Assembly: GCF_963675165.1 (NCBI RefSeq)
Contig: NC_087378.1
Coordinates: forward strand, 6,505,205 to 6,569,204
Reading direction: 5' to 3'
Origin: Halichondria panicea
Lineage: Eukaryota > Porifera > Demospongiae > Suberitida > Halichondriidae
DNA: 64,000 nucleotides
Shown here: positions 1 to 64,000 of the stretch, one piece after another
How positions within the stretch are numbered: the stretch's first letter is position 1
Layout: each line of letters opens with the position of its first letter
Translations under genes and position numbers: made by a program
The notes under the pieces: model-generated
Database searches by the model: none
Told to the model about the DNA's origin: nothing
What the model saw: the letters and a program-made list of their open reading frames with translations, nothing else

Positions 1-175
1 CATCACAAGAAGAGTAGGGCAGTGTTGATCAAACGTGGGAAGCCACTGGTGGGGCTGACCAGTAAGAGGTGTCGGGAAGATGTGAGTATTCTCAACGCTT
101 GTCTCCCTGGACTCAGCAAAGGGAAGGTCATGGACATACGCTCCCAGTCCATCGCACAGCATCACATGAGTAAAG
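1..175 (+). pseudogene. MTMR9: MTMR9 exon 4 fragment, duplication copy A
   Basis: This is the 3' part of the exon encoding the start of the myotubularin phosphatase-like domain (reading HHKKSRAVLIKRGKPLVG and ending MDIRSQSIAQ-HHMSK). The frame is open from base 1 and ends in phase 1 before a GT donor at 176, exactly as in the intact copy (19552-19771). Downstream the expected next exon is absent: a foldback repeat and a retroelement tail follow, as in the second copy. I infer this is the truncated end of a third tandem copy whose 5' part lies left of the window. Expression is unlikely but cannot be excluded. Confidence 0.75.
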
Positions 176-185
176 GTACAGGGTT

Positions 186-310
186 GGCGGAATCTTTGCA
201 ACCTCAACGATAGGGTTGAGGGTTGAGCGTTTCTTAGTATGTATGGTGCAAAGCATTCCATGTAAGGAACACTCGACCCTCGACCCTATTGTTGCTGTTG
301 TAAAGATTCT
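186..310. repeat. Short foldback element after MTMR9 exon 4
   Basis: The stretch has two arms built on AACCTCAACGATAGGGTTGA and its near complement (GAACACTCGACCCTCGACCC), so it can fold into a hairpin. The same element sits at the same place in the other two copies (about 11315-11432 and 19786-19907), so it predates the segmental duplication. Confidence 0.6.
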
Positions 311-317
311 GCCAAAC

Positions 318-507
318 CCTGTATAGCTTGTGTGTAAATGCCTATTTTAATGCCATGGGAAGAGCTGCAACAACTTTCTACAAGAGACTGTCATCCATTA
401 TGGCAATTAGGGGTGCCAGGTCATCAAGAAACAGACCAGCTATGGATGTACTTCTTGAGCCAATCGAAGAGGTCCAGGTTCTCGAGGGACACCTAGGACG
501 AAACTAA
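318..507 (+). mobile_element. Retroelement 3' coding tail, copy A
   Basis: Translation gives GRAATTFYKRLSS followed by AIRGARSSRNRPAMD, the same tail found more fully at 11441-11704 and more distantly at about 58990-59290. Such tails (ATTFYxRL, RCRLSFxLLR, IRGxRS) are, from memory, common at the C-terminus of reverse-transcriptase elements in sponges and cnidarians. Relative to the other copy it has lost roughly 100 bp in the middle. It lies directly at the point where MTMR9 homology with the intact copy stops. The rest of 508-920 shows nothing recognisable. Confidence 0.5.
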
Positions 508-924
508 CTGTTTTCTATTATCAACCATTTTACTCTCACTTGTTTTGTAGCACAACTTATAATTATTATACAGAACCAACTTTACATAAACTATATTGTC
601 GGACCCTTCATATGCACATAAGCTTGTTTACCAACCCTATTTCGTGAGTGTCTTATGAAGTCAACTAAGGATGATTTTAGTTTAGTAGGTAATGCCATAC
701 AGTATAGTGAATGGCAACACATTTTGACAAACCAGCTCTGCACATGCACACGAATACTGTCCCCCCAACAAGGTTTAATCTCATGGCGCAGCTGTACTTA
801 ACCACCTGGCTATAGTGATCTTCACTCATCCATTCTTTATTTTGGGTAACACTGCATGATGGGCAGTCATTTATGTCATACTTTATACTTTCACAGATTG
901 AGGCTTTTCCGTCCATTGTCCGTT

Positions 925-1490
925 GTCCTGACACTTTCTCCATTCCACATATAATGCACCTTTCAGACTAAACCCATCATTGCAGGAATAGTCGGCTCTG
1001 TTTCCAGGGTGCCTTCCTCCTACACGCACTTTGCCATTAGCTGAGGAAACAGTGCTGGGCACTTGGCTCCTAAAGTTTAGATAAATTATGGGGGCAAACA
1101 CATTGAAGCAGTACACTCACTTTCACAGGTTGAGGCTCCACTGTCCGTTGTTCTGACACTTTCTCCATCCCACAGCCTTCAGACTAAACCCATCATTGCG
1201 CGAATAGTCTCCTCTGCTTCCAGGGTCACGAACTTTGCCATTAGCTGGGGAAATCAGTGCTGGGTACTGGACTCCTACAGTTCAGTGATGAGTACATATA
1301 CGTTATTACGACAAACACATTAAACAGTATACACTTACTTTCACAGGTTGGGGCTTCTCCCGTCCAATGTCCATTATCCTCGCACTTTCTTCAACACACC
1401 TTTCAGACTGAACCCATCATTGCAGGAGTAGTCTGCTCTGTCTAGATCTCCGGGCTTCAAACTCGCACTCTGCCATCTTGAGGCGCACTG
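925..1490 (-). pseudogene. Degenerate CCP/sushi exons beyond the CCP gene
   Basis: Read on the minus strand, three decayed CCP modules can be seen (about 925-1075, 1130-1265 and 1345-1490), each with fragments such as ANGKVRVGG, YSCNDGFSL and KCQDNGQW. Frames are broken and several invariant cysteines are missing. They lie downstream of the stop codon of the CCP gene at 2122-6499, so they are either relics of a formerly longer array or of another CCP gene. Related relics lie at 12830-13225. The stretch 1490-2121 shows no other coding signal. Confidence 0.55.
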
Positions 1491-2121
1491 AAAGATTAAG
1501 GACAATTTCTTACAACAGCTGTGATATAGCTATGTAGATTTTAAATTAATGTTACGTTAACAGTACTTTAGCTGGAACGAGTTTGCAAACGAATTAGCTG
1601 TAGCCCGAGAGCTCAAATCCCTCGGAAGACCACTTTCCATCTGATTGGGTAGTGAGAGTTTACAGGGTGGAATTAACCAGCAATAGGAGCTCTGCAAATT
1701 TATATTGTTGGCATAATTAATTTACCATATAAGGCAAATACAGTTCCACGTAGTTACAGCAGTTCAACTCTTACCTACTCTTGTTTATGTGTATGCTATT
1801 AGACATGAGACATGCATGCATGCATAATTATTTGTGCTTTATGGCAAACTAGAGATTGGTCATCTTCAATAGACCATGCAATATAGCTTTCTTGCATTAA
1901 CCATTATTAATGATATATCTGCTGTAAAATTTGTGCACATACAGTTAAGCAATGACACAATAACAGCATGCCTCAATTTTACGTACAATCAGATTCATGA
2001 ACATTTAATGCAGTTTTTCATACAGCAAAAGATTGTTTACCATGCAGCTATAATTATAATATACTATGTTCTTAAAGTTCATTTTTATAGTTCTTATATG
2101 TGGTTCAGTAGATCGCAGGTC

Positions 2122-5100
2122 CTAATAATGCCTCCTCGTACATGATGGAGTACGTCCAGACCAGTAACCGTTACCCTGGCAAAATCGGACTGCATAACCA
2201 CTCAGCTGGTAGCCATTAAAACAGCCGTAGAATGCTTTGGAACCAGGTGTAGTGGTCCAGAACTTGACAATTCCGTAGCTTGGCTTGGGTGGACGGCCAC
2301 AGTCCACACCTGCATGTACAAATTGTAGTACAGATTATTTGTATACACTGCATGAGGGTTCATATAGGCAGGTCTGAACTGACAAAAATGCATGTAAATA
2401 TTGCTGTGCCTCCATCCCCATCAAAAGTGGCTAATTTTGCCTATCAAATGAGAATCAATAATTCTATGCATGGTAGAATGAGGTCAAATTAAAAATCGCC
2501 ACATAATCATACATGTACTTCAATTGCCTCATTTTTGTCGCTATATGGTATCTTATGAGAAATTTATCTAAATGCTTGTCACAAGTGGTGTAATCTGATT
2601 GTTTTACTGAGAGGTCCCTTATAAAATGCTTGTCACAAATGGTGCAATCTGATTTGGTTACTGAGAGGTCCCTTATTTCACTTAGAGACCTCAGCAGAGG
2701 TCTTCTACAGAGGTCCATTATATGTACTTGCCTAACTATGATACGTACGTTTACAAAGAGGTGCTTTTCCAGACCACTCTCCGTTGGCCTGGCACGTCCT
2801 CGTCGTTCCAAACAATGTGAATCCCTTGTTACAGGAATATTCGGCAGTGGAGGACGGAGTTAGACCAGTGACTGTCACCTGACCATACTCAGGGTCATCC
2901 AGCTTAGGACAGATGATAGCTGAATCAAAATGAGCAAACGGCATGTGATGTGAGGAAAACTTGCATTGGTATCTACATTTGATCCGATTGTAAAAGAAGT
3001 CATACCTTTGCAGATAGGTACCTCTCCAGCCCAGCTGCCGTCCTTCTGACAGAGTCTCTTGCTGGATCCCACCAACCTGAACCCATAGTTACAGGTGTAC
3101 TTTGCTATGGTTCCTGGCAGATTGTCTCCGTCATCCACAGATCCGTTCTCTGGATCCTTCAATGCAGGGCATTCGATCTCTGTACAATATGTTTCATAAC
3201 ACATGCAGTAAAGCAATTGTATAGTCTTACGTTCGCAGATAGGTGCATCCCCAGCCCAGCTGCCATAATTCTGACAGAGTCTCTTGCTGGATCCCACCAA
3301 CTTGAATCCATAGTAACAGGTGTACTTTGCTATGGTTCCTGGCAGATTGTCTCCATCATCCACATATCCGTTCTCTGGAGCCTTCAATGCAGGGCATTTG
3401 ATCTCTGTACGATATATTTTATAGCACATCCAGTTATCAAGCAATTGTAGTCTTACGTTCGCAGATAGGTGCCTCCCCAGCCCAACTGCCGTACTTCTGA
3501 CAGAGTCTCTTGTTGGATCCCACCAATCTGAATCCGTAGTAGTCACAGGTGTACTTTGCTATGGTTCCTGGCAGATTGTCTCCATCATCCACAGATCCGT
3601 TCTCTGGATCCTTCAATGCAGGGCATTCGATCTCTGTATGATATGTTTCACCAATTATTATCCTTTCCGTACAGCAATTGTAGTCTTACGTTCGCAGATA
3701 GGTGCTTCCCCAGCCCAGCTGCCATAATTCTGACAGAGTCTCTTGCTGGATCCCACCAACTTGAATCCATAGTCACAGGTGTACTTTGCTATGGTTCCTG
3801 GCAGATTGTCTCCATCATCCATATATCCGTTCTCTGGAGCCTTCAATGCAGGGCATTTGATCTCTGTACGATATATTTTATAACACATCCAGTTATTAAG
3901 CAATTGTAGTCTTACGTTCACAGATAGGTGCCTCCCCAGCCCAGCTGCCGTACTTCTGACAGAGTCTCTTGTTGGATCCCACCAATCTGAATCCGTAGTA
4001 GTCACAGGTGTACTTTGCTATGGTTCCTGGCAGATTGTCTCCATCATCCACAGATCCGTTCTCTGGATCCTTCAATACAGGGCATTCGATCTCTGTACGA
4101 TATGTTTCATAACACATGCAGTAAAGCAATTGTAGTCTTACGTTTGCAGATAGGTGCCTCCCCAGCCCAGCTGCCATAATTCTGACAGAGTCTCTTGCTG
4201 GATCCCACCAACTTGAATCCATAGTCACAGGTGTACTTTGCTATGGTTCCTGGCAGATTGTCTCCATCATCTACAGATCCGTTCTCTGGATCCTTCAATA
4301 CAGGGCATTCGATCTCTGTAGGATATGTTTCATAAAACTATTATCCTTCCGTAAAGCAATTGTAGTCTTACGTTCGCAGATAGGTGCCTCCCCAGCCCAG
4401 CTGCCATAATTCTGACAGATTCTCTTGCTGGAGCCCACCAACTTGAATCCATAGTCACAGGTGTACTTTGCTATGGTTCCTGGCAGATTGTCTCCATCAT
4501 CCACAGATCCGTTCTCTGGATCCTTCAATACAGGGCATTCGATCTCTGTACGATATGTTTCATATTCATAACACATGCAGTAAAGCAATTGTAGTCTTAC
4601 GTTTGCAGATAGGTGCCTCCCCAGCCCAGCTGCCATAATTCTGACAGAGTCTCTTGCTGGATCCCACCAACTTGAATCCATAGTCACAGGTGTACTTTAC
4701 TATGGTTCCTGGCAGATTGTCTCCATCATCCACATATCCGTTCTCTGGAGCCTTCAATGCAGGGCATTTGATCTCTGTACGATATATTTTATAACACATC
4801 CAGTTATTAAGCAATTGTAGTCTTACGTTCGCAGATAGGTGCCTCCCCAGCCCAGCTGCCGTACTTCTGACAGAGTCTCTTGTTGGATCCCACCAATCTG
4901 AATCCGTAGTAGTCACAGGTGTACTTTGCTATGGTTCCTGGCAGATTGTCTCCATAATCCACAGATCCGTTCTCTGGATCCTTCAATACAGGGCATTCGA
5001 TCTCTGTACGATATGTTTCATAACACATGCAGTAAAGCAATTGTAGTCTTACGTTTGCAGATAGGTGCCTCCCCAGCCCAGCTGCCATAATTCTGACAGA

Positions 5101-6499
5101 GTCTCTTGCTGGATCCCACCAACTTGAATCCATAGTCACAGGTGTACTTTGGTATGGTTCCTGGCAGATTGTCTCCATCATCTACAGATCCGTTCTCTGG
5201 ATCCTTCAATACAGGGCATTTGATCTCTGTAGGATATGTTTCATAAAACTATTATCCTTTCCGTAAAGCAATTGTAGTCTTACGTTTGCAGATAGGTGCC
5301 TCCCCAGCCCAGCTGCCATAATTCTGACAGATTCTCTTGCTGGATCCCACCAACTTGAATCCATAGTCACAGGTGTACTTTGCTATGGTTCCTGGCAGAT
5401 TGTGTCCATCATCCACAGATCCGTTCTCTGGATCCTTCAATACAGGGCATTCGATCTCTGTACGATATGTTTCATAACACATGCAGTAAAGCAATTGTAG
5501 TCTTACGTTTGCAGATAGGTGCCTCCCCAGCCCAGCTGGCATAATTCTGACAGAGTCTCTTGCTGGATCCCACCAACTTGAATCCATAGTCACATGTGTA
5601 CTTTGCTATGGTTCCTGGCAGATTGTCTCCATCATCCACAGATCCATTCTCTGGATCCTTCAATGCAGGGCATTCGATCTCTGTACGATAATTGTGTTTC
5701 ATAACACATCCAGTTATTAAGCAATTGTAGTCTTACGTTCGCAGATAGGTGCCTCCCCAGCCCAGCTGCCGTAATTCTGACAGAGTCTCTTGCTGGATCC
5801 CACCAACTTGAATCCATAGTCACAGGTGTACACTGCCTTGGTTCCGGCACGATTGTTACCATCATTCACAGTACCATATGCAGGGGGAGCCAGTTTAGGG
5901 CAGAAGAGTGCTGTACCAAAAACCAAAAAATATAATCTTTCACTGTTATTCACAATAGAAACAACCACTCACATTTACAAACAGGTGGAACATGGGACCA
6001 TTTCCCGTTGAGCTGGCATTTTGCTGTAGAGCTGCCTACGAGGGTGAAATGTCTGCCACAGGTATAGGTTGCCTTTGATCCAGGTGTATTTCCAGTCACG
6101 TCTACATCTCCATATTGGGGATCGATAAGGTCAGGACACGTGATACCTGCATAGAATGTATATAGCAGTTTGGGGTTATTAATGATTGCCCGTAAATTTA
6201 CTTAGTAACTCACGCTTGCCGCAAACTGGAGTGTCAAACTTCCACACTGCCTTTCTTAGGCTCCGGCTGTAGATACATTTGGTAAAACTGTATCCTTTCA
6301 GCAAAAAGCCATCTCTGCAAGAGAACCTAACAACAGTTCCAATTGAGTAGAAGTTTTTCTGAGGGTAGAAACTTCCGTAATCTGGAGTATCAGGGGGGCC
6401 ACAGGGAGAAAGGTAGGTAGCAGAGCTCAGATACACAAAGGACAGCACAACTGCAATCAACATCATAATGGACGCCATGTTTGCAAAAGTGATGGTCAA
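2122..6499 (-). CDS. Secreted protein of 17 CCP/sushi modules (first copy)
   Basis: Seventeen exons can be drawn, all joined in phase 1, giving 1029 aa: 6214-6499 (signal peptide plus CCP1), 5973-6146, 5737-5910, 5507-5680, 5284-5457, 5053-5226, 4827-5003, 4601-4774, 4372-4545, 4142-4315, 3916-4092, 3690-3863, 3457-3633, 3231-3404, 3006-3179, 2749-2919, 2122-2309 (stop TAG). Each internal exon is 171-177 bp and encodes one module with four cysteines and the late Trp (CPxL, YTCDYGF, LCQNYGSW, PIC). Introns inside the array are only about 45-60 bp. The start is ATG at 6499, or 6478 (MASIMMLIAVVLSF), giving a clear signal peptide. No membrane anchor or catalytic domain follows. CCP-only proteins bind ligands or regulate complement-like cascades in animals; a specific role here is unknown. 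The gene is head-to-head with an MTMR9 copy. Three exons carry an extra codon (DYYGF). Confidence 0.85.
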
Positions 6500-7224
6500 G
6501 TCAGTGTGTGTGTGTGTGTGAGAGTAGAAGACTTTTATAACTTGTACAGGACAATGCCTAGTATTGTCCGAGCTGAGCTAGTGGTGTTGTGTATACGGTC
6601 AAACTGAATGGGTTCTCACATATTGCAAACTGAGTGTCACCCTATAATTAACTCAGTGAAAGTGTGTTTAGTCTTGTGGGCATGTGCATGTGCGTGCGAG
6701 CAAGATAAAACATCATTTAAAACTTTGCACCCTTATATCAGGGAAGTAACCTGACCAGAAACAGAACTACCTCTTGTTGTGGCCTTAGATTGTGGTGTAG
6801 AACCTGTAGATCTATATTAGCATAAACATATAATTGTTGAGTATAGCTTAACCACAAACACAGTGCACTTACCACTGTCTATAAGCTTCATCAAAGGACA
6901 TGTTTAATAATTAAACACGTCATAACATATGCGCTTCGCAATTATTGCGATGCGCTCTTATTTACTTTTCAGTGGGGCAAAATTAATTAAGTGAGAATAG
7001 GTACTAGGTAGTAATAGCCCACTGCCAGACTTGGACTTCTTAAAAGTCTAGCGGGTAAAAAAAAAGTATATTTAACAGGGTTGGTGTATATATGCAACAA
7101 TTGCAAACTGGTCTCACCATAATTATACTTGCAAGGTGTGTTTAGACTTGTGGGGCATGTGCTTGCAAGCAAGATTAAACATCAAAATAAAAGCTTTGCC
7201 TTAGCATTGTGCATGCAATGCATA
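6500..7224. other. Divergent intergenic region, CCP gene and MTMR9 copy B
   Basis: This is the 5' side shared by the minus-strand CCP gene and the plus-strand MTMR9 copy. A short (TG)n run lies at about 6504-6521, 20 bp upstream of the CCP start. Similar sequence lies in the same place at 17133-18075, so any promoter elements would be duplicated too. No TATA box or other motif stands out. Confidence 0.5.
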
Positions 7225-7555
7225 CCGTATAGCGGTATATTTCGAGGGTATAAATGTTCGCAGTTTTCGCGGATTGAGCCTCTACCGCGAAAATTTATAC
7301 CCACGAAAATTTATATCTTTATTGAATAGTAGGCGTGTTCAGTATTATTGACCACACCTATCGACAATAAGAGGTGCCTCACCATTATATAGGCTAGGCC
7401 TGGATTCGAGGCTAACGGTGTGGAGGTACAGCTGCATGTTGATGTGCGCATGCGCCAAAAGGCTGGAACTCAGACCACGAAAATAAAATCCGCGAAATCC
7501 TTTGTAATGGTCTATCCGCGAAAATTTATACCCTCGAAATATACCCGCTATACGG
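7225..7555. mobile_element. Foldback MITE, CCGTATAGCG family, TA target site
   Basis: This 331-bp element begins CCGTATAGCGG and ends CCCGCTATACGG, flanked by TA on both sides. The sister copy at 18076-18086 has the uninterrupted site (GCAATGCATACTCAAAGG) with a single TA, which proves insertion after duplication. It has no coding capacity, so it is a non-autonomous DNA transposon. TA target duplication suggests Tc1/mariner mobilisation. Relatives lie at 43815-44039 and 46644-47430. Confidence 0.8.
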
Positions 7556-8208
7556 TACTCAAAGGGCGTGGTTAATTTCGATGCGCTCCAGTTGGAAAAC
7601 AGTCATGGATTTCATGGAAGTAGTAAGACGTTCTCGGGTGGAGGGTGTGAGTCTGCAGGCAGCCAGGGAAGGAGACATCATCGTGGGGGGAACTCTCGTG
7701 GTGACTGCCTATATACTCCACCAGGAGATAGCTGGGGAAGATGAGCTCATTGTAGGCCTTATCCTCCTTCACCGGCCTTTGAAGTGGGAAGTGCGGCCTG
7801 GGATCAAGGCTATGTAGGCCTATGCTAAACTAAAATATGCTGTCAAGCTACCTATACATATACTTAGCTAGCTACTTGTGTTTGTCAAGTGGGGTGATAG
7901 CATAGTTTTGGTCTATCTGTTGTGATACGTATACGTAATGCACATTTTTAATCCACCTCTTTCAGATTCTGCATGTGGCTATAGACCACGTTGAGCGTGT
8001 TAAGGCTCCTGCACTGACTGCTGTGGTGTGTTTGAAGGAATGGTTTGAAGGACTTCCGGAGGCTACAGTTTGAGTTCCAGATCCTAGAAGATTGTGTGGA
8101 CATGATGGATGCCCTGGAGGCTCTCTCTAAACCAGGTGAGTGGTGGTGGCATCTCTCCTCATTATAGCCTCTCTTACATGTACATTTATGCTGTTGAAGT
8201 ACTCAGAA

Positions 8209-9235
8209 TGAAAGCACCGCGGGTGCTGATGCCTCGGTGAAGGTGCCAAAGCTATACACACATTACGATGAACACCCCAGTATTTTAATTTTGCTACATG
8301 CAAACTCAAGGAGTGGGTACCAAGATTACATCAGCAGAGCCTTGCAGCTCTCTTCTCACTCTTGCAGCTACCAATAGCTAGCGTTCTAGTGCAGAGCTAA
8401 CTACTAAGTAGAGTAGCAACACTCGGTGAACAAGTTTTGCTACGTACTCTCTGAAAAGTGCAATGGCATTCAAAGTAGGCATAGCTCGAGAACGAAGCAA
8501 ACAATGCAATCCACGAATTAAAATCCAAGAAAACATGACTAGAAGCCTATAGAAAGAAGCATATAGAAACTTTTACTTGCACCGTAGATAGAGTAGAAGA
8601 GGGATTGGAAAGGGAAGTACCCTCGAAGTACCATCCGTGTATCTCCGCGGTTTTAATCGAGGCTAACTTTTTAACACGAGGGCTAAACATGAATAATTCA
8701 TGAGAATTGTTTAGTCCACGAGCAGTTCTGCTGCTAAACATCAACTTTCTCTAATACTTGAGGCCATTTGGGACACAGGACACTATTTAGTTACAAAGCC
8801 TTAGCTATATCAAAGGTACTATAGGAACACAAGCATGAAAAAGCGCTCTGTGTACCTCTAGCTACTTCACGACAATTGAGATTATATTTTCTTTGTTTCC
8901 AATTGATACCTACTATCAGGGGGCATGTGATTCAGTAATGGGGGTAGCTCTGAGATGTATGCTTTGGACACAATAAGTTTCCCGGGCTTTTGCGGGAGTT
9001 ATGAGGAGATACACGGATGGTCCCAGAGCCACTACGTAGACTTCATTGTAAAACATCACGTGAATCACTTCCGTTTCCAATCCCTCTTCTACTCTATCTA
9101 TGCTTGCACTTGATTGATCCTTGAGAAGCTGTAGCAGTCTACACAGACAGACACACACACAGAGACAGACACACAAAAACACACTACCGTATACCTCGCT
9201 TGCGCATGCGCACCGAGGCATAACTACTACATGTA
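8209..9235. mobile_element. AGCACCGCxGGTGCT-family element split by a nested MITE
   Basis: Sequence starting near AAAGCACCGCGGGTGCTGA belongs to the same dispersed family as 25460-26081 and 51590-52353 (shared blocks: GCAGCTACCAATAGCTAGCG, TTAAAATCCAAGAAAAC, TTGATCCTTGAG, ACCTCGCTTGCGCATGCGCA). It lies in intron 2 of the MTMR9 pseudogene. The intact MTMR9 copy retains only a short internally deleted version at about 18700-18790. It has no coding capacity. Confidence 0.6.
8584..9102. mobile_element. hAT-like MITE nested in the preceding element
   Basis: Inverted termini of about 30 bp (TAGATAGAGTAGAAGAGGGA on the left, its complement on the right) are flanked by CTTGCACC (8576-8583) and CTTGCACT (9103-9110), a 7-of-8 match consistent with an 8-bp target duplication. 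It is related to 11867-12558 and 21373-21826. Confidence 0.7.
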
Positions 9236-9519
9236 ATAAGGTTATACTGATAAGGCAACATTGATATGGCATCACTCTTATGGCATCACTCTTATAGCAC
9301 CGTTTTGTGTACATAGTCTTATAGAACGTACTTTATTTTTGGTGTTGCCTTATTACATGTATATACAATGTAGCTGCAGTTCTAAGAATTGTTCCATACA
9401 CTATGTTACTACAGCCAGTATATGTGACGTAAGATTGGAGGAATGCTTTTTGTGTACAGTCTATTGGAGTTGCGTTCTCTTCCTAATGAACTCTTGACTG
9501 TACTTATCCAATGCTATCA

Positions 9520-10486
<967 letters not shown>

Positions 10487-11314
10487 CGTATTCACCATCT
10501 CCATGCCTTTACCCACTTCCCCGTGTGACCCTCCCCCCAATGTTGTGGCCATTCTCAACAGCTGAAGCCTTATTAGCGGCATGGGGCTGTTCGCCAGAGC
10601 GTTACAGAATCAGCTACATCAATAGGGGCTTCAAAGTGTGTGCTTCCTACCCCCAGGATATCATTGTGCCTCTCTCAATAACTGATGATGAAATAAAAAA
10701 GGTGAGATCTAGGTGTGGTTGTTATATATTGTTAGAACTTCACAACTTGAATTAGGAAGGCCTCTGATTCATTCTGTAGGCTAAACTTTTAATTATTATT
10801 GCCAGGGACAACTTTTGGGAAATTTAGTACGTACTGATCACTACCTCCCCCCTCCAGAATGCTGGCTCCCTTAATAGGCAGTGCATATGACTAAGTGTGG
10901 TGTTTCTGTTTGTTGACTTCTGTTAGTCATAAACTTAAGTTGGGAAATCCCACTTTCGATGCCTTTTGTAGGCTAAGCTGTTGTTGTTAACCAGTATGTT
11001 CAAATTTCGTATAATGATCACTACCCCCCTCCAGAGTGCTACCTACCGTCACCAAGGGAGGTTCCCGATGGTGTGCTTCCATCATAAGAAGAGTGGGGCA
11101 GTGTTGATCAAATGTGGGCAGCCACTGGTGGGGCCGACCAGTAAGAGGTGTCGGGGAGATGTGAGTATTCTCAACACTTGTCTCCCTGGACTCAGCAAAG
11201 GGAAGGTCATGGACATACGCTCCCAGTCCATCGCACAGCAGCACATCGCACAGCAGCACATCGCACAGCAGCACATCGCACAGCAGCACATGAGTAAAAG
11301 TACAGGGTTTTTAG

Positions 11315-11432
11315 AATCTTTGCAACCTCAACGATAGGGTTGAGTGTTGAGCGTTCCTTACATGTGTGTATGGTGCAAAGCATTCCATATATAAGGAACA
11401 CTCAACCCTATTGTTGCTGTTGTAGATTCTGC
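11315..11432. repeat. Foldback element, copy in block B
   Basis: It is the counterpart of the element at 186-310, with the arms AGGGTTGAGTGTTGAGCG and AACACTCAACCCTATTG. It directly follows MTMR9 exon 4. Confidence 0.55.
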
Positions 11433-11440
11433 AAAACCCT

Positions 11441-11704
11441 GTGTGTGTAAATGCCTATTTTAATGCCATGGGAAGAGCCGCAACAACTTTCTACCAGAGA
11501 CTGTCATCGATGCTCAGTGAGAAGAGAGATGTACCCTACAATACAATGATAGAGTGGGTACGATGCCGGTTGAGCTTTGCCCTACTGAGGGCATCCAATA
11601 TGGAAATTAGGGATGCCAGATCAACAAGAAACAGACCAGCTAAGGATGTACTTCTGAGCCAATCAAGGTCCAGGTCCTCCGAGGGACACCTAGGACCTAA
11701 CTAA
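11441..11704 (+). mobile_element. Retroelement 3' coding tail, copy in block B
   Basis: An open frame of 87 codons reads MGRAATTFYQRLSSMLSEKR, then a block with WVRCRLSFALLRAS, then EIRDARSTRNRPAKD. This resembles the C-terminal tail of reverse-transcriptase proteins in early animals and matches 318-507 and about 58990-59290. No reverse transcriptase core is present. It marks the truncation breakpoint of the MTMR9 pseudogene. Confidence 0.55.
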
Positions 11705-11866
11705 CTGTTTTCTATTATAAACCTTTTTACTTTGAAATTCACTTGTTTTGTATCACAACTTATCATCATTATAATTATTATACATGCAGGACCAACTTTG
11801 CATAAACTATATTGTCAGACCCTTCATATGCGCATAAGCTTATCACCAACCAGGGTTAGCCTAACC

Positions 11867-12558
11867 AGAGATAGAGTAATAGAGGGATTGGCAACGGGAG
11901 TAACTCACGTGATCATTTCACATTGATTTCATATTGATTTCCTCTCAACCATCCTTGATGCGCATTATTTCCCGGCACAACGCCCGCGAAACGAAGTAAT
12001 ATTACTTTTAGTTAGTTATTAGTCTCATGAGACTTTAGAATTGCGTATAGTAAGGCTACACGTGTCCTGTGCTTTATTTAAAGTGAAATCCAAGCGTGGA
12101 AGAATTGACTGTGGTGCTCTAGAGCTTGAAAACTAGTTATTATTGGTCTGTGCCCCCTTTTAAGAAGCACTGCCGTAGCCAAATGATGTTTTGCCTACAG
12201 ATCCTGCTTATTTGTGTCTATGTTGATGAACTGGCCTGCATACATTTCCTTGGTTAAATCTGTTTTGTATGTTTTTTACCAAAAATGCTAAAATGGAGGC
12301 TGTAAAAGACGAGAAAGTGTTATATTAGTTTGTGCCCCTTTTAAGAAGCACTGCTGTAAGCCTATGATGTTTTACCTACATATCTTGTTTTGTTGTGTCT
12401 CTGTTGATCAACTAGGCTGCATAAATTCTTGATTTTGATTTTCTTAAGCATGTTTTTTACTTTTAGATAAATGGATGAAAAAAAGTCGATGACGTAGCGC
12501 ATCAAGGATAGTCACATTTTTTCGACCGTTGCCAATCCCTTTCCTTACTTTATCTCTG
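11867..12558. mobile_element. 692-bp hAT-like MITE with 8-bp target duplication
   Basis: It starts AGAGATAGAGTAATAGAGGG and ends with the near complement (CTTTATCTCTG). It is flanked by identical GCCTAACC at 11859-11866 and 12559-12566. The equivalent place in block A (about 630-645, TTTACCAACCCTATTTCGTG) lacks the element. The interior has no coding capacity. Eight-bp duplications are typical of the hAT superfamily; assignment is an inference. Confidence 0.8.
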
Positions 12559-12829
12559 GCCTAACCTAACCCTAACCCTATTTCGTGAGTGTCTTATGAA
12601 GTCAACTAGATTTCATTTTAGCAGGTAATGCCATATATTCCAATCAGTATAGTGAATGGCAACACATTTTGAGACAAACCAGCTCTGCACACGAATACTG
12701 TCCCCAACAAGGTTAAATCATATGGCGCAGCTGTACCCACCTGGACCTGGCCATATAGTGATCTTCACTCATCCATTCTTTATTTTGGGTAACACTGCAT
12801 GATGGGCAGTCATTTATGTCATGCATACT

Positions 12830-13225
12830 TTCACAGGTTGGGGCTTTTTCCATCCATTGTCCGTTGTCCTGACACTTTCTCCATCCCACATATATTGCAC
12901 CCTTCAGACTAAACCCATCATTGCAGGAAGAGTCTCATCTTTTTCCAGGGTGCCTTCCTCCTACAACACGTATACCTTGCCATTAGCTGGGGCAATCAGT
13001 GCTGGGCACTTGACTTCTAAAGTTTAGATGAATACATAAATTTATATGGGGGCAAACACATTGAAGCAGTACACTCACTTTCACAGGTTGGGGCTTTTCC
13101 CGTCCAATGTCCTCACACTTTCTTCAACACACCTTTCAGACTGAACCCATCATTGCAGGAGTAGTCTGCTCTGTCTCCGGGCTTGGTCCCTGAAACTTGC
13201 ACTTTGCCATCTTGAGGTGCACTGA
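12830..13225 (-). pseudogene. Degenerate CCP exons beyond the second CCP gene
   Basis: Two decayed CCP modules (about 12830-13015 and 13080-13225) correspond to the relics at 925-1490. Reading frames are broken. The preceding stretch 12567-12829 matches 640-920 and shows nothing else. Confidence 0.5.
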
Positions 13226-13278
13226 GAGATTAAGGACAATTTCTTACAACAGCTGTAAAGAATGAAATGATATAGCTA

Positions 13279-13983
13279 CAGTGCCTTCAGCTTTGAGAGT
13301 AAATACCACAATAGGGTGAGTAGTTGTACTTAAATGTATCTCAAGATTGGAACATTTCTAAGAAATTGTGCTTATACCATTGTATAGGTGAATGAATATT
13401 AAAGCTACATCAAAAATATTTCCTCAAAAGTTGTTGTAGTGGGAAATCGTTCTAGGTGAAAAAGGGGGTGATCTCGTAAAAAAATATGTGTAACATCAAA
13501 TATCATCCTCCGGAACTAAAGTATTTCTAGACACATTCAGAAAATTTATTAACAATTAAAGTGCAAAAACAATTAGACCTTAGACGACAAATTTGCTTGA
13601 GTTCCATCGTTAAGCAAACAGGCACCCAAAATACCCCATAATTGAGTATTAATATTTAAGTATGTGTACTTATGTAAGCTAACCATGCATATGTTAACTA
13701 TTCAGGAATGTTGTGCCAAAGTTCCATACCTTAGCCGAAAACAATTGGTCTTTTCCATCCCTAAGCAATTGTCCACTATAGAAAAATGTTGGTGTTAGCT
13801 ATATAAACCATCACATACCCACCACCTTTGGTTGCTATGGAAATCTTTTTGGATGAGTTTTATTCACCAACACAATGGTATCATATTTTCTTAGAAATGT
13901 TCCAATCCCAAAATATTTACATTTAGGTACCAATACGCACCAAATTGCGTTTATTTACTCCATAGACTAAAATTAATGCACTG
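13279..13983. mobile_element. 705-bp CAGT-terminated MITE, TA target site
   Basis: Terminal inverted repeats begin CAGTGC and continue with blocks around GAGTAAATA, GTGAGTAGTTGTACTTAAAT and GATTGGAACATTTCTAAGAA. TA flanks both ends. Block A has the empty site near 1525 (ATATAGCTATGTAGATTT). A second, left-truncated copy is at 53381-54068. The stretch 13984-14541 corresponds to 1530-2121 and holds nothing I recognise. Confidence 0.8.
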
Positions 13984-14541
13984 TATGTAGATTTAAAATT
14001 AATGTTATGTTAACAGTGCTTTAGCTGGAACGAGTTTGCAAACGAATTGGCTGTAGCCTGAAAGCTCAAATCCCTCGGAAGACCACTTTCTATCCGATTG
14101 GGTAGTGAGAGTTTACAGGGTGAAATTAACCATAATTCTTTGCAGCAACAGGAGCTCTGCAAATTATTGTTGGCATAATTTACCAAATGCATTATACAGT
14201 TCCACGTATGTTACAGCAGTTCAACTCTTACCTATACTCTTGTTTATGTGTATGCTATTAGACATGAGACATGCATGCATGCATATTCACGCTTTGTGGG
14301 CAATCATCTTCAATAGACCATGCAATATAGCTTTCTTGCTATATATATATATATATCTGCTGTAAAATTTGTACACATACAGCAATGACACAATAACAAC
14401 ATGCCTCAATTAACAATCAGCTTCATGAACATTTACTATACAGCAAAAGATTGTTTACTATAGTTTATATAGCTATAATTATATACTATGTTCTTAAAGT
14501 TCATTTATAGTTCTTATATGTGGTTCAGTAGATCGCGAGTC

Positions 14542-17132
14542 CTAATAATACCTCCTCGTACATGATGGAGTACGTCCAGACCAGTAACCGTTACCCTGGC
14601 AAAATCGGACTGCATAACCACTCAGCTGGTAGCCATTAAAACAGCCGTAGAATGCTTTGGAACGAGGTGTAGTGGTCCAGAACTTGACACTTCCGTAGCT
14701 TGGTTTGGGTGGACGGCCACAGTCCACACCTGCATGCACAAATTGTAGTACAGGTTATTTGTATACACTGCATGAGGGTTCATATAGGCAGGTCTGAACT
14801 GACAAAAATGCATGTAAATATTGCTGTGCCTCCATGCCATCAAAAGTGGCTAATTTTGGCAATGCTATCAAATGAGAATCAGACGGTTCAATCATTGGTA
14901 GAATGATGGTCAAATTAAAAATCGCCACATAATCATACATGTACTTCAATTGCCTCATTTTACCGCTATATGGTATCTTGTGAGGAATTTACTATAAATG
15001 CTTGTCACAAATGATGCAATCTGATTGGTTACTGAGTGGTCCCTTACTTCACTTAAAAATGCTTGTCACAAATGGTGCAATTTGATTTGGTTACTGAGAG
15101 GTCCCTTATTTCACTTAGAGACCTCAGCAGAGGTCTTCTACAGAGGTCCATTATATGTGCTTGCCTAACTATTATGTAAACCTACGTACGTTTACAAATA
15201 GGTGCTTTTCCAGACCACTCTCCATTGTCCTGGCATGTCCTTGCCGTTCCAAACAACGTGAATCCCTTGTTACAAGAATATTCGGCAGTGGAGGACGGAG
15301 TTAGACCAGTGACTGTCACCTGACCATCCTCAGGGTCATCCAGCTTAGGACAGATGATAGCTGAATCAAAGTGAACAAACAGCATGTGATGTGAGGAAAA
15401 CGTATCACAGTTGATCCGATTGGAATGACTATCTATAGTTGATCTGATTGCAAAAGAAGTCATACCTTTGCAGATAGGTACCTCTCCAGCCCAGCTGCCG
15501 TCCTTCTGACAGAGTCTCTTGCTGAATCCTACCAACCTGAATCCATAATCACAGGTGTACTTTGCTACGGTTCCTGGCAGATTGTCTCCATCATCCACAG
15601 ATCCATTCTCTGGATCCTTCAATGCAGGGCATTCGATCTCTGTACGATATGCTTCATAACACATGCAGTTATTACATAAAGCAATTGTATAGTCTTACGT
15701 TCGCAGATAGGTGCCTCCCCAGCCCAGCTGCCATACTTCTGACAGAGTCTCTTGCTTGATCCTACCAACCTGAACCCATAGTCACAGGTGTACTTTGCTA
15801 TGGTTCTTGGCAGATTGTCTCCATTATCCACAGATCCATTTTCTAGATCCTTCAATGCAGGGCATTTGATCTCTGTACGATATGTTTCATAACACATGCA
15901 GTAAAGCGATTGTAGTCTTACGTTCGCAGATAGGTGCCTCCCCAGCCCAGCTGCCATAATTCTGACAGAGTCTCTTGCTGGATCCCACCAACCTGAATCC
16001 ATAATCACAGGTGTACTTTGCTATCGTTCCTGGCAGATTGTCTCCATCATTCACAGATCCGTTTTCTGGATCCTTCAATGCAGGGCATTTGATCTCTGTA
16101 CGATATGTTTCATAATACATGCAGTAAAGCGATTGTAGTCTTACGTTCGCAGATAGGTGCCTCCCCAGCCCAGCTGCCGTAATTCTGACAGAGTCTCTTG
16201 CTGGATCCCACCAACTTGAACCCATAGTCACAGGTGTACTTTGCTATGGTTCCTGCCAGATTGTCTCCATCATCCACAAATCCATTCTCTGGGTCCTCAA
16301 GATTAGGGCATTTGATCACTGCAAAATCATTCTGCTCTCATGACATACAAATCTTATGCTGTGTAAACATACATATGCAAGTTGGGGCTTTTCCACTCCA
16401 TGTACTATCCAGCTGACATTTCCTAGAGCTCTGCCCACTTATTTCAAAACCATCGTTACAGGTGTACACTGCCTTGGTTCCGGCACGATTGTTACCATCA
16501 TTCACAGCACCATATGCAGGAGGAGTCAGTTTGGGGCAGAAGATTGCTGCACCAAAAACCAAGAATACGATCCTTCTCTGTTATTTTCACAATAGAAACA
16601 ACCACTCACGTTTACAAACAGGTGGAACACTGGACCATTTTCCGTTGAACTGGCATTTTGCTGTAGAGCTGCCCACGAGGGTGAAACGTCTGCCACAGGT
16701 ATAGGTTGCCTTTGATCCAGGTGTATTTCCAGTCACGTCTACATCTCCATATCGGGGATCGATAAGATCAGGACACGTGATACCTGCATAGAATGTAGCA
16801 GTTTGGGGCTATTAATGATTGCCCGTAAATTCGCTTAGTAACTCACGCTTGCCGCAAACTGGAGTGTCAAACTTCCACACTGCCTTTCTTAGGCTCTGGC
16901 TGTAGATACATTTGGTAAAACTGTATCCTTTCAGCAAAAAGCCATCTCTGCAAGAGAACCTAACAACTGTTCCGATTGAGTAGAAGTTTTTCTGAGGGTA
17001 GAAACTTCCGTAACTTGGAGCATCAGGGGGGCCGCATGGAGAAAGGTAGGTAGCGGAGCTCAGATACACAAAGGACAGCACAACTGCAATCAACATCATA
17101 ATGGACGCCATGTTTGCAAAAGTGATGGTCAA
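14542..17132 (-). CDS. Secreted protein of 9 CCP/sushi modules (second copy)
   Basis: Nine phase-1 exons give 562 aa: 16847-17132 (signal peptide plus CCP1), 16610-16783, 16373-16546, 16145-16318, 15922-16095, 15699-15872, 15466-15639, 15190-15360, 14542-14729 (stop TAG). The first exon, the penultimate and the last are near-identical to those of the 17-module paralogue. The difference is in the middle, where the other copy has eight more modules. CCP3 here has a distinct second half (NDGFEISGQSSRKCQLDSTW), lost or replaced in the longer paralogue, so this shorter gene may be closer to the ancestral form. Each module keeps four Cys and the Trp. There is no transmembrane segment. It is head-to-head with intact MTMR9, about 1 kb away. 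Confidence 0.87.
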
Positions 17133-18129
17133 GTCAGTGTTTGTGTGTGTGTGAGTAGAAGACTTTTATAAAACTTGAACAGGGTGTTGTCTGAGCTGAG
17201 CTAGTGGTGTTGTGTATACGGTCAAACTGAATGGGTTCTCACATATTGCAAACTGAGTGTCACCAAATTATGCTTACAAAGTGTTTAGACTTGTGGGCAT
17301 GTGTTTAGGGTGTGGTGTTGTAAGTGCACTGTGTTTGTAACCCTAACTTAAAACTTTGCACTCTTAAATCCAGCAGGGAAGTAACCTGACCAGAAACAGA
17401 ACTCCTATTGTTGTGGCCTTAGATTGTGGTGTAGAACCTGTAGATCTATATTAGCTGCAAACATATAATTGTTGGGTATAGCTTAACCATAAACACAGTG
17501 CACTTACCACTGTTATTTAAAGCTTCATCAAAGGACGTTTTTAATTATTAAACACGTCAGAAGTGCATCGTGAGATGCGCGAAAATTATTATTATTATTA
17601 TCTTTTCAGTGGTACTGAAAAAAATTCAAGTATTGGTAAAATTAAGTGAGAATAAGTAGATAATAGTAATAGTGACTCGATCTAATAGCCCTATTCTCAC
17701 TTTTTTGAAAATTTTGTTTAATGGGTTGGTGTATGCAAAAATTACAAACTGGTCTCACCATATAAATTATGCTTACAGAGTGTTTAGACTTGTGGGGCAT
17801 GTGCTTGTGAGCAAGATTAAACATCAACGCTTTGTCTTTAATAATAGTTCTTTGTGACCAATTTGTGGTGTATATTAACTGCAAACAAGGCTTATTGTTG
17901 GGTATAGCTTGACCACAAACAATTAAGTGCACTTACTTACCACTACTATAGACTACTAGCATGCACATGCAATATGCACTGTAGTGTGACTGTCGACTAG
18001 CTTCTTCTTCCCCACTCCCTGTCCAGCCACACCTACCTCCCTTTTGCCAAAAGTTTTGGGTGCAGAGTTCACGCAATGCATACTCAAAGGGCGTGGTTAA
18101 TTGAGATGCGCTCCAGTTGGAAAACAATC
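17133..18129. other. Divergent intergenic region, CCP gene and MTMR9
   Basis: This is the counterpart of 6500-7604 without the CCGTATAGCG MITE. A (TG)n run sits just upstream of the CCP start (about 17141-17152). Two further ATGs in frame with MTMR9 (18076 and 18106) extend its N-terminus. No certain promoter motif is visible. Confidence 0.5.
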
Positions 18130-21100
18130 ATGGATTTCATGGAAGTAGTAAGACGTTCTCGGGTGGAGGGTGTGAGTCTGCAGGCAGCCAGGGAAGGAGA
18201 CATCATCGTGGGGGGAACTCTGGTGGTCACTGCCTACTTTTTTATATACTCCACCAGGAAGATAGCTGGGGAAGATGAGCTCATTGTAGGCCTATGCTAA
18301 ACTTAGCATATTAAAAATTAATAATAATAATTATGCTGTCAAGCTACCTATACATATACTTAGCTAGCTACTTGTGTTTGTCAAGTGGGGTGATAGCATA
18401 GTTTTGGTTCATCTGTTGTGATACGTATACGTAATGCACATTTTTAATCCACCTCTTTCAGATTCTGCATGTGGCTATAGACCACGTTGAGCGTGTTAAG
18501 GCTCCTGCACTGACTGCTGTAGTGTGTTTGAAGGACTTCCGGAGGCTACAGTTTGAATTCCAGACCCCAGAGGATTGTGTGGACATGATGGATGCCCTGG
18601 AGGCTCTCTCTAAACCAGGTGAGTGGTGGTGGCACCTCTCAAGTTTGTCTCATTATAGCCTCTCTTACATGTACACTGTTGAAGTACTAACAGAATAAAA
18701 TCACCGCGGGTGCTGATGCCTCGGTGAAGGTGCCACTCAAAACACAAACACACTACCGTATACCTCGCTTGCGCATGCGTACCAAAGCGTAACTACTATT
18801 AGCACCGTATAATTGTTTTGTGTACATAGTCTTATAGAACGTACTTTATTTTTGGTGTTGCCTTAAGTTATTACATGTATATACAATGTAGCTGCAGTTC
18901 TAAGAACTGTATGTAGTGTAAGTTGACCTGACTTTGTTGTCCATACACTATACACTGTACTTATCCAATGCTATCACACACACACACAGTTCGTATTCAC
19001 CATCTCCATGCCTTTACCCACTTCCCCCGTGTGACCCTCCCCCCAATGTTGTGGCCATTCTCAACAGCGGAGGCCCTATTAGCGGCATGGGGCTGCTCAC
19101 AGGAGCGTTACAGAGTCAGCTACATCAATAGTGGCTTCAAAGTGTGTGCTTCCTACCCCCAGGATATCATTGTGCCTCTCTCAATAACTGATGATGAAAT
19201 AAAAAAGGTGATATCTAGGTGTGGTTGTTATATTTTGTTAGGACTACACAACTTGAATTAGGAAGGCACCCGATTCATTCTGTAGGCTAAACTTTTAATT
19301 ATTATTGCCAGGGACAACTTTTGGGAAATTTAGTACGTACTGATCACTACCTCCCCCCCTCCAGAATGCTGGCTCCCTTAATAGACAGTGCATATGACTA
19401 TGTGTGGTGTTTCTGTTTGTTGACTTCTGTTAGTCATAAACTTAAGTTGGGAAATCCCACTTTCGATGCCTTCTGTAAGCTAAGCTCTCGTTGTTAACCA
19501 GAGGATTGTTCAAATTTCAATCAGTGTATAATGATCACTACCCCCCTCCAGAGTGCTAGCTACCGTCACCAAGGGAGGTTCCCGATGGTGTGCTTCCATC
19601 ACAAGAAGAGTGGGGCAGTGTTGATCAAATGTGGGCAGCCACTGGTGGGGCCGACCAGTAAGAGGTGTCGTGAAGATGTGAGCATTCTCAACGCTTGTCT
19701 CCCTGGACTCAGCAAAGGGAAGGTCATGGACATACGCTCCCAGTCCATCGCACAACAGCACATGAGTAAAGGTAAAGGGTTTTCAGAATCTTTGCAACCT
19801 CAACGATAGGGTTGAGGGTTGAGCGTTCCTTACATGTATGTATGGTGCAAAGCATTCCATGTAAGGAACACTCGACCCTCAACCCTATTGCAAAAGATTC
19901 TGCAAAACCCTGTATACCTGTGTGTAAATGCCTATTTTTAATACCAAGTGGAACGAATACAACTCATTTTATTCTTGAGACCTATCGAAAGTGTATGGTT
20001 ACTGAACTCCAGGGATAACTTATTTTCACGTTTTAAGTCAATTAATTGTTATCTGCTGTTCAGGAGGAGGGACTGAGATCCCCTCCCACTACCCCCAGTG
20101 GAGAGTGGAATACGCTAAACTAGACAGTCCCCTCCTATTACAGGCATCGCTGACCAAACTACTGGATGGTGAGTGGTTAGCCCTCTTATTCCCCCTCTCT
20201 GACATACCTCCACACACAGCATGTGGTGATCCTAGCTTGTCTCACAGCTCAAGCTGGTTCGGTCGACTGGAATCATCGGGATGGCTAGAACATGTCTCCA
20301 AATTGATGAGTGCTGCCAAGGCCGTCTCCCTGGCCATACACAATGATGGTGAGCCTTAAACTGTTGTCTCTGCTAAAAATAGAATTCTTAGACTCAACCT
20401 CCCCTCCCACAGTACATGTAGAACGTACCATATCGTATACCACAACCCCCTCCAAGCGCACAGTATAGATACCAAACGTTACCCCTCCCCACAGGTAGCA
20501 GTGTGGTTGTACATGGTGCTGGTAGTAGGGACGCTAGTCTTCAGGTGACCTCATTGGCTCAAATCCTCCTCGACCCTCACTGCAGGACGGTCCACGGGTA
20601 AGTAGCCGTGTCTAGCTATAATGACTCCTCAGACTGGTCAAACAGGTTTATAGAACTTGTCAAGCGAGAATGGCTGGATAGTGGTCATCCGTTTAGCCTG
20701 CGTCACAACCATGTCAAGTCCGCCCCTGAGAAGGAGAAGGCTCCAATCTTCCTTCAATTCCTTGACTCAGTTTGGCAGGTACATGTAGGGGGTATCTTTC
20801 TAGGTTATCAGTTGAGTCTGACTGAGTGTATTGTTGAATAGTATGACTGTGTATTACTTGGAGGTTATCAGTTGAGTCTGACTGAGTGTATTGTTGAATA
20901 GTATGACTGTGTATTACTGGGAGGTTATCAGCTGAGTCTGTGAGTGTATTGTTGAATAGTGTGACTGTGTATTACTGGGAGGTTATCAGCTGAGTCTGAC
21001 TGAGTGTATTGTTGAATAGTATGACTGTGTATTACTGTGTATTACTGGGAGGTTATCAGCTGAGTCTGTGAGTGTATTGTTGAATAGTGTGACTGTGTAT

Positions 21101-22560
21101 TACTGGGAGGTTATCAGCTGAGTCTGACTGAGTGTATTGTTGAATAGTATGACTGTGTATTACTGTGTATTACTGGGAGGTTATCAGCTGCGTCTGTGAG
21201 TGTATTGTTGAATAGTATGACTGTGTATTACTGGGAGGTTATCAGCTGAGTCTGACTGAGTGTATTATGACTGTGTATTACTGTACAGTGTTTGGTTGCA
21301 TGAGAGCTTGTACTGTCTTGTATCTTGTGTCATGGGTGTTATGTTTATTTCTATGCTTAAATTCCATTGACCATGCATAGATTGAGTAGAGAGGGATTGG
21401 AAACGGATTTACTCTCAAAATACATGTACCATCCGTGTATCTCCGCGGTTTTAATCGAGGCTTACTTTTAACACAATGGCTAAACATGAGAATTGTTTAC
21501 TGTCTGTAAAAAGTCCACGAGCAGTTCTGCTGCTAAAGATCAACTTTCACCTCATACTTGAGGCCATTTGGGACACAGAACACTATTTAGTTACACAACC
21601 TTAGTTATATCGAGATTATATTTTCTTCGTTTCCAATTGATACCTACCATCAGGGGGCATGTGATTCAGTAATGAGGGTAGCTCTGAGATGTATGCAATA
21701 AGTTTCCTGGGGTTTTGCTGGAGTTATAAAGAGATACAAGGATGGCCCCAGAGCCACTACATAGACTTCATTGTAAAACATCACGTGAATCACTTCCGTT
21801 TTCAATCCCTCTCTACTCTATCTATGCATTGACTGAGGCTCCACAATTATCCTCCCTCCATTGCTGTAGGTGATGCAACAGTTTCCCCTGTCGTTTGAAT
21901 TTAACGAGGGACTTCTCCACAATCTCTTTGTTCACTCTTACTCCTCAGTCTATGGTACATTGTTTACACGATACATGTAGGTCACTCTATTGTTATGTTA
22001 TATTGTGGTGTGTAGGCACTTTCCTGTATGACTCACCAATGGAGAGAAGGAAGAATAAACTGGACGACAAAACACAGTCACTATGGTCAGTATCTTTCCT
22101 ACATCACATGACAGTGTCACCATTGTATCACCTATCCACACACTTGGACGTATACTTCTTAACTACAGTATTATATTTACTCTCTAAACATTGTTCACTA
22201 CATGCACCTACCCTTGCAGGCGATACCTATCCCAGCCCCACGTATACTCTCCCCTCCTGAACCCCCTTTATGACCTCAACCCTTCCGTATTGCTTCTATC
22301 CGTCTCCCCTCTCACTGTGACCCTATGGAGGAGATTGTACCTTAACACCAGTATAGAAGCTCAGTTAACACCACCCACACTCAACGCTCTCAAGGAGCTC
22401 AAGGACACCAATACTGCACTTAGAGAAAAACTGAGCACAGTTAGAAAGTGAGCCTTTTGTTTGCAATAGAGTTTATAATTAATTTTTGGTATTGTCCCTC
22501 TGTAGGGAGCTGATGGATTTGCAAATAAAAGGCAGAAAGTTTGCGTCAAACTGGAGCTGA
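18130..22560 (+). CDS. MTMR9: Myotubularin-related protein 9 (inactive lipid phosphatase)
   Basis: Twelve exons sum to 552 aa (human about 549): 18130-18285, 18462-18618, 18990-19207, 19552-19771, 20064-20168, 20220-20348, 20495-20597, 20646-20778, 21870-21954, 22016-22085, 22220-22447, 22506-22560 (TGA). The order is PH-GRAM domain (MDFMEVVRRS to about residue 105), then the phosphatase-like domain with SYRHQGRFPMVCFHHKKSG and VHGAGSRDASLQVTSLAQIL. The catalytic Cys of the CX5R loop is His and the Arg position is Asp, as in vertebrate MTMR9, so it should be a dead phosphatase that partners active MTMR6/8 on phosphoinositides. The C-terminus (LKELKDTNTALREKL) is coiled-coil-like. ATG 18130 was chosen because it matches the family start; 18076 is a longer option. 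It is the only complete MTMR9 among three copies. Confidence 0.93.
19786..19907. repeat. Foldback element in MTMR9 intron 4
   Basis: Arms around GATAGGGTTGAGGGTTGAGC and CACTCGACCCTCAACCCTA face each other. It is the same element as at 186-310 and 11315-11432. Homology between this copy and the truncated ones stops about 40 bp further on, near 19945. Confidence 0.6.
20790..21290. repeat. Minisatellite, about 60-bp units, MTMR9 intron 8
   Basis: About eight units contain GGTTATCAGCTGAGTCTGAC and GTATTGTTGAATAGTATGAC. Unit lengths alternate between about 56, 60 and 72 bp through loss of ACTG or duplication of CTGTGTATTA. Confidence 0.9.
21373..21826. mobile_element. hAT-like MITE, MTMR9 intron 8
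   Basis: It has termini around ATAGATTGAGTAGAGAGGGA and the near complement, flanked by CATTGACC (21365-21372) and CATTGACT (21827-21834). It belongs to the same family as 8584-9102 and shares internal sequence with it (CCATCCGTGTATCTCCGCGG). Confidence 0.7.
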
Positions 22561-22745
22561 TGTACTTCTATAGCTATTCTGCATGTGTTTGTTTGTTTGT
22601 TGATGCAATTTTTAACTAGCTGTGCACTTTGCAACAAAAATAGAATTTTGTGCTTCAATTTTAAACCGCGGGTAAGTACAGCTCCGCCCTCTTCTCTCCA
22701 TGGAAACTAAGAGAGTGGGTGTTGGAAGACACAACAGTCGAAAAG

Positions 22746-23874
22746 ATGGCTACTGAAACATCGACATTTCGCATTCAAGAGCTGGCTACAGCCAAAAGCT
22801 TGTCAGCTGGTTACCTGGAAAACAGGTGGGCAACCTCACAGCGCTGCATTGATCAGTGTGCATAGCATGTGGCTTCATATTGAAGTGATGTACTGATTAT
22901 TAAATAAGTGACACAAATCTGTGTGTACGTACGTACTTGCAGGAGGTCTGTTTACTGGGAGAACGGAATACCAGAGAAAGACTACTCCAAGTCAACAGGA
23001 TTCGGTAAGCTGATAATCTTACGTCATAATAGCAATGTTATAACGTTCCCCCTTATATTTACTACACGTGTACACAGCACTGACCCAACGTCAAGAACAA
23101 CTAGTCTACTCTAAGAGGCTCCATCCAGAGTACCAGGGGGACCGTCCCTCTCCCATTTGGAGGGTCTCACGGAGGGCCATGAGTGCCACACCCTCACAAA
23201 GAATCTCGGATCTGGCACAATCAAAGAGACTGCATCCTGACTATAGACAGTGTCGTCGGGTAAGGACAAACATCATTAATTTTTAGTCTATAATAATATT
23301 ATGATTTTACAGGATACTCTAACGGCCATTTCTAGCAATTAGCAACTGTTTGCACATTATTTCTGGCCGGAACTGTTAATAAAATACGTTTCCATAGCAA
23401 TACCATTTTCACACTCTCTCTTATGTACAGGTAATGACAATGATCCCTACTTCTACCCTGCGAGTTCGACCCAGTGAGCGTATCCAGTTTCTGGCCCGTC
23501 ACAAGACATACCCACCTCTACCAATCAAACACAACAGCGATTGGGATTGGGGAGAATGGGAAACAGATGTCAATTCAGCGACTAAGACAGCCTCGGCTTC
23601 AGCTTATGTGATCAACCTGGCCACACCTAAACAATCTCATTCACAGTACAAGCCGCCCAAGGACGTCCAATGGAGTGTGAGCAAGGAGGCACTCTCACAT
23701 GTGGCCTCAGAGAGAATGCTGAAGTTAGCTCGACCCAAGAATCGAAACGCTGATTTGGAGGATTATGATCCGAGGGCTTGGAATGTGTCTATGGCAGCTC
23801 TTAATGCTAAGGCCACCCCTCGAATTGAAGAGCTAGCTACCCCCATTCCAAGAAAAGTTCGAACTAAAAAGTAG
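22746..23874 (+). CDS. THEG: THEG / SPMAP2-like sperm microtubule-associated protein
   Basis: Four exons in consistent phase: 22746-22825, 22943-23004, 23078-23259, 23431-23874 (TAG), about 255 aa. The protein is built from repeated THEG-type motifs, each a short stretch ending in LAxPK or a variant followed about 10 residues later by Tyr and Trp: IQELATAKSLSAGYL, RISDLAQSKRLHPDY, RIQFLARHKTYPPL, VINLATPKQSHSQY, MLKLARPKNRNADL, RIEELATPIPRK. In vertebrates such proteins (THEG/SPMAP2, SPMAP2L) associate with sperm or ciliary microtubules. It starts about 190 bp after MTMR9. The ATG is the first in frame. Confidence 0.8.
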
Positions 23875-24149
23875 TTCAAGACTCTATTATAATAGTATTA
23901 GTTACCTCCCCCCCCCTTTTTTTTGATTTTAGATTGTTGAGAGTTGTTTGTTTTTCAAAATGTAATGTAAATATTTCACAAAAAACTTATGATTGATTGA
24001 TGCAGACTGCATAAAATTTGGAATGTACACAAAGTTACAAAACACACATAATAAGTGAACACGCAAGCACACACACAATTGCAAGCTATGAAAAAAACAC
24101 TGCCATAAAACGGTTTTACTGTCTGATAGTTCAACACCTGTACTTGATT
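23875..24149. other. Convergent intergenic gap
   Basis: This is AT-rich sequence between the 3' ends of the THEG-like gene and the class C receptor. A C-run/T-run (about 23909-23924) is present. No other feature is visible. Confidence 0.5.
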
Positions 24150-27100
24150 TTACTGTGACAGCTTTCCATCCTCCAATTCCTTAGGCTCTGTAAACAGAGA
24201 GTATAAAAGGTAGTATACTGTAAGCAATTTGAGTTTTAAGGGTTTGCTTTCACCTTTTACATGAACACCATTAGGTGTAATAGGCCTACCATGCAGAGCT
24301 TGCTTCACAATGTCACAATGCTAATTTAAAACAAGGGGCTCCAAATTTGGTTGTCATAAGTTCTGTACTATTTTACCTGTACTGCTAGCAGTGCTGTTTC
24401 TCTCTTCTCCCTCGGTGAAGTAGTCGCTGGTTCCCGGCTTGAGGGCGGAACTGATTGTGTGGGTGGGGGTGGAGGGTTGGGACAAGCTCAGAACCATGTT
24501 GGCGGACCTGTAAGATGGGCTGGGTGGTGGCATGGATGAGAAACTAGTGCTCTTGAGTTTGAAGCTTGACTCGGCTCTTGGTCGGAAGGTGGGCACCACC
24601 TAATGTAGAAAATACATTGGTATTGTACAGCACACACACACTCTTAATCACAACAACACTGTCAGGATTTTACAGGGTTCACTATCTATAATATATATAC
24701 TGCTAATAAACGGACTGAGTATAGCTATTGAGCTAGTATTGACCTCGCCAGATTTTGCGAGTCGTCCCTCAAGTTGCTTGCAGTGCTGCTCCAGCTCCAA
24801 ATAGCGAGAGCTGTCATCTTCTGGAAGCTGGTTGCCGAGAATTGTGCCAGCCTGACTCATTGACCGCTGGAAGATCTTCTCACCCTTGGGGTCCTTGTAC
24901 AGGATCACCATCTGTGGTTGTGGTTGCATGGGGTAAAGTGTGTGTGGGGATGTATCCTTTCTAATTGTACTAGCTTGCTGTGCTCGTCTTGAGGAAACGA
25001 GATAGAGAAAGGTTTCTACAACTACATAAATAACACACCTTTGGAATGAAGGTCAGAGTGAGCACCACAGTGGAGAATATGAAAAATACGCCACTAAAGA
25101 CTGCAGCATCGGCGTTCAGAAACTCGTCCAGGGTAAGCGCACTCACTAACATTATGAGGAGAAGGATGAACGATATGTACGTAATGGCGGAGATGTATTT
25201 GTAATCATTGAGAGCCTTGATATTGATCTTTCTAGTAAGGAATGCCAAAACCACAGCCACGAGATGAGTGATGAGGATATAGCCATATACGACGGCAATC
25301 CAGATGATGTCCCGTGGTCCGCTGCACACTAGGTTGTGATAACTCAACAGGGTTCCATTTTCCTGTGCATGCACAATAGAGTGAAATAATTGCTACGACA
25401 TGTCGCAAATAAGTAGCCATCCAAAATGTACATGTCACTCATCAAAGCTTCCCTAGTGTAAGCACCGCAGGTGCTGATGCCTCAGTGGAGGTGTCAAAGC
25501 TAAAGCTGCTAGCTATCATAGCTCACTATACCTCGGTGCGCATGTGCAAGCGAGGTATACGGTAGTGTGTTTGTGTATCTGTGTAGACTGCTACAGCTGC
25601 TCAAGGATCAATGAAGTGCAAGTAAGAGTTTCTATAGGCTTCTAGTCATGTTTTCTTGGATTTTAATTCTTTGCAAAACAATGCTTTGTTCTCGAGTTAT
25701 GCCTAGTTTTGCTTACTTGGAATGCCATTGCAGCCTTTTCAGAAGAGTGCGTAGGAAAACTTGTTCACTGAGTGTTGCTACTCTACTTAGTAGTTAGCTC
25801 TGCACTAGAACGCTAGCTATTGGTAGCTGCAAGAGTGAGAAGAGAGCAACAAGGCTCTGCTGATGCAGCAATTAATTTTAGACTTGAACTTTTGGCATCG
25901 GTAGTTTTTAACAACAATCGTCGTCGATCATTACCCACTCTTTGAGTTTCCCTTTGATTCTGGATTCTGCCTGCATGCAGCAAAATTAAAATGTTCATCA
26001 TGATATTATAATGTGTGTATAGTAGCTTTATGTTATGTAGCTTTGGCACCTCCACCGAGGCATCAGCACCGCAGGTGCTTTCATTATCATGATGAAAATT
26101 TTGGCATAAATTTTGCTACATGGAATCGCAGAGAAACTCAAAGAGTGGGTAATGATCAACCATGATTGTTGTTAAAAACAATTTATGCCAAAAGTCCAAG
26201 TCTAAAATGAATGGTTGCATCAGCAGAGCTGGCCTTGCAGCTCTCTTCTCACTCTTGCAGCTACCAATAGCTAGCGTTCTAGTGCAGAGCTAACGAGTAG
26301 CAACACTCCATGGACAAGTTTTTCTACGCACTCTTCTGAAAAGGCTGCAATGGCATTCAAGTAAGCAAAACTAGGGATAACTCGAGAACGAACTTTGCAA
26401 ATCCACAAATTAAAATCCAAGAAAACTTGACTAGAAGCCTATAAAAGCTCTTACTTGCACTTTATTGATCCTTGAGCAGCTGTAGCAGTCTACACGCACG
26501 CACATGCACACACACACCACACTACCATATACCTCGCTTGCGCATGCACACTGAGGCATATCGACAGTCACACTATAAACACATAACAACAACAAAGATT
26601 GACATGTAAGCATGCAGTGCTGACTTACATCTCTCCCCGGTGGTAGCTCCTTGTCCTCTACATCGACCGCCTCGTACTTCCCAGCCACAACAACCACAGC
26701 CAGGATTAAACAAATTATCAACAGCATAGCACACACCCCGAGGAATAGTTGCCAGTCCTTGGGGATCTGTAGATGCAAACAGTATATACTCCACAAAAGA
26801 CAATAAATGTTTTACAAACCTTGGATCGCTTCTTTTTTGACACAGTGTTAGTCTTAAATATGATATAGACTCTGAGCATCTTAAATAAGATGACTCCAAA
26901 TGAAGAGAAGTAACCGATTGCTTGCAGCCACAGCCTTATCTGAAAACACCATGCAGGCACGAAACATTAAATCTTGGTAACTTTCAAATGTAGTCACTCA
27001 CATGGCAGGCAAATTGGACTAGATCGTGATCCAATGAGGGGAATACAAAGAAGAAGACGGCTAAATAGTTACAACAGCAGCCAAACACAATGACATAGTT

Positions 27101-30100
27101 GAGGTTGGGACTAATAAGCTTCACAATCCTGCAGGAGCAAGATTTATAATGTTATACATAACATCAACACGTAACATCAACTGACAACAAAATTATTACT
27201 TTCTGTTTCTGAATATGATGTTAAAGAGAAGACAGACAAGGGCAAAGATGAGTCCAATTCCGGTGAGGGTGTAGTAGACGATCACTAAAGGTTGGAGGAT
27301 GGTCACTGTTCTATTCCTGGGTAAGCCGTCCACGGGAACACCATCTATGGAGGCATGGGGAAGAGGTCACATAATGAGTAAAAAACAATCACAAGCATAG
27401 CTCCTTTACAAGATACAAAACATGCAAGATTAGTAATTTATATAGGCCCCTCTAGACGTCAGTGAAGGCCGTTAGCTAAACAACTCTACAGAGGGACAAT
27501 ACCGAGTGAGGTCACTCCTACAAACTATCTTATCAGCTGTGTCTAATTCGGTAATGAGGCATAATGAGTGTTTACAGAGATAACCTATTATGGTGGTCAC
27601 CTGGCCAAGTGGTGTCGTCATCCTCACACATAAAATACTTATAAATTGGATCGCTCAAATTCAAGACGTTAACATATCCGATCCGTTCTCTCTCAATTGA
27701 CATTGGACCTGTAAAGGAGGGGTGGGGTTAGTTTGTCATTAATGTTCATGGTGATTTCTCTTAGCAAACATGTATGACAAAGAGAATGGCTGAATGTAGC
27801 ACCTACTCGGTAACTCCAATACAATTGGCTTACCACTCTTCCCGCAGTTGTTGGTGACATCGCTGTCCCTGTACTTGAGGATCTTGGGATTGTTAGCGAC
27901 TCTTGTCCCATTCTCGTTCAGTAGCACTTGACCCTGGGGGAGGGGGAGGGAACAATCATAATTCATGGTGGCCAATCACAAGATACCAGGACACTTACCG
28001 AAACTCCAATAAAGTCAGTGTTGGCACGATAGGAATTGAGACTATCGTAAATGCTAGAATTGAGTCGGCTATAGCTAGCCAGATTGCCACCATCTTGAAT
28101 GAAACTGGAGAGTTAGTACAGAAAGGAGCATTATATCCACTGCAGGGGTTAACTAATTGCAGTCTTCCATACCTGTTCATAGCAAAGGCTAAGGTCCAGA
28201 TGGCATCATAGGCGTGGAAGGCAGAGTGTTCGTAGACCAGCCCCTCCTCTATCAACAGACGGTTGTACTCACTCTGGAACTCTTCAGCAGTCTAAAGTGA
28301 AGAGATATATGAGGTGTGGTCAGAGAAACAGGACTGGGAGCTATAATTATAGTATTTCTTTTACAAATCAATTTTAGTTTCAAGCCGATAAGTATATATT
28401 TAAAAACATACCAGTCCTACGTTAGTAGGTGAAGATTCATTGATGGCCGTGTTAGCCTGTATGACAGCTAGTGTGTTGGGTAGGAACTGCTCCACATCTT
28501 GGTTAGTACAGTTGAGTGTGTCGTTCATCAATCTCTCCACTCTCCACCATTCATTACCATACCAACCCAGAGTGATCCACACATACTTTTCATATCTGAG
28601 CTCCTCACTGGCCATTCTCTTTTTAGCCCTGGCAGCCTGTAGCAAACACACAACCGTAAGGCCCAGTGTTACGCACACAGGAGACAATCACAAGATAAAC
28701 TAGAGCACTAAAGTGCAAACCCTCGGCTGGTGACATGATTATAAAGAAACCAGAAACCAGAAGACTGATATAATGCAGTGCTGTTGTTATCATCATCATG
28801 CATGACTTGCACAGCAACTCAGGAGCAATAAAGACGGGAGGCATGCTAAAACATTTGAGAACAGGTAGTAGATATACAGTAGCCCTCATATAAAAGTTCC
28901 CGTTCCGTACCGTTCAATTTGCGTACAACGGTTCGCGTAGAAACGGAATGAAAACGGAAGCCAGCTCATTAAAATTTAATACGGTACGGAAATAACCGTT
29001 TTAATTCTGAAATAACGTTCGCACGTGTAGCTGCATGATTTGCTCCGTAGCTAGTGTTCCAAGAAATCAAGCTGGTGAACTGTTCTACTAAACAAAGAAT
29101 CCTCATCCTTCACAAACAGCTATGGAGCAAGTACAGAATCCCTAAGAAGCAAGGTCAAGGCGAGCTAGATCTAGTTAGAATAATTACTGACATTTAGTTT
29201 GAACATTTATATTTATATTTATAGCACTGTACATGAATTTGTTATTCTTCATTTGACATGATGTTTTAATGATACAGGACATTGTATACGATAGTGTATA
29301 ATTTATAATGAAGTGTTTAACAAAAGTAATAGTACAATCAGATCATAATATAATGTAGCTGTATCTAAGATTCCAGACTGAGAGATCCGGTTGACTTGCT
29401 ACTACCAACTTTCTCATCTTCTTCCAGCCTTGCATGTAAGTTCTGCAGTATTCCCAGTGCTATTTGTATGCCCCTGGATTACACTAGAGAAGTTAGTACA
29501 TTTGTAGCTTGCTTAGTACATACAGAATAAATAAAAATTATTATTGCTAACTCAGCAAATTCCACCCGTTTTTTCTCCTAGAACGGTGTAGGTAATTACG
29601 GTGCGTTTATGAATAATACGCTACCGTTTAGTTAGCGTTTTCTGACTCCGTAAAAACGGGAACGTTACGTGCAACTGAAACGCAACGGGAACTTTTATAT
29701 GAGGGCTACTGTATGCACTGTGGATTAGGATCACAGCAAAGAAGCCTGGAGTCTCAGAGAAGTATGGCTGCATGCAGCTAAAGCAAGCTTTCTACTTTAG
29801 TGACCCTGTTCGGTATATACAGCTTTCTACTTTAGTGACCCTGTTCCATTGTTTCTGGACCTGGTACAGGATCACTTCAGTTATAAGTAACGCATGTGCA
29901 AGTTCTGTTCAAGCTACATTTTGCTCGCTTTTATTAGACAATGAAGCTTTACACCGGAAGCTGCCACTATTAGAAGTACTGACTTGTTGTGTGGAGGCTA
30001 CCGCTGTAAACGCAGTGCTAGAGCATCCAGGTAAGCAGACCCAGTCACAAGCTTCTTAGCTTTTGCTCGTTTTTATTTGACAACGAAGGCAGGGGCGATC

Positions 30101-32831
30101 CTAGGATTCAGTGAATGGGGGTGCTCATTGCGCGGCGCAAAATTTAGACCACTCCCACTTCCGGGGTCACTCCCCTTTTGTCGGCAACGCCCACTGTTTT
30201 CTAGATGGTGCACAGCCACAGTATGACAGTATTTTACAGTGCCATCAGCAAGTCAAGAATGTTTACGACCAGAAGCTCAATTCGCCTGGGATGGCAAACT
30301 CTAGCCAACTCTTCTTAAGGTATGTCAAATGTCAATGCAATCATGTCTAGTCTCTGTGTAAATGTAGAAGTTAAGTGATGATAAACGTTTGTTCCTTTGC
30401 TTGATCTGGCGACAATCTTAATTCTTTTCTTTTCAGGCCACTAAAAGATTGATCAGCTTACCAGGAGGTGACAGGCAGCGTACAAAGTATGACCACCAGT
30501 ACGTACCTTGATGTTGAGGAAAAGAGACTTTGTAGTTTACATGCAAACATTGATTATTATTATAATTTATTGTACATACATGTAGGCTTAATTATATAAT
30601 TATACTATACATTCATGTACCTCATGTACCTGGATCCAAGAACCTTGTTGTGGTGCATGTTGTGAAGCAAGCTCAAGTGTTTGATACAGCAAACCACTTC
30701 CTGCTGCCTAGCCTTATTATTGAGCCCCTCCCCACTCTTTATATTAGATATCCCAGTAACGATTGAAGAAAAGTAAGTTTTTTAGGCTAGCTAGCTAGAT
30801 CTAACTGGTATAAAGTTATTGTAACTATCACTATTAAGCTGTAGATAGCTGCAGTAAGTGTAGCTTCCTTCTAGCCAGCCAGTGATGGTTGAACTATCTA
30901 CTTGAGCTTCTCTGAGTCTCTGGATAGGGTGCTGGAGCACCAGAGCCTGGATGGGGGTGCTGGAGCACCCTAAGCACCACCCTGTGTACGCCCCTGGAAG
31001 GTTTAACATGAAATTCTGCCACTATTAAAACTAATAACTTGTTGTATGAAGGCTATCCATGCTGTAAACGCAGTGCTGTGGCATCCAGGTGAGTAGATTC
31101 ACCTGTCACAAACAAACAAACAAACAAACCAAACTAGAGCACTAAAGTGCAAACCCTCGGCTGGTGACATGATTATAAAGAAACCAGAAATATAATGCAG
31201 TGCATGTAGTGATGTTGTTATCATGTATGACTTGCACAGCAACTCAGGAGCAATAAAACTAAACCAGACTGGAGGCATGCTGAAACATTTGAGATATATG
31301 CACTGTGGATTAGGATCACAGTAAAGAAGCCTGGAGTCTCAGAGAAGTATGGCTCCAGGTTCTGCATGGAGTAGGATCCTAGTCAGCAGCAGGAGCTATA
31401 ATTCAAGCTTCTACTTTAGTGTTCCATGTTCCTGGTATATACAGTTTTCTACTTTAGTGACCCTGTTCCATCGTTCTTGGTACAGGATCACTTCAGTTAT
31501 AAGTAACGCATGTGCAAGTTCTGTTCAAGCTACATTTTGCTCGCTTTTATTAGACAAAGGAGCTTTAACACCGAAAGCTGCCACTATCAAAAGTACTAAC
31601 TTGTTGTGTGGAGGCTACTCATGCTGTAAACGCAGTGCTAGAACATCCAGGTAAGCAGACCTAGTCACAAGCTTATTCAAGCTTCTTAGCTTTTGCTCGA
31701 CAAAGAAGCTTTAACATCAAAATCTGCCACTATTTAAATCAAGATATTGTTCTGTGAAGGCTACCTATGCTGCAAACGCAGCGCTATGGCATCCAGGTGA
31801 GTAGATATACTCGTGACAAACAGACAAACAAACAAACAAACAAACAAACCAACAGACTACTATACCCGTGGCCGCCCACGCGCCTCGGGTAACGACTACT
31901 ATAACCCGTGGCCGCCCACGCGCCTCGGGTTAATTATGTACAATGTAGGTAATGCTGACCAAAACAGCTAGGAGGGGGGGGTTCCACTACAAAAGTTTTT
32001 CCACTATAAAATAAAAAACAGGCCCTCAGCTAGGGGTTATTGTTTCCATTGTAAATATTTATTGTGACAGAGCAATTAATGAGGCTTATCAGGAATGAGA
32101 ATGGAGTGCTTTGAAGCCATGCAGTTTAACTGTAAGAGACCCCACTTACTTCACAGAGGACTCTCCTGGCATGTCTTGGGTACATGTTGAGCATGTAGAC
32201 CCGGACCTCAGGGGTGAAGAGGTCGTTCAATGAGCTCTCAGAGTTGGAACTGATCAAAGACCCCCCGTCCCTCACCACCGTCACCCCAAACCCGTTGAGG
32301 GTTCTATACAGGGTCTCCGTGCTCTGTGTGTGTGTGTGTGTGGGGGGAGGGGGAGGTATATTATAGTAAACTAAACTGTCCAGTTATGTACGTACTACAG
32401 TCTGTTATGATTGAACTTACTGAGGTGAAAATGGGTTCGTTCTGTGAAATGATTTTCAACTGTTTCCAGTTGTACTGCTTCATGAGGGCCAGTACTGAGT
32501 TGGCCAGGTTAGACTCAGTTGGATACGTTCTCCAAAAGTTCGGGAAACGATCTCCATTACTAAGTATGTCGGAGGACGACGCATACGACATCTGTAGGTG
32601 GTGTGCATGACGTCATGTGATCAATCAAAATAATTTACTCACGTGTATCATGTTCCAATATTGAGATACTTCAGCTATCGGTTCAGTGGCAAGGGAGCAG
32701 CCACACCCGACGATGGCGATGTTGTCTGGTCCTGACTGGTCAGAAAGTTGAGGGGGGAAGAAAGCTTCTTGTGACTGGGCAGGGTCACACTGTGTGTGTG
32801 TGTGCGTGTGTGTGTGTGTGTGCGTGCGTGC

Positions 32832-32878
<47 letters not shown>

Positions 32879-35240
32879 ATACATACAGTGCTTTAAATGA
32901 CAGTGAAGCACCTGTCACGTGATATTCAACGTGATATTCATGTAAATTTCCAAGTGATCTGCAGTAAATTTGTTGCAGACCACGTACAAGTAATACAAGA
33001 ATATCAAGTGACAGGTACTTCAAGTGACAGATACCTTCGCTACACATTGCAAGACGCTAAAAATTGCTGATGCAGAGGGATGTCCGTCCATACTAACCAG
33101 ACAGCCCTGCATGCATGCAATCCCTGCATATAATCCCCTTACTATAGTAACAGACAAACTACCACTAACTGCATGCATGGATATTGCATAAAAGTAGAGT
33201 AATTTCACAATTAGAACCACAGTCCCATGATCTGAATTTCAAAGCCCCTATGTTGTGGGTGATCATCCTGGGTCACATCTGCATGGCTGCGCAGCATCAC
33301 ACAGTCAACAGCTGATCTGGCAATCCTCACAAAGGACGTGGCTTATCGGTGTGTGAAGCAACTGGCTTCCCACCATAAACAGTGAGAATTGACAATTAGC
33401 TGAGCAGGACAGCTGAACCATTCACTTATGTGGGCAGAACTGTCAGACCCAATAACAGATGTAGTCTGAGTAACAGGACCTTTGTTGACACACATCAAGT
33501 TTTAAGGGTACTTATTTTTTTCATATTATATTACTAGAAAGAATCCCAACTCCCTACAATCATTAATGGAGGAAATAGAGGGAGTGTTTCACAGCTAGGA
33601 AGCAAGCCCCAAACGAAAAACCACTGAGCCCACTAAAATAGCTGAGACCACTTACATCAACGACTGTGGTTGGATGACCACTTGAAAGTTCCACGCAAGT
33701 TGGTCATGTAAAACAAGCTGATAACTTCACGGAAATCACTTAATTTATAAGCAGACAATCTTAATTAAAAGTATAGCTACGTATACAGTGATGTAACAAG
33801 CTCAAAACCAACATAATTTCACAAAACAGGTTGGCTATCACCACTTGGATCTGACAACTGTATATAGGGCTAGGGTGTATAGTTAGTATTGTTTAGGGTG
33901 TCATAGGAATAGAAAGCTTTAAGAAACATAATTCCCTCAACAGACGCCATCGTAGTAAAGTTATCCCGCCATCGTAGTAAAGTATTCCCGTTAATGGTCA
34001 AAAAGACAATGCACCCACTAACACAAAGTGGAACCACAATCACACCACTTTTATCAGTCCTCTTGTAAACACTGCAACACCTTACTTATGTTAACTGTCT
34101 CAGATACACACAATTTAACAATGGGTAAGAAACTAATCTATAACAATGCTTTTTGTCTGAGAACACTGACCTTTAGTGAGCCGCCTTCTAAACATGAGAG
34201 CTGGTCACTAATCTGATGCCACACTTCCCCTAATCTCACAGTACCTTAACCCACACTTGCATGCCAACACGCAGACTACCACCCACCATTACAAAATAGC
34301 CACCCCCTTAGAAAACCAACACATGCATACCAGCTCAGTAAGCTCATCACTTGACAACTGCAGGCTGAGAACAAGCCAAACAAAAGTATAGCTCCTGCTG
34401 CTAATAATTTATACACTGAGCATAAAGATGTGTAAATGACAAGTAATTTGTTAACCAGCTGCTATATTTAGCGGCCTGCATTTGAAGCACAACAGATGAG
34501 GTGGACATGTGCAACAAAACTTTGCTCACAATGATTTCAATATTTCATAGCTTGTTTTGTTAGTGTGTCAGAGACTGAGAGCATACTATTTTAGGCTTTC
34601 TGGCTCCTTGGTACAGCTTCCCTGATACTCAATTTTCCCTAACTCCATTCTCCATTCTGACAAGTTATCAGTGCATAGAGTGTTAACTAGATTCTTGTCT
34701 GCAAGCTACATACAGCACCGCTGAATTACTAGGCAACAGATACAGCTAGTCAGGTGTATAAATGATGACGCGTGTCCAACCTCCCCTGGGGGCACAAGGT
34801 TCATTAGGAAATAGAACAATGAGTTTGTCAACAAGTAACTGAAGGGAGCATGCAGTCAGTTCAGTCAGTTTGTTCAGACAGGATACATATCAGTAATGGA
34901 GCGTCCACAAACAGTTACTACATATAGAGAGAGTTAACTGGTGCATGTGAAAACAAACAACACAAGCAATCACAAACGTCCAGGCGCTTTAAATCAGACT
35001 CGTTGGATACAGCTAGAAACTCACCTCTGAGTCTCTTGTGTATGAAATATTGAGCTGATAGCCTGGTAGAATGTTTGTACTGTTATTGATCATTTCCACA
35101 GCCAGGTACACTGCAGGCTGCACTCCTGCTGTGATGTACTGGCCAGATCCAGAGTAGATGAACCCAATGTTAATGACCTCCTGGGCCATCGCTGCACCAC
35201 ACAGTACGGCTAGGAGGAGAAGAGAGACGCCAACGTTCAT
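24150..35240 (-). CDS. GABA-B-type metabotropic receptor (class C GPCR)
   Basis: Seventeen exons sum to 882 aa: 35025-35240, 32643-32789, 32421-32591, 32150-32323, 28412-28636, 28173-28291, 27999-28104, 27834-27933, 27601-27708, 27200-27344, 27002-27128, 26820-26939, 26629-26766, 25039-25362, 24744-24911, 24377-24599, 24150-24187 (TAA). The order is signal peptide (MNVGVSLLLLAVLCGAAMAQ), bilobed Venus-flytrap ligand domain (INIGFIYSGSGQ, IVGCGCSLATEP, DFIGVSGQVLLNENG), no cysteine-rich linker, seven transmembrane segments (TM1 VIVYYTLTGIGLIFALVCLL; TM5-7 in one exon with RKINIKALNDYKYIS), then a short coiled coil (YLELEQHCKQLEGRLAKSGE) and a Ser/Thr/Pro-rich tail. Absence of the Cys-rich domain and the coiled coil favour GABA-B rather than mGluR. 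Ligand specificity cannot be read from sequence. Such receptors are numerous in sponges. A second receptor begins at 63801. Confidence 0.92.
25460..26081. mobile_element. MITE with AGCACCGCAGGTGCT termini, receptor intron
   Basis: The left end AGCACCGCAGGTGCTGATGC and right end GCATCAGCACCGCAGGTGCT are about 40-bp inverted repeats. The interior lacks an open frame. It sits between receptor exons 25039-25362 and 26629-26766. Relatives lie at 8209-9235 and 51590-52353. Confidence 0.7.
26090..26560. repeat. Inverted second copy forming a long palindrome
   Basis: This stretch is the reverse complement of about 25530-25980, with matching blocks CAGCTACCAATAGCTAGCGT, GGATAACTCGAGAACGAA and TTGATCCTTGAGCAGCTG. 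Together the two form inverted arms of about 450 bp with a short spacer, able to fold in the pre-mRNA of the receptor. Confidence 0.7.
28690..31850. repeat. Internally duplicated repeat field in receptor intron
   Basis: The 3.5-kb intron 28637-32149 contains partial tandem copies. ACTAGAGCACTAAAGTGCAA occurs at about 28697 and 31131. A block with CAAGTTCTGTTCAAGCTACA occurs at about 29899 and 31513. A block ending GCATCCAGGTGAGTAGA recurs about four times (30023, 31080, 31645, 31790 region). No coding capacity is visible. The duplication provides an empty site for the MITE at 28877-29711. Confidence 0.6.
28877..29711. mobile_element. 835-bp CAGT-terminated MITE, TA target site
   Basis: It begins CAGTAGCCCTCATATAAAAG and ends with the near-perfect complement, flanked by TA. 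The duplicated intron copy at about 31285-31300 (GAGATATATGCACTGTGG) lacks the element and holds one TA, which proves insertion. Internal inverted blocks read GAACGGT/ACCGTTT. There is no open frame. Confidence 0.82.
31855..31935. repeat. Tandem CCGTGGCCGCCCACGCGCCT units
   Basis: Two adjacent copies of a GC-rich unit (ACTACTATAACCCGTGGCCG and so on) stand in AT-rich intron. The same terminal motif (ACCCGTGGCGCCTC) ends the element at 45565-46137, so this is probably the fused ends of related elements. Confidence 0.5.
32790..32878. repeat. (TG)n/(TGCG)n microsatellite abutting a receptor exon
   Basis: On the coding strand this is a (CA)n run that supplies the ACACAG acceptor of exon 32643-32789. 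A shorter run does the same for exon 32150-32323 (acceptor at 32324-32325). Confidence 0.9.
32879..35024. other. Receptor intron 1, no recognised feature
   Basis: This is the remaining part of the first intron (2.2 kb). A short tandem duplication of GCCATCGTAGTAAAG is present near 33945-33980. No open frame or transposon terminus is convincing. Confidence 0.5.
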
Positions 35241-35461
35241 TCTTGCTGTCAATAATCGCTAGAACTAGTCAAAACAGCAAGCAGAAAACTTGTAGCATGT
35301 ATGATTGTAAAATTTTTCTGAGACTTCTTTGCATGCACACAATTTATACCGATCCTGACCTCATTTCCTGATTCAAAGTACTATAACAAGATGTCATAGT
35401 TACAAAAACCACAAAATTAAATTAGCTCACAATAAAATAATTATTCTTATTATTTACAGTG

Positions 35462-37784
35462 CTAAGTGCCATACTGATTCCTAGCCAAGGCTGGAGGCAG
35501 TTTACTAAGAGTGTCAGTCCACGATCTCTCTACTAAAACCAGTTCCTTCCCTCCAAAGGGTCCCGCAAACAACACCGCTCCTCTGTTCGACGTTACAAAT
35601 CGTAATCGAAGTGGTGGCCCTTCAAACAATCTCTCTTTTCTCTTTCCTTTGCTACTGCTTTCTTCTATGGTCTCTTTCGCCTGTGAGCCACCGCCACGTA
35701 CAAGCACAACACAGTCATTATCATACACAGCAAATACGTCTTCTCTTTTTGGAACTTGTACTAGACCATTCGGGGAGGACAACTTGAAACGGCCTTCGTA
35801 TTTTCTATCCAAAGCAACGTATCCAACCACCTTCAAGTGCTTGTCAGCAAACTTGAACGAGCAAAGTGTTTTTTCTGCACCTATAAATAGAACGAGACTA
35901 TCGCATGATCGAGTGAACGTAAACAGTGTAGGTCCAGGGTCCAGTCGAGGCACTTTACACATTACATCACCAGATTCAAGGTTACAGATGATTATTCGCT
36001 TTGTGTTACTTGAGAGTGCCACCAATTTACTATCAGAGCTGACTTCAAAATTTGTGAAGGGTTGATGTGGTTTAGCCTTAGCTTGGATAGTTCTTGCATT
36101 CTCCGTATCGAATTTCGATGTATCAACAACTTTGACTCCACTGTCTATTGTGGCAAGCACCAGGTATTGGCCATCTGGAGTGAACCCCATTTTGTAGCAT
36201 GGGAACTGTGTCTCCTGCACACAAACAACGTTTAGATTTCTGTGGTTGATATTGTATAGCCACAGGCGATCAACAGTCGATAAGGCAACATTGGTAGCAT
36301 CAGCTGACATGGTACTGCTCAGAATGTGTTGAGGTTCTTTGCACTTGATCTCAAGAAAGTTTTTCGGGACACCATTTGTACAGTGAGGTAGTGGAGCTGG
36401 GATGCTCTCTTGAACATTCACCTCACCAATCGACGAGAGGCTTGTTTGGGGGGACTGATCTCCACGATCCCCATTACTGGTAGGGAGAGATTCAGTAGCG
36501 GAGGCAGTTGACTTGAGCCTGTGTTGGATACTCAATTGCCAGAATCGTAGCGACATACTGCTTTGATGAACCAGAACGTTGGCACTGTTAGCGACTGTGA
36601 AAAATCGAGAGCTGTCGGGGATAGGGTGATGTCTGTTGATGGCCTTAATGTCGAGGCTACTTGTTGGGCACGTTATGAGCTGAGTGTCGACACCTCCAGA
36701 AGCTATCAGTTGGGTATTGGAGAGAGCTAGAGCTCTGATATCGTGAGTGTGTGCTCGTACATTTTCACATTTAAGCCACTTGCTTTTGTCAGATGCTTTC
36801 TTGAGACAAACTATTTTCTGATCGACACCAGCTGAGTAGATTTCATTCTCTTCTTTGTTGACAGCCAAACTGAGCACATCAGCACTGTGTATGGTGTGCG
36901 AGTGAATAAGGGTGCCTTGCCGACTATTCCAAAACTGAACCTTCCCGAGAGAATCGGCACTTACAATTGTCGAATTGCTCAGAAATTTGAGATCCCAAAC
37001 TAGCGTGTTCCGTGATTTGTACTCATCAAGCGTGATTCGTAGGATGCAGCGACCGGTTTTGATGTCTAGTTTCCGTATAATGCTGTCAGCCCCTCCTACC
37101 GCCATGTACTGACTGTCGGGGTGCCAAGCAAGGGAGAGGACACGCCCTTCTTGTTTGTCCAACCCACGGCTGAAGGAGAGGGAGCCAGAGGAGAGCTCAA
37201 ACAAACGTACCTGCAGAGAGAAACAAAGAGCATTTAAAAGTATAAACCAAAATTCACAACGCTTATTAACTATAAGAAATTAGAATACTTATAGTGCTAG
37301 AAATAAATGCCACAATGCCCCACCCACTTTATCTCATGGCAGACAATTTTTGATCTTACCTGGCCATCTTCTGATCCTACTGCCAGCATTGATCGCTCAG
37401 TGTTGGGTTGCATACACCATACAGCTCCTCCGAACGAGTCTATGGAGTGGAGAGGTCGCAGCCGAACCAGGTCCCATTCCAGTACAATACCTACAGAGAG
37501 CTTACTATAACAAACAATCCATGACAGTTTGTCCAGCTACCTGTGACCCCAGATGTGAAGAGCCTCCCAGAGCACCACACAAGGGTCTCCACAGAACCAT
37601 CAGCTCTTCCTGGAATCCATACATCTTTGAAGAAACATTCTCCATCAACGGTCCGCCATATCTCAATGCTACCGTCTCCACGCGATACTGCCAGTTGAGG
37701 AGAGCTTGAAGACTCATCCGAGAATGCCAAGCAGTGTATTGGCTGGGGCTCGTGCTCGATAAAACGAACTCTGTGAACATCCAT
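35462..37784 (-). CDS. UTP4: UTP4 / cirhin, WD40 protein of the SSU processome
   Basis: Three exons give 707 aa (human about 686): 37541-37784, 37360-37490, 35462-37210 (TAG). The N-terminus (MDVHRVRFIEHEPQPIHCLA) and successive WD40 repeats match cirhin: SRGDGSIEIWR, VGSEDGQVRLFE, GGADSIIRKLD, SADSLGKVQFWN, SAGVDQKIVCLK, then a second propeller to a C-terminus with GPPLRLRFVTSNRGAVLFAG. UTP4 belongs to the t-UTP/UtpA subcomplex needed for pre-18S rRNA processing in the nucleolus. One very large last exon is unusual for this intron-rich locus. It is divergent from RPS21 with 161 bp between start codons. Confidence 0.93.
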
Positions 37785-37945
37785 AGCTGCCTAGCTAGCT
37801 CAGCAGCCACGTGGTTGACACTGCACTGCGCATGCTCATAACCAAGGAAAAACACGTGGTCGATCTTTTCCTTGGTGGCTCCAGAAAGTAGAACTCTTTT
37901 AGAGACACTGTGAGTATATATATAGCTTTGTGACCAGTTAGAATT
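37785..37945. promoter_or_regulatory. Bidirectional promoter between UTP4 and RPS21
   Basis: Only 161 bp separate the two start codons, so a shared promoter is likely (inference). A pyrimidine-rich stretch (ATCTTTTCCTTGG, about 37863-37875) lies where the 5' end of RPS21 would be and could serve as a TOP-like start. No TATA box at a fitting distance is certain. Confidence 0.65.
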
Positions 37946-38481
37946 ATGCAGAACGAGGCAGGAGATGTTGTGGATGTCTACATTCCAAGAAAATGGTAAT
38001 CTCATGATGGAAACTAGCAAGAATTGTGATTAAATGATCTCTCCTCCAGCTCCGCTAGTGGGAGGATCATAGGAGCCAGGGACTATGCCTCTGTGCAGCT
38101 CAACATTGCTGATGTGAGTAGGGACTTCAAATCATCATTAGAGGCTCACGCATAAATAAACTATAGCACCATTAACCTCTGTCATGTCGTGTTTTAATAG
38201 TATGTAATCTCTCACTTCTCAGGTGGATGAGAAGACTGGTCGAGTGTCTGGAACGTTCAAGACATACGCTGTCAGTGGCTTCATCAGAGCAATGGTAAAT
38301 AATAAAAGTATGTGACGAACAATCTTGTCCACCCACACACCACACCCAGGGTGAGAGTGACGACTCTCTAAACAGACTTGGTGTTAAGGATGGCATTATT
38401 GGAGGGTAGGTCACATAGTAGTGTTGGTGTTTTATTGTAACCCTCTCTTTCCTCCCCTGCAGAGAACAAACACAGAACTAA
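37946..38481 (+). CDS. RPS21: Small ribosomal subunit protein eS21
   Basis: Five exons, 86 aa (human 83): 37946-37995, 38050-38113, 38223-38294, 38350-38405, 38463-38481 (TAA). The protein starts MQNEAGDVVDVYIPRKCSAS and continues RIIGARDYASVQLNIADVD, GTFKTYAVSGFIRAM, GESDDSLNRLGVKDG, matching eS21 along its whole length with a short divergent end (GEQTQN). It is a structural component on the solvent side of the 40S subunit. Confidence 0.95.
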
Positions 38482-38643
38482 AACTTTTCAAACCAATTTG
38501 TAGCTGGATATTCAATATTTTGTGCTTCGATATTGTTTACCAGCAGATAATTATATTGTTGTTGATTAGAATTATTAACAATTTTATATGTAAAAAGTGG
38601 CATCACAAATTATATAGCATGTAAAAAGCTACATTATTGTCTG

Positions 38644-40238
38644 CTATATACAAACAGTTCCAGAGTTGTTGGGTAGAGATTGATTTGTGGTAGGGACGAC
38701 AAGGCCTGATGTTTGTATCTCCAGGAACCCTGGGTTAACGGTCAGTGGGTACTCAAAATTACCATCACTGGTGTCTTTATTGGAGGTCACTTCTTTTGAT
38801 CGATCGCGTTTGCTTTTCAGACGATTCTTGAACCACTCCTCTGTCTGCAAGAATAGATATGCATACCTCCAATAAATCAACTGACACATTCAACCATTGA
38901 TTACCCCACCCTTTCCACTGCCTCTATGGTGATGGGATACTCGGTGTCACCCTCACTTTGCTTCACAGCGGCCCGCTCACTTTTTCGACGCTCATTCAAG
39001 AGCTTATCCTTCTTGCGACGGTTCTTGAACCACTCGTGTATCTAGAGTGCAAGGAAAGGAGTTCAAACAATCATCATTTACAGTGTTACATCTATTCAAA
39101 ACTATTTATTTATTAAAAAAATAGTCGCCTGAGGCTAACTGAGGGGTGGTCATCAATAAGAGTAACTGCACCACGCAATCCACACCTTATACATGGAGAG
39201 TCCAGTGATTCTGGCAATCCTCTCCTTCTCTGGCTGCCCCTCCTTGCGGAAGTTCTTGGCCATGATTTTGCTGACATAAGCAACCTCCAATACCTCTCTG
39301 ATCTCAGGCGTCAACGGTGTCCTGCAAAGCAGAGCAGAGAATGAAATACTAAGCATGGAAGCTTTACGGTCATAGCAAATAAACACTACTTCAAGGAGCG
39401 ATCTGATCACACACTAGCTATAGATAACCAGACTAGAAGCAAGCCACCCTAGACAAACGACAAAAGGCATAACTGACTCTATGCTAAACGGTACTGTGCA
39501 AGCACTCCCTAGAACTGCTAGACCCCATGAACACACACCTGGCATGCCTCACTCCACCAAGATGGTAGTGCCAGCCTGTCTTCTCTTTGGGAGGTTTTGT
39601 TCGAGGACGACCCACTTTTGACTTCTTAGCTACATCCTCCTCTGATGTAGCTTGGCTCTCAGTGGTTGCTACAGCAATGGTCACTGTAGAGTGCTGTCTA
39701 GAGCTGCTACTCGATGATGTCCGTGGCCGAGTGACCACACCCACCTCTTTGCTTGACAATTGAGTGAATTGTTCCACCTGTACACACATCAATTCTCATT
39801 ATAGTCTATAACAACATCCAGCAGCTTTCATTGAAGGCTGATCTAGCATGCAGTTTCTATTGGGGGGGAACATAAGGTAACATAACAACTGTACGTACAC
39901 GGGGAAAAGGTTGTGTTAGGTGGTAGGTACAATGAGTTTAATAATCCTAGTAAAAACACCATAGAGTTATAGGCTCTCACTTCCTGCATGCAAACACAGA
40001 CACTGCCTATACAGATAACCACCTGTAGTTTAGGGATGACCTCGAGTGAGTCTATGTTGCTAAGCATTTCAGCGAGAGAAGAAGAGCCAGATTCCATGTT
40101 GAGGATATTGTCTTGAGTTGGCGTGAGGTGTGTGGTGGTGGTGGTGATGGCAGTGTTACCGTGTGGAGCTGTCGTGTGGGTGTGTGTAAGATGTGGGGGG
40201 TGGTCAGACAATGACAGGTTTTGGGGTGTGAGATTCAT
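38644..40238 (-). CDS. Divergent homeobox protein with duplicated helix-3 exon
   Basis: Five phase-compatible exons, up to 307 aa: 40023-40238, 39539-39777, 39186-39321, 38910-39041, 38644-38844 (TAG). A Ser/Thr-rich N-terminus is followed by an AT-hook-like KVGRPRTKPPK. Exon 3 carries homeodomain helices 1-2 (TPLTPEIREVLEVAYVSKIM, then PEKERIARITGLSMYK) with about six extra residues in the helix 1-2 loop. Exon 4 supplies helix 3 (IHEWFKNRRKKDK, with the invariant W-F-x-N-R). Exon 5 again begins with a helix-3 sequence (TEEWFKNRLKSKRD) followed by a similar EYPLTV tail (exon 4: EYPITI). Both exons start in phase 0, so they could be used in series or exon 4 could be skipped. ATG 40238 is preceded by an acceptor-like CCACAG, so a 5' non-coding exon may exist. 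Class is unclear. Confidence 0.8.
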
Positions 40239-40369
40239 CCTGTGGAGATAAAATAACAACCCTCAAAGGAAACTAAGCCTTTAATAACGCTCTAATTACT
40301 TTTTGCTTATCTTCGCTGTAGCCGAGGCTGTAGCAAAATTCTTTGTTTCATTTCTGAATTGTCTTTGCA

Positions 40370-41000
40370 GAGTTCTTTGCCGACACAGCACACAAGTTTC
40401 CTACCTTTATCGCATCAGAAATTGAATTCTTTATTCCGTGACCCTTTTCTTTGCAGTAAAGATCATCACACAAGTTTCCTACCTATCTCATCAAAATAGA
40501 ATTCTGTATTCCCGTGACCCTTTTCTTTGCAGTAAAGATCATCACACAAGTTTCCTACCTCTATCTCATCAAAATAGAATTCTGTATTCCCGTGACCCTT
40601 TTCTTTGCAGTAAAGATCATCACACAAGTTTCCTACCTCTATCTCATCAAAATAGAATTCTGTATTCCCGTGACCCTTTTCTTTGCAGTAAAGATCATCA
40701 CACAAGTTTCCTACCTATCTCATCAAAATAGAATTTTGTATTCCCGTGACCCTTTTCTTTGCAGTAAAGATCATCACACAAGTTTCCTACCTCTATCTCA
40801 TCAAAATAGAATTCTGTATTCCCGTGACCCTTTTCTTTGCAGTAAAGATCATCACACAAGTTTCCTACCTCTATCTCATCAAAATAGAATTCTGTATTCC
40901 CGTGACCCTTTTCTTTGCAGTAAAGATCATCACACAAGTTTCCTACCTCTATCTCATCAAAATAGAATTCTGTATTCCCGGATCCTTTTCCTTGCAATCA
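40370..41000. repeat. Minisatellite of 76-78-bp units resembling mini-introns
   Basis: Seven good units (anchors CGTGACCC at about 40437, 40513, 40591, 40669, 40745, 40823, 40901) plus degenerate ends. Each contains CTTTTCTTTGCAGTAAAGAT, that is a polypyrimidine tract with CAG acceptor overlapping a GTAAAG donor. Units differ by presence or absence of CT (CCTACCTCTATC versus CCTACCTATC). It lies in the divergent intergenic region between the homeobox gene and ELP3. Confidence 0.92.
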
Positions 41001-41130
41001 TCACACAAGAAGTTTCCACCTTATCTGATCAGAATTGTTCCAGGACCCCTTTCCTTGCATGCACAGTAAAGATCTCAACAGTCTGATCAGAATTTAATTC
41101 TTAACCTCTCGGAGTGTGATCTGTGCTGCT

Positions 41131-44100
41131 ATGGGGAAGACCAAGAAGAAAGGTGATCTGCTTTAATAGACTGATTTACATTAATACCACACAGTTATTC
41201 ATTATGTGATGGCCCTCTATATAAAAGGTCGAAACCACTCCTTTTCTTTTAGGAAAGAGACTGGGCCAGCTGCCGTGTTGAGAGTTGTCCCCAGTGCGTG
41301 AACATTCTTCACGCTCCCACAAGAATGCAAACGTGCAAACGTCACAAATGCTCGTTCCACCGCCCACACGCTAACTATTGCAAGCCTTGAGTATATACAC
41401 ATCACTGGTGGTCTTTTATCGAGGTTAAAAGTAATATCACCCACGCATATTATGTACTTTGTGGTTTGTACTGATTGCATTCCAACGGGACAACTCTCAA
41501 CACGGCAGATGGCCGCCAGTCTCTTTCCCCCAAAAAGGGAGTGGCTGCTCAAGTCTAGGTTACCCTATTACTTAGACTTTACCATTAGTAGAAATAAGGC
41601 CTACATGCATGGCTATTTTGGGTATTAAAGGATCAAATGCCGATTAGGTAATCACGTCTCATGTTACCCTAACACAGAGGGGGAGGGACTACCAGTGGCC
41701 GAGCGTATGATGATGACCGTGGCTGAGATAGTGAAGCTGTTGATACAAGCCCATCACGAAGGGAGGGACGTTAACCTCAACAAGTGAGTCCCATGGCAAC
41801 ACAGTGGTCACTGAGCCTGGGTTAGCAACACCACCGTGCACAGCGGTCACTAAGCCTGGGTAGCAACACCACCGTGCACAGCGGTCACTAAGCATGGTAG
41901 CAACACCACCGTGCATAGTGGTCACTAAGCCTGGGTTAGCAACACCACCGTGCACAGTGGTCACTAAGCCTGAGTAGCAACACCATCGTGCACAGTGGTC
42001 ACTAAGCCTGGGTAGCAACACCACCGTGCACAGTGGTCACTAAGCCTGGGTAGCAACACCACCGTGCACAGTGGTCACTAAGCCTGGGTAGCAACACCAC
42101 CGTGCACAGTGGTCACTAAGCCTGGGTAGTCTCATGAATCAGCCGCCCTTCCACGGAGGTCTGTCTGAGCACTTTAGTACAAACTTTTTTGACCAGGTTA
42201 GAATTCCGACCTAACCCAATCAGATCAAAATTAAGAATGACAAGAAGCGTATGCGTTCTATACAGTAGGACGCATTTATAGCTAGCGCTAGTCAGTCTAA
42301 CTATGGATACTGTTAGCCGATCAAGGAGCTATAGTAAGTTGAGTTGACTGCACTATAGCTAGTCCTGTGCAACCTTTTTCTTTTTCTTTTAGGAACGTTC
42401 TTGGAGCAAGCCAAATAAAAATTCATAGATGCTAGTCAAGCGTTTGCGGTTGACCTTTTGCATGCGTTGGAAGTAATGGAATTCTTTTGGTTTTGACACT
42501 GACGTAGTGGACTAAAGTGCTCAGACTGAAAGGGCGGCTGATTCATGAGACTAAAGCCTAGACTCGCTGGCCACTCCCATCATCACTATCTTGAGGATTG
42601 GGACTGGTCAACTGCCAATCTGCGAGTTGTTCTTGTGGAATTTTAATTAGTTGTATGACATCATTTTGTGGTTTGTGCGGTTGACTAAAGTTGCGTAACT
42701 ATCAGGTGAATGTGGGTTATGTCCCGTGGTTTATCTAATACAACATAAGACCCAGCCCAACTACAACGAATTACGTGGGCGAAATATGTCACATGACAGT
42801 GCTTCTGCACTGTGATTGGTCATTACCGATTTCGGTATAATGAGAACAACTCGCAGATTGACAGTTGACCAGTCCCAATCCTCAAGATAGTGATGATGGG
42901 AGTGGCCAGCGAGTCTAACTAAAGCCTGGGTAGCTTACACTCATACTTCAACTTGTAATAATTTTACACTTAGTGTTTGTACTTTGATCATCCTACAGAC
43001 TCAAGGGTCAAGTGGCCAGCAAGTATGGACTCTCCTCTCAACCGCGACTGGTCGACATCATTGCAGCTGTTCCCCTGGCCCACAAGAAAACACTCCTCCC
43101 TAAACTGAAGGCCAAACCGATCCGCACTGCATCCGGTATCGCTGTGGTAGCAGTCATGTGCAAGCCTCATCGCTGCCCGCACATCACATTCACAGGCAAC
43201 ATCTGTGTGTGAGTAATTAGATTACACATACTCGTATAATTATGTGGCCTCAGAGATGATGAAAACATTTCCTCTTTAGGAGTTGTGGGCGTTGTGGGCA
43301 CTTTAAGGTAATGTTTTTTCCAGGAAATTGTGTGAGCAATTAGTTCTTAGTCCTTTGAAGAATCAATGACCCAAAATGCAACAGCTGCTATGTTAGAGTG
43401 GGTGTTCTGACTACATGTTCCAATTATGTGTGGGACTGTTCTAAAATGTCCCTTAAGGACATTGTGTAAAGTAATTATCTCTATTCCCAATGCCCCACCC
43501 ACCTCAGCTATTGCCCTGGGGGACCCGACTCTGACTTTGAGTACTCCACTCAGTCATATACTGGCTATGAGCCCACCTCCATGAGGGCTATCAGGGCACG
43601 CTACAATCCCTACCTTCAGGCAAAGCACAGAATCGAGCAGGTGCTAAAATTATGCAATAATAGGGAAAGGACTTTTATGAACGTACACGTATAGACAAGT
43701 TTTATGGGGTGCTGTTTTTGGTTAGTGGTGAAATATTCAATTGATGCTTGTAAGTCTTCAACTTGAGCCTTTGTGTGGACCGTATGTGTCATATATAATT
43801 ATGAGAGGTGAATACCGTATAGCGCGAAATTTTCGAGGCACTTATATTTCGTGGATTGGCCTCTAAAAGTATTTTCGTTGCACAATGTTCGCGGAATGAC
43901 TGCTTACCGGAAGCCACGCCTTTAAATCTTGCACGTTATAGCAGGTAAAGAACGATTTTCGTGGACTTAATTTTCGTGTAGGATTGCTACCCACGAAATC
44001 CACGAAAATTAAGCCCCTCGAAAATTTCGCGCTATACGGTAGCCAAAATTATGTTTAGTTGGCGGCGGTGGCTTAGCCTCGAATATGTTACTGTGGCCGT

Positions 44101-47100
44101 GAACCACTTGTCAATGACCTTAGCTATTACTCCACAAAACTGCTAGTTTTTAGCGTCTGTAGGGTGGGTGGTAGGTAAATTAGTGCTCTTGTTTTACCAG
44201 GCAGTTGCTGGCTCTAGTACTAACCTCAATATCAGGCCGCTCATGGTATCGAGGCTAGCACAGGAGCACAGGAGCACTTTAGCTAAGGTCAAGTTGTTCT
44301 ATTATTTACGGTTGCCTTAACATATTCGAGGCTAAGCCGCCATCACCAACTAAACACTGCCACCATCTTTGAAGCTAAGCCGCCGCCTCCTAATACAGAT
44401 CATACAGTCACATTTTGCAGTATTCACCCCTCATACTAATAGGACGTATTCCTTGCAGTTGAAGCAGCTGGGTCACTCTGTAGACAAGGTGGAGTACATT
44501 GTAATGGGCGGGACCTTCATGGCGTTGGATGATGAGTACAAGGACTTCTTCATCCGGAATCTCCATGACGCTCTCTCTGGCCACACCAGCAGCTGCGTCG
44601 ACGAGGCTGTCAGGTAAAGCAATGTGTCATTAGCTTACAACTATGAGAAGGAATCTTTGAGAACCTTGAAAATTGAGTTTGAAATGAGACCCATTTCATA
44701 AGTACATTGTATTCTGTAGCTGTCATATTGTCCAGGTCGAAGACATTATGTGTTCATGTACACAGTAATACGGATGTCATACAAGGTTTATTTCGGGAAT
44801 TTGTCCAATGGGGGTTTCCAAGTATATTTATAGTCAGCATGCTCGTTTAAGGAGGTGCAAGTACCGTCATTTGCTTACTCCAAGTGGGTGACAGAACATT
44901 TCAAGCGGGTCGAAAATAACCAGCACTGAAATAAACTCTGTCATGTATGTATACCATTTTAGATATTCTGAGAAAAGCAAGACCAAGTGTATTGGGATCA
45001 CCATAGAAACAAGACCTGACTACTGTCTAAAGAAGCATCTCAGGTATGAAAGTGCACACTACCGTATTACTAAAATATTTTGCTGGTAAAAAACCTTCGC
45101 CAATGAGCCAAATCAGCAAAAAATTTCACCCTTAGCTATCTAAATATTGCGTTCTGGCAAGGATCGTGTTTACTTGGTTTTGCGATTTTATTGTTGCGAA
45201 TTGATCAACCCTCGCAAAGTGCACATATTTTTGATGCTCGCAAAACATTCTAGTAATACAGTATTTGTACCACCTCCCCCTCCCAAACAGTCAGATGCTG
45301 ACATATGGTTGTACTAGACTGGAGGTGGGAGTGCAGAGTGTGTACGAGGACGTTGCCAGGGATACAAATAGAGGCCACACTGTGAAGGCTGTATGTGAGT
45401 CATTCCAGCTGGCCAAGGACGCAGGGTTCAAGGTGGTAGCTCACATGATGCCCGACCTCCCAAATGTCAGCTTCGAGAGAGACATAGAGGGATTTATTGT
45501 GAGTGTACATGTACTACTGCTATTGAGAATTTGTTGCCTGAATCTAAAATATCAGGTTTGATATTATTAACCCGAGGCGCGCCACAGGTTATAGTAGTCG
45601 GTCAGTCTGTCTGTCTGTCTGTCTATGTATTCTGAGTTTACTCACCTGGATGCGATAGCACTGTGTTTATACCATGGATGCCTCAACACAACAAGGTAGT
45701 AGTTATAAATTTGGCAGATTTTAATGTTAAAGCTTCGTTGTCGAATAAAAAGCATTTTTTGAGGGCTGAGAAGTAACACAAAAATTAAAATCGGGATAAA
45801 CTCCCACGCACTGGTAATTTCACATGCAAAGCTATTGGTGGGTGTGATTTCCTGGTATTGAACCGCGAATATTAGAACCCACGAACATTTTTGCTGAGGG
45901 CTCTGAAGCCAAATAGCGAAAATTTGCACCCGCGAAAAGTTCCCGCTATACGGAAAATTTTTGATGCATGTACTTTTAAATTGACAGACACTCCTTCAAT
46001 ATCCTTTTACAATAATAGTAACATTAAGGTACTTTGTTCCTGCATCCGGGTGAGTAAACTCAGAATACACAGACAGACAGACAGACAGACAGACAGACTG
46101 ACCGACTACTATAACCCGTGGCGCCTCTGGGTTAATAATATAAATTTCCCTCTATCCCGTAGTCATTACATTGGAATGCTGCCAGCCACAACAGATGTTA
46201 AAGTTGTTGTAATTAGTGATCTCAATCGCAGGCCTCCCACCCTTGACCTAAAACTACCGTACCAATAAACTGCTTGTTGTACTCATTGCCGAATACGAGT
46301 TGACACAATCCTTTTTATCTCCAGGAATTTTTCGAGAACCCTGCGTTTCGGGCTGATGGTCTAAAGATCTATCCCACCCTCGTCATCAGAGGCACAGGTG
46401 TGGACAATCTGTTGATTATGTTTGACTGTCGTTGCTAACGTTTCCTCGTTGGTTTCCAGGACTGTACGAGCTATGGAAAACTGGTCGCTATAAGAGTTAT
46501 CCACCTGCTCTGCTTATCGACCTGGTTGCTAGGATACTTGCTCTAGTGCCCCCGTGGACGAGAGTGTATCGTGTGCAACGGTAGGATTCCCCCTCAATGT
46601 GTAGTCAGGGTTGTGTGTGTAGTTCTGAGAGCCTGTGCTTGTACCGTATAGCGGGTAATTTTCTGGGGTCAATTCGTGGTTGAGCAATGTTTAGTCAGTT
46701 CATGTCGTGCCTGCGTGTGCACTGCAGGTAGAGGTGGTCGCTTCATTCGTGTCGTGCCTGCGTGTGCACTGCAGGTAGAGGTGGTCGCTTCATTCGTGTC
46801 GTGCCTGCGTGCACTGCAGGTAGAGGTGGTCGCTTCATTCGTGTCGTGCCTGCGTGCACTGCAGGTAGAGGTGGTCGCTTCATTCGTGTCGTGCCTGCGT
46901 GTGCACTGCAGGTAGAGGTAGTCGCTTCATTCGTGTCGTGCCTGCGTGCACTGCAGGTAGAGGTGGTCGCTTCATTCTTGTCCTGCCTGCGTGTGCACTG
47001 CAGGTAGAGGTGGTCGCTTCATTTGTGTCGTGCCTGCGTGCACTGCAGGTAGAGGTGGTCGCTTCATTCGTGTCGTGCCTGCGTGTGCACTGCAGGTAGA

Positions 47101-48712
47101 GGTGGTCGCTTCATTCGTGTCGTGCCTGCGTGCACTGCAGGTAGAGGTGGTCGCTTCATTCGTGTCGTGCCTGCGTGCACTGCAGGTAGAGGCGGTCGCT
47201 TCATTTGTGTCGTGCCTGCCTGTGCACTGCAGGTAGAGGCGGTCGCTTCATTCGTGTCGTGCCTGCGTGTGCACTGCAGGTAGAGGTGGTCGCTTCATTC
47301 GTGTCGTGCCTGCGTGTGCACTGCAGGTAGAGGTGGTCGCTTCATTCGTGTTCATGCTTAGGGATTCAACCAAATAAACCACAAATGTTTGCTCTCTCCC
47401 CCCCCCCCCCCCCGAAAATTACCCGCTACATGTATACAGTATATTCAGTATGTACAGTATATTAATCTACTGTTAGTAGCTCTCAGCATCTTTCTTTAGG
47501 GCTTTATATTACCCCCCTCCAGTGACATCCCCATGCCGTTGGTGACATCAGGAGTAGAGCATGGTAACCTCAGAGAGCTGGCTCTGGCACGCATGAATGA
47601 CCTCGGTACTCATTGCCGTGACGTCAGAACCAGGGAGGTAGGCATCCAGGAGATCCATCACAAGGTCCGGCCCTACGAGGTAAGGGTGGCTATTATATGG
47701 CTAAAAGATTGTTCAAAATACGTGCTGCAGGTGGAACTGATACGAAGAGACTACGTAGCTAATGGTGGATGGGAGACCTTCCTCTCCTACGAGGATCCTC
47801 GGCAAGGTGACCACACCCACTCCCGTGTGGCGAGTGTACTTTAATATAAATGTTTTTTGACAGATATTTTGGTTGGACTACTACGGCTGAGAAAGTGTTC
47901 CCCCGACACTTTCAGACCAGAGCTAAAGGGAGGCGTGTCCATTGTGCGAGAGCTACATGTGTATCCTCTATATCGTGTTTGGTGTAAATGTGTGTAGTTA
48001 GTGAATTTGTGTTATTGTTTGTGGATACGTGGTGAGCAGTTTATGTTGTCGTCATCTTAACTTTACAACCAGGTATGGCAGTGTGGTTCCAGTGAGTGCC
48101 CGTGACCCGTCCAAGTTCCAACATCAAGGGTTCGGGATGCTCTTAATGGAAGAGGCTGAGAGAATAGCTTTTGAGGAGCATGGCTCCTACAAGATTGCTG
48201 TCATTTCAGGTACTCCCCCTCATGCCCCTCATGTACAAATGCACAAATGCATGCACACCTTCACCACACGCCCACACACCGTACTCTCCCTCATGTACAA
48301 ATGCATGCACACTTTCACCACACACCCACACACCGTACTCTCCCTCATGTACAAATGCATGCACACCTTCACCACACACCCACACACCGTACTCTCCCTC
48401 ATGTACAAATGCATGCACACTTTCACCACACGCCCACACACCGTACTCTCCCTCATGTACAATCTTTAATTGCATCCTTCCTCTTTCCAACACACACCCA
48501 ACAAATTAAATTATACTCCCTCTCAAATTAATCCCCTTACTTGTGTGTGAATGTGTGTTTTGTCTGGACATTCACACGCACCCATTTATATCACTCTTCC
48601 CATGCACCCACCCAACTACCCACCCACATGTACAGGAGTAGGGACAAGAAACTACTACAGAAAAATTGGATACGAACTGGATGGACCTTACATGTCTAAG
48701 ATTCTTTTATGA
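41131..48712 (+). CDS. ELP3: ELP3, catalytic subunit of Elongator
   Basis: Fourteen exons sum to 550 aa (human 547): 41131-41152, 41678-41783, 42999-43208, 43508-43640, 44459-44613, 44963-45043, 45291-45498, 46325-46397, 46460-46580, 47523-47679, 47731-47806, 47864-47960, 48073-48209, 48636-48712 (TGA). The radical-SAM domain has the CKPHRC and CVYC cysteines of the 4Fe-4S site. Further hallmarks are [50 protein letters not shown] and [17 protein letters not shown]. The C-terminal GNAT domain has [25 protein letters not shown] and [16 protein letters not shown]3 installs the carboxymethyl group on wobble uridines of tRNA using acetyl-CoA and SAM. It is intact and very conserved, while its introns are filled with repeats. 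Confidence 0.97.
41236..41547. repeat. Foldback element in ELP3 intron 1
   Basis: The left arm (CCACTCCTTTT, then GGAAAGAGACTGG and CTGCCGTGTTGAGAGTTGTC) is matched by the inverted right arm ending AGGGAGTGG. Arms are about 55 bp, with an interior of about 190 bp. No clear target duplication and no coding capacity. Confidence 0.7.
41800..42126. repeat. 38-bp minisatellite, ELP3 intron 2
   Basis: About nine units contain GGTCACTAAGCCTGGGTAGC and AACACCACCGTGCACAGT, with small changes. The next element (42129) is inserted in its last unit. Confidence 0.92.
42129..42551. mobile_element. 423-bp MITE, TA target site, ELP3 intron 2
   Basis: It starts GTCTCATGAATCAGCCGCCC and ends with its exact complement. 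TA lies on both sides (42127-42128 and 42552-42553). The termini carry a second inverted block around TGAGCACTTTAGT. There is no open frame. Confidence 0.82.
42561..42915. mobile_element. 355-bp MITE, TA target site, adjacent to the former
   Basis: Arms of about 80 bp start GACTCGCTGGCCACTCCCAT and end with the complement, flanked by TA (42559-42560, 42916-42917). Only 7 bp separate it from the preceding MITE. Confidence 0.82.
43815..44039. mobile_element. CCGTATAGCG-family foldback, ELP3 intron 4
   Basis: It starts CCGTATAGCGCGAAATTTTC and ends with the complement, TA on both sides. Same family as 7225-7555. 225 bp, no open frame. Confidence 0.8.
44053..44355. mobile_element. Foldback element, ELP3 intron 4
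   Basis: The left arm GTTTAGTTGGCGGCGGTGGC TTAGCCTCGAATATG is matched inverted at 44314-44355. It lies 13 bp after the previous foldback. Target duplication unclear. Confidence 0.65.
45062..45261. mobile_element. Short foldback, ELP3 intron 6
   Basis: It starts CCGTATTACTAAAATATTTT and ends with the imperfect complement (CATTCTAGTAATACAG), TA on both sides. About 200 bp. Similar outermost bases to the CCGTATAGCG family. Confidence 0.55.
45565..46137. mobile_element. Foldback with (GTCT)n ends, ELP3 intron 7
   Basis: The left arm TTAACCCGAGGCGCGCCACA continues into GTCAGTCTGTCTGTC. The right arm is its complement with (GACA)n and ends GGGTTAA. The interior contains a partial CCGTATAGCG-type end (about 45930-45955). 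Related termini occur at 31855-31935. Confidence 0.7.
46644..47430. mobile_element. CCGTATAGCG-family element carrying a minisatellite
   Basis: It begins CCGTATAGCGGGTAATTTTC and ends GAAAATTACCCGCTAC (last bases degenerate). In between about 14 units of 45-47 bp (GCACTGCAGGTAGAGGTGGT, CGCTTCATTCGTGTCGTGCC) are expanded, plus a run of about 18 C. Overlapping open frames across the array are repeat artefacts. It lies in ELP3 intron 9. Confidence 0.8.
48230..48460. repeat. 54-bp minisatellite, ELP3 intron 13
   Basis: Four units contain CATGTACAAATGCATGCACA and CACACCGTACTCTCCCT; starts at about 48238, 48292, 48346 and 48400. Open frames through it are not genes. Confidence 0.9.
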
Positions 48713-48916
48713 TTATTCATGGTATGTGACACATTTTGATTGTCCTGTGCAGACAGTGAATTTATCAAACAATGAAATTCAACATACATGACAATTCAGT
48801 TCTCGGTAAACCTGTGCATTATTGCTGTATCACAAACAGTCAGTATAATATTATGCTACACATACATGTATGTGTGAGTTTACGAACATTGGCACTCAAA
48901 CATCAGAGAGTGACCG

Positions 48917-50150
48917 TTAGCATGAGGGCCACTGTATGGGCCAGGCCTGCTCCCTCTTCCGCCCTCCTCCCATGGCCTTCCTCAGTCTCTTGCTCAGTGG
49001 AGGTTTGCATTCCTGCTGACACGAAGCACTCGGTAGGTTCAGGGGAACGTCTGTGGGTAGGGTGGAGTAACACATATATACAACCTCCCCAAAACTACGA
49101 TCGTTATGCATTTCACACATGGACAAATGTCGAGTAATAAGATAAAGTAGCTAGAAAAAGTGCTAGTTAAAAATAAAAATAAACTTAACGGTTTTGTGTT
49201 TATCAAAACAGAAAATCGGAATTTCTCACCAAATGGGCCTGGCTTGTACCCACTATACTTTAGAATAGTAGGACCAACTGAACTGAGCCCAAAGAACTGG
49301 ACCGGTGTGCGTTGGTCGTCCTGAGCGGTCCAGTATCCGTAGCATGGCTTCTCTGGGTCACTGGTTCCCGGGAACCACCAGGCATCACACTCCGTGTCCT
49401 GTAGGCAGACCACTTAATTTATTATCAGTGCATGATAATGTGGCACTTCTTACCCAAATCTGTTGCGTCCCATTGTACTGACAATTCTTCATCCAGTCAG
49501 GAGGAACTGCTGCCAACCCCTAGCCAACCACACATGATATAAAAACAAATTTCCAATAATTAAGTAACACGACTCTAAACCAACCTCCTCAAACAGACAG
49601 CACTGGTAATCGTCCCAACTAAGAGCTGTGTGGTTAACGAAGTACATACTGCCCTGTGTGGCTAAAAAGGTGCAGGTGTAGTTGTTTTTATCTGGCGACC
49701 CAGTGTCAAACAGAGGAAGGCACCAGTCTATGTAGTCTGCTCGAAATGTCTGCATTGTGTACAGAGTTATACTGATATGTGTACTTTGTACATGATTTGT
49801 TGGGGGAGGGGCTGGTTGAGCTACATGTACGTATTTCAACTCATCAACATTATACAGCTAAAGAGCCTAAGCTATACATGTATTTCAACCATCAACATTA
49901 TAATGATTGTACAGCTAAATAGCTTTAGCTCCCAGCTAACTTTTTGAGTATAGTTGTAGTACATAGCTCCTATTGATTGCCAATTGCCATACTGCTCCAC
50001 ATAGATAGTTAGCTGTACAGAGAACTGATCTGGCCAGGAAGGCACTGGTGGACTTGAGGCAGCTGCTGTATCTTGGTTACCTAACCCCAGTAGGAGCAAA
50101 CAGCACAGGAGTATCTCAACACAAGACGTCATCCTTGAGTCTAACATCAT
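48917..50150 (-). CDS. Secreted cysteine-rich protein, At4g14100-like
   Basis: Five exons, 247 aa: 49941-50150, 49585-49749, 49454-49519, 49230-49398, 48917-49050 (TAA). The protein has a signal peptide (about MTSCVEILLCCLLLLGLG), then PSWPDQFSVQLTIY, GAMYYNYTQ, a middle with conserved Cys/Trp (DYIDWCLPLF, WDDYQCCLFEE, NCQYNGTQQIW, TECDAWWFPG), N-glycosylation sites (NYT, NHT, NGT) and a basic tail (SKRLRKAMGGGRKRE). The opening PxWPDQF, the CxxW pattern and length resemble the plant/protist family of Arabidopsis At4g14100, recalled from memory; function is unknown. Two introns use GTTAGC and GTTGGT donors, chosen because phase and continuity fit. It is convergent with ELP3, 200 bp away. Start could be MTSC (50132) rather than 50150. 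Confidence 0.7.
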
Positions 50151-50310
50151 CGCATCCCAGAGTGCAGTGTGAGATCATCCGGGGCCACGTACTTATGGCT
50201 ACAAGAGTGCATGACTACATCCGCTTTGCCTTTGACTCCCTCCCTTGTATATAACAGCACAGTGCATGCATGAATAGTAAAATCACCACAACAGCACAGA
50301 TTTGATCGAG

Positions 50311-53069
50311 ATGGTGACTGATTTCCTGTTTGTGTGTATCACTTTTAGTCTTGCTTGTATTGGGCATAGCCAAGAATGCAAGAAACATGTCGACTTCCCA
50401 CTCTATTACTGTGATCCTCAAAATCGTGAGTTGTGTTTTTTTTTAGTTATTATTCATTGCGATTTTCTCGAGCGTGGGACCCCTGGCGGAGAAGTTAACT
50501 GCAGACTAGACCTAATCATAGATGATACAGTACTATACTGACGTCGAACTATATCATCTATATATTCGTACTGACGTCAGTACTGTATCATCTACGAATG
50601 GATGATCCTACCACTCGTACCATAGTCTTATAATACGCAAATGTGCCTCGGCAGCTCAAGATAGTCGGGTGCCGCCGCCCTACCGTTACACAGAAGGAGG
50701 TCAAGCCTATCCACAGTTTTTGTTCTGCTAGCTGGTAGAGGGCGGCATCGCCCGACTAAAGTCTACTAGCTCGATCTCTGTAATGCCATAATTATACACT
50801 ATGCATTAATACAGTACTTTATGACTACTCCTCTGACTTGAATGGAAGAGTTGAGTTGAATTGTTCTAAAGACGAACGAAGTATTGAGGCCATGTTCAAA
50901 TCAGACGACGTTGATCTTAGAAACAGCGATTCAGCATTTATTTTGAACTGTTCTAATGAAACACATTTTGAGGTAAGTGGAGTTTACAAACTGTTTGACT
51001 TTTAGCCTTTAATATCTTTGCTCAACACAGATCTCTAGTTACTGCCGTTCAGTTGTAATTTTGGACTCGAATAAACCGGTAAACATTTCTTTTCATTTGT
51101 TGGGAGCTGTATCCTGTACTGTTTTTGGCTGCTACTCGTACTTTCAAGATTTTTATAGTCTTAATAGCACAGGTCAAAACTGCTATTTCCCAGAAATTGG
51201 AGACAACACACCATCAGAAACGGCAATTGCGTCTACATCATCAGTACAATTGGTTATGCCTACAAGCGCAACAGTCGCACCTATTGTCAGTGTTACGAGT
51301 CTTAGAGTTACCACGACAACACTATCTAAAATTGGAGGCACACCATCAGTAGGGGCAATTGCGTCTACATCATCATCAGTACCTACACATGAAACAGTCA
51401 CACTGGTTACTGACATGGTAGCACTATATACATTGATGGTAATCTTCATTGTTGTGATATTGACTGTCTGTATGATCGGGATTTTGAGTGCTGCAAGGTG
51501 GAGAAAAAACAAGTAAGTGAATCTATATGATTATATGGACAGCCATGACTCCAGACCTTCTGTACTCTGTGTAAATTACTTGTTATGCCTTGGTGCGCAT
51601 GCGCAAGCGAGGTATGCGGTAGTGTGTTTGTGTGTGTGTTGGTGTGTGTGTGTGTCTGTGTGTGTAGACTCCTACAGCTGCTCAAGGATCAATCAAGTGC
51701 AAGTAAGAGTTTCTATAGGCTTTTAGTCATGTTACTTGGATTTTAATTCGTGGATTTGAAAAATAATGCTTCGTTCTCGAGTTATGCCTAGTTTTGCTTA
51801 CTTGGAATGCCATTGCAGCCTTTTCAGAAGATTTCTGCTCTACTTAGTAGTTAACTCTGCACTAGAATATTAGCTATTGGTAGCTGCAAGAGTGAGAAAA
51901 GAGCTGCAAAGCTCTGCTGATGCAGCCATTAATTTTAGACTTGAACTTTGGCATTGATCGTTTTTAACAACAATCATGGTCGATCATTACCCACTCTTTG
52001 CTGGATTCTGCCTGCATGCACCTAATGTAGCCTCGAGACCAGCTGTTCGTTATCTGAAAGAACGTCTGGTCAAGTTCCAATGTAGCACATGTTCTATGGT
52101 CCAGGAATTTCTTGGACCGGTAATTGCCCGCACAAGGTGTATTACCCATGAATATCATTATGATGCTATAAAACGCTGACTCAGCTAGACAAGTTGCACA
52201 TTAGAACTTGACCAGGCGTTCTTTCAGATAACGAACGGCTGGTCTCGAGGCTACACCTAATGCATGATATATAGGTTGTGTATAAAGGCTATTAGTAGCT
52301 TTATGTTATGTAGCTTTGGCATCTCCACCGAGGCACCAGCACCAGCGGTGCTTTCATTAATTATTTAAGGTCTACCATTTACATTTTGTTCTTTATGTCA
52401 TATAGGTTTATGTTGAATCTTAGGACTGGGTATGGCCTTCAAGCAAATGTGAAACAGGTTTATAAGCCTATCACCGATGCCATGCTAAATATGAAGCTTC
52501 CGACTGCTACCTCTACCCTCACCATCTTTGATCCATTCAACTATAATAGCAGCTCAGAATCAGTCGGCACAGAAAACTCGAGGAGTGACTTTGACCTAAA
52601 CCATGACATCAGAAACCAGGTTGAGGCTATGATTATAGCTGCTCACAATGAGAGTGTGGGCTCTTCCTATCAAACAGAAGCACAAGGCAATGAGCTTTAC
52701 ATATCTTCACAATCTATCGATTATCTCAGAAATGGACAAGAATTTTCCACACAGAAATGGAAAAGCGATCACGACATTAATACAGCAGCGACAACATACA
52801 TTCAAGCACTTACAACACATGTCAGTGAACCTTATCTCATACATAAAAAAGACAAGCCTGAAAATTCAAAATCACAAGACTATGTGACTGCTCTACGCTA
52901 CACCAGCAACGAGGCTCTTTCAGAGAACGATTGCTCTCTATTGGAGGACTACCCCTTCAACAATGGTCATCAGCTGTCGAGCCATTCTTTCAGTAATGGT
53001 ATCACCAGGAGTGTCAGTAGTCAAAATATGAGTAATCTATCAAATGGACATGGCTATGTTTATGTGTAA
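50311..53069 (+). CDS. Orphan type I membrane protein, mucin-like stalk
   Basis: Four phase-consistent exons, 472 aa: 50311-50425, 50815-50972, 51031-51512, 52406-53069 (TAA). It has a signal peptide (MVTDFLFVCITFSLACIGHS), an ectodomain with Cys pairs and N-glycosylation sites (LNCSKDE, LNCSNETHFE, NISFHLLG), a Thr/Ser-rich stalk made of two related segments (SETAIASTSS and SVGAIASTSS), one membrane helix (ALYTLMVIFIVVILTVCMIG) with a stop-transfer AARWRKNK, and a Ser/Asn/Tyr-rich cytoplasmic tail of about 220 aa. No family recognised; I see no enzyme or kinase motif. A receptor or adhesion role is a guess from topology. Exon 2 is the weakest call. Intron 3 carries two transposons. Confidence 0.65.
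50521..50592. repeat. Hairpin in intron 1 of the orphan membrane gene
   Basis: GATGATACAGTACTATACTG and its near complement GTCAGTACTGTATCATC face each other around 50521-50592. A second inverted pair (TAGTCGGGTGCCGCCGCCCT and GGGCGGCATCGCCCGACTA) spans about 50661-50757. Confidence 0.6.
51590..52353. mobile_element. AGCACC-family element, intron 3 of orphan gene
   Basis: It shares blocks GCGCATGCGCAAGCGAGGTA, CAGCTGCTCAAGGATCAAT and TGCTTACTTGGAATGCCATT with 25460-26081. The right end has CTCCACCGAGGCACCAGCAC; the left outer terminus is missing or diverged. It is interrupted by 52028-52253. Confidence 0.65.
52028..52253. mobile_element. 226-bp MITE with 9-bp target duplication
   Basis: It starts TAGCCTCGAGACCAGCTGTT and ends with the complement (arms about 50 bp). 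The identical 9-mer CACCTAATG is at 52019-52027 and 52254-52262. Nine-bp duplications are typical of Mutator-like elements. The 47-bp insert at 59407-59453 has the same outer bases and also a 9-bp duplication. Confidence 0.85.
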
Positions 53070-53220
53070 ATATTATGCCTGTGTAAACGTATATTGAATA
53101 GTGCCGACAGTGATGACGCACATAAATTGGTTCCACGTTTTCTACAGCAGTTTTTTTGTCCCAAACTTGCTGATTCAACACATACAAATTCATTTACAAG
53201 TTCTAGGTCTGTGAAAATTA

Positions 53221-54400
53221 ATGGTCTGTGATGAACTTATGAACATCTTCACTTAGGCCAAGCATAATAATGTTTCACAGACTTTCATCAACAATTTATG
53301 GACCAGGCAGGCCAGTAAAGGGAGAATGAGTGAGTTTAGACTCTGTTAGGCTTCCCAAACGGTACTTGTAAGTTGTGGTGGTGAGTAGTTGTACTTAGAT
53401 GTATCTCAAGATTGGAACATTTCTAAGAAATTGTGCTGATACCATTGTATAGGTAAAAGAATAAGCTACAACATGATTCAAAAATATTTCCCCAAAAGTT
53501 GTTGTAGTGGGAAATAATTTTAGGAGATAATGGGGGTGATTGTAAAAAAATGTACGTAACATCAATTATCTCTGGAACTAAAGTATTTTTGGAAAAATTT
53601 TTCTTATCAAAAGTTAAACAATTTATTCAAGCTTACTCCGTATAATTTTTAGACCTTAGCCGTGAGATTTTCTTCAAATCTCTCCCTAACCGAAACGGCA
53701 CTAAAAACTAGCAATTTTGAGCACTGCGGAGGATGTGTAGATATTTAAGTAACATCGAATCTTTCATAAGATAGCCAAACTATCTCTAGATGTTGTGACA
53801 AAGTTCCAAACCTTAGCCGGAAACCGTTGGCCTTTTCTCTCCCTAACTGATTACCCACTATAACAATTGGGTACTGTTTTATTAATCACCACAAACCCAC
53901 CACCTTATGTTGTCATGGAAACAATTTTGGATATGTTGTAGCTTATTCATTCGCCTACACAATGGTATCAGCAGATTTTCTTAGAAATGTTCTAATCATA
54001 AGATATTTACATTTAAGTACAACTACTCACACATTTTTGGTATTCTACTCTTTAGACTGGATGCACTGTAAGCCTATAGTAGGTGATTGTGGGGTTTATT
54101 TTTTATTTTCACGAAGAGACCGGCTTGCATCTGTGAAACATGTAATTAAGCTTGGCCTTACCAAATACATACATACAGACAGACAAAATTTCAACGTTGA
54201 GCACTAGGTAGGGAGGCCCTGCTTTTTGTGTGATGTCATCCTTAGGCCGCCAACTTAATAACACGTTTCACGGATTTTCATCAACAATTTATAGACCAGG
54301 CAGGCCGGTAAAAAAAACATTTGGGGGAGTGGGAGTTTTTAGACTCTTAGGGAAATTGTTAGGCTTCCCAAACCGTACTGGTAACTTGTGGTAACAAATA
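53221..54400. repeat. Direct repeats flanking a MITE
   Basis: A block with TTCATCAACAATTTATGGACC, AGGCAGGCC and TTAGGCTTCCCAAAC is present at 53221-53375 and again, diverged, at 54228-54390; the MITE 53381-54068 lies between. No gene is visible here or in 53070-53220. Confidence 0.55.
53381..54068. mobile_element. Left-truncated copy of the CAGTGC MITE
   Basis: It is highly similar to 13316-13983 (GTGAGTAGTTGTACTTAGAT, AAGATTGGAACATTTCTAAG) and ends GCACTG followed by TA. It lacks the outer 37 bp at the left. Confidence 0.75.
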
Positions 54401-54480
54401 TAAGGGGTATGGAGTGGGTGGTTGTGGTGGGTTGTTTCACAAAAAGAGACCCGCTTGCATCTGTGAAGCATGTAATTAAA

Positions 54481-55720
54481 TGGCAGGCACTTATGAATAT
54501 ACCAAGCTATCTGGAAAACAGACACCACTCCGTAGAAGTGGAAAACAAACACTCTACACTACTTCCAGTATACTCATGATCTGGAGTACCACAGGGGAGC
54601 ATACTAGGTCCATACATTAATGACCTTCCAGAAATCATTCTTACCTCAAAGGTGTTCTTGTTTGCGGATGATACAAAGCTTCTCAAAACTATCTCCTCAC
54701 CTCAGAAGAAACAATTCCAATCTGACCCAAACAAAGTCACAAATTGCATGGTGCAAAAAATGGAACCTAAGTATGAAGAAACAAGTAGTACTGGAGGAGA
54801 CCAGCAGATCGATACCACATGCATATAGATGGAACCCACGGACAAATTCAAGGATCTCAGGATATTTGTATCAAATACACTACACTGGTCCAAACACTAT
54901 ATTCGACATAATAATGCTCAAAAGCCTATGGGGCTCTAAACCTTTAATATTAGAAGGACTGTTACAAGCAACAATGTTAAAAAAAAAAAGGAATTTATGT
55001 ATTGCCATATAGTCCGCTCTCACCGGTTATATACATAACTATGGAGGCCACTCCTTTTCAAAAACATCAAGCTTGAGAAAATTCAGAAGAGCCATTCAGC
55101 GATTACTAGCTATAGCTCTAAATGTTATAGAGGCTATAATTATTATAGCCTAACTTCCCTTAATTGGTATACTACCCCTAATGCATTGGATGGAGCTCAT
55201 GGATTTACTGTTCCATGGTTAAAAACCTCAAGCAACCACAACATCCACAAGATAACTTTAATATTCTCGACCACGTTCGCTTTGTTACTACATCGACTAT
55301 ATAGACTAGGCAGACCACAAGCCGGACTGGCCGGCCCACAATTACACCAGATGTAAGAATTAGGCATGTCACTTCTACTTTATCGAGTATAGTGTGTCTG
55401 TGGAACGCATTGCCGTGCATCAACTTAGAAATGTCGTATCATAGAATTGAGGAACATTTCACTTTGATGCATATAATTATTTTGGATCCACTTTACATGA
55501 GACATTGCATGCCCCAAACTGATGTGTATACTTACCATGTCAAATGTCCTTGTTCTATACACCAAATAGTTTACCAGCTATATAGATTTCAAGACGGGCA
55601 ATGGGCTATACTTATTGTCACTAAAATTTACTATTTTTGCTCAGCACCATGCACTGAAAAGTTAATCCTGTGCATGCCACTCTATGTATATTTCCTGTCT
55701 TGTCTGGGGGAGACTGACTG
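54481..55720 (+). mobile_element. Decayed LINE reverse-transcriptase remnant
   Basis: Translation shows SYLENRHHSVEVENK, then after a stop SGVPQGSILGP and the catalytic-box region FLFADDTKLL, the signature of non-LTR retrotransposon reverse transcriptases. About 1 kb of downstream tail (KASSLRKFRRAIQR-like and VWNALP-like fragments around 55070-55430) is full of stops and shifts. It is dead and of unknown clade. Confidence 0.8.
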
Positions 55721-55777
55721 TTAGTCCAGAAAGAACTATCATCCTCTTCTCACTGGCATTTAGCAGTTCAAGTTGCA

Positions 55778-58189
55778 ATGGACATGCAGATCAGTGAGAT
55801 CAGCACAGTTCAGCTGGACATTGTACCTGATGGTGAGGCAGCTCTGAGGGAACACATCAAAAACAAAACCACTGCTTTAGGGAGACAGGTAATTAAACTT
55901 GAATACATGTATTGTATTGATTCTGCATATGTGGCTATAATTCATGGACCAGGACATTGATGACTCATTCTATGTTGTTGACCTTGGTCGGGTACTGGAG
56001 CTCCATAGAGACTGGGTGACTGCCCTACACACTATCACTCCATTCTATGCTGTCTAGTGCAACAACGACCCAGCTCTCTTGAAGACACTCGCTGCACTAG
56101 GGACTGGCTTCGACTGTGCAAGCAAGGTATAAATTCTTACTTTCGCACCAACCTGTTACTTTCTCACAAACCAACCAAACAGGCTGAGATCAAGGGTATG
56201 TTGGATTTGGGAGTTACTCTAAATCGTATCATTTAGGGGCTCTCTCATCTAAAGTATGCAGTCGAGATGGGTGTTGAGACAATGACCTTTGACTGCGATT
56301 CTGAACTACTCAAGATACAAGAAGAGTGTCCATCTGCAAGGTACATCTATACCAATGGAATGCTGACAATTTGGGGGGGGGGAGGGTAGTGGCTGAGCTA
56401 ATACCTTTTCGCGGCTATGTATTAATTTCTGCTATTTCTGCAAATGAGAGTAAAATTGCAAAAATAAAATACAATGAATCTCATTAAAACCACTTGCGAG
56501 TAATTAGAAATGCTATGATTTCACTTGAGCAGAATTTATTAAGGTGACATATTTTCACAGGTAGATTTGTTTGCGATTTCACTGTTTAGCTCATTTTTTG
56601 CTCGTATTAAATTCTGCTACATGTAATCCTTGCTCAAGTTGTGAAATTAATGTTGTTCATAACGTTTCTAATTACTCGCAAGTGGTTTTAATTTGCAATT
56701 TACGAGTATTTTTTATTTAGGCTTGTTCTGCGGATCAGAGCTGATGACCTGGAGGCTCAATGGAAACTTGGAATGAAGTTCGGCTGCACGATACCTGAAG
56801 GTAAAAATATTTTGAGTACTGCTAAAAATCTGGGGCTAAACATCATTGGCGTATGGTGGGTGGGTTCACACACCGTTTAATCATGCACAGCATACTTTTT
56901 ATAGTCCATGTCGGGAGTAGATCTCAATCTCCCAGAGTGTATGAGCTAGCTCTGAAGATGTCTGCTGAACTGTTTGAGTACGGCTATGAGAGTGGCTATC
57001 AGTTCAATCTGTTGGACATTGGAGGAGGTTTCCCTGGAATTAGGAGCTCTAAAGAGGTCTTCCAGTGAGTGGCCAATGCCATCAACTCCAGTCTGGACTC
57101 TCTCTTCAGCTCATTCTCAGGACTCACTGTCATCGCTGAGCCAGGTGATTAAAATACTTGAGTCTATATAAGAGCCCAATTTCTGTAAATCAGAACTAAA
57201 TTATTTATTGGTCTAAGTCAGTATGCTGTTTATTCGAAAAACCAAAAGCTATTGTGTATCACTTGTCTATAATGTTTACTCTCTGTCTGTTTGTCCCCTA
57301 TAATTGTAGGTTTCTATTTTGCCTGCTCCACCCACCAAATAGCAGTGTCCGTAATTATAGCAAGAAGTCATGTGACACAGAGGAAGGGAGGAAGTTCGTG
57401 TATTATTTTAATGATGGCGTCTATAGTGCATTCAGGTGGATCTCATCTTATGAAGTCACACCAACTCCTATTGTTATTATGGTAGGTAAAATTACGATGT
57501 GGGAAGATATGGATGTGTAAGATCTTACGGGACTAATAGCAATCATCATAATTATGTACTCTCCCTCCATGCGCATGGATGAGAAGTCTAGTCTGATTAT
57601 TGACTAGACTTTCGAAAGTTTGCACTAACCTCTCCACCTCATCCAGGAAACCTCTGGTCCTCTCCACCCCTCCACCCTGTGGGGACCCACCTGTGACGCA
57701 TTAGACAAGTTGGGAGAGGATGTGCTCCTGCCAGAACTGAATATCGGGGACTGGGTCTACTTTGATGACTGGGGCGGCTACACTGCCTCTACTTCAACTA
57801 TGTTCAATGGATTCCCACCAGCAAAACCGTACCACTACATCACCATAGCAAACCAGTAAGAAGTTCAATCGTTCTTTTGTAGCTATCATCACATTCTTAA
57901 TTAATTGCACCATACGTGTGTTGCACATTACATACATATACACATAGTGTTGTGGTTTAGTTTACTTCCTGTTCTATGTGTACTATTTATGTACGTGTGT
58001 TCTCAATGTTTTTAGTCTCTATTAAACTGTCAACTGTAAACCAGTACTGAGTTGGTAACTTAGCGGTGAGTCCAGACCTAGCTAAGTTACGACACATAGT
58101 ATAGTAAATCAATTATATACTCTTCCCTCCTGTATAGAGACAAGTTAAAACAGCTGCTGGCTCTGAAATGCAAAAACAGTTGCCTCTGA
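55778..58189 (+). pseudogene. ODC1: Ornithine decarboxylase pseudogene, stop at the PLP lysine
   Basis: Exons of a eukaryotic group IV decarboxylase are recognisable: 55778-55888, 55953-56126, 56183-56340, 56721 to about 56850, about 56905-57150, about 57309-57481, about 57650-57858 and about 58139-58189. Conserved blocks are [74 protein letters not shown] (catalytic Cys) and [12 protein letters not shown]. Lesions: the lysine codon after PFYAV, which binds PLP, is TAG (56055-56057); a deletion of about seven residues leaves TAG at 56234-56236; TGA occurs after EVFQ (57066-57068); and a frameshift falls near 57375. The broken GV-FHVGS junction near 56850-56905 also prevents clean splicing. 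Normally ODC makes putrescine from ornithine. This copy cannot encode it; whether an intact gene exists elsewhere is not visible. Confidence 0.9.
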
Positions 58190-58989
58190 ACAAACGTTGT
58201 GATATTAGTGAACACGTCTGAACATAATCTTTTTTTAGCGTCGTTTATTTTGTGAGTACATTATTTTGTGATGTGGTTGTCAATTTGTGGTTGTTAATCT
58301 GTTCCCAAAGACCGGCCATGGCTACATATACATGTACATGTATCAGTTCATCATATTTGTGTATTTGAAGTCATTATTGCATGTCTCTACACCATATTAA
58401 ATACATTGTAACCTTATATAGTATAACAACTTATGATTCTGCACTGATTTACTGGAGAATAAACATGTATTTGAACTAAATAGCAGGACAGTGCGAAATC
58501 AACTGAGCCTATACTCTTGTCTCCAAAACTGTACAGAAAACTCCACAAGTATTGACTCTTCAGTGACTTTAAAGAGATTTTCCTGCAGAAACAAATACTT
58601 ACACTGGCTAGCTGGCCACTTGCACTATAGATTTTTTTGCTATTATTGCTATTTCTAAAAAGTAATAATAGGTACTAGGTCGAGGCTAAAAAAATTAGGT
58701 AGAGTCAGAGGTTTAAAAGATCATATAGGTCAATAATATCTAATGTAAAGTGCAGTACACATGTCATGTCAGTTGTTTCTGGAGGCCAGACCTTTTCTCA
58801 GAGGGGGGAGGGGGACAATCTTAATCCTAGCTCTCTAGATTTTGCCCCCGAGCTATTAGGTCTGGCCCCCAGACTAAGAGATCTATTTTTATGGTTCATG
58901 TTCATGTTGGCGAATAATGGGTAATTATCTGGGAATAATAGGAAGAAAAATTTTAATAGGCAAATGTTTGGACAGCAGTGCTTTGCACA
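58190..58989. other. Intergenic, AT-rich, no gene seen
   Basis: This is sequence downstream of the ODC pseudogene with AATAAA-like signals (for example GAATAAACATG near 58457). No gene, tandem repeat or convincing transposon end was found. Confidence 0.5.
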
Positions 58990-59290
58990 TGCTCAGTTAT
59001 TTGGGAATCGAGCGGGGAGTCTTCACACCCCTAGTCCTCTCAACCTGGGGAGGAATGGGCAAAGAAGCAGCAACCTTCTACAAGAGGCTCGCTGACTTGT
59101 TAGCCTCAAAAAGACAAAATCCCTACCCAGCTGTAATGGATGGCTTAGATGCAGGCTATCTTTTGCATCAATTTGCTCTGCAATAATGTGCATTCGAGGA
59201 AGCCGCTCATCGTTGCATAGACCAGTCTACATGGACAATATCAACCTTGTATCCCAGGAGGGGCGCATTCCCCCCCTGAATACATAACTC
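58990..59290 (+). mobile_element. Retroelement 3' coding tail
   Basis: Translation gives STWGGMGKEAATFYKRLADL and LASKRQNPYP. After a frameshift it continues MCIRGSRSSLHRPVYMDNIN in another frame. It is homologous to 11441-11704. Stops and a shift show decay. Confidence 0.6.
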
Positions 59291-59373
59291 CTCATGAACT
59301 ACTTATGATATATATTCGCTCTGTTTTGTTTTGTTTTTATTTTTCCCCATCCTCAATTTTTGACTGTTACATA

Positions 59374-59969
59374 CAGTACTTTTCAAGTAGGTTGAATCAT
59401 TCAAAGTAGCCTCGATCCCAGGCCTGGCCTCCAGGAGGCTGTGGAGGAGGCTACATTCAAAGTTGAATGTTGAAGTGAGTACTCACACCACTAAACCACA
59501 AAACAAAGCTAATCATGATTATGATCTACCCACAATTAAGCTTCATAATTATGTACCAATGTATGTGTATCTTTGCTTGAACTTCTCCTAAGTAAGTGCC
59601 TAGAGTATCTGTTGTTGCGGATTCAACATAGGATGAGGACCATGCATGCCTTTGCTACTTTGGCTCGACATCTCCACTTCTCCCGAACAAATGCTCTATT
59701 CTTTTACAGTACTTTTGCTGATGTACATTTAATTCTCTTACTTGGTTTGCTTAAGTAGTGTAGCAACACTCTGCACCTCAAGTCATTTGAATATGCATCT
59801 AGATGAACACCCACACATGTAGTCAGTGCTGTATATTATCATGCATGGGAATCATCACACTGACAGGCTGTGACAGCCACCTACAGTTGTATCAGCTTTG
59901 TGGTTTAGTGGTGTGAGTACTCACTTCAACATTCAACTTTGAATGATTCAACCTACTTGAAAAGTACTG
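59374..59969. mobile_element. CAGT-terminated MITE, TA target site
   Basis: It starts CAGTACTTTTCAAGTAGGTT and ends with the complement, TA on both sides (59372-59373, 59970-59971). The arms are about 100 bp, extending to CACTAAACCACAAA. The left arm is interrupted by the 47-bp insert at 59407. A short open frame inside (59573-59758) has no support as a gene. Confidence 0.82.
59407..59453. mobile_element. 47-bp micro-element with 9-bp target duplication
   Basis: It begins TAGCCTCGATCCCAGGCC and ends GAGGAGGCTA. CATTCAAAG is duplicated at 59398-59406 and 59454-59462. The opposite arm of the host MITE (about 59930-59950) keeps the uninterrupted sequence, giving a built-in empty site. Confidence 0.85.
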
Positions 59970-60137
59970 TAATTACTATTACTAAACTAGACTACTTCCT
60001 TCTTTTGTAGAGTGTAATTTTTTCTTAGCCCCGAGATAGAGAGCTTTCACGCCCCCCCCCCCAAAAAAAAGTTATTTGGGAATGAAGTTGCACTTACTCC
60101 AGCTTCGCCCATTACCAACAGAACAATTGTTGCAGAG

Positions 60138-62302
60138 ATGTCATCAGCAACAAGGCTTGCTTCAGCTGCACTTGCGTGCTTTCTTTGTGCATCCATACAA
60201 TTGGTGCAAGTGCATGCGGATTGTAAAGGACACCAAGGGCAAGGTATGTTCTCAGACAGTATGCACATGCAGTAGTATAGCACTAGGTTTACCTTGTAAA
60301 ATAGACTATAATATTTTTACTACATGTACACTCGATATTTCATTTATCATAATCAAACCGTAGATAGTTATTATATATAGCAATAAAACATTGCTACTTA
60401 ATATTCCATTCCTCCCATATAAGTACTAGAGGCGGACATACAGCTCCTATTGAACTGTACCACACAAAATCCAAGGGCACAGTTACTATTTGGACTCAGT
60501 CTGCAAGGTTCCTTTGGCGGTCTTCTCGTCCTGGAGTTCAACTGCAGTTATGGCAATATGGTAAATAGGTATTACATGTACTTGTATCAGGAGCAAATGA
60601 GAGGATCCTCTCATTTGCTCTTGCTTGTACATGTATCTATCCATGCATTAAATTAATATCACCATCTGTACAGTCCCACGTACTGCTGCTCATCATGCGT
60701 TAAATTCCATTTTAAGCTAATATCTCTACCACTACAGATTTCAACTGGACACCTGCTGGAGAGCGATGCTTATCCTGGTTCAAGCTCTCTCCAGACACCC
60801 CCCACCTCCCAGATAATTCCTTGGGGAGCACGGTGCGTGTTCAGTGGTTGCTATGAGGCTATAGACTTTGAGGCTGGTAACCGTTTGTTTTCCATACCTC
60901 CTACTCCCTGCACATTACACAATCATGCAGGTAATTAACATTCTGCATTATTGAGCACATTTGAGGTGTGACGTATTATGTCAACTGTAGATGTTAAGTG
61001 TGCAGTCAACTGCAGCGAATATTCGATATGTGTGGGCTCAAGGTGTGAGTGCCTGGAGGGACTGGTTACAGCTGAGGAAGGTCAATCCTGTTTCAGTGAG
61101 TTGTTAGGAAACACATCATGTGCAAATGTAATCGTGGTAACTTCTCTGGTCCTGTGCAGATTTAACCGACTGTCGCTATGGCAATTGCTACCAGTGCACG
61201 GAGAATGGCACCTGTGGATGCTGGAAAGGTTTTAAGCCAGTCGAGGTCGACTATGGATTGTTGTCTTGTCGAGGTGAGCATACTACTACTACATGTACAA
61301 GTACATAGTTGATAATTGCCTTTGGCATTGTGTTAAATCCTTGTCAGACATTAACTTTCAACCAAATATTTACTATCTACTCATGCACACAGACATTAAT
61401 GAGTGCTCTTTTAACAATGGTGGCTGTGAGCAGGAGTGTGTGAACACAGTCAGCAGTTTCCTCTGTGCTTGTAGTCATGGCTACGTGCAGCTGGAGAATG
61501 GAACGTGTAGGAGGAACTCAGTGACTACCACTCAACCTGCGACTGTCATGGATGACAAAGTCAATGACAGCGTTTTATTAACTCTGTTACTAATCCCCAT
61601 CGGCACTCTATTGCTAGTGGTGGGCGTAGTGGTGGGAGTAGTGGTGGGAGTAGTGGTCATGTGGAGAAGAAAACGGTGAGTCGTTAGGCTAAGTGAAAAA
61701 AATCAAAAATACTTTTCAATAGGATGGAGCTGCATCGATTTGGACCACGAATGGAACAAGTAAGTTTGTGTGTAACATTATTATAAGTTTATTGCGTACA
61801 CATACATGCACACATATCAAAATATTATGCATGTGTATATAATTACAATGCATATTTCAGAAACTGATGCATGCATATTAAATTGAACTTATTCCCCCCC
61901 TTTTCACTGCAGAAACTGGTTGATGACCTGCTGATAGACATCACCACAACAACTTTTGTTGATGCTGACGATGAAAGCGTATTTGACCACTTTCTACCCT
62001 CCCCCACTGTCTACAGCTGGTCCTCAATGCCGGAACTTGTGGATGACATTCATCGTTACGCTCGCAAGTTCTCAACCCCAGATGACAGAGGTCAACACGT
62101 CTCAGAGCCGGATTTAGTCAAGAAAATGTTTACTCTACCAGCTGTCACACGTAGCAGCATGCCTGAACTCGTGTGTAGTAGCCAGCAATTCAACACTTCA
62201 CTGAGCAGAGTTTCCCTAAGCGATCCGAGGAATGTCACACAGCTAATTTTGGACCTTCCAAATCAAGAGGATGAGTATATTGTACTTTCTGAAGTCAGTT
62301 AA
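60138..62302 (+). CDS. EGF-domain type I membrane protein
   Basis: Eight phase-consistent exons, 452 aa: 60138-60243, 60430-60560, 60738-60930, 60991-61095, 61160-61273, 61393-61675, 61723-61759, 61913-62302 (TAA). It has a signal peptide ([20 protein letters not shown]), an unrecognised N-terminal region of about 110 aa with four Cys, two short Cys-rich EGF-like units ([35 protein letters not shown]), one calcium-binding EGF ([18 protein letters not shown] to [15 protein letters not shown]), a Thr-rich stalk, one helix rich in [12 protein letters not shown] ending MWRRKR, and a 140-aa tail with three related motifs ([27 protein letters not shown]) and EDEYIVL near the end. The exon-1 signal peptide is inferred. 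It is probably an adhesion or signalling receptor; no orthologue recognised. Confidence 0.75.
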
Positions 62303-63483
62303 ATCTGCAAAGAACAATTTCTATAATCGCCCCTGCATAATTACGTAAAACATTCATTATGTAAATTTTGTTTTATCACTTATTTTTGTTTATCACATCA
62401 CAACATTTGCAGAAATGCAAACAGCTAGCTCAGTAATTAATAATTGTTTCAGTACCAACAGCATTGTTGCTACATGTATATAATTATATGATATCAGTCT
62501 TTTCAGACTACTGATCCAGCACTGGCTTTCAGCACACTAACTCAATTAACACAATACAGGGTGCACTTGGAAGAAGAGGAGACAGTGGAGGATAGATAGA
62601 GTGAGGAAGAAAGCTAGGGGCAATATTGGGCCTCGGTCCTTGGATTCGAGGCTAGGGATAGTTTAATCGCAACTCAGGAAAACACTTCCTAGTCGTGATT
62701 ACAGTGACACCTCCACCAGCCTTAACTTACATTCATTAATCACGAAGTACCAGCTAGTGCACCAATGCACAATAAAAGCTAACTACAGAAAGAATCCTTT
62801 ACTTCCTAACATGTACATGTAGAAGATTGCAGAGAATGATACACAGACATTATAATAATTAGGCGACCCTACACATGCAAAGTTTTACCCCATTCTTATG
62901 CAGTACATGTACATGTACATGGAGGGTAAAATAATTATAATTGGTTTATTACTGGATCCACATTAAATGGAGTACAAAGTAAGAATGACAACTATAAAGT
63001 GTTCTAAGCATAATACAGTGATAAGCATAATACAGTGAAGTTGGCGCACCCTGAGCTGCCAGCAGGTTACATTCGTGCTGATGAGGGTAGGATCCGGTCA
63101 GGACTCCAGCTACTGTTGTTTTTTGGTAGCCTTGTCTAGCTTCTTTGTTTCAGGGGAGAGGGGAAAACTTTGTTGTTGCCTGCGAAATAAATTACACACC
63201 CTTATTGATTAGCCTCTACGCAGTTCATATCTAACAACGTTGAATGTCTACAAGACTCGACTCGGAGTCAAGCTGTAGAGCGGCACACTAACTTTTTGCC
63301 CTACCTCCTCACCATGAGATGTATTCGCTGGAGGATCTGCCTAAAGTCCACTCTCTCCCCACAGGCCCCAACTGACTCACAGACGTTCTCAGGTCATCAG
63401 TACCAGCCTTATCTGAAGCAGTGTGTGCACCATTAATTTTGAATGGGTGGAGTGAGTGGGCAGGGTAACCTAGATCTACATGA
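62303..63483. other. Intergenic, no gene seen
   Basis: The stretch is AT-rich with scattered CATGTACATG-type palindromes (about 62812-62820, 62905-62920). A short GAGGCTAGGG motif follows GGATTCGAGGCTAG at about 62642, possibly a transposon end without a visible partner. Confidence 0.45.
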
Positions 63484-63720
63484 CTAACTCTGAGGGTCAA
63501 AGAGGGAAGATATCACAGAGCCATAGCGACTCCAGGCACAGCAAATCAGGCAGCAGAGAATGCAGAACACGACCACACCGACCACACTAAAGCGCAAATA
63601 GATGTCTGCGTCTTCAAAAGACCTCAAGAGCTGTGACAAGACTCCCAAATCACTTGAACTTGTCTCCATGTGGAATTTACCGGACCTGTGATCTCGCATC
63701 CGGTGTGTTCTGAAGAGCAT
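63484..63720 (-). CDS. Small single-helix membrane protein, family unknown
   Basis: This open frame of 78 codons from ATG 63720 (or 61 aa from ATG 63669, METSSSDLGVLSQ) has one hydrophobic segment, FSVVGVVVFCILCCLICCAW, with five cysteines that could be palmitoylated, and ends SSLFDPQS. No intron is needed. It lies 80 bp from the start of the divergent class C receptor, so the two may share a promoter. I do not recognise the family. It could be an exon of a longer gene. Confidence 0.45.
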   Translation of the reverse strand: MLFRTHRMRDHRSGKFHMETSSSDLGVLSQLLRSFEDADIYLRFSVVGVVVFCILCCLICCAWSRYGSVISSLFDPQS

Positions 63721-63800
63721 CCCCACCCCCTTTCAAGTTGCATTTTTAATATAGCCTGCATGATGCATGGCAGTGGAACAATCATCAGTACAGTATTGTC

Positions 63801-64000
63801 ATGGAAGCAACCTTCCTTGCCTGTCTGTTTCTCTTGCTCCCCTGTGGCTGGTCCCAGGTGCAGCTACACTATGCCTTGCTGACAGCAAGTGGCTCTGGTG
63901 GCTTCAGCTCTTCAGGTGGGGTGGTGCCTGCAATAGAGCTAGCTCAGGAGATGGTGAACAGAAACTCAACACTTCTTTCCAACTACACCCTTACTCATAC
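63801..64000 (+). CDS. Second class C receptor, N-terminus only (cut by window)
   Basis: The open frame starts with a signal peptide (MEATFLACLFLLLPCGWS) and continues QVQLHYALLTASGSGGFSSS, GGVVPAIELAQEMVNR, NSTLLSNYTLTH. This has the pattern of the first strand, glycine-rich loop and helix of the Venus-flytrap domain in the receptor at 24150-35240 (there INIGFIYSGSGQYITAG and AVEMINNSTNILPGYQLN). It is therefore probably a GABA-B-like receptor; the rest lies outside the window. Confidence 0.7.
   Translation, partial: MEATFLACLFLLLPCGWSQVQLHYALLTASGSGGFSSSGGVVPAIELAQEMVNRNSTLLSNYTLTH

Follow-up and report, generated by a model that had tools for sequence, protein, structure and literature searches.

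A duplicated recognition-helix exon in a homeobox gene of the sponge Halichondria panicea

A homeobox gene on the minus strand of the Halichondria panicea window (the whole stretch of 64,000 nucleotides analysed here) possesses two successive exons for helix 3, the recognition helix, of one homeodomain, and alignment of the two confirms a real and unusual exon duplication. Judged from sequence, the first of these exons (exon 4) would complete a working homeodomain, and the second (exon 5) would supply a weak twin with the same base preference, the pair having followed from duplication of the helix-3 exon. To this explanation as a whole we assign a probability of about 0.55.

Gene structure and the exon duplication

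Five coding exons, following one another on the minus strand and separated exclusively by GT-AG introns, were read from the sequence; all gene coordinates given here refer to that strand. Exon 1 (coding part 40023–40238, ATG at 40238) has an acceptor-like CTCCACAG just 5′ of its coding part, which suggests an intron in the 5′ UTR. Exon 2 (39539–39777) encodes an AT-hook-like motif and the start of the homeodomain N-terminal arm. The first-pass annotation had spoken of an AT-hook; the AT-hook-like stretch KKSKVGRPRTKPPKEK is indeed present (39580–39627, with the core GRPR at 39601–39612), but exon 2 returned no Pfam match at E up to 10. Exon 3 (39186–39321) extends from R5 to position 44 of the homeodomain, providing helices 1 and 2 and a loop 1 with six extra residues, an insertion reported previously and borne out by the residue count from Y20 to position 28. 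Exon 4 (38910–39041; 132 nt, phase 0 at both ends) runs from a canonical helix 3 (IHEWFKNRRKKDK) to EYPIT. Beyond the 65-nt intron 4 (38845–38909), the terminal exon 5 (38644–38844; 201 nt) carries a second copy of helix 3 (TEEWFKNRLKSKRD) in which T45 and L53 occur, followed by EYPLT and a tail to the stop codon TAG. For exons 3 to 5, these boundaries coincide exactly with those originally proposed. An AATAAA located 3′ of exon 5 (38431–38436) is the most probable poly(A) signal. Codon scores ranked the true frame best of three in all five exons, by a narrow margin for exon 3, and, set against the open stretches found across the window, exons 4 and 5 had unexceptional scores (p about 0.15 for either exon).

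Several other features of the window were recorded in passing. Downstream of the homeobox gene, the minus strand at 35462–37790 carries a gene that we take to encode a WD-repeat-type protein resembling UTP4/Cirhin, and plus-strand exons at about 38030–38315, presumably related to ribosomal protein S21, converge tail-to-tail on the homeobox gene. Immediately 5′ of exon 1 is a 78-bp tandem array (about 7.9 copies, 40389–40996), and a 38-bp array (about 8.7 copies) occupies 41800–42129. Two further arrays with units of 223–229 bp and a common consensus start occur at 2998–5871 and 15458–16321, the minus strand of which resembles, by eye, a Sushi/CCP module; a CA repeat of 966 bp (99% matches) spans 9518–10483.

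As the first-pass annotation had observed, exons 4 and 5 share a phase-0 start with a helix-3 sequence and a downstream EYP-I/L-T motif; the common start is at homeodomain position 45, and both exons contain EWFKNR. The annotation's proposal that one exon arose by duplication of the other is upheld by local protein alignment, which scored 72, a value reached by none of 5000 shuffles (maximum 46); the two helices are related. The best DNA block is identical at 18 of 19 positions, a score equalled in none of 2000 shuffles. Chance likeness of the two exons was ruled out by these shuffles in combination with a genome-wide pattern control (see below), and at the sequence level the comparison demonstrates tandem duplication of the helix-3-bearing 3′ exon within a K50 homeodomain gene that carries an AT-hook-like motif. 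Across 36 aligned codons, nucleotide identity is 56%, with dS of about 1.1 and dN of about 0.60 overall. Since dN is low around helix 3 (0.17) and at EYPxT (0.21) and reaches 1.09 in between, two islands appear to have been kept while the remainder drifted; these divergence figures therefore point to an old duplication, with the two islands retained in each copy. Specifically, the EWFKNR codons keep 17 of 18 nucleotides, compared to 43 of 90 in the other aligned codons. The best six-codon window gave a permutation p of 0.033, and a Fisher p of 0.00017 for the islands is post hoc and too kind, the island statistics drawing on small numbers of sites, with 3.8 synonymous ones in the helix island.

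Homeodomain identity and the residues of the two helices

The Pfam homeodomain profile (PF00046; cut-off 22.9 bits) scores 27.0 bits in a product joining exons 3, 4 and 5, and 29.2 bits in one that stops after exons 3 and 4. In addition, the 3-4 junction yields the key residues R5, L16, F/Y20, W48, F49, N51 and R53, and on profile score and key residues together exon 4 completes a canonical homeodomain. The 3-5 product scores 17.4 bits (E 0.0041), below the cut-off, and has Leu in place of R53 and Thr at position 45. Neither exon 4 nor exon 5 matched the Pfam homeodomain when searched as a single exon, as expected for helices so short.

Placement of the gene within a homeobox class was considered from several directions. 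SIX-class proteins have a SIX domain preceding a K50 homeodomain; K50 is present here, and no SIX domain occurs among Pfam matches at E up to 1. A tree of 25 homeodomains from the same genome and the two forms of this gene had support at 2 of 24 inner branches and carried long-branch warnings, so that no class is assignable from it; the two forms grouped loosely beside rows labelled SIX and TALE, subject to the same long-branch warning and to class labels of our own assignment. The rows derive from 30 loci of a Pfam scan, of which L028 and L029, being incomplete, were excluded and L030–L032 served only as second exons completing their partners; ten further matches of the scan had no locus, five of them second exons of joined rows and five unused. 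Among solved structures, the best match by sequence was DUX4 (E 8e-6 over 32 residues). DUX proteins have two complete homeodomains, and the gene here has a single exon 3, which matched nothing else in the genome at the search thresholds applied. The TALE superclass is described as having three extra residues in loop 1 (PMC4901127), compared to six here, and the Homeobox_KN profile fell short of its cut-off (20.9 vs 24 bits). These comparisons assign no class to the gene, which has K50 in its homeodomain and an AT-hook-like motif.

In W48 numbering, the exon 4 helix reads I45, H46, E47, K50, N51, R52, R53, K54, K55, D56 and K57, and the exon 5 helix T45, E46, E47, K50, N51, R52, L53, K54, S55, K56 and R57. 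E47, K50, N51 and K54 are thus identical, and the differences from exon 4 to exon 5 comprise I45T, R53L and positions 46 and 55–57. Homeodomain positions 47, 50, 51 and 54 make most base contacts, and position 53 holds the phosphate backbone. In each of the 25 homeodomains compared from the same genome, position 53 is Arg and position 45 is Val, Ile or Leu. Similarly, a human homeobox survey calls position 53 'almost invariably arginine', and raises the possibility that human SEBOX, with changes at position 53 and N51, is non-functional (PMC2211742). The substitution R159W of a helix-3 arginine in HESX1, which by our own count is homeodomain position 52, is reported to impair DNA binding (PMC5378840).

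Because exon 5 retains the residues at base-reading positions and has lost the near-universal R53, its use is more likely to weaken the protein than to re-aim it. With the hydrophobic residue at position 45 lost as well, and positions 47, 50, 51 and 54 kept, the 3-5 form should therefore recognise the same type of site but with weak binding or none, and the flanking changes in the helix could shift its base preference. The T45 and L53 substitutions would fit plain decay of exon 5 equally well as a regulated weak form. The first-pass annotation had suggested that skipping exon 4 would probably change the target site by swapping RRKKDK for RLKSKRD. That contrast is real, but it lies mainly outside the base-reading positions, and the identity of positions 47, 50, 51 and 54 between the helices led us to reject a target-site swap as the leading interpretation.

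Splicing options and competing explanations

Exon 3 can be joined in frame to either exon 4 or exon 5 without an internal stop, and frame-compatible alternative splicing, as first suggested, holds up in the predicted products. Joining exons 3, 4 and 5 gives 307 aa, joining exons 3 and 5 gives 263 aa, and reading from exons 3 and 4 into intron 4 gives 243 aa ending ...EAVERVG*, each without an internal stop. The last option, which was absent from the earlier description, arises if intron 4 is retained, whereupon translation stops after two codons (VG* at 38901; in-frame TAA at 38901–38903). The exon 4 donor (AGG/GTGGGG) has a score of 3.7, and 2 of 24 other donors score equally low; it lies within the top 12.5% of all GTs in the window. 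In a smaller comparison set (n = 14) it fell below all others, and the set of 24 gives the fairer figure, with the reservation that 10 of its donors came from 11 introns examined, that five of these were picked by eye among several candidate pairs, one such pick (GAT/GTTAGC) being one of the two donors that score as low as that of exon 4, and that two UTP4-like donors were placed by reference to the UTP4 protein. GTs within exon 4 at 38980 and 38956 outscore that at 38909 yet shift the frame. Eight other homeobox introns of the genome span 55–587 nt, and one has exactly 65 nt; intron 4 is therefore of ordinary length, and length is no bar to joining exons 4 and 5.

The option of using both exons in series, raised by the first-pass annotation, stands insofar as the 4-5 junction is in frame, but it requires the weak exon 4 donor. 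It is possible, if on balance doubtful, that all transcripts join exons 3, 4 and 5 constitutively, with the exon 5 helix a leftover within the 307-residue protein. Such use would suit the phase 0 at both ends of the 132-nt exon 4 and the ordinary intron length, and relaxed selection on a helix would be expected to produce changes such as T45 and L53; the near-intact EWFKNR codons, set against the other aligned codons, argue against it, as does the weakness of the sole in-frame exon 4 donor found. We consider it distinctly unlikely that the exons act as alternative last exons, with one form ending in intron 4 (243 aa) and the other in exon 5 (263 aa). The in-frame TAA lies directly after the weak donor, both frames are open as separate endings, and an AATAAA within exon 5 (38776–38781) could be a weak poly(A) signal for a transcript ending after exon 4; this hexamer, however, sits in coding sequence and may be due to chance, and none of five poly(A) hexamers sought occurs between the TAA stop and exon 5.

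Mutually exclusive use of the two helices to switch the DNA target, the model originally put forward, is highly improbable. Duplicate helix-3 exons do lie behind one donor in the same phase, and FOXP1 exons 18/18b provide an example of exons that change a forkhead motif (PMC11701043). However, positions 47, 50, 51 and 54 are identical, R53 is lost from exon 5 and the 3-5 form falls under the Pfam cut-off. Mutually exclusive exons are also required to be both internal and of similar length (PMC5740500); exons 4 and 5 have the homology, adjacency and common phase of such pairs, but differ in length (132 vs 201 nt), and exon 5 is terminal.

Our preferred explanation remains that of a working exon 4 homeodomain with a weak exon 5 twin. 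Whenever exon 3 is spliced to exon 4, the transcript would encode a working homeodomain regardless of the downstream part, and inclusion of exon 4 is probably the main form. If exon 4 were skipped, the product would have the same base preferences and much weaker DNA binding, and could compete for partners or serve as an attenuated factor. Regulated skipping of exon 4 is plausible. That the arrangement constitutes a built-in attenuator, in which exon choice gives either a homeodomain that binds DNA or a counterpart that shares its base-reading residues and lacks the phosphate-holding Arg53, seems to us rather unlikely.

Genomic context and relation to known systems

The 131-Mb assembly (39 contigs) was searched for copies of the gene and for similar exon pairs. 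No second copy was found in the genome, leaving no paralogue or second allele for measuring selection; the only further match was an ordinary homeodomain on contig C13 (E 0.49). The pattern TGGTTYMARAAYMG, which specifies WF[KQ]N and then the beginning of a codon for R or S, matched 93 times in the genome, compared to 40 for the reversed control. Same-strand pairs of matches no more than 5 kb apart numbered two: that of the homeobox gene (197 bp) and C2:5182889/5183977 (1088 bp), the latter consisting of the recurrent TGGTTCAAAAATAG spelling and coinciding with no Pfam homeodomain match of the genome scan. No comparable helix-3 exon pair was therefore detected elsewhere in the genome by this motif pattern, which misses other spellings and residues and so is not proof of uniqueness. 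The TGGTTCAAAAATAG spelling recurs on many contigs as opposite-strand pairs, often about 400–500 bp apart (e.g. C5:2470002/2470445), and these pairs probably represent a repeated element. A Pfam homeodomain scan gave 40 exon-level matches at E up to 1, from which the present gene is missing because its split homeodomain exons were searched separately; the scan may likewise have overlooked further split homeoboxes of divergent sequence. The range of homeodomain classes in this compact genome is in keeping with a sponge. Relatives were confirmed in 0 of 14 candidate stretches from viruses (viral_contigs) and 0 of 145 from prokaryotes (genome_contigs), both as expected for an animal gene. Separately, a Cpn60/TCP1-family gene was seen in several tandem copies on contig C15 at about 1.898–1.995 Mb, with one exon stretch matched four times.

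A doubled recognition-helix exon was not encountered among the matches listed in the open-licence literature; the closest precedents by analogy are unc-62 exons 7a/7b and FOXP1 exons 18/18b. In C. elegans, unc-62 (Meis/Homothorax) is described as having alternative exons 7a and 7b that exchange part of the homeodomain, with tissue-specific use (PMC3585033, PMC4448998), and a survey of worm homeobox genes attributes to UNC-62 two homeodomain isoforms through splicing (PMC4448998). The sponge gene resembles unc-62 in having candidate alternative exons for part of one homeodomain. However, unc-62 exchanges the N-terminal region of a TALE homeodomain, whereas here, in a gene not assigned to TALE, helices 1 and 2 stay constant and it is helix 3 that is doubled; by this analogy, the sponge gene is a mirror image of unc-62. 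FOXP1 likewise has a mutually exclusive exon pair that alters the DNA-binding domain of one transcription factor and its binding motif (PMC11701043), but there a forkhead with a changed motif is involved, and here a homeodomain whose residues at base-reading positions are unchanged. Homothorax and MEIS1 have homeodomain-less isoforms (PMC7392893, PMC3157405 and PMC13379096), comparable in that one gene gives forms without a working DNA-binding part; on these accounts the domain is absent from those isoforms, whereas in the 3-5 form it is present but predicted to be impaired. DUX genes, besides including the best structure match, resemble the present gene in having more than one homeodomain-derived piece, but their double homeobox comprises two homeodomains, and here the helix-3 exon alone is doubled.

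Splicing exchange of part of a homeodomain is already known from the worm TALE gene. If both junctions were used in the sponge, one gene would offer a natural test of the dependence of a homeodomain on Arg53, because the two forms agree at positions 47, 50, 51 and 54. Such use would also show exon duplication at work on a transcription factor of an early-branching animal.
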